A stretch of DNA of 64,000 bases from Dryococelus australis (taxonomy: Eukaryota; Arthropoda; Insecta; Phasmatodea; Phasmatidae). Position 1 is the stretch's first letter; the number at the start of each line of letters is the position of its first letter. The stretch is taken from positions 308,180,666-308,244,665 of the forward strand of contig CM057009.1 in assembly GCA_029891345.1 (NCBI GenBank), given 5' to 3'. The notes under the pieces were generated by a model, which saw nothing but the letters and a program-made list of their open reading frames with translations, searched no databases and had not been told where the DNA came from. Positions 1 through 64,000 of this stretch are shown here, in pieces. Position numbers and translations under genes: made by a program.

Positions 1-2650
1 TTCCTTAAGTCCGGGCTAAAAACGACTATGAATAACGTCCTAGAATTTTTTCTTTGTAACAACGAGCTAACTTGTTTCTTTTCTCAACCCCCTTTTTTTT
101 TCTATTTTTAATACTTTTTTTAATCTGCACTTTTCTGATTTGTATTTTTTAATCTCAACACTAGAAAATAATCGGTTTTTAAATCTTACATAGTGTTCTT
201 TGTATAAAGAAGGCGTTTTAAATACAAGTTGGTTTCTTTTACATGTGTCTGGGAATTTTCTTTCTTCGTTAGTAAGTGAAGTGATTAAACGATTTTTTTC
301 ATTAATTTTATAAGTTTAATTCAGTGCTTTTATCTGACGAAATATATGACGAATTTCATTAGTGTCAGGTGTAATATTTCGTTGCACAAAGTTGATAATT
401 TAATGTCATTTCACAATAAGTAACAGGTTAGGCGCTTGCACATTTCAGAAGGAATGACAAGCAGTTGTTGACGTCACGGTTAAGCCACAGCATAGCTGAG
501 AGCACGACACATACAAACTATCAACTGTTGCATACAAACATTTTTACTGTACTGTGAGATGCATGGCTGTAATAACGGCTACAGAAAACGACTGACGTAG
601 TTTTCTACTGTGCACAACTCACAACCGAATGCATATTTGACTGATTTCGAAATAAAGAATGTAGTAATTAACTGTTCCTACTAGCATGTATTATTAGTGA
701 AGTTATATTCCCGAAATTATTAATGCTGCAATCATTACATTCTAATATAGTGACCCGATCATTGTCTATGGAACGATTGAAAAATAACAATTTTTTGTTT
801 CAAAGATTATATTCAATAACTTATCTGGTAAGACTTCGTTGCATTGCCACAGGCGTTATACAAGTGACTCCAAAACAGATTTTGAAAAAAATTAAGACTA
901 CAAATTGCAAATCACGAAATAACGAACTAATCCGAACACGGCCCAAATGTGTAATTTCATTAATTTAATTTATAGCAAGAGTAGCACATGTGAATTATCA
1001 TTCCACTGAAGAACGGATAATAATGATCTTATATTAGCTTGAACTTTATGGATTGAACTCCGATATAATTATCAGTATCTCGGATTTCCAAATGGTCAGG
1101 TGTCCAAAGATAACAATAGCTCATTGGTCGTAGAGTCACGGCTTAATTTATTACAAACGTCCCAATGATTTCGTCACTCACTTATTTGTGAAATGAAAAT
1201 TCCGGCATGGAATAAGAGTAGCATGAGAAACGAGACACAGAAATCCAGTTACAGTTCTGTGCACTAGACACGAAATTTTATATTTAAGTTTTGTACATAC
1301 AATAGTGCATTACAGAGGTGAAGTATTTCGTGAAGACGAAATAATTGTCAATATTCTAATTGTACGGCAGTGATCAGAAACTTTTTGATTAAATAAAGCG
1401 TAATTATTTCGAGTTGAACTCTAATTAAATTAATTTTGTGGCATAAAAATAACGATGTATCCGAAGACTTCACAAGAAAAGTGACCTGGTTTTCCTTGGT
1501 ATTGTAAGAGCTAACTCAGTTTTCATAGAAAAAAACATGAGCGAAAGACAGGGTGTTTTAATACTTAGCTGTCATTGACATATAAATCGTAAACCATTCC
1601 AGTGTCAACTTTTTTGTGACCCTTCATCGCCAACGCGCTTACTTCAGGCCCAAGGAGTTAAGGCTTTTATAAAAACCACGTGTAATAGGGTTGTTTGCAT
1701 TTTCAAGTGAGAACTTCCGTGAGTTTATTTTGTAAGCAACTCACGATTGTCCTGTTGACATAAAAGGATGGAATAAAATAACATAAATTCAACATTGGCC
1801 TAAACTCAAATTTTCAAGAGGAGCTCATTTGTTCGGGCAAGAAAATACGTAAGAATCAGAGCCCCTGAGATGACATAGGCTGAGAGTCCAGATTAAGTAC
1901 AATATTAAAATGATTAAACTAAAAAAAGTATCTGAAACTTTATTAGAGTTTTAGAAAATAACACAAACTAAATCTTCATGCCAATCAAAAGAACAAGGAA
2001 ATTTTCATATTAAGATTCAGATGACAGCTAAATTCTTTTCTACGTACCGTCGTTAAAAATGGCGACGAAATTATTTTTCTGCTTGTATAACATCGAAAAT
2101 TTTCAAGCAGCGTTTCAAGGCCGTTTGTGAATGTATAAATTTTGCGTTGGTGTTATTAAATTCTTTGGTACCGTGCTTTCATCACGCGTTGATTCTCATA
2201 ATACTCATTTTAAAGCACAGCAGCCTTTAATATAGCGAGAAAGTGAAAAATGCGAGTTTCTTTTTAAACTGTTAATCTTTGCGTTGTTATCATTTTGCAA
2301 ACGACCACAGTTTCGTTTATGTAGCGTTGCCTCCGTGCTGCTCTCAACGCGTTATGAAAACAGGTGTTTCCTCAAACCTCGCGAAACTGCTCGAAAACTG
2401 TAAGGGAGAACATCGCGTATCTTTGCCTTTCAGCTGTGCTGCCATGAAGGGAAAGGTAATCTTGCACCACCTGGCAACATATCATTTTCGTCCTTTGTCC
2501 TTCTCTCCCTTCCCCCTTCCCCTTCTTCACCAAAAACCACAGGCCAGTCAACAAGAGACTGTCCTACACGGCATCCTCAAAATATAATTCTAACATAACA
2601 TCTACACTTTTTATCAAAATAATTCGCGGAACTTAACTCCTCTACACAAC
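1..2650. other. unassigned AT-rich DNA, no gene recognised
   Basis: I see only short scattered open frames, AT-rich sequence and no family motif, RNA gene or repeat end. An 81-codon frame at 723-968 (+) has unremarkable composition and no recognisable domain, so I do not call it a gene. The stretch is best read as intergenic or intronic. Confidence 0.5.
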
Positions 2651-3320
2651 AAATTAAATAAAGCCTTGTACTTAAGCCACTCCAGTCATGGGAAAGCCAC
2701 ATTTAATAGTTTTAATTGATTTCTTTTGGCTATAACTTCCGCTTATGCATACCAAACTGCCGCTAGTACCTTACAGGGACACGCGGCAGCACACATCAGC
2801 AGTCCTGAACTTCACATTTCCGCGCCGATTAACTTCACTTAACTTCACCAACCCCCCCCCCCCTTTTATTCACACTCCAGGCAGGGAAAATGGGAGTAAA
2901 TACATTATTGGGATCCTATCCCAGGCGTTACCCTGGGATACTGGGTAATATAATGGCTCTTAGCAGAAATTAAATTAATTTGAACGGAGTGGTTGGGAGT
3001 GTGGGTATGGGGTTAGATTCTCTGGGTGGACAAGTACCTTCACAAATCCCATACCATCCCCGCGCTGAGGGAGTAGCGTCCCAGTGATGTAAACCAGCGA
3101 CGTCATGCCTATTCCGTGCAAGGAGCCAGCATGAAAGAAAAAAGGCCTCCGAAGGCCCAGATGGTTCACCTAGTTTCCGCTAGAGAGCTGCACTGCGTAG
3201 GCTTCGATTGGCGAATTTGTCCCACCGATTCGTACATTTTTCTCTCGGTTACTCCCATTCGTAAACTGGTCTACCAATGTTTGATATTATTGTCGATAAA
3301 GCTAAATTAAACATAGTACT
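2651..3320. other. unassigned stretch of mixed composition
   Basis: This part is richer in G and C than its flanks and contains a run of about 13 C at 2852-2864. Open frames exist on both strands, up to about 67 codons, but none has a recognisable domain. It could be the remnant of a repeat; no terminal repeats are visible. Confidence 0.35.
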
Positions 3321-3407
3321 GTGGACTGTCCGAAAGCTTTCTGTACATTCCGATATGTAAGACGTCCAATTTTATTGTTGCATTTGCATATTTTTCAACC
3401 TGAAAAG

Positions 3408-3524
3408 TTCGTTCTCACGAGTACGTCAGAAGCAATATGTCGTGTTTTTGAAGAAGAGCTCGCAGAAAACCTAATCGACAAACTATTATCCATACTTCAA
3501 AACATAACAGAACATGTTTCTTGA
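3408..3524 (+). other. possible 3' terminal exon (hypothetical)
   Basis: A frame open from 3321 ends in TGA at 3522-3524, and an AATAAA polyadenylation signal overlaps it directly (TGAATAAAATG). A pyrimidine-rich tract ending in AAG lies before 3408 and could be a splice acceptor. The encoded tail contains EEELAENLIDKLLSILQ, which reads like an amphipathic helix. No family is recognised. Against it: the frame is short and chance frames of this size are common here. I rank it as a guess. Confidence 0.2.
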
Positions 3525-4442
3525 ATAAAATGTATTTCCTGTTCCATGCCAAAACATTTGTAACAATAGTTTTCAATTTTACTCTAAAAGGTTACAAAAT
3601 ATACCAAACAGTATTTAATGGATTGTAAACTAATGTAAAAGCATGCAAAATATGTCAGTGATTATAATACGAGTTTTAAGTTTCATTTGGTCAGAGTTAA
3701 TTTAGGGTTCAATACGCGTTAAGAATGCGCAAACGTTTTTTTTTATGTTCCGAACGAAAAAATTCTTGCCACTGAGACTAAAATTTAAAGTATGACTTTG
3801 CTGTAAAGCTATGAAAGCGATCTTAAGAAGTGTAAGTAATGAAACTTAATTACTCACCAGATCATAAACTGCCGAAAAAAATCTAATGACTTTGATTGTG
3901 GGACATGTTATTTACTGGGTATTATAACTAAACAATTTTACTTCAAATGCTCTTTTATGCTGCACCGCATGTATGTGAAACTTATCTTAGCGATACATTT
4001 AAGCTGACGTCTAAAGCCTTAACATTACATTACTAATGGCATCGCACCATTGATACAGCAGCAGTCAGTCTTTGTTAAGAACCGCCCGACCAGAAAACCC
4101 CAACCCTATTTCAACACCGCCTGAAAGCTTTCACCAAAGCCTGAAAGCATCTCAGTGTGGATGATGTATTGCATGTAGCTTTCGAAACCTGTACTCGAAA
4201 AAAAAATGTGCCCTTAAAACAATCGTGCCGCTGTTTGAAACGTTGCCACTCAGTAAATTTTAAGTGATGGCGAAATAAACACTGCCTTAAATACCCGGCC
4301 AAAAGTCTTGAAAATGTTCAAAGAAACTTGGACTACATATGGACGCATATTAGTGTAATGTCAAAATATTGCTGAAGGGGAAACACTAGAAAATTTCTTG
4401 ATTTCTAGGTGATATTTCTGCAAATTTTGCCATGCTGCTATG

Positions 4443-4444
<2 letters not shown>
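3525..4444. other. unassigned AT-rich DNA
   Basis: No gene, RNA or mobile-element signature is visible. A 63-codon frame on the minus strand (4111-4302) has no recognised domain. Confidence 0.45.

Positions 4445-4498
<54 letters not shown>
4445..4498. repeat. (AT)n microsatellite
   Basis: An uninterrupted AT dinucleotide tract of 27 units. Confidence 0.97.
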
Positions 4499-4500
<2 letters not shown>

Positions 4501-6300
4501 CAAGCTTTCAACAGTATTAGCAAATTATGATACACTATGTAACATTTAACCAAGATTTAAAAATAATCTCCCACAGACTGCAGCATGGATCAATATCGAT
4601 TCTGTTGAAAATGAATATAATTGATCTTTTTTAATCAGATGTGTGGTTTCTGTCAATGAAGTCTTAGTTATCTTTCATAAATTACAACGAATTTACACTT
4701 GTTACAACAAAAGATCCTACAATGTTTTTAATTATTTATCACTTTATACATAAGTTAAAATTAAAAGAAATGGTTTCTGCATTGTATTATTACAGATAAA
4801 ATATAGTGGTTTTGATCCTAACGTGATTATGTACTTGATGCTAAAAAAAAAATAACAGTATTGAGAACACACCGGAAATAATGAATTACGGATATCCTCG
4901 ATATGAAAAGAAACGAACATTGATATTTATAATAAAAATAAGTAGTAGGGAAATGGGCATTGACGGCCAAGGGTATCGAGGATCGGAGCCGGAACCAGCC
5001 GGCCGCCATTTTGTTACGTCACATGTCCGCCATATTGGATGTCATTGACTTTGACCTTGACTCCCGAGGACCTATGACCCCAAAAAACACAACAAAAAAC
5101 ATTTAAAAATACCAAAAAATTCTCAAAAAATCCCAAAAAAATATACAAAAAATTATAAAAAACGTATTATTAAAAATTATTTAGTAATTATTTAAAAATT
5201 ATTAAAAGAATCCTCAGAAATGACCCATTTCCACCCCAAAAATGGTAGAAGGCCCCCTCCTGCAGAAAAAATCCCCTGAAATCCAATTTTGGCCAAATTT
5301 ATTTCATTTGAGGGGGTTCCTTCAGACCTACTGAGCAATGGCGACCTTATTTGTTTTATAGAAATACCCTATGCCAAATCGATACAATGTATAGAGGATA
5401 GTACTCAGACCTAAGCATCAGCCATCTTGCGTCCATATTGTATGTAGATGACCTTTGACCTTAACCTATAACCTGACGTTGACCTTTGACCTATAACCTT
5501 CTGACCTTGACCTTTGATCTATAACCTTGAAAGAGCAAAAATACAAAAATACAAAAAATTCGGTTAAAAAATGTATTAAAAAATGTTGCTAAAACTTTAA
5601 TTTAAAAATCGTTTACAAAAAATCGTTTAATAATTTATGTTTATGTTATTTTATTTTATATAAAAAATTTAATTAAAATGTTTTTAACACCGGCGGACAT
5701 TTTTCACTTTATTCCCTCGAAATTTCCCTTTTTCCCTAAAAAAAATCCTTAAAAAATTTATTTAAAATTTAATTTAAAAACTTACATTTCCTGAGGTCTC
5801 CCGCCACACCACCAATTACTCACCTCTGTTCGAATCCAGCAGACGAATGACTCCATCGCACTCACTCCCCTCACCTATACTCATTCTGCCACCTTGATTT
5901 TTCGTTCGTCATTAGTTTTCATTCTACTGGAGGCAGCCATCTTTGTTTATATGTTACTGGATACTGCTATATTTGTTTTTCGTTGTCATTTGTTTATACA
6001 TTACTGGAGGCCACCATCTTGGTAGGTTACCGCCATATTAGTATACATCAGGTGGTACTGGATACTGCTATATTTGTTTTTCGTTGTCATTTGTTTATAC
6101 ATTACTGGAGGTAACCATCTTGGTAGGTTACCACCAACTTGGTATACACCACCCATCCACCATCTTGGAAGACAATACCCAATAGCAATTGATCTTTGAC
6201 CTGTGACCTTGAAAAATAAAATTCGAGAATAATTCGTGAAAGACAGCAAGCATAATACATTACGGACTATTACTGCCATGTTAGATGCATAATACCTCGA

Positions 6301-6460
6301 CCTTGGCCCCATGACATAAACGCCAAAAAGCATAATACATAACAGGCTACCACCTCCATATTAGATAAAGACTAACTAGACCTTGGCCCCATGACATAAA
6401 CGCCAAAAAGCATAATACATAACAGGCTACCACCTCCATATTAGATAAAGACTAACTAGA
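6301..6460. repeat. exact 80-bp tandem duplication
   Basis: Positions 6301-6380 and 6381-6460 are identical as far as I can read, and a third copy starts at 6461 before diverging. The unit holds CCTTGGCCCCATGAC and CACCTCCATATTAGAT. Perfect identity here contrasts with the diverged arms and points to a young local duplication. Confidence 0.9.
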
Positions 6461-7019
6461 CCTTGGCCCCATGACCTTGAATGAACTTAAAAATAAAAAC
6501 TCGAGAAAAACTACTAAAAGTCAACAAGTATAATACATTACAGACTACCACCGCCATATTAGATGCAGACTGCATTGACCTTAACACCGTGACCTTGAAT
6601 GACCCAAAAACAAAAACTCGAGAAAAAATCTATGTGAACAGGCAGAAACTTGTTGAGGCGATGAACCTTCCATTCAGCAGCTGTCTAACTATACATCTCG
6701 GCTTACCTCCTTACTGTTTATAATATACAAGTGTGCAAGTCTTATGGCGTCATATTGAGTTTGAACCAATCGTACTCTACCATTAATACATTGTGCAGAC
6801 ACCGACCAATCAATCACCAAGTTACCACATGATTGCAGCTAACAAATCACATGCATTGAGGCATTACACACAGGCAAGTAGGCAGGCTATATATTCTAGT
6901 GCCTTGTTCACATTAGCATGCAGTTATATCTTCAACAGTTTCTCTCAGGCAAGTTCATCACTCACCTATGAATAATGCTCACTCTTAAAGTAGACAACTG
7001 ACTCCTGTTGCCGGACCGA

Positions 7020-7260
7020 CCCCTTACAAGACTAACCCATTCACCCATTAACCCATTGACCCTATTGACCCCATCGATCCCATTGACCACATCGACCCCA
7101 TTGGCCCATTGACCCTATCGACCCCACGACTCCATCGACCTTATCAACCTCATTGGCCACATTGACCCCATCGACCCATTATGACACATGACCCATTGAC
7201 CCATAATGAGTATTGACCCCATTGACCCATAATGACCCATGACCCATAATGACCTCTTAT
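7020..7260 (+). repeat. CCCATTGACC-type array, left arm
   Basis: A degenerate short tandem array of units such as CCCATTGACC and CCCATCGACC. Its inverted counterpart is at 8985-9170. Confidence 0.8.
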
Positions 7261-7683
7261 AGTGGTGCTGACCCCTAAGGCCCCAAAAAGACTAAATGTC
7301 CTATAATGACCCATTAGGGAAGCAAAATGATCAATAATGACCCATTTGCAGAGAAAAATGACCTATGCCCAATGGTCGATGCACATCATGGATTTTGTAC
7401 TGAACAGTGCAGCACCACGAATGCCCACCGTCATGCTTCTCGATTGGTCGTCGCATGAAACGACTCTTCGTACAGGCCACCCCCTCATACCGACATGCAT
7501 TTTTTTTTAACGTAGGTGAAAACTCGATCTCATAATCAACACTGGCGACAACCAGTCGGTGATGATGCAGGTCACGACTTCATGATCGTCGAATTCAAAA
7601 GGCAGCTCTTCATATTCGCAATTTATCTTCGCGGTATTTGAACACTCTGAGAAAACCCAAATACTCGTTCGCCCTGGAAGAAG

Positions 7684-8560
7684 ACACACAGGTCCTATTA
7701 TATTTATGATATGACTTACATAATTATATATAGTTGTATAAATAATTATAAGTATATATGTGTGTAAATATAAATTAATTTTCATTTTAATATATATATA
7801 CATAGTTATGTACTTATAAGTATGGTAATATACATTTATTTCAATATAATTTATACGTATTTATGTTTAAGAATAGGTATGTAATTATGTTTATATAAAA
7901 TTTTTTTATTTAATTTATATGTATAGGCATATGTATATAAATAAGTTAATATTCAATTATTTTCAATTTAATTTATATATATAGTTATGTAAATATAAAT
8001 ATGGAAATATACATTTATTTCAATTTAATTCATACATTGTTATATATAAGAATAAGTATATAATTATGTGATTATCAAGTTATTTTCAATTAAATGTATA
8101 TTTATAGGTATAAGTTTATAAATGTTATTATAAAAACATTTTCAGTTTAATTTATATGGATAGTTATAGGTATATAATAATGTACACATAAAATTATTTT
8201 CATTTTAATTTTTTGTATAGGTATAGGTATATAAGTATGCATAGGTATACAAATATATAAATATAAAAATAAAATTCTTTCCATTTAATTTATATGTAAG
8301 CATAGGTATATAAATATATAAATATTATGTTCTTAAGTAGCTCTTCTACATATTTATGTATATGTGTTGGTATATAAAAATATGTATATATATATATATA
8401 TATGTAAACATAAAATTAATTTAAATGTCTATGTGTAAGTATTAACATATAAATATTGGAATAAAAAATGAATTTTAAATATCTATATTTATATACATAG
8501 CCTGCGTACGCCTACAAGCATATTTAAATAACATATTGTTATGTAAGTAGATGAGTATTT
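7684..8560. repeat. AT-rich spacer of the foldback with degenerate repeats
   Basis: Units resembling ATTTTCAATTTAATTTATAT followed by TATAGGTATA recur about every 80-100 bp. A short (AT)n tract lies near 8386-8403. No coding potential is evident. Confidence 0.65.
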
Positions 8561-11397
8561 TCTTCCGGGGCGAACGAGTATTTGGGTTTTCTCAGATCAC
8601 TCCATACTGCGAAGATGATTTGTGAATATAAAGGGCTGCCTTTTGACCTCGACGATCATGGAGCCATGACCTGCATTATCGCTTACTGGTTGTCGCCAGT
8701 GTTGATTCTGCGATCTAGTTTTCACCTATGTTTAAAAAAAATGCTTGTCGGTATGAGAGGGTGGCCCGTACGACGAATCCTTTTCATGCGACGACCAATC
8801 GAGAAGCATGGTGGTGGGCTGTCATGGTGCTGCATTGTTCAGTACAAAGTCCATGATGTGCATCGACCAATGGGCCTAGGTCATTTTGCTCAACAAATGG
8901 GTCATAATGGGTTATTTTACTTCGCAAATGGGTCATTGTGGGACATTTTGGGGTCGTTTTAGGGTTATCAAGGGTCAGCACTGCAATTAGGGGTCGATGG
9001 GGTCGATAGGGTCGATGGTGTCAATAGGTTCAATGGGGTAAATGGGGTCGATGGGGCCGATGGGATCAATGGGCTCGATCGGGTCAATGGGCTAATGGGG
9101 TCGATGTGGTCAAAGGGGTCAATATGGTCAATGGTGTCAATGCGTTAATGGGTCAATGGATCAGTCTTGTGAGGAGTGTGTCCGACAACAGGAGTAAGTT
9201 GTCTACGTTAAGTGTAACCATGATTTATAAGTGAGCTAAGAACATGTCTTGGAAGAAACTGTTGACGATATAACTGCATGCTAATGTGATCAAGGCACAA
9301 GCTTCTAAAGCCTGCCTACCTGCCTGTGCGAGATGCCTCGATGCTCGCATGTGAATGGTTAGCTGCAATCTTGTGGTAACTTGGTGATTGGCTGGTCGGT
9401 GTCTGCACAATGTATTAACGGAGCAGTACGATTGGTTCAAAGTCAATATGACGCCATAAGGCTTGCACACTTGTATATTATAAGCAGTAAGGAGGTAAAC
9501 CGAGAGGTTTAGTTTGACAGTAGCTGAGTAGAATGTGGATCGTGTCGTTTAGCCTTTGCCTCTTCACATAAATTTATTCTCGAGTTTTTTTTTATTTCAT
9601 TCAAGGTCATGGTGTTAAGGTCAAGGCAGTCGGCGTCTAATATGGTGGTGGTAGTCTGTAATGTATTATACTTGTTGACTTTTATGTATTTTTCTAAGAT
9701 TTTTATTTTCATGTTCATTCAAATTCATTAAGTCTAGGTCGTGGTAGTTTGCACCTAATATGGTGGTGGTAGTCTATAATGTATTATGCTTGTTGACTTG
9801 TATGCATTATTACTCAAGTTTTTTATTCGCAACCTCAATCAAGCTCATGGGTCAAGGTCGAGGTACTCTGCATCTGATATGGTTGTAGTAGTCTGTAATA
9901 TATTATGCTTGTTGACTTGTGTGTGTATATTCTCGAATTTTTATTTTCAAGGCCATTCAAGGACATTGGGTCAAGGTCTAGGTAGTCTGTATCTAATATG
10001 GTGGTGTAAACCTGTTATATATTATGTTTGTTGACTTTTATGTTTTATACTTGTTGAATTTTTTGTATTTTTTCTTGAGTTATTTTTTAGGTCATTCAAG
10101 GTCAGGGGCCAAGGTCGAGGTAGTCTGCATCTAACATGGAAATAGTAGTCCGTAATTTATTATGCTTGCTGTCTTTTATGCATTATTCTCGAATTTTGGT
10201 TTTCAAGGTCACAGGTCAAGGATCAATTGCAATTGACCATTGTCTTCCACAATGATGGATGGGTGATGTATACCAAGATGGTAGTCACCTACTAAGATGG
10301 CGGTCGCCTACCAAGATGGTGGCCTCCAGTAATGTATAAAAAAATGACAAACGAAAAACAAATATAGCAGCATCCAGTAATATATAAACAGAGATGGCTG
10401 CCTCTAGAAGCATGTAAACAAATGACGAAAGAAAAAATCAAGATGGTGGAAAGAGTATTGGTGAGGGGAGTAAGTGCGAGGGAGTCATTCGTCTCCTGAA
10501 TTCGAACAGAGGTGTGTAATTTTGGGAAAAAAGGGGGGGGGGGGGAACTACAGGAAATGTAAATTTTTAAATTAAATTTTTACTAAATTTTCTAAGGACT
10601 TTTTTTTAGGGAAAAAGGGAAATTTCGAGGGAATAAAGGGAAAAATGGCCGCCGTTGTTAAAAGCATTTTAATTAAATTTTTAAAAATAAAATCTTACTA
10701 ACATAAATTAGTAAACAATTTTTTTATTTCTAAAATTATTTTGTAATTGTAATTTTTTATAAATTTTTTAATCTATTTTATGATTTTTGTGCATTTTTTG
10801 GATTAATTTTTTATTTTTGCATTTTCAAGGTTAAAGGTCAAACGTAATAGGTCAAGGTCGAAGGTCATCTGCATACAATATGGATACAAGATGGCTGATA
10901 CTTAGGTATGTATCCTATCCTCTATACCTTGTATCTATTTGGCATAGGGTGTCTCTTAAACAAATATGGCCGCCACTGCTCCGCAGTTCCGAAGGAAGCC
11001 CCTCAAATTAAATAAATGGGCGAAAATTGGACTTCATTGCCTTTTTCTGCAGAAGGGAGGCTTCTACCATTTGGACGGGGGAGGGGGGGTGTTAATGTGT
11101 AATTTTTGAGGATCCTTTTAATAACTTTTAAATTATTCTTTATCAATTGTTGAATAATTTTTATAGTACATTTTTTTCGGAATTTTTTATAATTTTTTAG
11201 AATATTTAGGGATATTTAGAGTATTTTTGGTATTTTTAAATGTCTTCTAGTGTTTTTTGAGTCAAGGGTCCTAGGGGCCAAGGTCAAGGTTAAGGTTAAT
11301 GACATCCAAGATGGCGGGCGGGTGACGTAACAAAATGGTGGCATGCCGGCTCCGATCCCCGATCCCCTTGGTCGTCAATGCCCTTTTCCCTACTACT
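8561..11397 (-). repeat. right arm of the giant foldback
   Basis: It is the inverted partner of 4941-7683. It contains the GGGTCGATGGGGTC array (8985-9170), a tandem block at about 9590-10230, and a run of G near 10526-10545. Its tip ends in CCCTACTACT. Confidence 0.85.
9590..10230. repeat. tandem array of about 110-140-bp units
   Basis: About five units, each with a core such as TCAAGGTC, then a TAATATGG or CTGATATGG motif, then AATGTATTATGCTTGTTGAC. Unit starts fall near 9600, 9718, 9838, 9955 and 10095. They are inverted counterparts of the units at about 6230-6660. Confidence 0.75.
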
Positions 11398-11975
11398 TCT
11401 TTATGTGGTTGTAAATTTCATGGGTGAATCATTCAGGTAACATATTATTCTACGAATATGTATCAAATATGGAGATTTTATTTGTATTTTGCGTACATCA
11501 ATGTCTTAATTTCTTAACATCCTAACAAGTAACTTGCAGTTGTTACGGCTAGTCTTAAGTTCTTACACAATTCATAAAGCATTAATGAGATTTTTGCAAA
11601 GAGTCCTCGCTACCGCAGATAGGCTCGTTTGTCGCTGCTTCTAAGCAGGACATGAAATGCTTCGGCATTAAGAGCAAACATGATATGAAACTATAATTTT
11701 ATTTTCCACCAATAAATGCAAAGACCTACTGATGAAACTCCGCGACGCATATTTACAGGCTTTTCTTTTCATTTCAAACTAAATTGTAGTATTTTCTTGA
11801 AAGCGTGGCATTATAATACGTTAAAGCAACCATGTTTGACAACGGTGTATGGTGGCTGTATGGTTTCTTCAGAGAGATCGGATTTGGTAGCTCCCAGCCT
11901 TCCATCACAGCCTGACCAAGAATTTCATCATAGGAAGAGCGCGAGCCAGCAGTAAACATTTTTCTCGACACGACT
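11398..11975. other. unassigned DNA between foldback and SINE
   Basis: No recognisable feature is seen. An open frame at 11716-11955 (+) has no known domain. Confidence 0.45.
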
Positions 11976-12236
11976 GTGGGGCCGCGGTGGCTGGGCGGTT
12001 ATACTGCTCGCCTCCCATTATGGCAAACCGGGCTAAATCCCCGGCCGGGAACTCTTCCGGATTTTCGCAAGTGGTAATCGTGCAGGACGATGCCGCTGGT
12101 TGGCGGGTTTTCTCGGGAATCTTCATCCCCCTCTTCCCGCGTTTGTATTCCGGCGCTGCTCCATCATTCTCAGCTTCGCCGTCATCTGCTCTCAAGACAT
12201 CGTTGTTAAAAGAGCCACCCTAATCTCTCAACTCAA
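11976..12236 (+). mobile_element. tRNA-derived SINE, copy 1 (SINE-1)
   Basis: The head GGGGCCGCGGTGGCTGGGCG resembles an A box of a tRNA of the Leu/Ser type. A B-box-like stretch and CCCCGGCCGGGAACTC follow. The body has GCGGGTTTTCTCGGG and ends in ACATCGTTGTTAAAAGAGCC. Possible target-site duplications flank it: CTCGACACGACT at 11964-11975 and CTTGACACGTCT at 12237-12248 (10 of 12 match). Two further copies occur at 52.4 and 58.0 kb, so the family is repeated three times in this window. Such elements are transcribed by RNA polymerase III and moved by a LINE partner. Confidence 0.85.
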
Positions 12237-12248
12237 CTTGACACGTCT

Positions 12249-13406
12249 ATCCCTCCTAAGTGCCTACCTGATACCAGCGGCATAATATTTGAAGTAGTGG
12301 CATATTGGACTCATTTCTGATTATCGTGAAGTTCTTTTTGATGCAGAATTGTGGGCTAGAAGCGGTATATCACGTTTAAGTTAAAACGATTGTTATGTTG
12401 ACTTTATTTCCTAGGTTGCCAGCTAGTTTGGTAATGGACAATAGCAAAATTTAACTGTTAAAAAGGTGTATGGCAAATCAACTGATATCACAGAAGGTTT
12501 CCGGATGTTTAAATTTCCTTAGGTGAATTGCGCAATTTGGTAGAAGATCTCCAGATGGAATAGCATAAATGGAAACCGTCCGAATTCAAGGCATCGTGAA
12601 GTACGCTACTGTGTTGATGTAGTTGAAGTTACAAATGTATAGAGTATCGATAGTGAAATTTTATTAACAAAACTTAAATTAGGGGATAAAATATGGTGAC
12701 CGCAGCTTCAATCAATAAAGCACGGCAAGCAAGAAAGTAAAAGATTAGAACAACTAATTTGTGGGAGCCATTGTGGCGTCTGATCTCACTCTCTCTATAC
12801 CGGGTGAGTCGTCTGCGCCTATTTATCCATTGCTATGCAACCCGCAGTTCTCGCTATACCCAACATAACATCAATCGTAGCAGAACACACCATGTGCGCG
12901 TTGATTCGTTGTCGTCAGTACAGTAAGCGGTGAACGGACAGCGTCATGTCAGTAAAGCGTTGAGAAGCTGTCACTTTGCAACGAATGCACATCCGTTTAT
13001 TCTGTTGAAACAGCTCATTGCGATGTGTACCGAATACGTTGCTACGTGACGATTGCGTCCTTAGTAACACATGTCCGCCTCGCTTCCAGCCATTGTGCTC
13101 CTTCATGTGACATACAAACACAGTCACCGCGTAGTGCATAGACGTAAAGAAATCAAAACGCACTTGCTGTTTTGTAGTTATTCTCTATTTTCGCGCAGCT
13201 GATCGGTGCAGGTTGACAACGTCGTCGAATTTTCAGCGCACAGACGAGGCGCTGCATCGAGTACGTACGCGACACAAGACCCGGCTACACAAGGAACAAT
13301 TATTTTACAGCGGAGCAGATGTTTTGTTAGATAGGTAGTATTATGTAAAAAAAATACGTCAACATAGATCCAAGCTACTCATCCTGTATAATTGTGCTCC
13401 TACTTG
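12249..13406. other. unassigned; right part may be a repeat remnant
   Basis: From about 12770 to 13390 the sequence is less AT-rich and ends in CTCATCCTGTATA, a tip often seen on insect transposable elements. An 82-codon frame on the minus strand (12915-13163) is not recognised. No matching opposite end was found, so the call stays open. Confidence 0.35.
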
Positions 13407-13480
13407 GGTGGTAGCTCAACTGATACGGCGCGTGAAATTCACACTAAAGGTTATACGTCCAAATCTCGGTTAGTATTTTA
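13407..13480 (+). repeat. tRNA-like sequence, probably SINE head
   Basis: GGTGGTAGCTCAACTGATACGG resembles a tRNA A box, and about 40 bp on ACGTCCAAATCTCGG resembles a B box. The acceptor stem does not close well, so it is not called a functional tRNA gene. Confidence 0.35.
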
Positions 13481-13659
13481 ACTTTCAACATTTGAATAAA
13501 TAGTTCAAACGTATTACCGTATTTGTATCAGAATCGAAAAGCGCTATTTTTTCGAAATCAGTATTCTCTTAAAGTTTAGAAAAACGTTCTATATACCAGT
13601 TATGTGGACACTCAAATCAGCAAATTGGCTAAGTGATTTTTATTTCTTAGGCATTTAAG

Positions 13660-13946
13660 GGAGAAGTAGTGGCTTCCAACTGTACAATATTCAGAATTTA
13701 TTAAAAAGTACTACAGTTACTATCAAAATTGTCACAAAATAACGATTTATGTTGTATATGAAAAATAATTAGTACAATATTTACTTTTCTAAATATTTCA
13801 CAATTTCGCTCGACCGACGCATGAATAAAGTAATGAGGCCTATCGCAATGTTAATTTTACATAAGGTGTACGAATACACGACATGCCTACTAGTAGATCT
13901 TCAGCAGGGCTTTCACAAATGCCCAGTTTACCCTGCACAGCCTATA
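13660..13946 (-). mobile_element. MITE-A fragment
   Basis: Its right part matches other MITE-A copies: CGACGCATGAATAAAG, ATGTTAATTTTACATAAGG, AGCAGGGCTTTC and the tip TTTACCCTGCACAGCCTATA. The other end is missing or too diverged to place. Confidence 0.7.
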
Positions 13947-15382
13947 ACAATAAAACATTTAATAAAATATACTTGTTTAAATGTTTCTAAAATGTTTTAA
14001 CAAAAGATAATGTTATATCGAAATGTTAGCATATTTCCACTTGCTTGACAAGTACATTTTGTAAATCCCCGCCCCTTTATCAAGCAATACATTCACAAAA
14101 ATTACTCTAATTGTGAGGAAAAAAATTAATTATAATGGCATATAGAAAGTAACTATTTTATAACTAAAGTGCATTTCCATAAAATTAATTATTAAAAATA
14201 TTTCTAAACATCATACCTAATATGTTATTGCATAGAATCAGAGTATAACTGTATTTCTTGCTGAAACGATATTTAAGTATGTTCCCAAAAGCAACCAAAA
14301 TGAAAAATAGCTAACAATCTTTTTCGAATTCGACTTATTTTATACTATTTTTAAAACATTTAAATCAGAAACTCTGCAAAAACATTCCACAGTTTAACAA
14401 AATACGTGCTTTCTTTTTTCATTTGTCTATCAAATCGTACTTGTCTGACAATTTTCGTAGTGCCTGTCGGGTACAGAGCTGCACTGCTAGTCATTCTACG
14501 TTCACCTTATTATGAAATCTGTTGTTAAATACATAAACATGGCTATGTTGGTTTATTGACATAGTTTATACTTTGGTACATAAATACATCATTCATCTTA
14601 CTGATCTATTATACGTGATGTATTATTCGTCAAAAGAACACAAATAGTACATAAAATACAATACAAACACGAGAGGAAACAGAAACTAATGAGACACACA
14701 CAAAGCATAGCATGAAGACGAAGTGTAATTTAAATTATTCAGCTTATTATAGGCAATTTTAAAACCAAAAACATTTTCAAAATGCGATTATCGTGTATAA
14801 AATAGTTTAGAGTAAGCAAGCATTCGAAAAGGGCAAAAATAAGTAATGTTATAAATGGCGCTTCGATAGCCTATATAGAAAGACCTGCAAAATTCGCGCT
14901 ATCTCTTGGTGAAATATATTTTTAACTCGTATATGTTTGTACTACGGTTGTTGAACCACGCCAGTTGACTCGCACCGGAAAACTTGCACCAATGACTGGC
15001 TATACGCTTCACAATGGCGTGCTCGAACCATGTGTATTGTCGTGAACTTCTTGTTGTAGTTGAAGGCCACTCTCCTCCTTATATTTTAGCATTCAACTAA
15101 GCCGACATATGGGGGTTGGTAGCTCTGATATAATCGTACAAGTTATATACAAAACAATATTATCCTTTTATTATCTCATTTATATATTTACACATAGAAA
15201 CGAAGTCATTAAATCTATAAGCAAACAAGAAACTAGTACGGGTATTTACTTTAAGGTTGGCTTATTCTGTACTATGGATCGCTATTATGCTCGGTGTTAC
15301 AAGAAACTCGACATCCCGGCCTAACGTTCTGTTCGGGTACCAGCCTTGAGTAGTGGGGGTTGGATGGTTCTACCCCACGTTT
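13947..15382. other. unassigned AT-rich DNA left of the Polinton
   Basis: No gene or repeat end is recognised here. A 71-codon frame at 15109-15324 has no known domain. Confidence 0.45.
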
Positions 15383-16630
15383 GATTAATCGGATTAACCC
15401 TTTGATATCAAATTGATATCAAAAGGGTTAATACTTAATATGATTTAAATACTATTAAAATTAATCCGATTGTAATCCTATGTTTTTTCGTTAATCCTTA
15501 ATCCGATCAATTTTTAATCTGATTAAAATCGGATAAAATGTAATTAAAATGTGAATGATTGATCCAATTAATTTAATTTGATGAATTAATCAAAATTGTT
15601 GTGATAAGTGTGTAGTTTCGTATGCTTTATTTCCTTTCTTTCTTTTTTTTGGGTGGTGAGCAGCTCTGGTAGAGGTTGATGTTCGGAGGTCCAGCACTAA
15701 ACTGAGATGTTGGTGTGTTGAGGAAAGGATGTACATAGGGAGCAATGTTGTCAGGACGACGACTGGCGCTCGACTGAGGTGTGATCTGTTGGGGACAGGG
15801 TATTTATGTGTTGAGTTTTGTGCAAGAGTGGCATAAGCATTTTTTGTGTTTCATAGACGGTGTTGGGAGATAGTATTATTCCAAATGAATAACAGCAGTG
15901 GTGTATTACACGAGAGAAATGAGGAGTATTTAAACATTGCACAGGAAAAAGAATGATGGAGCCGTGCTATGGAAAGAAATTAAGTAACGAGTTATAGGTA
16001 TCAATATAAATAAATTACTTACAGGAGAGAAGTATAACGAACGAACACAACTACATGACTATCACTAAATGAATGACGTACCCCAGCTATGGAAATAAAT
16101 AAAACGATTTTAATATACGTCTGTTGGATTTGGGAGATCGCAGAATGAATTACTTATAATGCAAATCTCTGGGAAATTAAATGTACCCTATCTGATTAGA
16201 TATGTGTTTAAAAATCAATTAATTAAACTGCTAACAAACACAATTGCATGACTATCACTAAACGAATTACGGAACCCAGCTATCCTGTTTTATAAATTAA
16301 TGAAATTGCACAAGTACCTTTCCCAAGACACATCTGTCTGGCTGTGAGATCAGTCAAGGAATGAATCATAGACATGGAGCTTGCGGCCGAGTTAAAATTA
16401 TGGCAAAAACTCGTAAATGAAGGAAACATTTAAAGTTTATAAAATAGCAATTAAACGAAAAGTGAGTTGAACATGCACAACTATGTGAATGGATAAAAAT
16501 TACTTTTATGATGCACAAACTAATCTATAAATTTCACTTCCCTGGGAAAAATTAATCACTCACATTATTTAACAACGTATCCACAGACTGGTTTACCGCT
16601 GCGAATAAATGTTCCTAACATAAGAAGAAT
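15383..16630 (+). repeat. Polinton left terminal inverted repeat
   Basis: It pairs with 30181-31756. Landmarks are the GGTGGTGAGCAGCTCTGGTA block at about 15651, AAGAGTGGCATAAGCAT at about 15824, a CCCAGCTAT motif, and TGGTTTACCGCTGCGAATAA at about 16590. Confidence 0.88.
15394..15431. repeat. 38-bp palindrome at the Polinton left tip
   Basis: TTAACCCTTTGATATCAA is followed almost at once by TTGATATCAAAAGGGTTAA, so the strand can fold into a near-perfect hairpin. The right tip has no equivalent. Confidence 0.85.
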
Positions 16631-17759
16631 ATTAAGAGAGAGAGTTGAATTTTGTTTTTAATGTAAAATGTATGAGTGTGTTTTAACAGCATATTGATTC
16701 CCAGTCGAGTTGTAATCTGTTTAGTGCGATAAAATATTTATGTTAAAGGTCTGTGAACTCCAGCTCTCACTACTGTAGAGATGAAGGTCAGTAGAAAATA
16801 TTCTTGCAAGTGTTTGTTGAAAGGAGCGCTTTTTACCTGGCTCCTATGAGTTATTTATGTCAGTCCACTCTCCCTTTCATTATGTCCCCCAGAGTCCTTC
16901 AAGTTGAGCTGTGGCAAACGGAAGTTTCCTCAAGATAATACTGTTCCCTCTCTTTTTGTTTCAAATTCATTCATAAAGATGTTCGATTTTTTCTCCATCA
17001 ATTTTGTAAATATTTTTTCCCATCAGCCATTCAAACATCGCTTTAATTAAATTTCCTTGATGGAATTGTTGGTTGAGTTTATGAACATATATTTTTTTCC
17101 CCCTTATGTGTGGAAGGAAGCAAGAAACTTTTTTTTTCTTGTGAAAAGCATCCAGTTACCTCAACTCGAATACAAACCAGACCTGAAAAGCTTACTAGTT
17201 GTGAGCTACTTGTTTCAAAGTTCTCTTTAGTAATATTAAATGTTTCATCTACTTATCATACACAAAATATTATATACTGACATGAGGAATTACAAGTCAC
17301 ACCACTCCCTTTTTAACATGGAAAAATTTTTTATTCAAAAATTTTCTTTTCAAAACTCATTCTTAAAAGCTAAATATTTGCAGTTATTCATACAGCAAAC
17401 ATTTCTTCAATCACTTTATAATCCAAATGAAATAAATATATTTAACAAATATTTACACACTGAAAGACATTTTACAACAAGCATTTTTTCACTTTCTTTA
17501 AAACAAATATACAAAGAGAATTAAATTTGCAACAAACATCTAATGAACTAAATTACCAAACTTTAGCAGCAGCATTGATGGTGATGCAAACAGTTGCAGA
17601 GATTGCAGACAGCTTTAGATATATGTAATGATGGCTGTGGAAAGGGAGGTGTGTGTGGTGGTGGCAGATGGAAATCATTAGTGGTGTGGTGCTGCCAGTT
17701 GTGGTGTCATGGGTGGGCTGTATTTATTGTAAGAGGAAATAAAAAAATTCATTTAGGGA
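16631..17759. other. Polinton interior, unassigned
   Basis: This stretch between the left terminal repeat and the polymerase fossil is AT-rich. A 94-codon frame at 17240-17524 (+) is rich in Phe, Ile and Lys and is not recognised. Confidence 0.4.
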
Positions 17760-20700
17760 TTTTGTAATGCCCCCAAGTAAGGTCGATAATCCATGTGCCT
17801 CAATAGACCATTTATTGTCCATACTTGACAACACAACCTTGGTTACGTGTTTGGGGTTGGCTTCATGAGCATGCTAACAGAACTGATACTGGGTCCCCAA
17901 AACCCTTGTGCAATTTTCGAGGCAATCTCGATAATCCTCATACCTGAGTCATTGCAACACGTTAGGTTTTACACCCTTTGCCTTACATAAACATTAATAA
18001 TTCACAACTACATATGCATAAAGCTCGGGATGTAAACCCACAAAGTGTGTGATGATGCAACCTGCATATTCATATTTCATCACCCTGGTATGGCCTTTGT
18101 TCACATGAGGGAATTTGTGCAGGTTGTTGAGCACATGATTGGATGTATCAAACTGTGAATTTTAATCTGGGGTGATTACTTTATAAATGTCATCACAAGC
18201 AATAGAATACAACAATGAATCGGTATCACAATAGAGGAGTTGTAAGGCTAGCAGAAGAGATTTTGTACACATGTACTGATAACAGACTTTGTAGAGGGTT
18301 AATTTTGAAATATCAGTAATGCCAACACAAGTGTACAAAGGTTAGTTGAACGCAACAGGACTCTTTGACAACTTGATAAGACCATGTTTTCATCGATAAT
18401 CTGCATTGCCTGGAATGTAGGACGATGTATCAGCTCTGCAGCCCCATAGATTGTGTCGTATCTCGAAACGATTCTTATATCAACTTCCCGGCGGATATTC
18501 TGCAATGTTATTTCATAAACTGAATAATTCACCAATTTAAAAACGATTTTTCGAATTTTTTCGCTGCCTGAGCATATTTCTCAATATTAAATTCGATGTA
18601 TGTCTTCATCCAAGCCTTCTCCTCAAAGTGCAAAATATGATGAATAGAGTCAATTTTGTCCCCTTACATAAAATAATGCTTCAGTTTTTCCCCACATTTA
18701 ACATATTTATTTCATGGTGCGAGTGTCAAAAAAATATCTCATGCAAGCCGTTCAGGGGTATGTCATTTTCTGGGGCCAAAGGCAGACATTTGTCCGGAAA
18801 AAACAGATCTACTTCCACGAAAAAACAAGTGTCACCATCATTCACTGTGTTCGAGAAATCCCATGATGAGAAAACATCATCCTCAACCAACTAAAAATGG
18901 CCAAGCAAAAGTTTTTATCACATTGTATTACTGTACAGCCCATTGACGTCGAAATAACATATATTTCGATGCCACACTGGGGTTGTAATCCTCACCCATG
19001 TTGATATTATTGGCTTCGACACGCCTTCTTGAAACCATGCATTCTACAAGAAGATACATTTCTGGGTCAGTCAACAACTCTAGCCTCGTACATATCATTG
19101 ACAATAAAGCAACCCATGAAAGAAACGGAGCTGTCATGTATATAGTGGGGTCAAGACTGTAATGAGCCAAATATACTGTCCTGACATTCTCAAAAACATC
19201 AGCCAGCAAACAAGTGTCCGCACTTAAGTAGTGACTGGCATACTGCAGCAAGTTTATGCAGTTGAATGCATCCCATGCGGCTTGGGCATGAGCATAATAC
19301 TCATTGCTAGTGCCTTCGCCTCTCATCACATTATTAAATACATCCTTTGGTGGGAGTGACTTGCACATCAGACTGTGTGGCGACTTAACAAAGTCATAAG
19401 GAATAACTCCATTCTATTTTGCCTATTAGAATTGGCTGTTGTCTGGAAACATCAAGCAGGTGATACTCAATTGCGCAGGTAGCAAATTACCTGTCAAAGT
19501 TTCCAGAGAGGAGCTTATGAATTGTAATGAGTCAATAAAACATAATTTGAAATATTGTGCCTTTCCATTGAAATCAATCCCATTGGGAATTTGTTTGGTA
19601 ATACATTTGTATTTTTCAAGGGTCATTCCAATCACTTGCATTTTACCTGGGTTTTAGATTACCACGGTTCCATCGGGTAGTGTTATGTGCCATTTAGTCA
19701 ATGGCTTTATGAGAAAGTGAGCATCATAGTTTTGCAGGTTATAAAAAACAGCTACAAGTTGTCTTTTGGGCAGTCTGAAATTCAAGTTGCACTTGTTATG
19801 TGTGCGACCTCTGATTTCGCCCATCAGGTGGTCATAATCAAACTCAATATCATCTGTACCGAGCTTTTCCTTACAAATGTGATAACTTTTCTGAACCGCC
19901 AACCTAACTTCATCAACAGGAGTTTTAAGCTTCATTGGAACAATCAGGCTGTAAATTCCTGCAACCCACTTTGTAAGTTCAACTAATTTATCTACTAAAT
20001 TGTACATAGAATCAGCACCCACAAACCCAAAATAATTAGATAAACTTGGATTGTATGACCAGACCAACAAAATGCTACAAGCATATGTGACGTGGTTGAT
20101 GGTATTTGTATTACTCATTTCATCATTACACAAGCCAGTGAACATGGATTTCAGGCAAATTTCAGCATCGCAAAAGGCGATGAAATCCAACCTCTGCTGC
20201 TTGCTGGAATATTTAATTTCCAAGTACTTTTGTTCCCAGTTTGGAAAGTACTGCGAACAGTCTCTTGTTGCTGGCAAAGAATAGCGTGACTTGCGAATTT
20301 CTCCTCAGTTCTGAAATACTGGAGGCAATGATCACAAATAAATTTCTTTTTGACTCTCTTACTCAGTTGACTACCAACAAGCCATGACAAATTTCTAATA
20401 CAGACAAAATGCAAATGAGCGGCATTTCCACTCGTGCAATTCGCCAAAATATTCACATGTTTGTCATGACATACAGGAGAAATACAAATGGTTACAACAA
20501 CTCCAACCTTTCCACAACTTTCGTCCATTATATTGCAATATTTGTCCACCACACACTTGACATTGATAGAAATAAAATTATTCTCCTAAAACTTACGAAT
20601 ATCATGAAAGACTACAGGTGTCGATAGACCTTCAGTATTCAAAACCTGGTGATGTTTTGGATATGAAGCTGTTCTCTCGGCATGTTGTGTGGAAGGATAC

Positions 20701-21640
20701 AAAGATGCTATTACGGCATAGTGGGAACACATTCCCCCGGAGAGTGTACATCGACACAAGCTTTACTATCAGCAATAGACATTGGTAATTTTGTATGCGC
20801 AACACCGGCGGTGAACACTTGGTATTCAGATACATATACATCCATGTATGTCAACACTTGCAGACTCCAGCCATATCAACACGCACTAAATTCCTCAAGC
20901 CTGTTAGTAAGATAAGGGACGATCTCATCATCATAGGTTAAACCCACATTGGATGAGTGTAGGACAGGGAGGACTTTGCTTTGAAAATAGAGGATTTCCA
21001 TAGCACCTTCCTTTGCCATGAGGGATTTCAAGTACCTAACACTATGGTAACGAATACTCTAACTTGCCAGGGTGCTCCAATACTAAGTTCAATAAAGGGG
21101 CTTCACACCTTGCAAAAAATGAGAAAGATCCATGTCACTGTTAAGTCAATCATTAACTGCCCGTGCATATTTTAGCCTGCCCGCCAACACTGTAGCCACT
21201 AGCTCGTATGTCAGGTCTGGCAAAGGCTCCACTGAGGCTGGGAACTCCAAAAACGAATTATTTCCACCTCCCTAGATGAAATATCTCTAATTGACTCGAA
21301 AGTCGGCTGTGAAATGGACAGAGCACTCTCCAAATCATAAGAATTTTCTGAGTCGGATAGAAATAAATAATCCATCAAAAGATTAAACTTTTCTTGTTTG
21401 GGGGAAGCGGACACATTTCCAACTTTTGTTGTTGATGATCTCTCCTTAAGTGAATCCGTGCTCAAATCGCTAAAGTAAAGATCAACCTCCAAGAGATTAA
21501 CTCATGTCTGCTTAGGCGAAGGGACACTCTCTCGACAGCTTGCTGTACACTGACTTTCCATCTGCGATTCTGAATCTTAATCACTTATGTAAAGATCTTG
21601 AAGAAAGCTCTCAATACTTTGCGACTTATGCTCACTCATT
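17760..21640 (-). pseudogene. Polinton DNA polymerase B fossil
   Basis: In intact elements this enzyme copies the Polinton genome by protein-primed synthesis. Parts seen on the minus strand, in gene order: a likely N-terminal acidic/serine-rich region starting near 21640; a CxxC...HxxxC zinc-finger-like stretch (FICDHCLQYF) near 20370; a segment with DYDHLMGEIRGRTH, CNLNFR and YNLQNYDAHF, typical of the Polinton polymerase exonuclease region (about 19680-19870); a segment with YLSADTCLLADVFENVR and LDPTIYMTAP (about 19090-19260); a region with HRPTFQAMQIIDEN (about 18360-18440); the palm motif YCDTDS at 18216-18233; and a C-terminal part near 17770. The total span fits the family's usual size of 1,100-1,400 residues. 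The gene is broken at many places. Confidence 0.88.
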
Positions 21641-23289
21641 TTAACTAACTACACTTTCTTTAGTTTCCCCGAAATAACAGTTACAACACCACAGTAAATT
21701 AATCTGACCTATCTCGTTATTCTGAAAACAAAGAAAATAACCACACTTTTTTTGCTTACCTGTAGATAGAATATGTGTAACTAACATCCTAATTAAGAAG
21801 AATGCATTCTTTATTATAAACTAAAAAAAAAGGTTGAGGGAGCGAGAACAAACATGTGTGTTTGGCAAAGGCAGAAGCATGAGCTATGTGTTTACAAAAG
21901 ATGCGGGTGAAAAGGGTTTCTAAAGCCTTGTGGACAAAGCCAGCTAGAGGATGGCCGAGAGCTGAGAGTGTTGGAGAGCAGTGCGAAAGTGAGGTTACAC
22001 GAGTATGTGGGGCGGGAGCTGTGTACGAGGCAGACGAGAGAATGAAACATTTTTGAGAAAATTTCGCTAGCACACCACTATCCAAACCTGTTCCCTTCAC
22101 CTGCCCTCTCCCTTCCCCTTCCAGTTCTTATCATGCAGATTCTGCACCCACCTTCTTACATGCATGCCAGCTGGAGAAGTTCGCCATATCCCCTCCACCC
22201 CTGCTCCTCTGACTAATTCACTCCACGATGCGAATTACCATCATGCAGCTCACCTTCAGTAAACACAGCGCTTCCTGACCTGGCTCGCCTAGTCTGTCTT
22301 TCACAACTTTTTCATTTGGAACTAGCAAACAGAATTTACAACATTGCAACGAAATTTTAAATCACACTTTTGCTTTGAATTTTAAGTCCAGTTTTGAATA
22401 GCAAAAATGATTTGATTAAGGGAAAAACTTTACATCTTAAATGCACTTTTTAAAATAATGTGAGTTACTACACACGATCAAATTTACTTTACACTGTCAA
22501 AATATTAACATAGTTTAGGCTGTAGAAAAATAAATATAAATTTTTACACTATAAAAACTTTTTTATTAATTAAATAAAGATTCTCATACAAAAATTTATT
22601 AGCAAGGGAAATAATGTGTTACACTCTATATTAACAGCACTAATTAAACACATAATTTTAAAACTTAACATGTAAGATATTTTCCAAACTAAATTTACTA
22701 AAATTTTATTAAAATATTTATTCTAAATGGTTTTAACATATTTTTGCGAGTATTTAACAGTGTAGAGAAGGCCTGGATTCGTAATATTGTCATTACCTTC
22801 TATCCATAAAAATAATAATGATGATTATCCAGTATATCCCTCTATACTCTATTGAAATATCACAAATATACATCGAGAACATGCCTAGAATTATTTACAC
22901 CTTTCCCCCACACACTGTACACTAGCAGTTACCCAACAACTTTTAAAATGAAATCTCTTAAAAACTACTTAAAATTATATGCCCAATCCACCCCATCACA
23001 CATCAAAAAATTTCATTTGATAGAATTTCTCAAGGTACACTAATCAATCACACAGACATCCTTCTCCAGATAACTCATTCTGAATTTGCTTGGGAGCTAA
23101 GATTATGCACCTTCGCCTCACTAGGCATAAGTGGCATAGTTATCCCTTGTTTTAGCTGTTCCAAAATTTATACTTCCAACAGACAACATCCCACCCTTTA
23201 ACATCTCTTGAAACTACTTTAAATTATTTTAAAAGTAACTTAGAAACAAAAATTGTAAAAGATTTTACGAAAAAGTTACTAAATTTTAA
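21641..23289. other. Polinton interior, unassigned
   Basis: The interval has mixed composition to about 22300, then is AT-rich. A 103-codon minus-strand frame (21789-22100) is not recognised. No domain or RNA gene is seen. Confidence 0.4.
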
Positions 23290-23700
23290 AGGATTTCAAG
23301 CAAATTTCATTCAAATTCTAAAGACTTGTTAAAAAAAATTTAACAAATTTAATAAAAATTCATTCAAATTATAAACAGTTGTAATGATTATAATACATTT
23401 CATTCAAATTCTAAAGACTTGTTTAAATAGTTTAACAAATTTTAAAATTTCTTTCAAATTGTAAAGTGTTGTAACGATTTTAATAAGATTTCATTCGAAT
23501 CTAAAGACTTGTTAAAAAGGTTAAATGAATTTCATAAAAATTCATTCCAGTTGTAAAGAGTTGTAACGATTTTAATCAAATTTCATTAAAATTATAAAGA
23601 CATGTTAAAAAAGTTTAATGAATTTGATCAAATTACATTCAAATTGTAAACTATTTGGTAAGAAAGTTAATGAAATGTTGTAAATGTTAAATGATTTTAA
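23290..23700. repeat. degenerate tandem repeat of about 90 bp
   Basis: The phrase CATTCAAATTCTAAAGACTTGTT recurs with changes near 23310, 23404, 23492 and 23583, each followed by GTTTAAC/AATGAATTT and TTGTAACGATTTTAAT. This gives at least four units of about 90 bp. Confidence 0.8.
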
Positions 23701-23769
23701 GAAAAAAATTCTAAAACTTGAAATGATTCAGTAGGAAAGTTACTTAAAGTTTAAACGAATTTACAAAAA

Positions 23770-24120
23770 TGCAGCCAAGTCAGCGCTGGGCTCTGTGCTC
23801 CAGAAGGCGAGCGGCCATATTCCCCAGCGAGCAGTAAGCTGGCAGCAGGGCTGAAGGTAGGAAGCAAGAGTTTCTTTGACTGCAGAACCCCGTCACGGAA
23901 GAGCCCGGCAGAGCTAGGCTAGTGGCAAGCAGGCAGCCGGTGTCCCCGAACAAATCGAATCCATGCAGTATTTCCAAGCAGAATAGACCAGTTCACAGGG
24001 TTTACAATACTCTTGTGCACTGGAGAGGAGGTGTGACCCCATGAAGACAGAACAGCAAACTACGAGCTGCAGATGGGAGTCCCTATTTATACCCCCTCCA
24101 CTCTCCCTTGTCACAAAATT
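23770..24120 (-). other. GC-rich island in the Polinton, TATA-led, unassigned
   Basis: This 350-bp stretch is clearly richer in G and C than the AT-rich DNA around it. On the minus strand a TATAAATA box lies at its start and a short cysteine-containing frame follows. No family is recognised. It may be the 5' part of a virus-like gene or a captured segment. Confidence 0.35.
24084..24091 (-). promoter_or_regulatory. TATA box, minus strand
   Basis: TATAAATA lies within GGGGGTATAAATAGGGA on the minus strand, preceded by a GGAGAGTGGAGG stretch. A similar arrangement occurs at 61558 (+). Confidence 0.5.
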
Positions 24121-24524
24121 TTATATTTTGTAGTTCACTTTCAAAATACACAAAACGAAAGAATTACGTATTTGAAATGTTTTTAAGTAAATTTTAACCA
24201 GATTTAATATAACTTAAAATGATTTAACAAATTTTCTGAAATTTAGCATGTATATATTGTAATTCAATGTGAAATATGTGTATTTATTCGGTTTTAAGCA
24301 ATTATATTTGAATTGTGTTCTTTTTTTATGATTTTGTATAGTAAGTATTGTAATTCTGATACGAGCTTTTTTGCAATATGAGGTGTTTGTAACAAGAATA
24401 ATTTACTATGATTCAACACCGTTTGCATCCTCTCACATGCAATGAACGAATTACTAATATTAAATTATATATTTTTAATTATGTGTTTCTTTCATTATTC
24501 CTTTTATGATTATAATGATTCAAT

Positions 24525-24690
24525 CATACATGACCTAGCCATGATTCGAACTCTGAAACTAACTAATATCAACAATGTCTTAGATGGAACTTGAAACCAT
24601 GAACTTATTTATATTAACTATGCCTTATCTGGGATTCGAACTCAGAGCCTCCTAACATAAACTTATTATGCCACAGAGGTTGATGAAAGA
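24525..24690 (-). repeat. tRNA-like SINE remnant inside the Polinton
   Basis: On the minus strand CCTCTGTGGCATAATAAG resembles an A box and GAGTTCGAATCCCAG a B box. A second B-box-like GAGTTCGAATCATGG follows about 90 bp on, so the head may be duplicated. No folded acceptor stem is seen. Confidence 0.45.
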
Positions 24691-25039
24691 ATAAACTCTT
24701 TTTTGTGTATTTATGATGTGTTGTAAAATATTATTTAGGTTTTTCAGCAGACATCTTTTTTCCAAGAGACAGTTTTAAATATCTTTAGTTGAATAGTATT
24801 TTTTGCAAGGCTGGCTTTTACATAACAACACTCGTATGTGCTAATGCAACATAGTTTGAAAGAAACCACTCATATTTTAAGAATTCCTCTCTCATTCTCT
24901 GTTTAGTCAACAAAGGGATGGGTTAAATAACAGAATGAAAGTAATTTATTTTAAGACATATTTATTTATAAAATATATATACTAACACAGATATTTCAGA
25001 AATATAAGTACATTTTTTAAAGAGGCAAATCTCTCTGTT

Positions 25040-25290
25040 ATACTACAGTGTTCCAAAACACAGACAAGCAAATGCAGGATGTTTAAAAAATTACACAGTT
25101 ATTTCAAAAATATATACACACAGCATTAAACAAGCAAGTACATGTTGCTTCAAACATTTAAATACAACATTTTAACACTAGCAAATACAGTTGACTCCAA
25201 AACATATAAACAAGTACAAGATGTCACAAAACTTTGTACCAGTTATCAAATCATTTTAACACTAGTCAGTACAGGTTGATTCAAAATATA
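25040..25290. repeat. degenerate tandem repeat of about 55 bp
   Basis: Units such as CAAGTACATGTTGCTTCAAA, CAAATACAGTTGACTCCAAA and CAGTACAGGTTGATTCAAAA recur at about 55-bp spacing, four to five times. Confidence 0.6.
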
Positions 25291-25775
25291 TATATAACAT
25301 TTTTCTTTAAAAACAAATTTTGGATCCAGATCCCCTTCTTCAACTCTGCTTTCAAGGAAGGGGCATTTCTTACACCCTGGGTTTAACCTATCTGTTTGTA
25401 CACAAATGTATTTACAATCAGGGGCATTTAAAACCATACTTTCAACCAAGTCTGGGTATGCTTCAGCGTAATGTAAGTGTACATCTTCAATACTAGATGG
25501 AAGAGGTGTTGTTGCAGTCATGTAAAACCTAGACTATTACTGCATTGAATTAGTTTGTGGCTCTTTTTATCTCCTAATGGAAAATGAATCACTTTAAAAT
25601 GAAAGATACTGTCGCAAGTCTCTGTAAATTCATAGAGAAGTCTGTTACACCATAGTGTGTAAGTTACATTAGATTTTCCTTGTTTGACACTAACATAATG
25701 ATTTGCAGGATGAAAATACATCATGTTACTACTATGACACCCAAAACTCGACTGAGAACAATTAGCAAAGAACAA
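25246..25775 (-). pseudogene. unrecognised Polinton-borne ORF fragments
   Basis: Two minus-strand frames of 85 and 91 codons lie end to end. Their composition is protein-like, with several cysteines (for example PGCKKCPFLESRVEEGDLD) and HPANHYVSVKQGKSN. I do not recognise a family. They share orientation with the polymerase fossil and with the repeat protein upstream at 26.2-27.5 kb, so all three may belong to the Polinton gene set. Confidence 0.4.
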
Positions 25776-26261
25776 TGTACATATATTGATAAATGCATTC
25801 TTTAACAGTAAAGTTAAAATGTGTTTGAGGGCTAAATTTTAATAGTGCTAATTTTCTTGCTTGATGCTTGATGAATCACACCCTGTATGAGATGTGTAAC
25901 CAAACTTGTTTTTGTGATACTGATATAAAGTATGAAGATTATTATCACATTATTCGAAATACTGATATGGTAAAATGATATCTGTATTATAAATAAGATG
26001 TTTCTAACATTCTTCTTACTCATAAAAATTTTTTACAATGTTCGTTCGATCTACTCTGTGTGGTCTGCACTGGTTTACAAGACATTTCGAACTAATACAG
26101 TTAATTAAATTGGAATCAAAGCTAGATGGTTTACTAAGTGGTGACAAAAATTGAGAGAAATACATACATTTAAAATTAATGGCTGACTCACACATTTCCT
26201 TAACAAAAAATGTGAATATGCTATGCTATAAGTTACAGAATACAGACCTTTATAAATAAAG

Positions 26262-27480
26262 TCATACGTGCATATTGGCGAGAACATTAGTCTTCATTAG
26301 CCACTTCACATGCATATAAGTTGCACATTGAATGAGAAACGAATCCTCTTTGTTTGAAAACATAGTTGTGGATGTCCCCATCGCAGGTCTCCTTCCAGCG
26401 AATGATGATTTCCTGGTGAGGTCTGGTGCATTGGTAGGCGAATACTCCATATCCACACTCCTTATCAAGCTCCTCTGAAATACTGGCATTCATCAAATCT
26501 TATAATGTTGATGGTAAGTCACTGTCGGGGCGAAGATATCTCACAGCACAATCGTTGTATGATATTCCTTCACCAATGTGAATGCCAAGACTGTTATCGA
26601 AAGTGTACCACCAATGTTCTATATCATTGCAGACTTGAACTTGTGGAATACCATCATATAGTTTAAAGAAAACTCTTGTGTAACCTATTTGCAGGACTTC
26701 ATATGTGTCTGTAGGTTTGAAGATGCTAACCATGACTGACAGTTTATTACAAAACCATTTCCTTCGTATAGCTGTTGTGTAATCACTTTTTTCTAATTTT
26801 AAGTGTTCTTGCTGAGCCAAACTTTACAATTCCACATACCACAGGGAGTAGTTAATTCTTGGTTTCCAATGTATATAAAATTTTCCTTATTGTTACATTG
26901 TTCGCTCCCAACTGTAGTAAGAGAACAACAACTACATTCCTTCTGCATGATGTATTTGAAATTCTGGTAGGACGTTTGTTTCGTGATGTGTGCACTTTGA
27001 GCTTCAAATGCTATTTGATCATCACTGCAAGGTAGCAAGCTGTCAGGAAGTAAATTATACCAAGGACAAAAAATTCGCTCATAACAGACATCGAAAACTT
27101 TTAAATATAACAGGACTACTTAACGATAAATTCCAATGTTCAACTCTATTGCACATCTGTATCTGTAGTGGACTATCATATTCAATTCGAAAACATACTC
27201 GCCTATATCCTGGAGTAACACTGGCATAAGGAAGTGATGAGTAGAACCTCTTCATCATAACTGAAGCTCTAGTTTACAATGCTCTCTCTTTACATACTCA
27301 GATTTTCTTCCAGTCTGATATAAAATTAGTTCTTAAATAACAAATTATTTATGTCGGATTTACAACCACAAACATTGCTCTGCCAAACCTGACAGTCCCA
27401 CATACCACAAGGCGATTTAATTGGGCTACTGCCTTGCATTTGAATAATATGTTGTTTGTTATTACATGTTTTAGTCTATA
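26262..27480 (-). pseudogene. Cys/Trp repeat protein fossil, function unknown
   Basis: Several minus-strand fragments share a repeated layout. One motif, PCGMWNCKVW, lies near 26825-26860, and a sister, PCGMWDCQVW, near 27380-27410. A second shared motif is GYTRVFFKLYDGIPQVQVCN with IEHW at about 26620-26690, versus GYRRVCFRIEYDSPLQIQMC with VEHW at about 27140-27210. A further fragment has ECGYGVFAYQC (about 26430-26460). This indicates a protein built of at least two cysteine-bearing repeats. I recognise no named domain. It may be a surface or fibre-like protein of the Polinton or a captured gene; both are inference. The locus is broken. Confidence 0.5.
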
Positions 27481-28339
27481 AGTTAGGGCTGTCATAAAAT
27501 TCTCTACTCAGTTTACATTTTATTTGTCTAAATAGGACAATTCACTATCAGGTCTCATTAAAAAAAACAGACAGTAATTTTGTTCGTAACACAGCACTTG
27601 TTCTGTATACTTGTTTCTTCGAAGCTTTGTGCAAAGTTACAATGATCATCTCCATTGTCTACACTCTCTTGAATCCTTGAATAATACTAGTGTATGCCTT
27701 AGCAGGTTCAAAGGTTTCCATTTCAAAGTCTTATGTAGGCATGAATCTGGAACAAACAATTTTTTTTAATTACAAAGCAATTGTCTTAATTGGTTTTAGA
27801 AACCCTGCATGTAGCACATCATTTTCAGATTTTATTTATTTTTTTAATACTCCCGATTTATACAGTATGTACAAAATGTCTCAACTCATTTTATTGATAA
27901 GATCACAGTGCTCGCCTTGGAATCCACTTCATCGAGTCCAGAATCATCCATTACTACAACTGGAATCATTCTAACTTCAATTAGCTGTTCGAGTCTACAC
28001 GACATACAATCCCAGCACACATGTTGGAAGATCTCATCATTAGCAAAGGCAGGCATGACATAAGGCCAGTCTTCACATGACAAATATGACACAATATCCT
28101 CATCAGCTTGTAAATGTTCAGGAAGGAATGGCTATACTAGCTTTATTTTGTACCTTGTAAATTAAATTATAAACTCTTTCGGCAATAGAGAACAGTCTAA
28201 ACTCAATAACATTTTCGCCTTTCCATATGCTAGGATTACATTTAATACTTCAACACATTCTGCATCACAATTGTCACAGCAGTGACCTTGATGCATTTTA
28301 CCTGTTGTGGTCTAATGCAGAGAGAGAGATGCAATCCTC

Positions 28340-28500
28340 TTTAGATCTAAATGATGTAGTAGATGCCTGGTGTTGTAGTAAGCATCTGGCATCGTTCTTG
28401 TTGTGGACATTTGCAGTTGTAGTAGAAATGATGGACATCTAGTGTCTTTCTTTGTGTGGATGCTTGGAGTTGTAGTAGACGTGATGGATGCCTAATTCTC
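28340..28500. repeat. tandem repeat of about 53 bp
   Basis: Three related units share GTTGTAGTAGA/GTTGTAGTAAG followed by GATG...CATCT/GGATGCCT. They lie at about 28360-28390, 28400-28440 and 28450-28495. Confidence 0.65.
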
Positions 28501-29777
28501 GCTACTGCTAATGCAATACTCGTGCATGCATGCACATGAAGTGACCTTGGCAGTTGACAACTTAACACAGAGAAAAAAATATTTATTCCTCCTATTATAG
28601 TAAACAGATTCAAAATGGCCACCCATTTGCTTCAAATTTGCTTACAGTTGGAATTTTTAGAAAATAAGTTGACATATTGTGGAATTCAACAGATTTCAAC
28701 TTCGATTGAACTCACTTAAGTGTGAATTCGTGCTATATAATTATTTTATGATGAGAAAGTAGTACTTGTAAATAAAATAATTTCAAATATACACATTATA
28801 TATTATATTGTATAGAAGAAATTCTAGGCTGGGAAACTTACAGAGAAATCAACATGTGAAATAGAAACAAATATTTAGAAACAGATTGAATATTTATGTT
28901 TTCCATCGCCCCTGAATTTAAAAACATTTGGTTTTAATGTAATTTTTCAAAAGGTGAAAAACTTTCACTTGAGTATTGCTTAAATTGAATTATACATGTT
29001 TGAAAAAATGGTGTTCTTTCAATACTTAAATTAAATATAAAAGTCTTAAATTCTCGTAATATTTATTAAGTGAAAATATCTCTAGTATTTGTCTTGTGTG
29101 GTATTATTCATAGTTTCCCTGGATTACATGAAATTTTATAAGTTTACTGGAAAATGGTATGATATTAAAGTTTCTTGGATTAAAATTCATTCATTTGAAT
29201 TAAAATTCATTTTAACTTCAGGGAAATAATTTCATTAGCGTCACTTTGTTAGCAAAATGTTATTTCCCTGTAAGTAATTTTATCCTTCGTGTCTCGAAAA
29301 ATCGAAGGAACCTTCCTTTCTGATCAATTCAATGGACAAGCAACAGTGAAAGTTTGTAGGGCAGAGGTTGGAGGGGAGCTAGATGTGCAGGGTCAGTTCA
29401 AATTCGCTGACCCTAGGGGGTGTTTGGCAGGTGGTGAGTTCCCAACATGGTGTAGAAAGACATGGTCTGGACAAGGGGCTGGGGCGCATGTGGTGCCTAG
29501 CCAAGGAACACAGCTCAAGCGAGCCGAAAATGTATTCTGGACTGATGGTTGGAGGGAGTTGGGGGAAGGGGTGTGTGGCAGTGGACAGGAACTAACGTTT
29601 CGGACAAAGACACATTCTGGACTATGGAGTTAGATGGCTGAAGGGGGAGGGGGTTTTGCACGCAGGTAAATTATTTGGGGATAGGGGCTGGAGGGGCAGA
29701 GGGGAGCAGGGATGCAGTAAGGAGCGATCTGGCAACTTCTTGTGGATTGGCACCCTGTTAGTTTGACAAGGCTTACC
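28501..29777. other. Polinton interior, unassigned
   Basis: AT-rich to about 29280, then G-rich on the plus strand. A 114-codon plus-strand frame (29289-29633) has no recognised domain and its composition follows the local G-richness, so I do not call a gene. Confidence 0.4.
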
Positions 29778-29876
29778 ATGGATACACACAACACCCGCGT
29801 CCGGCGTTCTGGCGGAGTCCCTTGCGATGCTCGAAGGGATAGCAGACCCCCGACAAGCAGACTTCGGAGAGCCTAA
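29778..29876 (+). CDS. small arginine-rich ORF, possible core-like peptide
   Basis: A 32-codon frame starts in good context (TTACCATGG) and encodes a very basic peptide with RVRRSGG, DARRDSRPP and SRLRRA. Small Arg-rich DNA-condensing peptides (adenovirus protein X/mu type) are known in adenoviruses and have been proposed for adintoviruses, relatives of Polintons. The RSGG stretch is reminiscent of, but does not strictly match, the adenovirus-protease site pattern. It lies just inside the right terminal repeat. The match rests on composition alone. Confidence 0.3.
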   Translation: MDTHNTRVRRSGGVPCDARRDSRPPTSRLRRA

Positions 29877-30180
29877 GCATATAATACGCCTGACTGTTAG
29901 CCGTGATTCTCATTAAGCGGTATTATATATTTCAGTCTTCAGCTATCATTTTAATATAAGCATTTTTATAACTTTTAATTTATCGGGAAAATTTTTTTCG
30001 TCTGTTAAGCCAATATAGTAGATCCATTGTTATAATATTTTTTCTTAGAGGAAGTTTGTGGATTTCATAAAATATACACTACGTTTCTATAAAGTGTTGC
30101 ATGATTAAAATTTGTGGCATTCACGCCATCCAAGTCTCCCTATGATTTGATAGAAAATTGTGTTAAAAGTGAATTCTTCT

Positions 30181-31756
30181 TCTTCTTATGATAGGAACAT
30201 TTATTCGCAGCAGTAAACCAGTTCTCTGGGTTTGTCGATAACGTAGTCGTGTGTGTTCAGAATCTTTTCATTTAATTGCTATTTGATAAACATTAAAACT
30301 ATTCCTTCATTGACGAGTTTTTCCCGTAATTTCAACTCAGTTGCATGCAAACTGCACTCCATGTATATACTCAGGCTCTCGATACATAGCTAATAAGTCG
30401 ACATAAGTGCTATGCTCAGCTCATTCCTACACCAGACTTCACAGCACATAGACATGTTTTAAAATAATTTAAGGTATGTGTACAAATGTGAAGGAGATGT
30501 ATGTGTATGTCTATTATGATGTTGTGTCTGGTTAAAGTTTAATTTGTATAATTCAAAATATGAGTTTGGAAATCTTTGTTTGTCCATGTTAACTGGATGT
30601 GTTAAATCGTTCCGTACTGTGAAAAGTTGTCTGTGCGTTTCGCTTCATAAATTGCACATCATTAATAGAAACTTGGTAGGGATACCTTTTTTTTTCTATA
30701 TATAATTCAGAATGTGTATGAGTAGTGAGTAAATTGTTTTGTTGTCTGTTGTAGGCTGTAGTGTTTTAAGTATATTTGTGTTTGATTGCTATTTCATAAC
30801 CATTTAAAATCTTTCCGAGATTTTGCCGTAATTTCAACTTGGCCACAAGCTTCACAAGTCATTCCTTGACTTATCTCACAGCCGGACAGATGTGTTTTGT
30901 GAGAGGTGCCTGTGCGATTTCATTACTTTAAAAAACAGGATAGCTGGGTTCCATAATTCGTTTAGTGATAGTCACATACTTGTATTCATTAGCCATTTAA
31001 TTTATTAATATTTAAATGGGGTAGATTTCATTTCCCAGAAATAGACATTATAAATAATTCATTCTGTGATCACCCGAACCCAATGGATGAATATTAAAAA
31101 CATTTTATTTATTTCTATAGCTGGGGTACATCATTCATTTAGTGGTAAACATGTAGCTGTGTTCGTTCTTTATTCTCTCCTGTAATTTATTTATATTGAT
31201 ACTTATAACTCGTTACTTATTTGTATTCCATAGCTCAGTTCCGTCATTCTTTTTCTTGTGCAATGTTTAAAGACTCCTTATTTCTCTCATGTAGAATGTC
31301 ACCGCTGTTATTCATTTGGAATAATACTATCGCCCAACACCGTCTACAGAACACAAATACACTTATGCCACTCTTGCACAAATCTCAACACATATATAAC
31401 CTGTCACCAACACATCACACCTCATCCGAATGCCAGTCGTCGTCCTGACAACTTCGCTCCCCTATATACATCCCTTCCCCAACACACTAACACCTCAGTA
31501 TAGCACCAGATCTCCGACCGTCAATATCTACCAGAGCTGCTCACCACCCAAAAAAAAGAAAGAAAGAAAATAAAGAAATCCAAACTATAGACTTATCACA
31601 ACAATTTTGATTAATTCATTCAGGTAAAATAATCGGATTACTTAATGAAACTTTCATAACATTTTATCCAATTTCAATCAGATTTTAAAAATTGATTGGA
31701 TTAAGATTGAGTTAAGGACTATCAAAAAATTCTGTCGGATTAAAATTGGATTAATC
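30181..31756 (-). repeat. Polinton right terminal inverted repeat
   Basis: It pairs with 15383-16630 but is about 330 bp longer. Part of the repeat occurs twice: the block ATTGCTATTTGATAAAC...GTAATTTCAACTC near 30275-30340 and a second version near 30783-30850 both match the same left-arm segment (about 16380-16460). Confidence 0.85.
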
Positions 31757-31885
31757 TCGAATGCATGGAAGTTGAGGACTCCTGTATATTATTGTGAATT
31801 AAAAAACATATTAAACTCTCAAAATTGAAGAATTCCTATCAAATTGTTGAGAAGAGTGGGCACATTTAAATGTTCATCACCAGTG
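31757..31885 (-). repeat. segment repeated in inverted orientation at 37393-37530
   Basis: It reads, after reverse complement, like 37393-37530. It includes about 30 bp of the Tigger-like tip (AGTCCTCAACTT) and about 105 bp of flank (ATTATTGTGAATTAAAAAAC, CTCAAAAT, AATTGTTGAG, ATGTTCATCAC). Confidence 0.8.
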
Positions 31886-31985
31886 ATGAACTGTCAAACT
31901 ACAACCTTATTACAACATAAGGGTGTATTCCTCCTAATGAGTTCTCGTTATGTTATGTATGGGCCAATTAACAAAAAGGAGCAGA

Positions 31986-32258
31986 AGCAATAACAAAACA
32001 TAAACTGATTATTACAGCATATAAGATTGATTATGGATTAAAATTCAATTCAGCATGACCATGAACATTCATGTATTTGGTAATACGTCCATGATTTCGC
32101 ATAAGAAGATGAACTTTGAAATTGGTGATCAGATATGGTTGTATCGCTAGCTGTTTGGTACGACTGGTGACATGCATGTTCATGGTCATGCTGAATTGTA
32201 TTTTAATCAATAATAAATATTTTTTACTGTAATAATCGGTTTATGTTTTGTTATTGCT
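31986..32258. repeat. hairpin with 89-bp arms
   Basis: The arm at 31986-32074 is the near reverse complement of 32170-32258 (shared AGCAATAACAAAACATAAAC, CAGCATGACCATGAAC), with a loop of about 95 bp. It looks like a MITE or foldback remnant; no target duplication was identified. Confidence 0.85.
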
Positions 32259-33130
32259 GAGAAAGTGAGAGGGGTTCACATTCATCAGTGACATGGGATA
32301 ACAACTCTTTTTTTACACAGTAACAAATGAATGTACTGCGAAACAAAGAAAACCGCACTCATGGCTTACCCTCATGGAAGTTAGAAGAGGCCAGTGCACT
32401 CGTGTAACACTGTCAAAGTGACATTACTGTGCCTCACAAGAATCCCACAGTAAAAAGATCCACACGCCCCTGCTTCCTGAAGCTCCTTCAAGGGCAGCAG
32501 GGCAAAAAAAGGACGACTGCATCTCATGCGAAATGAAAGGGGTTAAAGGGGATGACCTCTGGAGTAAGTATCCATTTTGCTGACGCTAAAACAGTTAGCC
32601 ACAACGATCAATTTCATTGCAGGATTCATTCCAACCTTGTTCGTCTCATAATCAAAGGTAGTGTGCCATTGAGTTGAATGGAGTAACTGGGAAATGAGTT
32701 GAAATTATATATATAACTTATAATTACTAATGAAATACAACAGCCGGTGAAGGGGGGTTGTTTGCATTGCAAAAATATTCTGTCAGAAACATGGATTATT
32801 TATATGAATGTCACTGCATTAAAACAGTGTATAATCATTGAACATTGAAAAGTATTAACTTTACATGTGGGAACTAAATTACGATCTATGCACCCAGAGG
32901 TTATCTTGTAATTTAAAGTACCTGGAAAAATATATTGATTGATCTTATATATAAATTAATCTATAAAGACTAATGTTAATTTGTAAATACAATGATTTTA
33001 ATGGAAAGTTATTTAGAACTTAATATGGATATGTAAATTATTATAACTGGATAAATTAATATAAATGTGGTGTTTCAGTAGTAAAGACTTTCAGCTGACA
33101 TGGTGAAAAAGGTGTAGCACGTGCTTGTTT
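32259..33130. other. unassigned DNA
   Basis: Nothing recognisable apart from AT-rich sequence. Confidence 0.45.
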
Positions 33131-35080
33131 TCATGTTCCAAATTGAGGTGCGGCTCTGTTCAGCATGTTTCCCAACAAATGCTCATCATTGCAGCCCCAG
33201 GCACTCTTGTGTTGAAAACATTCTGCATGCACTACAGCGGGAGTGGGAGTGTAGTGGGTCACAAAAACAGTACACAGTGTCAGCTTGAATTTATTCTTAA
33301 ACTGGCGAAAGCGATCACTAACGTCCATGGAAAAACCAAAATTTTGATTGGTGAAAAGGGTGCAGGTATCGCTATCGAGGCTACGGAGACCATGAACTGC
33401 CTGCTGCATGGCAGAGGTTCGATGCGATTTGGCAACATTGCAATATTGTGTGTGGGGCTCTGGCGGTTTGGCAATTACAGCCTGATTTGCGCGCAGTCGG
33501 TGTTTGTGAAGGGGGGGGGGGGGGGGAGAGAAACGCTGCACATGCGATAGTCGCTGTGGGCTGTCTTCTGGCATACTGTTTGATGTATCGACTTATTGTG
33601 TGACCACTTTACAGACAGCGGAATGGATAATTTTTACTCAGTGGTTGCGGAGTGTGAACTTTATTCGACCTGGCAGATAAATGTGGTACATGGGGTTTCG
33701 CAAAATGTATCTGAGAATGATGGTCTTCCGCTGGGCTACTATCAACAACATGGCTGGGTGGAGTGATAGGCGATAAAATAGGGCTTGGCTGAAAATTCTG
33801 TCCTGTGGAATTAAACCACGAATTTCGGCATACGGTCTGCCAGGCACCACTTTGCTAAAGGTTATGTTAAATGTGGCTCGGACCCGGGCACTTTCGTCAT
33901 TGGGGTGGTGTCTTATCCCTTCATGGGGAAGTTTTTTAACTGATAGTGGGGTGCTTGTGTGCCATGGTATGCATGTGACTGAGGTGTGGGAGCATGTACC
34001 CTATTGTAGTGAGGTGTGTTGATGGTATTTTGGGGGAATTGAATGGTGTTAGCATCGTGTTGGGGAAAACGATGTGTGATGGACTCCGATGTGATAATTA
34101 CCGAATGAGTGTGAGTTTGAACGAACTTCATGATATCCCATGTTTTGGTGGGGGTTGGGTTGGGGATTTGGAGCAGGTGGGTAGTTGTAGAATGGTGAAT
34201 GCTGAGGGTAGGAGGAATTGTACCCTGTTCGAGGTTGTGGAGTGCTATGGTGTGGTTGATATTGACACTGTGTGTACTGATGATGGGAGGGTGGGTCACA
34301 TTGATGGTGTGAAATTTTTGCAAACTCCTGTTTGAGTTTAGACATTTCCACCTCAAGGTGTGCGGAATCTGGGTATGTGGAGGTTTGTGTAACATTATGT
34401 TGGTATTTGAAAATGCCAACTCCAACCCTGCGAATATTTTCGCGCATTTGAAATCTGAGACCGTCATGTGGGGGTTATAATGAACCCTGTAATATTCCAA
34501 TGTCTCTATGTGATGGTTTGGTTCTTTGTTGACTTCTTATTGATTGGTGTAAATTAATTGTTTGTAACACTTGGTCTCAGCGGCACACATGAGAACATTT
34601 ACTAGTCCTGCATTTAAATCTGGCCACATGATAGGTTGGGTGCGGTGATGGGTCAGGTTTTCCAAGGTGTGCTTGGCAGTGCCGTGGAGAGAGAAATGAA
34701 TGTGCTTACATTTGCCGGCATCTGCCCAGCCATTAATTTTGGCAACTTCCTCAAACATATGCAAAAATTCATGAATATTTTCCCCCTGTCTCTCCACAAA
34801 GGATGGAGGTTTCTTTGGCTGTGTGAAAATTACATTAACGGGAGGTGGGTTGTTGACTATGATGTTTTGTGGTTCATTGTGTACCGTATTAATGTATGCG
34901 GGGGAGGTGGGTAGGGATGGAAATATACGTGAAGGGAGGGGAGCAATGTCAATTTCCTTGAAAAGGGGAAATCCAAAGAACTCAGTGAGGGGTGCAGGAG
35001 ATTGTGATGGTGAGTTAGGAATGGATTGGGAGGGGGTGGTGTGTCAAGGATGTACAGATGAGGAGAGGTGGCTTTCTTTC
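33131..35080 (-). pseudogene. LTR-retrotransposon Gag fossil
   Basis: On the minus strand a segment near 34630-34797 reads like a retrotransposon Gag core: GENIHEFLHMFEEVAKINGW, then IHFSLHGTAKHTLENL. It is followed by a His/Pro/Asn-rich region (about 33913-34450) of the kind seen at the end of some Gag proteins. An open minus-strand frame at 33131-33574 in the same orientation may belong to the element but is not recognised. No reverse transcriptase, integrase or LTR pair was found, so this is a broken fragment. The family is probably Ty3-like, but that is not firm. Long plus-strand frames here mirror its composition. Confidence 0.6.
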
Positions 35081-35720
35081 AATGGTATAACACATATAAA
35101 AATATTAATTAGAATATGTAATGAAACCACTATGATGTGACCTGGAAACAGGTGGAGCTTGGCTGTAAAGAGGTGGGAGTAAGACCCTAGCCTCCATCAG
35201 TGTAACACTTGCCCTTCCTCCTGTTTCCTAATTACTCTGGTTTCCAGTACTCTCTACTCGAACCATCATGAAACACTGGGTTGCTGTAATATGAGGTAAG
35301 GGGTGTCACAGGGTTGCTCATGATGGCGGCTAAATGAGGACAATAGATTATAAAAATATATGATTTAATATTACAAACTTCAAGTAAAAAATGCAATACA
35401 TTTATGCTTACTGAAAAAATTAGAATACAATTACATAAGTTTAATATACAGAAACAGTATTTATACAAGATTCACTATATAATCACAGCTAATTAACTAA
35501 CCTTGCCATAATAAATATAACGCAGGGGGAAATGGACGATGGCTTGTTATGAGAATGGTTTCCTACTGGAAATGTTTTTATGCTCACCCAATAACTGTAG
35601 ATCAATATGACTTCAGAGCTCCTCTGGGCCTAGGGTCGTCTGCTGCCTTCTTATTCAGCCTACGATCTCTCACTACCACACTGGCTGGACCATAGTGCCG
35701 TCTGGGGTGGGGATACCACC
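35081..35720. other. unassigned DNA
   Basis: A GGTGGGAGTAAGACCC-like stretch and AT-rich sequence; no feature is recognised. LTR boundaries of the Gag fossil could lie here but were not identified. Confidence 0.35.
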
Positions 35721-36038
35721 ATGCGGGACACTTTCATAAATGGGCCAACTGGGGCATGTTTATTATACAACTGCGCTCGGCCACCAGCTATACCCCACAC
35801 GACCTTCGGATGTGGAGTGATGCCATGTTATCGCTACAGTTTGCTACATATCTGCAGGAAGAATGGTCGGCCATTTTACCTGAGACATTCAGACACCTTG
35901 TTGACAGTCTCCCCTGCAAGGTTAGAGCTGTATTAAATGTTAAACATAGGCTCACCATGTATTAATGTCTGCTACTGACCAGTATATCCGACGGACATTT
36001 ATAGGATAGTGTCCGGATACTTTTTATCAGAGAGTGTA
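35721..36038 (+). mobile_element. Tc1-like transposon relic, 3' end
   Basis: The plus-strand frame ending near 35965 contains LQEEWSAILPETFRHLVDSL and AVLNVKHRLTMY, the usual C-terminal tail of Tc1 family transposases (LQEEW..IP..., ending in an aromatic residue). About 70 bp downstream lies GTCCGGATACTTTTTATCAG followed by AGAGTGTA, a typical Tc1-like terminal repeat, then TA. The catalytic part is missing; only the C-terminus and the right end remain. Confidence 0.75.
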
Positions 36039-37392
36039 TATAAATTTTACAAGAGGGCAAATTGAAACTTATTGATAATACACATTGTAAATGTACGTAT
36101 TGTCAAATATATTTAGATTTATACTTTTGCAACATCTTTCACAGAAATAATAATAAAGGAAAAACATTGCGTATTACCTTTTCAGTTGTGTCCAGTTTGT
36201 ACTCACTATAACATCAGTCTTTTTTCCCCCCAGTGATATTAACCCTTTGTCATGTAATATTTTTTTAAAGGAACAACTATCATGATATTTGAATGTATGT
36301 TGTGTATTGTTTAGTTTTAAACAAAATGTTCAAAGATAATTATTTTTCTAACATAATTAACTTATCTGTAAATTGCAACTATTTACAGTGTTGTAATATC
36401 TGACATAGTCTCCATGGGGGAAAAATTAGATACACTTGAATTAGCATGTTGTATGTCTGGCTAACATGCCTACTGCCAGAAAAACAAAGCCCCAGTTTGG
36501 TGCCATAGTTCACAGTTGGTATCCCAACCACTTCATTCTGAGACCAATATGCTTTCAAAACCACTTGTGGTCCGGCCAGGACAGTGTGCTGTGCCGCCGC
36601 TTACTGGGCCGAGCCTTCATTAAGACCGAGATTTACCTCTGGATCTCTCCAAGCATGCGGAGTTACGAACACTGCTGCTGCTAATCCAGCCCAAATTGAT
36701 CGGTCACAGAGAGAGGCTTAGATGGCATCAATCGACTGTGGCAGACTGTTACTTAACTTTCTATTGCACTTGTGGGTTTTACAGCCAGCTGAGCCGACTG
36801 TGTCCTTTAAAATTTCTCCACATCGAAATTTTCCTTTCGGGCCTCAGAGGTCTGAGTGCTCAGAATTATAAAAAATACTCTCAAAAGTTGGACCTAGGTT
36901 CCGAAAAGCACTTCATGTAATGGTTGTATCAGTTATATGAATTCCACCCTCACCAGCCTTCTTTGGTAATTATAGAGGTGGCACAAAGAACCAGATGGTT
37001 AAGTGGTCTAGACTGTAGTATCTGCAATTCTTCAGCTTACCACCCATAGCTGTGTTTGACACTTTCTTCCTACTAAAACCTACCTCTTCTCCGAGACATC
37101 AGTGATTGCCGACCACTCTTTCCATTACAAAGAGGTCATGTATCATAATTTTCCAATAATGAACTGGATTCGCAATAAGTGTACTTTGTGTTCGGTAGGG
37201 AATCATTAAACAATTACTCGAAATGTCTGAAACTAATTTTCAATTACTGATTAACATATAGTAAAGAAGAGTAGGGATAAAATATAAAAAATCTTAAGTG
37301 TAAGGTCTCTGCAATAATATATTGTAAATAAGTCACAGTTTTTGGTAATATAAATGATTCGCCTATATGTTCCATGTTGGTAATAACCATCT
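36039..37392. other. unassigned DNA
   Basis: AT-rich sequence with a more balanced stretch at 36460-36930. Frames there are short and not recognised; a repeat remnant is possible. Confidence 0.4.
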
Positions 37393-37530
37393 ACCTCACT
37401 GTGATGAACATTCAAATGTGTTCACTCTCCTCAACAATTCGGTAGGAATTATTCCATTTTGAGAGTTTAATATGTTTTTTAATTCACAATAATATACAGG
37501 CAGTCCTCGACTTTCATACATTCGAGATTT
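37393..37530 (+). repeat. inverted partner of 31757-31885
   Basis: It is the flank and first bases of the Tigger-like MITE, repeated in the opposite direction beside the Polinton's right end. Confidence 0.8.
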
Positions 37531-38154
37531 GTACAACTCGCGTATTCATACACGACATATTGTTACATTAAATACATTTTCATACATCCGATTTGGTCTT
37601 TCATACATCTAGGAACCTACCACCATCTGTTTCTGCCTACCGTGTATTCCAGCCTTCGCAGATCATACATTATAAATGTTTAGATATGGCTGCCATATTG
37701 GCACAGTACAAATCGGTGTTGCTGTTGAAATAATATACGAATCTCTGAAACATTTTACATAATTTTAACAACCTACAAAATAAAATATTACATTTGCACA
37801 ACAATTTTACAGAAATTAGGCAGTATATCTAATTACCTTATTTATTCAAATAGTACTTACAATCAAATATATATATACAGGTGTTGAGAATCAACTTTTC
37901 GGTTCGGGTAAGAAAATATTTAATATATATATATTGATTATTTATTCATGATTTTCAATTAAATACTTGTTAAAAATTACATATTTATTAATTTAAAATA
38001 TTATATGTCTACCAAAATTATTATTTTTTATTTTCTTCTAACTTTGGAACGGAACTCCTCATATTACATGTGTATATATGATTCACATTTCATAAAGTTC
38101 AATTTCACACACATTTTCAGGAACACATTATGTATGAAAGTAGAGGACTGCATT
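37497..38154. mobile_element. Tigger/pogo-like MITE
   Basis: The left tip is CAGGCAGTCCTCGACTTT followed by CATACA. The right tip is the inverse, TGTATGAAAGTAGAGGACTG. TA dinucleotides flank both ends (37495-37496 and 38155-38156), the target duplication expected of the Tc1/mariner/pogo group. The interior is 650 bp of AT-rich noncoding DNA. The CAG...CCTCGACTT tip is characteristic of Tigger/pogo elements. Confidence 0.78.
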
Positions 38155-38854
38155 TACAGTTAAATTGGTACACAGACACTTTCAGTTAAAATACCTAGTA
38201 TATTAAGTGTGTTACCATTTTATCATTTTTTTTTCGAACTTCAAACTGCTGGACTTGTTTTGGCGATTTTTAATATATAACACCTGTAATTCAGCAATTT
38301 ATGTAAATGTGCAAATAATTGTATTTTGTTACATTTGATCAATAAATGCGAATTTCTGTCAAAATAGTTCTACAAATTTTTGTGCTTTTCCACACATTTG
38401 TAAAATTCTAGCATTAACTACTAACTGCAATGAGAGAGTTTCAACGTGCACTAATTGATTTTGATGTGCGCCGCTCTGTTCTCTGGGCCTATTTTTATAA
38501 TTTTTTTTATAGAAAATGAGAGAGTGAACTGGGTGTGAGATATTAAACACAGCATGAATGGTATGTTCCTAAGAAAGGAATGTAAACAGGATTTTATGGG
38601 GATTGGTGGAGCTTGGGAGTGCTAGTAGGGAATTTCAAAATGGTTGCTTATCAAGAGGAGTGAGGTCTTTAGTCTAGTACGCCCATGCTCTCCCTACTTA
38701 GAATTTTGCGGGCGTTGCCGACGGACATTATGCTATAGGCATATAATTCGTGTGGCCATTAATAAAGCTGACAGTTCTGTCTGCCCTCTGCGTGCCTTCC
38801 TGAACGAGATCTTCCATTTGACGTCGTCGTCGAATGCCCATGTGGCAGAAGTAA

Positions 38855-39518
38855 TAGGCCGTTCACTGTAAAATGAATACTTTTGAGATCCCTGCTTTAT
38901 ATCTATTTGTATGCACATTATGTACTCTTCCTCATTATGTAAAATTGACATTGTCATGGGCCTCGTCACTTTATTCATGCGTAGATCAAGTGCAACTGTG
39001 AAGTTATCACTAATGAAAACACTTTTGTAAAATTGCTCGTTTTTACACTTAAATGCATAAAAAAACCAGAAAGTGAATAAAACAATTTAAGTTGCCAAAA
39101 ATGGTTACCTAACACTTTTTATTCGACGTTGAGATACGGAACTACTTTCCATTTATCGTTATAGGCTGTTCACGGTAAATTGATCACTTTTTAAGGCCCT
39201 TCAAAATTTTTCCTTTCATCCAGTGTCCATCTTACTGCTGATTTCGAATATAAACATTGCAATGTGAACAATAAACATGGTGTATATATTTCCCCACCCT
39301 CAAAATTTAATGCATGAGACTGCAATAAGATGTATTTATTTTTGGCGAATGCCTATTGGGAGGGCCTAAAATAGTGCTCACTTTACCGTGAACAGCCTAT
39401 ACCGACCGTACTGGGCGCATGTCACTCAGTTCGCCCGCTAAAATACATGCAGTTAGAGATACTGACATTTTTCTAAGATCGATATCAAAAGTGTTCACTT
39501 TATCGTGAAGAGTCTTTA
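38855..39518 (+). mobile_element. MITE-A copy with a nested MITE-B
   Basis: The left tip TAGGCCGTTCACTGTAAAAT and right tip TTTATCGTGAAGAGTCTTTA are imperfect inverses. Interior landmarks shared with other copies are CACTTTATTCATGCGT, CCTAACACTTTTTATTCGAC and TGGGCGCATGTCACTCAG. Without the nested insert it is about 425 bp, the usual length of the family here. Confidence 0.85.
39162..39399 (+). mobile_element. MITE-B, 238 bp, nested in MITE-A
   Basis: It runs from TAGGCTGTTCACGGTAAA to TTTACCGTGAACAGCCTA and is flanked by TA on both sides (39160-39161 and 39400-39401). The uninterrupted MITE-A at 57.25 kb reads CGTTACC across the same point, which shows the empty site. Confidence 0.92.
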
Positions 39519-39893
39519 AGTCACTGAGATGCGGTGTCTTGGCAGCGAGAATTTTCTCATTAGAGGCCGGGCTGCGGTCCTGGCCGCAGATGTCCGCTAA
39601 TACCGGAGGGCGAAGTTCGCCTTGTGTCTGCCCGCACGGTCATCAAACTTTCTGCAACTCGGCGGCGATAACCAACGCTCCACGCTGCCCTTCCTCCCAC
39701 ACACGACCGCCAAATCCTTCACAAAGTTCATCGCTGCGGGGCTTTCGATAACTCCGGCGACTGCAGAGCTTATTGAAGGGCGGGAGTTTAGCTGAACACG
39801 CGATCCTGAAATCGCACGGGCTCCGCCGCGCACGGAGCTGGCGATATTTCTATCGTTCTTTCAAGTCGTCGTGGAAATTTATGCTGTCGCGTA
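39519..39893. other. GC-rich segment between two inverted MITE-A copies
   Basis: About 375 bp, much richer in G, C and CpG than the surroundings. A 78-codon minus-strand frame (39597-39833) and a 70-codon plus-strand frame (39539-39751) overlap; neither is recognised. It may be a captured genomic fragment. Confidence 0.45.
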
Positions 39894-40255
39894 GAGGCTG
39901 TTCGCGATTAATTTTGACGGGCGCCCTGAATGGCATGTGCCCAGTAAAGTTGGTAACGATGGATAGAAAGTAGTTCCATGCCTTAACGTCGCATGAAATG
40001 CGTTAGACAACCATTTTTGATAACTTAAATTTTTTTTTTCTGTTTTATTTAATGCATCGAAGTATAAAAATCACCACATTTGTAAAAAAAAAAAAATTTT
40101 CCGGCAATTTTCACAGTTTCTCCTGACCGACGCATGAATAAAGCGATGAGGTCCATGGTAATGCTAATTTTACTTAAGGCGGAAATACACAACGTGCATA
40201 CAAGTTGATCTTAAGCAGGGCTTTCAAAAGTGCTCATTTTACCGTGAATGGCCTA
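39894..40255 (-). mobile_element. MITE-A copy, inverted, partly deleted
   Basis: Its tips are GAGGCTGTTCGCGATTAA and TTTACCGTGAATGGCCTATA. The interior matches 49829-50254 (GTAAAGTTGGTAACGATGGA, CGCATGAATAAAGCGATGAGG) but about 65 bp near the first tip is missing. Confidence 0.82.
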
Positions 40256-42320
40256 TATCTCTATACGCACCTCAGAACTAACGATTTGTTTTTTCTTTTT
40301 GTGAGCTGTTACTCTTACTCATTCACCTGTCATGAATATATGTAAAAACTCAATTTAAATCAATATTCTGGATGACTGGATCGGCCAAAATTGTTACTTT
40401 AACTTCATACTTTCAAAGGTAATCGACGAAACATATCCCTAATTTTCCATACAAAGGCTGTTTTGCTAGCCGTGGTGTCAAAATCGAGGTTTTTATATTA
40501 TTTTCGCTGTGAATAATTATTTAGAGCGAAAACATCTTGCGTACCAGATATGTACTTTACTGTTAAATAATAAATATTCAATGGTACACATGTAATTACT
40601 GTGCAGTTAAATAAAGAACTTTTAATATTTTTGAGTAGTTATGCTCAGTATAACAATTATGAGCCCTTCGAAATACTAAAGGATTTTTGAAATCCGTTGC
40701 TGTACATTAATGGAATTCCGAATGTATGTATGAGTCAAAATATCCGATAAATAAAGCTACGACAAAAAAAACGGCTTCATAAATCTAGCGACTATGCTTA
40801 CAGAGATATTTGTTATGCCTCGAAAACATTTATCTTTGTACGGCCAACCGAATGTGGATTTGTTATTATAACAAATTGTGATGGCTGAAGGAAATAGAAA
40901 AATGCAACACATTTTTTTTTTCTTGCGAGATATACATTTGAGTGTACGAAACTCAGTTGCCGAGCCAACATAATGCGTACGATAACCAAATATATGTTTG
41001 CATCAATTCTGCGTATATTGTTGACCGACGCCAAACTTCCTCTCTGTGCGAGCTCGTGGCTGGACTCGAACCCGCGATGCGCGCCTGTTTTGGTGCGGTG
41101 TGCTTGATGTTGTTGCTCCTGATAAGGTTTATTCTACTCAGGTGCATATCCCGCATTGTGGTAAATATGTGCCAGTTGTAAATGAGAAGTGTTAAATTAT
41201 CGACTGTCATTCACGACCTAATATGCTGCCCACGGGAGAAAATTTAAAAACTCAATTATGTTTAGCATTTAACTTACGTAAACTAACTTACTCCAGTGAA
41301 ACAATGTTACGAATCTAAGAATGAAAATAAATATAGATTCCATTAAAAGGAATTATTTGATTCTGTTGGTGACGTTCAATTAAATTATTGTGAAATGGGT
41401 TTTTAAAATCGAGTTATACGATCGAATATTAAACAACGTGGGCATGTTTCATTATTTTTTCCTTCTAGATGGGGCGTGAAATATTATTACGAACGTAGGT
41501 CCCAACGTAACACTAATCGGAAGAATTAAAAACATTATATTCATTTTATGAAAATTGCAACTGTCCCTGTTTCTTACATTCGAAATGAAAATACGATACA
41601 CACGCAAAATCAGTGGTTCTTGGAGGTAAACATATTTAGTTGCCAAATTATTGGCATTGAGCTTCACTACCTGTGTAGAATACACTTGTAAGGCCGAGTC
41701 GTACTGAATTGAACATGGTGCTAATTGTATTAACTTTGCCTACTCGTTACGTCCAGGCGTAGAACACGGGGAAGTCCATTCACATTGAATTAAGAATGAC
41801 ACATGCCAAATTTTTCAACGGTATCATAACGTAAATGTAAGGTAGTCAGCCAATCAATTTTAAGGGACGACGCTTTATTTTATTTTTTTTTCGTTAATTT
41901 TTATTCTTTCTAACTTTCGACTAGATATTTCATTGTGCTTTATGACTCGATTGCAACATACGTTATAGTTAAATGAGTTTCGTTTTTTGTGTATTTGAAT
42001 CACAGGCAAATTAAGGAGTTGGAAATATCTGTCTTTTGGGATAACATTTTGGGTCAAATTGCCGTCAATTTATGTGAGAGATTAAGCTACTAACATCATT
42101 TTGTGGAAAATTTTATAAATATTATAATAACGGTTCAGCCCTTGCCTACGTTTAATTGCGAGTAAACACATGTATACACTAATTTTTTTTCACATCCCAC
42201 ATATACTATATTTGGTAGTACAGAATTACATCTTATCAAAGACGAGATGTTCTCAACGCCAACGTGAACATAGGAACGATTTGATAGAAAAAAATTTGAC
42301 AAAGAGTTTGCAGAAAGGTA
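40256..42320. other. unassigned AT-rich DNA
   Basis: No gene is recognised. At 41048-41070 the plus strand reads GTGGCTGGACTCGAACCCGC, the inverse of a tRNA B box (GGTTCGAGTCC), so a SINE fragment may be present, but no A box could be matched. Confidence 0.4.
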
Positions 42321-43147
42321 AAGGCTGTTAAAGGTACACTGAGCACTTTATAAGGCCGTGGTTAAGTTTTCCTGTCAGCCAATTTATATTTTCTTGAAAA
42401 TTTTTAATATATAAATCACTATGTGAGTAATAAACACAGTGCATATAGAGTCAAAGGTGTTATTTTACATTTGAGCCGTATATTGTTCAACTAGTAGGCA
42501 TTGTCTGTGCCTAACTTATCTTCAGATAAAACATTTTAAGACTACACGGGTTTTGCAAAATGGCACGCCAAAGTCAAGATTTTACTGTTTTTATGATGTA
42601 CAAATAATTAAAACAATCTTTCCTACAGAAATATGATCACTCACACTGAAAAAATATTTGAAGTGCTACTTCAAGACGTCTATAAAATTGTGCAAGGAAA
42701 TGATTCTTTAGTTTTGAATAAATTGCTGGTGCTGATAATAAGTAAATTCTTGCATTTTTATTTTTTTATTTTTGGCTGCCCCTAAATTTTTATTAAATAA
42801 CTTTGGCTAAATAATACCTCAAAATCCTTCAGATATCTATTTTTAATTTTCTGCAAATACTTTGGATTATTTTATTTGAACATCGCGAAAACAGTAAAAT
42901 TGTTACTTTGGCGTGTCATTTTGCAAAAACCATGCAGTCTAAAAATATTTTATTTGAGAATAAGGTAGTCACAGACAGTGCCAACAAGTTGCACAATATA
43001 TGGCTCAAATATAAAATAACACATTTTCCCGTGGCCAGCAGCCTTAAGAGCTTTTGAAAATAAATGTCTGAGACCACGAATTTTTTTTTTGTTATGCCTG
43101 TTGGGAGGGCTTCAAGAAGTTCACATTTTTTTTGTGAATAGCCTATA
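42321..43147 (+). mobile_element. MITE-B copy split by a foldback insertion
   Basis: The outer parts (42321-42454 and 43029-43147) match MITE-B: the AGGCTGTTA tip, GTAATAAACACAGTGCATAT, TATGCCTGTTGGGAGGGCTT and the tip GTGAATAGCCTATA. A 574-bp palindromic element sits between them. Confidence 0.75.
42455..43028. mobile_element. 574-bp foldback element inside MITE-B
   Basis: The arms at about 42455-42612 and 42870-43028 are inverted copies (shared TGTTATTTTACATTTGAGCC, TTTTGCAAAATGGCACGCCA) around a spacer of about 255 bp. No coding content. Confidence 0.82.
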
Positions 43148-43556
43148 GCATAATGAGCTCAATATTACTTTAATATGGATCGACCTTGTGGCGGCCACAT
43201 TCTCCTGGGAGAGAGCGGCGAGAGGTATCGAATAGTTCGAGAAGCTTCGCTACTTTGCTGGTACAAGGCGCGCATCGTTGGTCAAAGGGAACGACACGAT
43301 TGGCGCGCGCTCACCTCCAACCCCCTGCGCCCTGTTATTCGCCCCTCGAGACTACGCATCGCTTCAGCTCGCCTTTGACGCCCGACTTGAACTATGCCAC
43401 TGCAAACATCGGCGAACGCCATCCCCAGTTAAATTAATTTCCATTTTTTTTTTTTTTTTTTTACTACGTCGCAGGCAGCGAGGCTTTAATTAGAGCTGCG
43501 GAGCTAACGTAACCAAAACAAACTTGCGCAACCAGTCAGTCAACAGAGGACTCTCG

Positions 43557-43628
<72 letters not shown>

Positions 43629-43794
43629 CTCTGTTTGCGTCTAACTAACCGAGCGGGCGCCGGGACGAGAGAATGCATTTAAAGTGATGGCTTTCCAATC
43701 CTGCCACTTCTTGGAACGTGAATTTACAGTGACGTTCTCTTTTGCTGTGTGAACGCGGGAGATCGTAGAATAGTGGGATAGAGTACAGAAAATG

Positions 43795-43827
<33 letters not shown>

Positions 43828-43840
43828 CTTGTAGTCACTC
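43148..43840. other. GC-rich stretch with poly-T, (CT)n and poly-A tracts
   Basis: Positions 43170-43440 are rich in GC and CpG. A T run (43445-43462), a (CT)n tract (43554-43625) and an A run (43795-43824) follow. Overlapping frames are driven by this composition. The CpG-rich sequence next to a long GAGA tract would fit a promoter or 5' UTR of an insect gene, but no coding exon can be linked to it. Confidence 0.4.
43554..43625. repeat. (CT)n microsatellite
   Basis: A long CT/GA tract with one interruption near its first third. Confidence 0.95.
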
Positions 43841-44997
43841 GTAAATAACGAAAACCGCGATTTTATTTAATATGGTGTATAAATTTTGTTTGTCCTCGAT
43901 GCTTATTTTGAGCATTCCTGTAAAACATTTTCTTTCCCATGTAATACTTGGCTCGCCAGCAGTTCGGTTTTGATTTGGGGCTTTTTTAACGTGAGTTTTT
44001 GTGTAAAATTTAAAACTGTGGGTGAATAACATAACTTATGAAAACTTACTTATTAGGTAAACTAAGAGATTTCGTTACCGTAACGTGATGCTTATTCAGG
44101 GTGTTCCCAAAAATCACCGTCACACTTCGTCAAGCCGTTCCTTACGTAAATATACGTGACAAGTATACACATGACATTTATCCTGGTTCACTTCCTAACG
44201 GTGCAAATGAGCGATAGGTCTATTGCAAAAAGGACAGGGCGAAATTTATTTAAACCTCCGAGAGTACGTTTAATGTACCAGCACATGCGGTACCACAACA
44301 CACACACACACACACACACACAACACAGTCGGGAGGCAACACACTCGACTACAGTGCGACTGGGCACAACTGAGTGGCAACCGCCATTTTATCCATAACC
44401 TTATTACTTATGTACACCGACAGTAATTTTCTATAGACGAGTATGTTCATTTACTGGTACACTTCTACTACTTTCGGAGGTCTAAGTAAATTTGGTAGTT
44501 GGGGATATCCGTAATAAACCCGTAGCTCCATCACCACTTTTGCTGGCGTTTGCTATCCTTAGTAAGCCGAGTTGGGATATGTATATTTTGGTCTATATTT
44601 GCGTGAAGAATCACTTGACGCAGTTTGTTGGTGATATTTGCGAACATTCTGTACCTTGTTGTATTCATAGTGTCGTGGCATGCAGTTGTTCTCTGTTTTG
44701 TTTGCTGGATGGAATAACAGCTCACTAGACGATGTACCGTAAATTCGAACAGCGGATAACGTATTATTTTACGTGTCCATCCATTACCGTGTTTATCAAT
44801 TAAAAATAGACGAAAGGTTGTGATGTGTAAAAGTTACTATAAGAATCAACAAGTGCATTATTAACATAGAAAAATTAATCTCCTCTTACAATTGTTACCC
44901 AAAATAATCGATTTCGCTTTGAAGGATATCAGCCCAGGTACTCACACAGGAGGATTAGATTTTTATTTTACCATATAATATGCTATTTTTTCCTTAG
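43841..44997. other. unassigned DNA with a (CA)n tract
   Basis: A (CA)n tract of about 12 units lies at 44298-44322. The rest shows no recognisable feature. Confidence 0.45.
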
Positions 44998-45144
44998 AAT
45001 GTCTTGGTGAAGTTTAAGGATACTAACATATACATGTCGACTAGTGATGAAGATACCCAAAGTAGATATAGTGAAATAGAAGATAAAATAACCCCAGACA
45101 ACACATCTGATATAGCGCATAAAATTAAATCGACATGGATTTAA
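44998..45144 (+). CDS. candidate coding exon with stop codon (hypothetical)
   Basis: A pyrimidine-rich tract ending in CTATTTTTTCCTTAG looks like a splice acceptor. From 44998 a frame stays open for 48 codons and ends in TAA at 45142-45144. It encodes an acidic, hydrophilic tail with MSTSDEDTQSRYSEIEDK and TPDNTSDIAHKIK. That composition differs from the Lys/Asn/Ile/Phe-rich translations typical of the AT-rich DNA nearby. No partner exon, polyadenylation signal or family is recognised. It could be the last coding exon of a host gene or a chance frame. Confidence 0.3.
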   Translation, partial: NVLVKFKDTNIYMSTSDEDTQSRYSEIEDKITPDNTSDIAHKIKSTWI

Positions 45145-48100
45145 TTGATTATTACATTTTTAAAAACAAATACCTAAAGCATTAAATTCACTCGTTTATT
45201 TTGAAATTTGGATTTGGCTGCACTAGTATTTCGGGTGTTTGCATTGTTCCCTTTATGCTGTTAAGACTTTGGCACATCTACACGAATTGCATGGCATAGA
45301 TATTGCCGTGAAATAGCATACCTTGTTTCGTATCCGTCCTTATTTCCGCCGTAATAGATACAACGAAGGAAAGCAACGCGAATAGAAATTTAACATTTAT
45401 TACACAACTGAAATAATCACTATACCGTTCGTCACGTCTCGACGGTTTCATTTTCCTTGTTTAAATTTAGTCGGTTTGCGAAAGCAAGCAAAGTTAAAGT
45501 AGGCGTTAATTTGAATTAATAAATATTTTATTCCGTTACGTGCTAGTCCGACGTTTTTAAAACCACATACGGCAACATTGTGTGTAAAAACAAAGTGAAT
45601 TGAAAATCCAAATACGGAGTGTAAAACCATCTGATGACTGAGCACAAAATAGTTTATAATTAAAAATGATTATATTGTTTAATTTGCAGTAAATATTAAT
45701 CAGTTTCACCAGAAAAATCTCACTAATATTTCGTTACGTTAACGGATAGATTAATTATGAGAGAATAGCACTTAAGGATATTTGTAAAACACTGTCGCGA
45801 TGAGGTAGAATGTTTTTCTCATATTCGTAATAGTATTTCGTTTTCTTAACCAATAGAAATTGATTCACTGAACTATAATAACAGTTCAGAACCGTAATGT
45901 TAATTATTTTAAGACGAGAAATTTGAATTCGATTCCTCACAAAACATGGAAATGTGTCCTGAACATTGATGAGTATTTTCAACTCGTTCAAGTATCCAGG
46001 TAAGCGAGTAAACTTTATCTTCGTTAAGGAAACACAATTTGATCAACTTTAAAACTCGTGAGCGCGAGCCCTTCAAACAAAACATAATACTCTGCACTTT
46101 TATGTGGCACCGAATATAATATCTCGGAAGTAGGTAGGGCCTACTGTCTGAAAGCAAACGCATATACTCAGACTTCACCGGGCATTCAATTGTACGTTAC
46201 GCATTCACTCATTCCAGAGAAATAATTTATGTATATTCGTAAATCTATTTTCTAAACTAAAAGAAGTGACAGAAAACTACTTTACAATATAGTGTAACTT
46301 TTCACGTTTCGGTACATTAATGCGTTTGTTATTTACATCGGTAATAATTTTCTGAAACAATATATCTTGTTTCGTCATTGTAAAGTTACAAAATAATTTT
46401 ACGTTACTCGTGATCAAGGAAAACGTTTTGTCTGAAAATTTCTGGTTGTTATGTGTTTACATAAAAAAAATTTTTCTTCTGATTTCCAAATTATTTTATA
46501 ACTGCGTCGCGTCAATATTGTATCGTCAAAATTTTAACCGCGATTCTGGACAGTTTCAAGTTTCATCTCATAATGACAGATGCACTGGTTCTTAAGATAG
46601 GAACACATATAACAGTTGAATAGTAATATTCCAGAAACATACGTTAAACTAGGAGAGATATGATGCTATGACACATGTTGTAAGGCTCAGTATATGGTTC
46701 TTGATTTTTTTTCAGCTTTTTAGTCAGTACATTTCTTTTTCGTACGTACAATCCAATTCAGTTCTTTCAGCATATAAGTGTTTAATGTGTGTGTGTGTGT
46801 GTCTATATATATATTAGCACATAAGTGTTTAATGTACATATACATTACTTATAAATAAATATATATAAATATATATATATATGTGTGTGTGTATGTAATA
46901 ACAAAATTGTTCCTTATTGGTCAGAACTGATGTCACAAAGTTCAGAAAAGCAAGGGTATTAAAAAAAATAGTATACATGTAAGTAACAGAGTAATTTTTA
47001 GAGTCGGATTTTGTCTAAATACAAAGGATTTTGATTTTTCAGTTAGAATTTTACAAGTAATCTCACATGCACAACAAATTCCACATTCTCCCCCCCCCCC
47101 ACCCCCCTCCCTCCACCTAATTATGAAAACAGTATATGTTTCCACATAAAGAGCAGCGAATTTGCAACTGCGCACAGTTATAATCACATCCATACATACG
47201 CGGTGCTAAAGGGTGGGAGAGGGAGAGAGAGAGAGAGAAAGAGGACAGCCCCTTCAAGTCTTTAACTTTTCGGTCTCGCCACTAACCGCATCACAGCTTA
47301 GTTCAGGGTAAGCAAAATAACTACTATACCTAGTTCCGTAACATATACGTGCAGTAATTAATACCGCTGGAGCATGCTGGTCTAACAAGGGCATGTGCAT
47401 ACCACTAATTGCATTAGAGTTTCCATGCCGGCAACAGCCAGTAGAGGTTTGTTTTATTCTCGCGATATAATGAATTTAAGTTTCTGGGTCAGCAAAATAA
47501 AGACTGTGTAAATCTAGTTAGATATTTTCTGGTTGATGATGTATACGCCCTAACCTTACGTTGGTGCCCATCCACGAGCTACAGACCAGTCGGAAAGCCA
47601 TGCTGTATTTATCTAAAAAGAATCACCAATAATGCGTGATATTAGCAGCTCTCTTAAATCTACCAGTTCTAATCCCTAAATAGCATTGGGATAATTTCCA
47701 CAAAGTGTAACATCGTAGTTATTTAACTTGATATCTTTTTAATTTGGGTACTTACGATAATTTGGATTATTGCTAATGTGCCTATGTTCGACGAGATATA
47801 ATAATATATCATCTATAATTACAGATACGCAATTAATCCCTGGAAACAAATGACATCATACAACGTGCCATGAAAACAAAACAAGTGGAAAACAACATAA
47901 ATTCATGAATTAACGCTGGCACTACAAACACGACAATCAAGAAGTAATAACTTGTAAAACTAAAAATGACATTTGATGGCCCTAATGTGCACAGAAAAAT
48001 TAATACACGAAATTTCTTTCGTATCACAGTTAAATGAAAACATAGGGAAATTATTTACGTAGAATTATACAGATCAGGACTTGTGGTTGTGTCGCAAATA

Positions 48101-49828
48101 TTCAGTATTTAAATTTATATGTTTTGTACAACATTGAAAAAATTTTAAGTTTTTAACATTACCATTAAAAGTTCTTCTTGCAAAACACAGAAAATACACC
48201 TAATTTACCTTATAAAAGACTCAATTTAAGCCAATAATTTACATAAAATTATTCTTATAGATGTCAGCAACATGTAAAATCCAACATAACTTTAACTTGA
48301 TACTAAAATCAACTTTTATAAATATTTTGACAAATTAAGTAATTTCTGAATGCTTACAAAATGCTGTGAAATGTAAACTGAGAATGCGTTTCGAACTACT
48401 AATGCGCCTAATTTATATGAACTTTCAAATATGAAATCTTCAAACGAACTTGGTATGCTTATAGCCTTGAAGAGAACTTAAAAAAAAGGCGCCGATGATA
48501 ATTACGTTTTTAAAAGAAGTTCAGTATAACTGAGCAGACGAGTTGCCAAACAGTAGTTATCAAGATTGGATTCCATCCCGCAAAACGGCGAATGTAGCCC
48601 TCGGGGAAAATGAGAAATTTTCCTCAACTGCGGAACTAAAAAATGAACATGACGAACTTGGATATTTTGCAGTGGACGAGGTAACCACAAATCATAAAAC
48701 AAGAAACATAAAGTTGAGAACAATACGTCAAGGACAATAACCCTCATTAAAACAAGTATACGGATGAGAAGGAACGAGGAAATTTTAGTTGTTCTAAACG
48801 TGGAATAAAACAGATGAACACCGGTACTTATGTAGAACCTGTAGAACAACCCTGGAACTTAGAATAAACACACAGAAAATACATGAAACATTGTTATACG
48901 CACAGCACGTTGGCAAAAACAATTTGTGTATTCTGGGAATGTTCATTTAGAGGAAAGGAAAAAAAAACCAAGCAGACTTTACATACAACACCCGGATGAA
49001 TAGTTCATTTATTTCCGATTTCTACGGTTTCTTTGAAGCACGCAAATGGATTTAAGAGGCAAATTAATTTTTATGGGCACCATTATAAAGCGCATAGTAC
49101 CTTAAGTTGTCATTGTGTTTCAATTGATTACTTTTGCATTCTCTTAATTCTTACTCCTCAAGAACAATTTATCACGACAAAGCGAACTCCTTTCCCAAGT
49201 TCATTAAATCGTTAATTTCACACCTTAGTATTCGAGATCGGATATCAGGCGGGTAAGTGAAATGCTGTTTGGTGTAAGTTTTGGTTTCGTTTAGCGTAAA
49301 GGATTACAAACATTTGCATTTCATACCTACTCGGAATAAATGCATAATAAACATGCTCAATATATAGGCCTATGTGCGTTTTTTTTTATTTTTTTATTTT
49401 TGAATTACGTGACTTTCTCGCGGAATAATTCGCGTTGTGGCAAACTACTGTGAAGTCGTTATTTAAATGGACAGTTAAAGAATGCCCATACGAGGCTAGG
49501 ATGATTTATTAACGGTATGTTCACACTTTGTGAACCAAACCTTTGAAAAATCGCCTCGTGTAAGACGTATTTGGTTGTTTTCTAAATAGTGCATGTGTTA
49601 TAAGCACTTTAATCTTCTGTTAATATAAAAGGTTCTTATTCGTGGTTAAAATTAATTTTAACCTAAATTTTATATGTAAGTTATAATATTTCACTCATAG
49701 TCAATACGAAAAAAAAAAAAAAAACATAGAAAATAGGTGTGTCGGTAATTTCTAGTAGGAAATAGTTAAGATGTCATCAAACAGAGTGCGCACGAATGTG
49801 TACGCTGACCCTTTGGTGTAATTTTCCA
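45145..49828. other. unassigned AT-rich DNA with microsatellites
   Basis: Simple tracts include (GT)n at 46787-46802, AT/GT mixtures at 46805-46895, a C-rich run near 47090-47110 and (GA)n at 47217-47242. Open frames at 48502-48849 (-) and 48543-48740 (+) overlap and neither is recognised. No RNA gene or mobile-element end is seen. Confidence 0.45.
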
Positions 49829-50254
49829 AAGGCCGTTCACGATAAAGTGAGCACTTTTAATACCAACATTGGAAAAAAGTCACTGCTTCCGTCTTCATAT
49901 ATTTTAACGGGCGCACTGAGTGACATGCGCCCAGTAAAGTTGGTAACGATGGAGGAAAAATAGTTCCACGTCTCAACGTCGACTAAAGAGTGTTAGGTAA
50001 CAATTTGTGGTCATTTAAATTATTTCTTTCGCTTTCTGTTTTTTTTTTTTAATGCATCGGCGTGTAAAAATTATCAGATTTGTAAAATATTTACTTTTCT
50101 AATAATTCCACAGTTTCAATTAACCGACACATGAACAAAGTGACAAGGCCCATGGCAATGTTTATTTTACATAAGGCGAAAGACTACACAGTCTACATAG
50201 AAGTAGTTCTTAAGCAGGGCTTTCAAAAGTGCTCGTTTTACCGTGAACAGCTTA
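49829..50254 (-). mobile_element. MITE-A copy, near full length
   Basis: It runs from AGGCCGTTCACGATAAAGTG to TTTTACCGTGAACAGCTTAT. It has the shared interior CAGTAAAGTTGGTAACGATG, CGTCGACTAAAGAGTGTTAGG and AGCAGGGCTTTCAAAAGTGC, in reverse orientation to the copies at 38.9 and 57.0 kb. Confidence 0.88.
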
Positions 50255-50578
50255 TGGACTTTGTTAAGCTTTGTTTCCACCAGGCGGAGGGATAGCCTGA
50301 AAGCAGAACTTCAGCAGGGTGTTATATGACAGAAGCTCGACATGAACGCTCTATCCCCCCCAAAAAACAACTCCGGACACAAGGTTAATAACGCTGGCGA
50401 GAGCAGGCGGGTGCTAACTAGAGTCGGGTGCAGTGCCCGAGAGACAACTAGTCGTGTTCCGTCACGCACGGAAATGGGGACAAATGAGAGGAAATAGGGG
50501 CGGGGCAGCGGCGGTTTAGAAAACGTTGGACGTAACGGAAAGTGCACCGGAGAATTAAAAAAAAAAAAAAAAAAAAAA
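50255..50578 (+). repeat. GC-rich segment ending in a 22-base A tract
   Basis: A GC-rich stretch with no recognised coding content ends in a long A run at about 50557-50578. That layout suggests a retroposed copy such as a SINE or processed transcript, but no tRNA-like head or parent gene is recognised. Frames across it are driven by the A tract. Confidence 0.35.
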
Positions 50579-51469
50579 CAAACAACGGCTGCGTCAGCCG
50601 CAATAAACACATGAGAATCTCCATCCCCAAAGACACCCTTTGCCCTGTGTTATGCTGTAACTCCTGCGAGACTAGTAAGTGGATAGGGATGTTTTTTGAG
50701 GCAGAAAATAACAAGAGAAATTCTGGCACGAATTTTAACATCAGTTTAGCACAAAATTCGTTCTGCCGCAACATCAACACCACCTTTAATGTTAGCAGTA
50801 CAGAAAGGATGTAATGTTGTTACGTTTTTATTATTTTATTGTTACAGAAACATAATAACTTAACAGTTTGTTACTTCAACAGCAACATTAGTTACGGACG
50901 GTTTGCAAGTAACAAAAAATTGTGAAATGTGATCACTATATTAAAATTTCAAAGCACAATATATAACTAAATGTATCCTAGACCAGCCCTCAAGCCGCGC
51001 ATAACAGTTTACGCGTGCCAAATATGCCAATATTTCTAGGGCATAAAATGTTTCCACATAGTGAACGAGAACTGCAGTTTGTCATTATATTGTATTAAAT
51101 ACCTAAAATATGAAATATAAACAGATATGTTAGTGCAGAGTAGTTGGTTGGGCACCGAGTACCATTAAGTGGCGTTCGTAAAGCACTCAGGGCGTCGGTG
51201 CGATCCTCCTGCCTTCCGTCGTATTTTTTTTTTGTTCGTTAGCAATATTTCTTTTTGTGTCAAAATGATTGTTCTTCAATAATTTTGCAATGCAGTGTAT
51301 ATTTTAAGCAATAAAATGCTTGAAAATATTTATGTCACATGTTAACATCAATACAACACAAAATTTGTTTTCCCGCAACACAAAAGTTTTCTTGCGGTAA
51401 CACTAAGTTTATTTTGTCGCAAGATAAACACCACTTAATGTTGCCAGTACAGTAAGCATGGCTACCATC
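50579..51469. other. unassigned DNA with a diverged direct repeat
   Basis: A segment near 50735-50812 (CACAAAATTCGTTCTGCCGC, then AACACCACCTTTAATGTTAGC) recurs near 51355-51460 (CACAAAATTTGTTTTCCCGC, then AACACCACTTAATGTTGCC). No gene is recognised. Confidence 0.5.
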
Positions 51470-52300
51470 TGACAGGAGTTTCATGCAGCAACAGGAGTAT
51501 CGGTTTCCATTGGAACATTACGTACAGAGGCCCATCGACTTGGATATTTCGGAAGAACGGCTGCACATAATCCCCATATCACGGCAAGCAATAAAGCTCG
51601 GCCATTCCAGTGGTGTATGGACTGTCACAACTGGACACTGGAGCAGTGGAAATCGGTTCTGTGGAGTGATGAGCCGAGGTTTACATTATTCCGGTCCGAT
51701 GGACGTGTATGGGTGTGGCGTCTACCCGGGGAACGGCTTCTGCCGGAGCGTATAGAGCCAACTAGGAAATTCGGTGGTGGAGTGATGGCGTGGGCTGTTT
51801 CACGGCCTTCGGCGTAGGACCGCTGGTGTTTGTCCTTGGTAGCATGAACACAGAGGCCTATTGTAATATTCCGGATAATGAAATGCTCCCAACATTGTGG
51901 CGTTTTAACGGAATGGACCCGTGATACTTCCAGGATGACAATGCCAGGTGCCATGTTTCAAGGGCTACTATGCAGTGGTACGCCGACAACAATGTTCGCC
52001 GATTGGACTGGTCCGCCCAGAGCCACGACCTCAACCCTATAGAACATCTTAGGGACGAATTGGATCGCCGGGTGAGGGCTCGTCAGGCTCGACCAAAATC
52101 CATTGCTCAACTCGTGGAATGGTTGCAAGAGGAATGGCGACGAATCCCCGTGGATGTCCTGCAAGCACTCGTAGAGAGCATGCCAGACAGGGTGGCTGCT
52201 GTTATAGCCGCAAGAGGTGGCCCTACGAGATTCTAACGGGGTGACAACCACCAAGCAAACATTGTGAACAGGAGCGCAATTACTTTTTGGTCGATAGTGT
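51470..52300 (+). mobile_element. Tc1 family transposon, 5'-truncated
   Basis: The transposase coding part (about 51478-52236) is followed by the right end, whose tip reads AATTACTTTTTGGTCGATAG then TGTA. The left terminal repeat was not found near the start, so the element has lost its left end and the N-terminal DNA-binding domain. Target sites of this family are TA. Confidence 0.85.
51478..52236 (+). pseudogene. Tc1 family DD34E transposase, broken
   Basis: Transposases of this family cut and paste the element at TA sites through a DDE active site. Seen here: WSDEPRFTLF with the first Asp, then SDGRVWVWRLPGER; after a frameshift near 51795-51800, LGSMNTEAYCN, then FQDDNARCHV with the second Asp, DWSAQSHDLNPIEHL with the Glu, and the tail LQEEWRRIPVDVLQALVESM ending in RGGPTRF. 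There are 34 residues between the second Asp and the Glu, hence DD34E. A stop (TGA at 51921-51923) interrupts it just before FQDDN. The N-terminal paired-like domain is absent. All three catalytic residues survive, so decay is moderate. Confidence 0.88.
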
Positions 52301-52324
52301 ATAATGTAACCTGTTGGCAAGAAT

Positions 52325-52585
52325 GGAGGTTAAATGCAGTGGGGAGATTTGGGAGTTTCTTGACAGCGAGGTCTTGAGGGCCGATGAAGGTGATTGATAT
52401 GAGTATGGAGCAGCGAAGGAATGAAGGGGCGGGGGTAATGGGAGATACCCGAGAAAACCCGCCGACCAACGGCATTGTCCGGCACGATTCCCACATGCAA
52501 AAATCCGGAGTTACCTGGACGGGCATTGAATCTGGATCAACTTGGTCGGAGGCGAGCATGCTAACCGCTCAGCCACCGTGGCCCC
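52325..52585 (-). mobile_element. SINE-1, copy 2
   Basis: On the minus strand it begins GGGGCCACGGTGGCTGAGCG and has GGGTTTTCTCGGGTATC and CAAGACCTCGCTGTCAAG near its 3' end. Same family as 11976-12236 and 57887-58124. It lies just right of the Tc1 relic. Confidence 0.87.
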
Positions 52586-53069
52586 AATATAGATTGAAGA
52601 TTGGAGAATCTGTGACATTCAGAATTACATTAAATGTCCCCAGAGTACTGTACATTTACTCAGTTGTAGTTTTGTAACTGCAGAATACACACAAAATTTC
52701 GTTGTACTTTTAGAAAAAAATGTTTGGAAACTAGCTGCCAAAAAAATTCTAGGTTACGGTACAAAAAACTTTGTAAACTTTGCAAGATAGTGCTTTAAGT
52801 GTATGGGATGTATTCAGTATTTGTACAAAAATGTACTGTAATCTACCGACGGAGATCCTGTAGAATTACAACAATATGCATAGTTATTCCCAAATTATTT
52901 TCCTGCGAAATCACTTTGTACTTCTACTACAAAGTAATTTGTCTACTTGATGAAACACAATAGTTTTTATGGTATAAAAATTATATTTCAGTCTGAACTG
53001 AACGAAACACATCTTATACGGTCCTGTCAGCCATGTCTAAACCCAAATACCAATTCGAAAATTCCCATT
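52586..53069. other. unassigned AT-rich DNA
   Basis: No feature is seen apart from AT-rich sequence. Confidence 0.45.
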
Positions 53070-53129
53070 GTGGTGACGAGATTTGAACCCGAAACCTCTA
53101 CATTAATAAGCAAGTACGCTAACAGTTTT
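53070..53129 (-). repeat. tRNA-like fragment
   Basis: On the minus strand CTGTTAGCGTACTTGCTTAT precedes GTAGAGGTTTCGGGTTCAAATC, which includes a good B box (GGTTCAAATC). No acceptor stem is visible, so it is probably part of a SINE. Confidence 0.35.
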
Positions 53130-53197
53130 TTTAAGTTGACTTTATTGACTTCATTGACCGATACATATGCCGTTGGACATAGCGTGATTGGAGTTTG

Positions 53198-53235
<38 letters not shown>

Positions 53236-53411
53236 TGTGTGTGTGTGTATTTTTCCGTGTGTCGAGTGCAAGTTTGACCGACTCGATGACAAATTGAATG
53301 TACACATGTGCGCGACATGCGAACTGAAGATCTGCCGCCGAGGCACCGGGGCACGAACTCACGACCCTCCGACTACAAGTCGGACACCCTGCCATTGAGC
53401 TGTGAGGGCAG
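53130..53411 (-). mobile_element. tRNA(Thr)-like SINE (SINE-2) with microsatellite tail
   Basis: On the minus strand the head GCCCTCACAGCTCAATGGCA is followed by an anticodon-like stem CCGACTTGTAGTCGG and GTCGTGAGTTCGTGCCCC, close to tRNA-Thr(UGU). The 3' acceptor half is replaced by unrelated DNA, so it is not a working tRNA. The body runs into (CA)n(CT)n and ends near CAATGAAGTCAATAAAGTCA. It is unrelated to SINE-1. Confidence 0.55.
53199..53249. repeat. (GA)n(GT)n compound microsatellite
   Basis: A GA tract of about 16 units runs into a GT tract of about 8 units. Confidence 0.95.
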
Positions 53412-55389
53412 GAAAAAAATTGACAGCCCAACACATCATACACTCACCTACCACACTTTTACGCTACGATACAGATAAATTAAAACACCATCGTGTTACT
53501 GAAAACAAAACAGCCTCAAAGAAATGGTTTACTTTGCAGCACTGAAAACTTTGCATGTTTATTTTAGAGTGTTTTGCGTGTCATCACAACTGTTTCAATT
53601 AAATACTTCCAGATCACGGGCGTTGTTGTAAGACTCAAACTACATTCCTACAGCTTCATTTTACTTTCTTCAATTGAACATAATTTTCTTTTCGCATAAT
53701 TGACCTTCATCCCTCCGACACCACAGTTCTCAATCTTCTAAGACCATAAGCAAGGGCAGACAGAAAAAAACACAAATACAAGAACGTTCAGTAGTACTCA
53801 CACAGTGTTAGATGTGTTTTAAGTGACACAGAAGTTGTTGCGAGATTGAACGATTGTAAACACCGCAGTTCGAAGATTCGTTTCAGAAAAAGTTTACGAC
53901 TACCAGCGCGGTCCTGCTAACTCGTTAAACGTATCTTATCGATAGTTAGTCACTGCAAGCAAGACATCTCCTTTTGATAAATGGAATACCACCTCTTGCA
54001 ATTCCATGTGTTATCGCTTTGACGAATCAACTAGATTACAGTTCTACAACTGTCATCTTGGGAACAGAAAGAAATTAATACGTCCTTCCATTATTTAATT
54101 TTTTTAAGACACTCCATGCTATTCGATATTTCGCTTTTTAATACTGTTTCTGAAAAAATTCTAATTATGTATTAATAAAATTTTTGTTCAATTTATTTGC
54201 CTACAGATTCGTGAAGCTTGAGAAGTCCAAACGAGATAATTTTCACAGCAATATTTGGGAATTAGCTTCTTTATCAGTTGTAATAGCTGTATGTGATACA
54301 ATTATTGAGTAAAATTCCGAAATGCATTGCTTTAAAGCAAATCAAAAGTAAAACGAAATTTCTAGCATTCTTCTTTTGGTATACAAATATTATTTTCTGG
54401 CAGAAAATGACATACTTCTTTCAAAATGTGGAGCACAAAGATATCTGAATGTTAGCTGATACTTGGACAATCAAACTCAATATGCCTTCCCTCCCTCCTA
54501 CACTCGGAAACGCTACATTACTTACAAGCTGCTGCAGCAGAGAATGCCAACTATGGTACATAAAAGTCAGTTTTTGTTTCCGTACGTAACAATGGCATCT
54601 GTTCGTTATGCTTCATATATGCAGTGATCTTGATTCTGTTGGCTGGAATCCAGTTTAAGGAACGAAAACCAGAAGACACAAAATTGCCTGTCAGGCCGCT
54701 GGCTAACATTAGATGCAACAAAAGGAGCGCGGATATTGGCCCTAGCTCGATCTTAAGGTCATATACAATCTATATAGTGATCAAATTCTGTTTGAAGACA
54801 AATTTAGGTACACGAATCTAGTGATACCTAAATCATAGTCACAGAGTATTGAAGCCACAAAGTACTTAGCGAAACACATTACCAGTCATATCGAGAAATT
54901 TACCCTTGGCACTCTCGATATTTATGCTTCTATCGTATGGTACATGGCCGATGCTGTTGCGGACATCTGCTTCGCCTAAACTACGAAAAAAATTGGGAAG
55001 ACATGGACAGAGTACTAAGTGATTGTAAAATTGTTGTCACTATTATAATTTCGTCATTTTGGTACAGGATTCAGGATTCATCCGCTATCTTCGTTTATAT
55101 CACACTCGACGACCAAGGGGACCTATGTTATCGACAAAATATATCGTTTTACCAGAAACATACATAACTTCAGAAACTTGTGATTTTGCCTCCAAATCGC
55201 ATTTCTCCCCAAAAATTTCCAAATCTTAGATAAATGTAACGTTCGAAAAGCGTATCCAAGGCTCTCCGACGTGTAAGCTAAAAGTTCCTCAAAATGCCAA
55301 ATTAATTCGAAGCTCCTCAGTGTTAGAACCGTTTCCTACTCAAAGCAGCAAGGCGGACTAAAGACACCACGCCAAGCTCAGCGGATCAG
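53412..55389. other. unassigned DNA
   Basis: No gene, RNA or mobile-element end is recognised. Frames at 54624-54821 and 54937-55167 have no known domain. Confidence 0.45.
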
Positions 55390-56130
55390 GTGGGTAAGCT
55401 GTCATGTTTGTTTACATTAATGATCCAACCGCCATGTTGTATGAGGGTGAGCTTAGCATTGCCCTGAAACTTAGTGATCTTAAACTCAAAAAGTTAAAAA
55501 AAATATATATATATATATCTAACAAAAATTGCGGGAAAAAAAATAAATTTCTGGCCCCAACCACCATGTTGGATGTGTGTGACCTAGTCTTTGATGCTAG
55601 TGACCATAAACTCGAAAAAACGAAAAATAGAACAGTAAAAATTCAAAACAATCATAAAATGAGGAAAAAAATTAATCGTTAACTACAATCACTATTTTGG
55701 ATTAGGGTGAACTTGACCTTTACTCATGTAACCTTGAACTCGAAAAATCAAGAAAAATCGTAAAAATTAACGACTAATTACGTTACTGACCCCGACCGCG
55801 ATGTTGGATTTGGGTGACCTTGACCTTTACTCATGTAACCTTGAACTCGAAAAATCAAGAAAAATCGTAAAAATTAACGACAAATTACGTTACTGACCCC
55901 GACCGTGATGTTGGATTTGGGTGACCTTGACCTTTAGTCATGTAACCTTGAACTCGAAAAATCAAGAAAAATCGTAAAAATTAACGACAAATTACGTTAC
56001 TGACCCCGACCGTGAGGTTGGATTTGGGTGACCTTGACCGTAATTACGTTACTGACCCCGACCGTGATGTTGGATTTGGGTGACTTTGACCGTAATGGTC
56101 TTAAACTTGAGAAATCTAGTACAATCGTAA
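55390..56130 (+). repeat. tandem array, 107-bp unit, related to the foldback arms
   Basis: Well-conserved units start at 55697, 55804, 55911 and 56018 (exactly 107 bp apart), then a truncated one at 56070. Diverged units extend back to about 55425. Each holds TGTTGGATTTGGGTGACCTT, CATGTAACCTTGAACTCGAA and ATTACGTTACTGACCCCGAC. The CATGTTGGAT, GACCTTGA and AACTCGA motifs recur in the giant foldback. Confidence 0.9.
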
Positions 56131-56339
56131 AAAATTGACACAACTCTTAAAAGTCGAGGAAAAACTTACGTTACTAACCAAGCTGCCATGTTTTATTTGG
56201 GTTACTTTAAGGGTTTGACTCTTTCATAGACAATGGAGAACAGCTATTCCCTATTACATCGATCAGCATACGACTGTTTAGTTGGTTCTGTTTCCCTTGG
56301 CTCCCATACCAATTGACTTTTTTTTTTATAGTCGATCAT

Positions 56340-56950
56340 ACTAATAGAACACCTCCAAAGCGAATTATCAGCATTACGTAATGAAATTCCTCCTCCACAA
56401 ACACACCAGCATCAAACCACCCAACTCTCCTCCCCCCTCATCGTTACCAGCCGTAGCTTGACCCCATCAATAACCGCCCACGCCTCCAATCCAATACCGG
56501 AATCTCCTCCCCCTCAACTTGTACTAGCCATACCTCGACCTTCGCCACTAATCCCCCACCTGATTATCCACTCCCTCACACCGTCACCTAACTATCACCG
56601 CCCGAACCTCAACACATCCCCTCCTCAACCACGACATCCAACCCTTCTCCCTCCCTCCAGCTTATTTCCATAACTAAACTAACTCACTTTGGTTAGACAG
56701 ATTTAATGGTTCCTCTCAACCCCCACAAATCAGTTGCCACACATCGACTGATTACTCGCTACAACTCAACTCCCCCTCCCTCCACTACCACCAAACCATG
56801 ACCTCCTACCCGCTCTCACTCCAATCAGTTCACCCAGCTCCATTTACTCACTACAGTCAACCCCACCACTCCACCATTATATTTTAATGGCTATTCAGAC
56901 GGCCCCCACTAACCCCACCACAATTTACCTGCTATAGCTCTATACCCACT
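56340..56950. repeat. C/A-rich low-complexity stretch
   Basis: The plus strand is strongly C- and A-rich with repeated CTCC and CCAC. A Pro-rich 71-codon frame (56458-56673) follows from this composition and is not called a gene. Confidence 0.6.
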
Positions 56951-56954
56951 ACTA

Positions 56955-57375
56955 TAGGCTGTTCACAGCAAAATGAACACTTTTGAAACCCCTGCTTAAG
57001 ATATACTTGTATACACGTAAAGTATTTCTCCACCTTATGTAAAATTAACATTGCAATGTGCCTCATCACTTTATTCATGTGTCGGTCAAATGAAACTGTG
57101 AAATTACTAAGAAACTAAATACTTCACAAATCTGTTCATTTTTACACTTCGATGAATTAAAAAGAAAAGTGAAAAAAAAAAAAAAATAAAGTTATCACAA
57201 ATGGTTGCCTAACACTTTTTATTCGAAGTTACGATATGGAACTAATTTCCATAAATCGTTACCAACTTTACTGGACGAATGTCATTCAGTGCGCCCATTA
57301 AAATATATGCATGCAGGGGCAGTAACTTTTTCTAAGGTTCATTTCTAAAGCGCTCACTTTATCGTGAACAGTCTT
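56955..57375 (+). mobile_element. MITE-A copy, full length, uninterrupted
   Basis: It runs from TAGGCTGTTCACAGCAAAAT to TTTATCGTGAACAGTCTT with TA on each side. It is the best reference copy and supplies the empty-site sequence for the MITE-B insertion at 39162. Confidence 0.88.
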
Positions 57376-57429
57376 TAACACTAGTTTGTCCTACTGGGGA
57401 AATATTTAATGCCGACTGCATCACCTTGA

Positions 57430-57520
57430 TCTCTCGTGATTGGCTGTTGGTCACGCGACAACATGATCTCTGCATATAAGTATCGTGGCCAATGTCGCAA
57501 AAGGCCAGAGTTCTTCTAAT
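57430..57520 (+). promoter_or_regulatory. promoter-like CCAAT/TATA arrangement
   Basis: GATTGGCT (an inverted CCAAT box) at about 57438 lies about 35 bp before GCATATAAGT (about 57472). No gene is recognised downstream, so this may be chance or the relic of a mobile-element promoter. Confidence 0.25.
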
Positions 57521-57886
57521 GCGACAGGTGATAGATCGTATTCTCTCTTCTGACCTTCGTGGCTATGATTTTGGTCAATTATATCGTGTTCGAATCTTCC
57601 ATCACAATATGAATATTATTATCTGTCGTGCTTGTAATAATGGATATATTTTTGCACCAAAGTAAAAATCTGCCCACGTTTAAAGTATGTGCATGAACCA
57701 GCGAACTAGTGGAATGTATACATCAAGACGAAGCATTCGTTTAACCCTTTCATTCTCACATTAATATATATATATAGTCCAGAATTGTAAATTAGAAATA
57801 TTTTAATGTGTGCTGTACTTAAGGTGACAAAGAACTTGTTTCGTTATCACAACCAATAAGCGGTAGTCTTTGTGTTTGGTGAGCAG

Positions 57887-58124
57887 AATTGGGCGGCTCT
57901 TAACAGCGAGGTATTGAGAGCCGATAAGGGTGATTGAGGTATGGAACAGCCCCGGAATGAAAGGGCGAGGAAAACGGGGCGATCCCCGAGTAAAACCGCC
58001 GATCAATGGCGTCGTCCGGCACGATTCCCAAATGCAAAAATCCGGGAGTGACCCGGCCGGGGATTGAACCCGGGTCGCCTTGTTGTGAGGCGACCAGGCA
58101 AACTGCTCAGCAACCGCGGCCGTA
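57887..58124 (-). mobile_element. SINE-1, copy 3, with target-site duplications
   Basis: On the minus strand it begins CGGCCGCGGTTGCTGAGC, has a clear B box (GGGTTCAATCCCCGGCC) and ends in CGCTGTTAAGAGCCGCCCAA. It is flanked by an 18-bp duplication, TTTGTGTTTGGTGAGCAG at 57869-57886 and TTTGTGCTTGGTGATCAG at 58125-58142 (16 of 18 match), which proves retroposition. Confidence 0.93.
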
Positions 58125-58142
58125 TTTGTGCTTGGTGATCAG

Positions 58143-59569
58143 TGATATTGGTTGTTCATGTTTAAAAGTCATTTTTACCCCTGCAGGAGTAAGTATGCAA
58201 CATGCATTAACCCCATGTATTGTAATGCTAATCTCTTTTTGAGTTTACTGGTGAAACTAATTACGTCACAACTTGAAACGATGTATCAAATTAAAAATCC
58301 TTAGCATGCCTTGGTGAATATAATGCTAAAATTTTAATATTCGAATGGAGATTTTACTAAAGATGTGAAAATAGATCAAAAAATACTACCACAAATGACC
58401 ATGATGATACGTACCTTATATAAAAGTCCAAAATAACTTTTAACTTTTCTATGTTATATCGTTTATGTTTTCTGCGATTAAAACTGTGTTACTAATATAT
58501 CTACCATGTAAGACACTAATTGAAATCTCAAAAAACACTGAAATTTCGTGGTCTCAAAACTGTGTATGGAGATAGAACACTTTTACACTGGGCTCAAGGG
58601 CCACCAGTCCTCACTGTTAAGTGGCTGCCCAGCGGAGGTTGTGTGAGGGGTTTTGGGTAGGGGTGGAGGAGAGAACAATTTTTTCTGGCCGGAAGCGGGG
58701 AGGGGGGGGGGATGATGCTTGAAATCCATAGTGTGCATACTGCTATTCCTTGAAGAAGGAAATCGCTGTTTATTACGAAATCAAAAACATCACTTCTTTT
58801 GCACTATATAAGCTAAACTTAGTTTTTTTTTTTTTGTGAAGATTATATTATAATTATTTTGCTCACATTACATTCAAATTGGCGAAAAAAAACTTCCCAA
58901 CCAGCATAATCCAGAATTAAATTAGTATATACTGATGTAATAAATTGAACATTTTCATATCTGTTCTAAGTGTAGTGTTAGGTCTACATTTTGTAATCAC
59001 TTTTTCACGAATCGTCACGACCTGTAAACATCTTGCCTGTTAATGTTACTCGAATATACTGCGATTAGGCAAGCGGTACATATCTTAACAGTAGGCCGAA
59101 TAATACTCTGCACGAGTTTTCATCTAAAGTCCCTCCAGGTTTTATACTAGCTGTGGTACCACTAAGCATCGTTTACGTTCTGGTCGTCCCGAAGAGAGCA
59201 CACGAAGGGGCAATGACGATCGTTGACCAGCATGGAGAGTTGGTGATCTTTCGATACGAATAAATCACACTACACTTACATTTGAGAAGATGGAATAATA
59301 TTCATGGCGACCAGCAGTAATAAGACAAAATGCCACATCACACCAGCGATCAGTACACCACACGTCACCCTGGTGTTAACACGTGTCAATAAGATTTTCC
59401 TTCAAGTCTTGGCTTCGATGTCGATCATCATGGAAGATACCATGAACATCGAAGAGCTGGTTCTTTTTGAAGACAGCGTCATAAAAGTGGAACTCATGTA
59501 TACCAGCAAATTCTGATCGAACCATGCACGTTACCATCGGAAGTTCGGATAGCGGTCCAATAACAAAAG
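58143..59569. other. unassigned DNA left of the virus-like fossil
   Basis: No feature is recognised. A G-rich patch lies at 58620-58720. Frames at 59304-59516 (+) and 59376-59579 (-) overlap and are not recognised; they may include the start of the fossil gene that follows. Confidence 0.4.
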
Positions 59570-60740
59570 ATATCTGCACTCTTCCTTGTTAGTCATTCCT
59601 ACGATCCAGGGGGCATTGACAAAAGAAGATGGCTCCAACTTGGTATCTTCGAAAATAACAAGCAATGGTATTTCCCACCTTATCGATCGCATCATGTATA
59701 TGCTCAGCGGCATCGAGGTAGACCAGACGAGAGGTGTCGGCATAACAACCACGATCAAAATTTACCTCTCGCTCATGCCTAACGAGCTGTCTTTGGCCAA
59801 GTTGGTTGGCTGGGGGATAGAAGATGACTACAGTGTTCGAGGTCTGCATACCTCTAGCGATGATACTGGGTTTAGCTCAATACTACAAACGAATTATTCA
59901 TAAATTTAAAGCAGGAACTGGTACTGTTCCTAGCAAGTACACATATAGATGGTATCATGGGTATGGGAAAGAACCTGGAGACATTGGAACAGAAGTACAC
60001 TCTATCGAATGGATGCTGCCTCACATTCAGCTGAATACTACCGAATGCATCAAGATGCTGAAGGGTGTGGAAGATGGCGAAAACAACGACATAGTTTTCA
60101 GATCGTGGAGTCTCGAGACCTACCCTGGATTGCCCGCAAGCCAGCGCATCAGCTGGATGGTGAAGTCCAGTTTTGTCACCAAGAAACTGAGGTAATTCAT
60201 TATTGGGCTACATACTGGAAGATAGCACAATGTAAGAGTGAGCTGTTCGCAGTTCTTCACATGTCAAATGGAAAATGTGAAAAATATATTTCATAAGTGA
60301 AAGCAATCTGTATGTGGACATGAACGTGCACTTTCAAAATGGTCGGTACTTGCTGGCATATCAAATGTACACCCAATTTCAAAATGAATATTATGGGTGC
60401 AACCAATACCCGATACTGAGCACAGATACCATGAAGTGTTTGGCCCTGCTCTTGGTGTTCGATGTTCTATGTGAGTGAACAGGGCTAGTGTATCAGCTTG
60501 AATGTGATCGACTGCAGGATCGAATTCACTATGCATGGAAATATTCCCCCATGCACTTATGCTTTCTGCCCGATACTTCACGACCGACTCATATCGTACA
60601 ATTGTCGAGACAAAGTCATCAAGATACTTTCGTGAATGCCGCAGAGGATATAAATACAATGAGCCATATGTGATATCTGTTAAGTCGTCTTCGAGCATAG
60701 GCAGCGAAATGAAGTACTGTAATCTACAAGGCTTCCAGAG
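59570..60740 (+). pseudogene. virus-like capsid-type protein fossil
   Basis: Several plus-strand fragments in order match a family of uncharacterised virus-like proteins that I recall from insect and other invertebrate genomes, probably capsid-type. Parts: YMLSGIEVDQTRGVGITTTI (about 59695-59755), IEWMLPHIQLNTTECIKML (about 60005-60060), FRSWSLETYPGLP (about 60095-60135), and a later part with MYTQFQNEYYGCNQYPIL (about 60365-60420) and a C-terminal stretch near 60520-60600. The family assignment rests on memory of these motifs; its link to a named virus group is uncertain. The gene is broken in several places. Minus-strand frames here are shadows. Confidence 0.55.
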
Positions 60741-61235
60741 ACAGAGCGGTAAATTGCTCAAGGAGATAGCTGTGTCCTACAACGACGTTGGCAAAACATG
60801 CACATGCTTCTTCCGCCTCCCTTATTGATGTAAACTGTTCAAAGATAAAAGCAAGAAGACAAATGACTGTCTGGCCAAATAACACTATGGACTGGAGTGG
60901 GACGAAGACAAGATTCCATACCACCAAGTGGGAAATGTACTGTGCGACTTGCTGATTTAGTGTCCACGAGGACCTATTTATGTGGCAGGGCCTGGACAGA
61001 AAAAATAAAAAATGGCTTAGCAGATTGTGCAAATACGAAACCGAAATTACCGATGTGCAATTCAAGTACGGGTGTCCTTTGCTACACAAGCTGACGAAAT
61101 TTTTCAAAGACCAGCAGCGACACTTCTGCGACAGGTTAGAACCTGACTGGACATGCATGTGGACGAATGTACATCTACCGCATAAATTGTGTGTCTCGTC
61201 CTTGGACCATGAATCTACCACCTGAAACTAGACAA
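60741..61235 (+). pseudogene. further part of the virus-like element, unrecognised
   Basis: Plus-strand frames continue after the capsid-type fossil. One has CPRGPIYVAGPG-like content and a run of spaced cysteines and histidines. I do not recognise the family. By position it is a second gene of the same fossil element. Broken. Confidence 0.35.
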
Positions 61236-61550
61236 GAAGTCACCACGACGATGGTTCTGAAGAACAATTTTTGCAAACATGAACAGAGAATGAATATATC
61301 TGTGTTATGGCATTTATGTACTAATCTGTAAAATAAATTTTGTGTGTGTTTAAAATCATTAAATTTTTTTTTACCTTTACTCATAAAACTTAGAGAGACC
61401 ATATAATCTATGGGGCAATACTGATGTAGGTTGAATTCACACTAATGGTCCTGAGATTCTACACATGCCTTTAGGTTAAAACAGGCAGTGTCAGAAGGAA
61501 GGAAGAGGAGGGTGGAGTTGCCAAGGGAAGAAAAGAATGGTGGGGGGATG
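61236..61550. other. spacer between parts of the virus-like fossil
   Basis: AT-rich to about 61400, then a purine-rich stretch (GGAAGGAAGAGGAGGGTGG) before the TATA box. Confidence 0.4.
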
Positions 61551-61557
61551 CAATCGG

Positions 61558-61565
61558 TATAAATA
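61558..61565 (+). promoter_or_regulatory. TATA box, plus strand
   Basis: TATAAATA lies in CAATCGGTATAAATAATTAC after a purine-rich stretch, about 380 bp before a zinc-finger fragment. Its setting resembles the box at 24084 on the minus strand. Confidence 0.45.
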
Positions 61566-61575
61566 ATTACACCTT

Positions 61576-62030
61576 GTGGGGGATCTCCGTTCGTCGAAGG
61601 AAGAGTTTGGATTGCCTCATTTAACTTTTACAATTGATGACATAGTTTGCCACTGTGTTGTCTTCATGCGTTCCAGAGCTAATGGCATCTATGACAGTGC
61701 CAATGACTTCTTCGGGACTGGTACCAGCAGTGCAATCTACTTTTTCCTCTTCAGTCATATCATCTACCTCATCGGCTGTGGCATGTGTCTACCAGAATAT
61801 CTAGGGATTGTTTGACATGGGGAATGTAGAAGTATCATCCAGTTCTTCAGCTATGACAACTGCATCACCAACTAGACCATCGACATCTGTTCCAGAAACA
61901 ACGGTATGGACAACTACCTATGCTGAACCATTCCAAAGTTATGTGTCGCTTTTGTGATAAGACCTTCGCTTCTAGCAGCCAAGCCCAACACCATGTCTGT
62001 ACAAAGAGCCCCGCCCGAATAAAGTACATA
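61576..62030 (+). pseudogene. zinc-finger fragment of a virus-like gene
   Basis: A short plus-strand stretch at 61941-62000 encodes MCRFCDKTFASSSQAQHHVC, a CxxC...HxxC finger. It resembles the N-terminal finger of the Polinton polymerase at about 20370 in layout. It may be the start of a polymerase or regulator gene of the same fossil element. The frame upstream (61576-61815) is not recognised. Broken. Confidence 0.4.
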
Positions 62031-62557
62031 TGTTTGAAGTTTGGGGTGTCTATTTAATGGCAGGGTGGTCTTAGCGAGCATATGGATATGTGAAAGGGGC
62101 TTCCACCATTTAACAGAGAGAATTAACCTTTGCAGTTATCGTCATATGTTGACCTACCAGACTTTATCAAACACAAACATGCAGTAATCAATTTCCATAA
62201 ATATCACAACCAATGTTTCAAGTGTTCAGTGTTTGCTGGATTTGTTAAGTCATCGCATTCGCAACACGTGGACATGAGGTATGCTGAGGTGAAAGAATAG
62301 TTTGATTTTAGTGGACTTACTTTCCTACTTCTCCACAGCAAATAAGGGTATTTAAGAACAACAACCCTTGTGTGTTTGTAAATGTGTTCTTGCTGAATGT
62401 TAGGGGAAAAGTGGTGCCAACATGTGTGACTAAGAACAAGAAGCCGCAACATAACGATTTTCTCATGGCGAAGGATGAAAGTAAGAATATTCCTAATTAT
62501 TGTTATATAAGAAAACCATTTTCGCGACTGGTTAACTCGCAGATTACTTCGCAGCGG

Positions 62558-62716
62558 AACAAAATGGCAGGTGGAAACAAGTTGCCAGATGGGTACAATA
62601 TGGTGGACCAAAACAAGATGGTGACTGGAAACAATATGGTGGGTGAAAACAAAATGGCAGACGGAAACAAGATGGCAGACAGAAATAAGCTGGCGTACAG
62701 AAACAAGATGGCCGAC
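62558..62716. repeat. minisatellite, about 18-bp unit
   Basis: About nine units of the type AACAAGATGGCAGACGGA. It lies in a 141-codon plus-strand frame (62372-62797), giving a repeated NKMADG-like peptide, while the minus strand is also open. The double openness follows from the unit length being a multiple of three, so coding is doubtful. Confidence 0.9.
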
Positions 62717-62779
62717 ATAGGTCAAGGTCAACGTCACATGATGGTTGAATCCAAGATGGTGGCTGTGATGTCATCCAAG

Positions 62780-63380
62780 AGGGAGGATAAATCCTGAACC
62801 CTACTGATTAATCATGTCCCAGAACATAGATAACTATACTACTACCGAGACGTCTCGAATACGCTTTTCGCTTTAAGGACATGTGACCTTTCACATCGAG
62901 GACACGCGAACACACTTTGCTCATTTAAAAACTCGAGTGTAACCTTTTCCCTTTTATTTTATTTATTTTTTGGAAATTTTTTGGGAAAAAGGTGATTTTG
63001 GGGTGAAATCAATTTTTAAAAATGATTTTTGGGAACAAACAAGGAATTTTGTTGGTAAAATGGCCGCCCCGTGCCATCAATCATGACTTCTCCCCTCCCC
63101 CTTCCAAATGTGAAATTAACCCCGATGGCAGATGCATCATAACTCCTATATTTTCAAACCTGCACCGAAATAAAAAAAAAAAAGTAATTGCTCTACTCTC
63201 GTTAAATATTAAATAAATTAAATATACCTGTATTTGCAGATTTCACTTAGAGAAGCTAAACATCCTCGGCCCACCTCACCCAAGTAGATACCTGTTTCAC
63301 TGAAATTACAGGAATCCCAACAGTGGCTGACGTTGTTCTAGAAAGATAATTTGCCTTCGCTTTTCAAAGGTTAAAGGTAA
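62780..63380. other. unassigned; part resembles foldback-arm DNA
   Basis: GAAATTTTTTGGGAAAAAGG (about 62975) and AAAATGGCCGCC (about 63057) recall the foldback right arm near 10590-10650 (GGGAAAAAGGGAAATTTCGAG, AAAATGGCCGCCG). No gene is recognised. Confidence 0.4.
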
Positions 63381-63389
63381 CATACATAC

Positions 63390-63830
63390 ATGTTCGGAGT
63401 CAGGAGTGTTAGCTACGATCTGATTTTGGTGGACTAATCTCTCATAGTTCGAGAATGAAATTCAAATATGCCTCTAATATTACTTACAGCAAAATATGTC
63501 ACTTTGGAGTGTTCGGAATAGGCAGTATTACCTACATTCTGAATTTATGTTTCTATATTCTAAGGTAGAAAATGGTGATCCACAATGCTTTTAAAAGGGA
63601 TCAATATCTAACATGTTATAATATATTTTCAATATCGAGAGTATTGCTTGCGAACCTAATTTGGTAGTTCCACCTTCAATGCCATGCTTATAAAAGGGCG
63701 TAGAAACATATAAAGCATACTGTTTTGTTAGAGGCCTGAAATATTTCCTGCGATCGGAATTTGGTGGCTTTAGCTCCACTGGTTGTTAAATGGTGTTCAT
63801 GTAAGCTTATGAAAGGCCTTAGGATGTACC
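63390..63830. repeat. degenerate tandem repeat of about 100-120 bp
   Basis: The core CTGCGATCGGAATTTGGTGG recurs in altered form near 63415, 63535, 63650 and 63750, with GCTTATAAAAGGGC/GCTTATGAAAGGCC in the second half of units. Four diverged units. Confidence 0.65.
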
Positions 63831-64000
63831 ATTTTTTTTAAACTTATCCTGGAACGCTTCACGTTTCAACGGCTTAATACTTGTGGTTTCAAATTACAGT
63901 CGACTATGCCTTAAAGGTTTACTGAAACCGATCGACTTTGTTTTATATGGAATTTACATTTATAAATTTACATTAATGGGTATATTATTGATATAGGCTG

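What the first reader, a model, noticed from the sequence alone, without database searches (positions are those of the whole stretch)
4941..11397. Giant 6.46-kb foldback with nearly 2.8-kb arms
Seen in sequence: the two arms align colinearly in inverted orientation from the AGTAGTAGGG tips to the 877-bp centre. Known: foldback elements of insects have long, internally repetitive inverted repeats, but arms near 3 kb with a small noncoding centre are unusual. Inference: an undescribed foldback or satellite-rich non-autonomous family. The arms differ at about one base in five, so it is old or was assembled from two copies.
Basis: partly seen in the sequence, partly recalled or inferred. Interest (0 to 1): 0.8.

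Follow-up and report, generated by a model that had tools for sequence, protein, structure and literature searches.

The report
Foldback transposon derived from Polintons
The giant palindrome is an old copy of a high-copy, gene-less jumping element whose ends resemble those of Polintons, the virus-like transposons of the same stick-insect genome, so it is probably moved by their enzymes.

Summary
The foldback is real. Arms 4941-7712 and 8560-11397 align in inverted orientation (83% identity over 2564 aligned columns) around an AT-rich, asymmetric centre of about 850 bp. Assembly size and scaffold N50 identify the genome as the Lord Howe Island stick insect, Dryococelus australis.

It is not a chance pair of insertions. 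The genome holds 1,290 near-identical inner arm ends (control 1) and 1,266 near-identical tips (control 30). Of 25 neighbouring pairs within 20 kb in five capped lists, 24 converge.

It is not a Drosophila-type foldback. Copies make 6-bp target duplications (7 of 15 exact; this copy shows none). Homologous ends bound two elements carrying Polinton-type integrase, one also with a double-jelly-roll capsid gene. Best reading: a non-autonomous Polinton/Maverick derivative, integrated in trans. The outer ~1.1 kb of the arm matches a Polinton's ends in pieces; the inner ~1.7 kb was not seen as a normal part of the gene-bearing loci read.

The two arms of an element are sisters in 5 of 5 elements; one copy has a 1,071-bp identical tract inside diverged arms. 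My literature searches found no high-copy non-autonomous Polintons.

The parts
4941..7712 (+). left arm of the foldback
   Evidence: inverted self-alignment with 8560-11397; homologous arms elsewhere in the genome
7713..8559 (+). AT-rich asymmetric centre (58/179-bp periodicity)
   Evidence: AT-rich centre sequence of two junction types follows 19 of 20 other inner arm ends fetched
8560..11397 (-). right arm of the foldback
   Evidence: sister of the left arm in the concatenated arm tree
4941..4970 (+). left tip AGTAGTAGGG...
   Evidence: tip scan; 1,266 sites genome-wide within 2 mismatches of its first 19 bases against 30 for the reversed control
11368..11397 (-). right tip, 2 differences in 30 from the left tip
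5000..5049 (+). subterminal module CCGCCATnTTG-TTACGTCA-CCGCCATnTTGGATGTCA, shared with gene-bearing Polinton ends
   Evidence: TTACGTCA exact in 26 of 38 distinct tips, GCCGCCATCTTG with up to 1 mismatch in 30 of 38; shuffle means 0.1 and 0.0 for the 42-tip set, which held repeats of the same places
11300..11343 (-). the same subterminal module in the right arm
5955..6148 (+). 101-bp tandem repeat in the left arm (1.9 copies)
6248..6627 (+). 80- and 118-bp tandem repeats in the left arm
7035..7247 (+). 9-bp ACCCATTG-type tandem array in the left arm
8990..9159 (-). 9-bp tandem array in the right arm
9597..10048 (-). 119-bp tandem array in the right arm (3.8 copies)

Best explanation
The element is a non-autonomous derivative of a Polinton/Maverick (virus-like DNA transposon) family of D. 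australis. Its arms are enlarged terminal inverted repeats. The outer ~1.1 kb corresponds, in pieces, to the ends of a Polinton that carries integrase and capsid genes; the inner ~1.7 kb is a repeat-rich block that the family carries on both sides; the coding interior is replaced by an AT-rich asymmetric centre (0.7-1.2 kb in 6 of 9 pairs). Inferred mechanism: the retrovirus-type integrase of resident Polintons recognises the AGTAGTAGGG tips in trans and inserts the linear element with a 6-bp staggered cut. Replication by the Polinton protein-primed polymerase is a further inference. The two arms stay alike because they are equal, or made equal, when a copy is made, and because one arm can overwrite the other later by gene conversion. 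Shown: inverted structure, family size, 6-bp duplications, homologous ends on gene-bearing elements, within-element arm kinship, one conversion-like tract. Inferred: trans-mobilisation, replication mode, how the inner block and centre were acquired.
For: (1) Tips: 637+629 genomic sites within 2 mismatches of the 19-bp tip, against 19+11 for the reversed control. (2) 6-bp duplications: of 15 tip pairs examined, 7 match at 6/6, 3 at 5/6, 3 at 4/6, 1 at 3/6 and this copy at 2/6 (L054 was read by eye from that output); chance of one exact match is about 0.0004. (3) Homologous tips bound L042 (tips AGTAGTATGATT and AGTAGTACAATT: the first 7 letters are the same, and similarity to the foldback arm resumes at about position 28). 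L042 has an exact CACACA duplication, a ~1.3-kb TIR, a double-jelly-roll capsid (Pfam E 1.5e-23) and an integrase C-terminal part. L040 (both tips AGTAGTAGGG) holds integrase pieces and has a 4/6 duplication. Integrase identity chain: L092 is a Pfam integrase core (1.6e-8) and matches solved retroviral integrases (6.6e-5); L092 matches L040 at 83% over 42 aa; L040 matches L042 at 78% over 36 aa. L044 and L045, with one such end each in the stretch fetched, carry capsid pieces (5.1e-17, 3.6e-14). (4) Foldback arm positions 28-189, 615-827 and 744-1080 match the left end of L042, and 35-267, 597-824 and 719-1021 its right end, in order; the subterminal module is shared. (5) Neighbours within 20 kb in five capped lists: 24 of 25 pairs convergent (counted; the window element is in two of the lists). 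(6) Arms group by element in 5 of 5 elements.
Against: This copy itself has no target duplication (2/6). The CACACA duplication of L042 lies in a short CA-rich stretch, and its boundary was set by locating the tips (a first register gave 2/6); that of L048 needs one extra AGT unit (1/6 otherwise). Pfam did not recognise the integrase pieces of L040 and L042 directly; the identification runs through L092. No polymerase gene was shown between two such tips: in L052 a polymerase-like reading frame follows a full arm, but that junction is unique (1 of 40 rows) and cuts into the gene. The inner ~1.7 kb of the arm was not found in the other gene-bearing loci read (L040, L042, L044, L045). By inspection I noticed, among 150 integrase rows, only L042's own beside a tip listed; all three lists are capped. 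One of 25 neighbouring pairs is divergent (19.2 kb).
Confidence: 0.85

Rival explanations
1. Two independent insertions of a single-arm element in opposite directions, or a chimera of two copies.
For: The flanks of this copy do not match (2/6). Four of 13 arm loci show only one arm in the fetched stretch. In Galileo, some copies with non-matching flanks are chimeric (passages of PMC3573991). In one of three single-segment trees the two arms of this copy are not sisters.
Against: Six of 13 loci have two substantial arms; 19 of 20 further inner ends run into an AT-rich centre of the same kind; 24 of 25 neighbouring pairs within 20 kb converge; the arms of this copy are sisters at 96/92 in the concatenated tree (93/90 without L046 and L054).
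Confidence: 0.06
2. A foldback-type member of a cut-and-paste superfamily (P/Galileo, FB, Mutator), unrelated to Polintons, that happens to share terminal letters.
For: Long, internally repetitive arms resemble Galileo and FB (abstract and passages of PMC3573991).
Against: Duplications are 6 bp, not the 7 bp of Galileo. More than 100 bp of subterminal sequence, not only the tips, is shared with elements carrying integrase and capsid genes.
Confidence: 0.05
3. A simple internal-deletion product of a still unseen Polinton with 2.8-kb terminal repeats, rather than a derivative that gained an extra inner block.
For: L052 has a full arm followed by polymerase-like coding sequence. Most Polintons of this genome were not read.
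Against: The L052 junction is unique among 40 rows and enters the polymerase gene in mid-frame with a sharp break. L042, read from tip to tip, has ~1.3-kb repeats without the inner block.
Confidence: 0.3
4. Assembly artefact, for example inverted duplication from missed sequencing adapters.
For: The assembly is from PacBio continuous long reads, which the paper calls error-prone (abstract and passage), and at least one inverted duplicate with identical flanks exists (L012/L013 outer flanks 190 of 190).
Against: Arms differ at ~17% of aligned sites and by many indels, the centre is asymmetric, and many copies elsewhere share the layout.
Confidence: 0.01

Closest known systems
Polinton/Maverick elements (Kapitonov and Jurka 2006; Pritham et al. 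2007, known here only as cited in passages of PMC8547959 and PMC6431247)
   Same: 6-bp target duplications (5-6 bp in the passage); terminal inverted repeats; ends homologous to those of elements of this genome that carry integrase and a double-jelly-roll capsid gene
   Different: No genes; 2.8-kb internally repetitive arms; 6.5 kb instead of ~15-20 kb (size recalled); about 1,290 inner arm ends in the genome
Galileo (Drosophila, P superfamily), first described as foldback-like
   Same: Long, internally repetitive inverted repeats; first seen as gene-less two-arm copies; chimeric copies with unmatched flanks known
   Different: Repeats of ~0.3-1.2 kb in the passage read; 7-bp duplications; P-type transposase
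Ginger1/Ginger2 (integrase-type cut-and-paste transposons)
   Same: Related DDE integrase; Ginger2 targets 6-bp sites (passages of PMC2836005)
   Different: Ends follow TGTNR; Ginger2 prefers RTATAY; the targets here are varied (GGTAAT, CTTGTT, CACACA, GACGTA)
MITEs
   Same: Non-autonomous, high copy number, ends borrowed from an autonomous family; a 434-bp element with the same tips exists (L067)
   Different: More than ten times larger; the presumed parent is a virus-like self-replicating transposon

Membership tests
Polinton/Maverick (as non-autonomous member) | 6-bp target-site duplication | tested here: met
   7 of 15 pairs exact, 3 more at 5/6; NOT met by the window copy itself (2/6)
Polinton/Maverick (as non-autonomous member) | inverted terminal repeats starting 5'-AG (recalled rule) | tested here: met
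   AGTAGTAGGG at both ends of the window copy and at many other sites
Polinton/Maverick (as non-autonomous member) | ends shared with an element carrying retroviral-type integrase | tested here: met
   L042 and L040, through L092; Pfam is silent on the L040/L042 pieces themselves
Polinton/Maverick (as non-autonomous member) | ends shared with an element carrying double-jelly-roll capsid | tested here: met
   L042 between its two tips; L044 and L045 inside one end
Polinton/Maverick (as non-autonomous member) | ends shared with an element carrying protein-primed DNA polymerase B | tested here: inconclusive
   Only L052, a unique fused junction; at least 150 polymerase-like places exist in the genome (capped)
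Polinton/Maverick (autonomous) | own integrase, polymerase, capsid genes | tested here: not met
   Longest stop-to-stop frame inside the element 135 aa; the six frames of 85 aa or more give 0 Pfam families at E up to 0.01
Galileo / P superfamily foldback | 7-bp target duplication | tested here: not met
   duplications of 6 bp; Galileo value
Galileo / P superfamily foldback | long, internally repetitive inverted repeats | tested here: met
Ginger1/Ginger2 | TGTNR termini | tested here: not met
   termini AGTAGTAGGG; rule

The most novel reading that the evidence does not exclude
A 'satellite of a virus-like transposon': a gene-less, near-palindromic passenger that took over the ends of Polintons, spread to hundreds of copies or more with their integrase and perhaps their protein-primed polymerase, and may compete with them as a defective-interfering genome does. 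Its arms are kept alike by each copying round, as in panhandle replication, plus later gene conversion. Such a hairpin, if transcribed, could also feed host small-RNA silencing of Polintons.
Probability: 0.3. Interest if true: 0.75.

Novelty: new variant of a known kind. Interest (0 to 1): 0.55.

Why it matters
Polintons are usually discussed as large self-synthesizing elements. A gene-less derivative family with more than a thousand arms (1,290 inner arm ends) would show that their ends can be used in trans on a large scale, and it offers a record of how such ends are copied and corrected. Comparing the two arms within hundreds of copies makes the replication question (are the repeats equalised at each transposition?) directly testable. 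It may also put a name on part of the 1.56 Gb of unclassified repeats that the D. australis genome paper reports (passage).

Tried and rejected
Idea that the inner arm is polymerase-gene sequence: rejected. L060 (5' part of a polymerase frame elsewhere) matches L052 only from about 3754 on, at a sharp break; in a search with a query across the junction, 39 of 40 rows match one side only.

Idea that arm likeness is due only to equal arms at insertion: weakened. L046 has a 1,071-bp exact tract inside arms otherwise mostly 70-85% identical, so later conversion acts too. Repeating the tree without L046 and L054 left 3 of 3 pairs as sisters, though support for L053 is only 85/87; grouping by side was still rejected (p-AU 0.0004). 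In single-segment trees 10 of 13 element pairs are sisters; L048 (S1), L051 (S2) and the window copy (S3) are not. The main tree used the 13 arms for which I could read the side, of 19 in the concatenated set; side labels were set by eye from junction sequences printed, and rows covering under 75% of a segment had been dropped.

Integrase relatives in viral contigs: 9 pattern matches, none a relative. Solved-structure search with the L040 piece: nothing relevant. Literature on non-autonomous Polintons: 0 papers by phrase; broader searches listed nothing on it in the titles and abstract starts shown. Only open-access papers are held and Repbase could not be searched, so this is weak evidence of absence. 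An open-access source for inverted-duplication defective adenovirus genomes was not among the 10 listed; that comparison is recalled.

Centre searched alone in the genome: the request did not complete and was not repeated. A genome count with a second arm pattern did not complete.

The motif counts included the same place twice for three tips and one twin locus; one search recounts them on 38 distinct tips. The match of the arm to L042 is in pieces from position 28, not continuous from 1. Odds were lowered by 0.01 for the main reading and raised by 0.01 for the first rival.
Full report
OBSERVATION. The foldback is in the sequence as described. The left arm 4941-7712 and the right arm 8560-11397 are inverted, colinear copies. 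The alignment score is 2810, against -514.5 to -295 for reversed, complemented, direct and three shuffled versions. With a second aligner the arms are 83.2% identical over 2564 aligned columns, with 482 gap columns. The tandem arrays differ between the arms: a 119-bp array with 3.8 copies on the right, 80- and 118-bp arrays on the left. The centre, about 847 bp, is AT-rich with a 58/179-bp period. The longest stop-to-stop frame in the element is 135 aa, and its six frames of 85 aa or more match no Pfam family at E up to 0.01.

SPECIES. The genome has 3,415,067,245 bases, and contig C4 is 262,277,254 long. The abstract of the Dryococelus australis genome paper gives 3.42 Gb, scaffold N50 262.27 Mb and 17 major scaffolds (PMC10268593, abstract and passages seen). 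I take the genome to be that species.

A FAMILY, NOT A CHANCE PAIR. A 19-bp tip pattern with up to 2 mismatches has 637+629 sites (reversed control 19+11). A 22-bp pattern at the inner end of the arm has 648+642 sites (control 1+0). Searches with arm pieces list only the best 40 or so candidates out of thousands (15,337 for the left arm), so counts from them are samples. Recounted by script: among 41 rows for the inner arm end, 9 convergent pairs account for 18 rows, this copy included, with gaps of 37 to 2,978 bp; among 42 rows for an inner unique segment, 5 convergent pairs; among 40 tip rows, 2 convergent pairs, one of them this copy; among 100 listed tip sites of 1,266, 6 convergent pairs; among 100 listed inner ends of 1,290, 2 convergent pairs and 1 divergent pair 19.2 kb apart. 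So 24 of 25 neighbouring pairs within 20 kb converge. Between 20 and 25 kb there is one divergent pair, L013/L012, and one in the same direction. Of 20 inner ends without a listed partner, 19 continue into AT-rich centre sequence (72-86% AT, two recognisable junction types) and 1 does not (L090). Of 13 loci fetched around arm hits, L046, L047, L048, L051, L053 and L054 have two substantial inverted arms; L049, L056 and L058 have one arm plus a short inverted piece; L050, L052, L055 and L057 show one arm in the stretch fetched.

INSERTION SIGNATURE. At 15 tip pairs the 6 bp outside each end were compared (L054 read by eye there). Exact 6/6: L046 GGTAAT, L048 CTCGAT (with one extra AGT unit at the left tip; 1/6 with the other boundary), L051 CTTGTT, L061/L062 GACGTA, L065/L066 TCCAAA, L070/L071 CAAGAG, L042 CACACA (CA-rich site; boundary set after locating the tips). 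Five of six: L068/L069, L041, L021/L020. Four of six: L063/L064, L040, L054. Three: L067. Two: this copy. One exact match by chance has probability about 0.0004. A 6-bp duplication is thus the family's signature, but the window copy has lost it or never had it. A passage in PMC8547959 gives 5-6 bp for mavirus and Maverick/Polinton elements.

THE LINK TO POLINTONS. L042 is bounded by homologous tips (AGTAGTATGATT, AGTAGTACAATT). It has an exact duplication, ~1.3-kb terminal repeats, a double-jelly-roll capsid gene in pieces (Pfam 1.5e-23 and 8.1e-12) and an integrase C-terminal part near its right end. L040 is bounded by AGTAGTAGGG tips and holds integrase pieces. Pfam did not recognise these integrase pieces, so I used a bridge. 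L092 (C4:112854080-112854560) is an integrase core by Pfam (1.6e-8) and by solved retroviral integrases (6.6e-5); it matches L040 at 83% over 42 aa, and L040 matches L042 at 78% over 36 aa. L044 and L045, with one such end each in the stretch fetched, carry capsid pieces. The foldback arm aligns to the left end of L042 in three pieces between arm positions 28 and 1080, and to its right end in three pieces between 35 and 1021. A subterminal module with TTACGTCA between two CCGCCATnTTG boxes is shared: exact TTACGTCA in 26 of 38 distinct tips, foldback and Polinton ends together (shuffle mean 0.1). That these boxes look like YY1 and CREB/ATF sites is recalled, not tested. At least 150 integrase-like and 150 polymerase-like places exist in the genome (both lists capped).

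WHAT REMAINS OPEN ABOUT ITS BIRTH. The inner ~1.7 kb of the arm was not seen in L040, L042, L044 or L045. In L052 a full arm runs into polymerase-like coding sequence (Pfam 0.0044, below the curated cut-off). The break is sharp, and a query across it matched only one side in 39 of 40 rows, so L052 looks like a one-off fusion and not the parent. I therefore favour a derivative that joined Polinton ends to a repeat-rich block and an AT-rich centre. A parent with very long repeats is not excluded.

HOW THE ARMS STAY ALIKE. With sides defined by the asymmetric centre, the arms of one element are sisters in 5 of 5 elements (L046 100/100, L054 100/99, window 96/92, L051 95/91, L053 90/90). A tree grouping arms by side is rejected (log-likelihood 249.8 worse, p-AU 4e-8); without L046 and L054, 44.0 worse, p-AU 0.0004. 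Single-segment trees are weaker: 10 of 13 pairs are sisters. L046 has a 1,071-bp exact inverted match (1176-2246 with 4675-5745) between flanks mostly 70-85% identical, which looks like recent arm-to-arm conversion. The window copy has no such tract (longest identical run 45, permuted maximum 71). So two processes are plausible: equal arms when a copy is made, and later conversion. The window copy's arms are about 0.19 substitutions per site apart, the most of the five; L046 is 0.05, partly through the tract.

MECHANISM. Most likely the integrase of resident Polintons uses the foldback's tips in trans. Replication by the Polinton polymerase, a panhandle intermediate and interference with Polintons are inferences; no call tests them.

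NOVELTY. No paper in the held library contains the phrases for non-autonomous Polintons or Mavericks, and broader searches listed none in the titles and abstract starts shown. Repbase entries could not be checked. I rate it a new variant of a known kind, parallel to the history of Galileo, which was first filed as foldback-like and later placed in the P superfamily through its transposase (PMC3573991, abstract and passages).

Noticed in passing
window 15497-16456 and 30780-31705: A second, different inverted repeat (964 columns, 81%) encloses degraded polymerase-like frames on the minus strand (18931-19413 is 38.5% identical to the L052 polymerase piece over 96 aa). It may be the remains of another Polinton with unrelated ends.
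   Followed up: partly
window 59553-60632: Broken double-jelly-roll capsid gene (Pfam 1.8e-9 and 7e-17), 57% identical to an L042 piece over 92 aa.
   Followed up: partly
window 51473-52233: Tc1/mariner-like transposase fragments (HTH_Tnp_Tc3_2 0.0015, DDE_3 0.0005, both below the curated cut-offs).
   Followed up: no
L046 1176-2246 and 4675-5745: 1,071 bp of perfect identity between arms that are mostly 70-85% identical on either side: a conversion-like tract.
   Followed up: yes
L067 (C7:133084317-133084750): A 434-bp miniature element with exact copies of both 19-bp tips, suggesting a size range of gene-less relatives down to MITE size; duplication only 3/6.
   Followed up: partly
C4:253643963-253658360: Two exact tips 14.4 kb apart in convergent orientation (duplication 4/6), of a size expected for a full Polinton; the interior was not read.
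   Followed up: no
L052 3751-3770: Full foldback arm fused to the middle of a polymerase frame, with short similarity at the join; unique among 40 rows.
   Followed up: yes
C6:131183593-131207924 (L012, L013); C3:168219513/168230952; C6:125890538/125899112: Inverted duplicates 8-24 kb apart: L012 and L013 share 190 of 190 outer flank bases (the whole loci are not identical), and the other two pairs have identical polymerase match scores. Real inverted duplications or assembly artefacts.
   Followed up: partly
window 55697-56039: 107-bp tandem repeat, 3.2 copies, 97% alike, containing TGACCTTGACC units like those in the arms.
   Followed up: no
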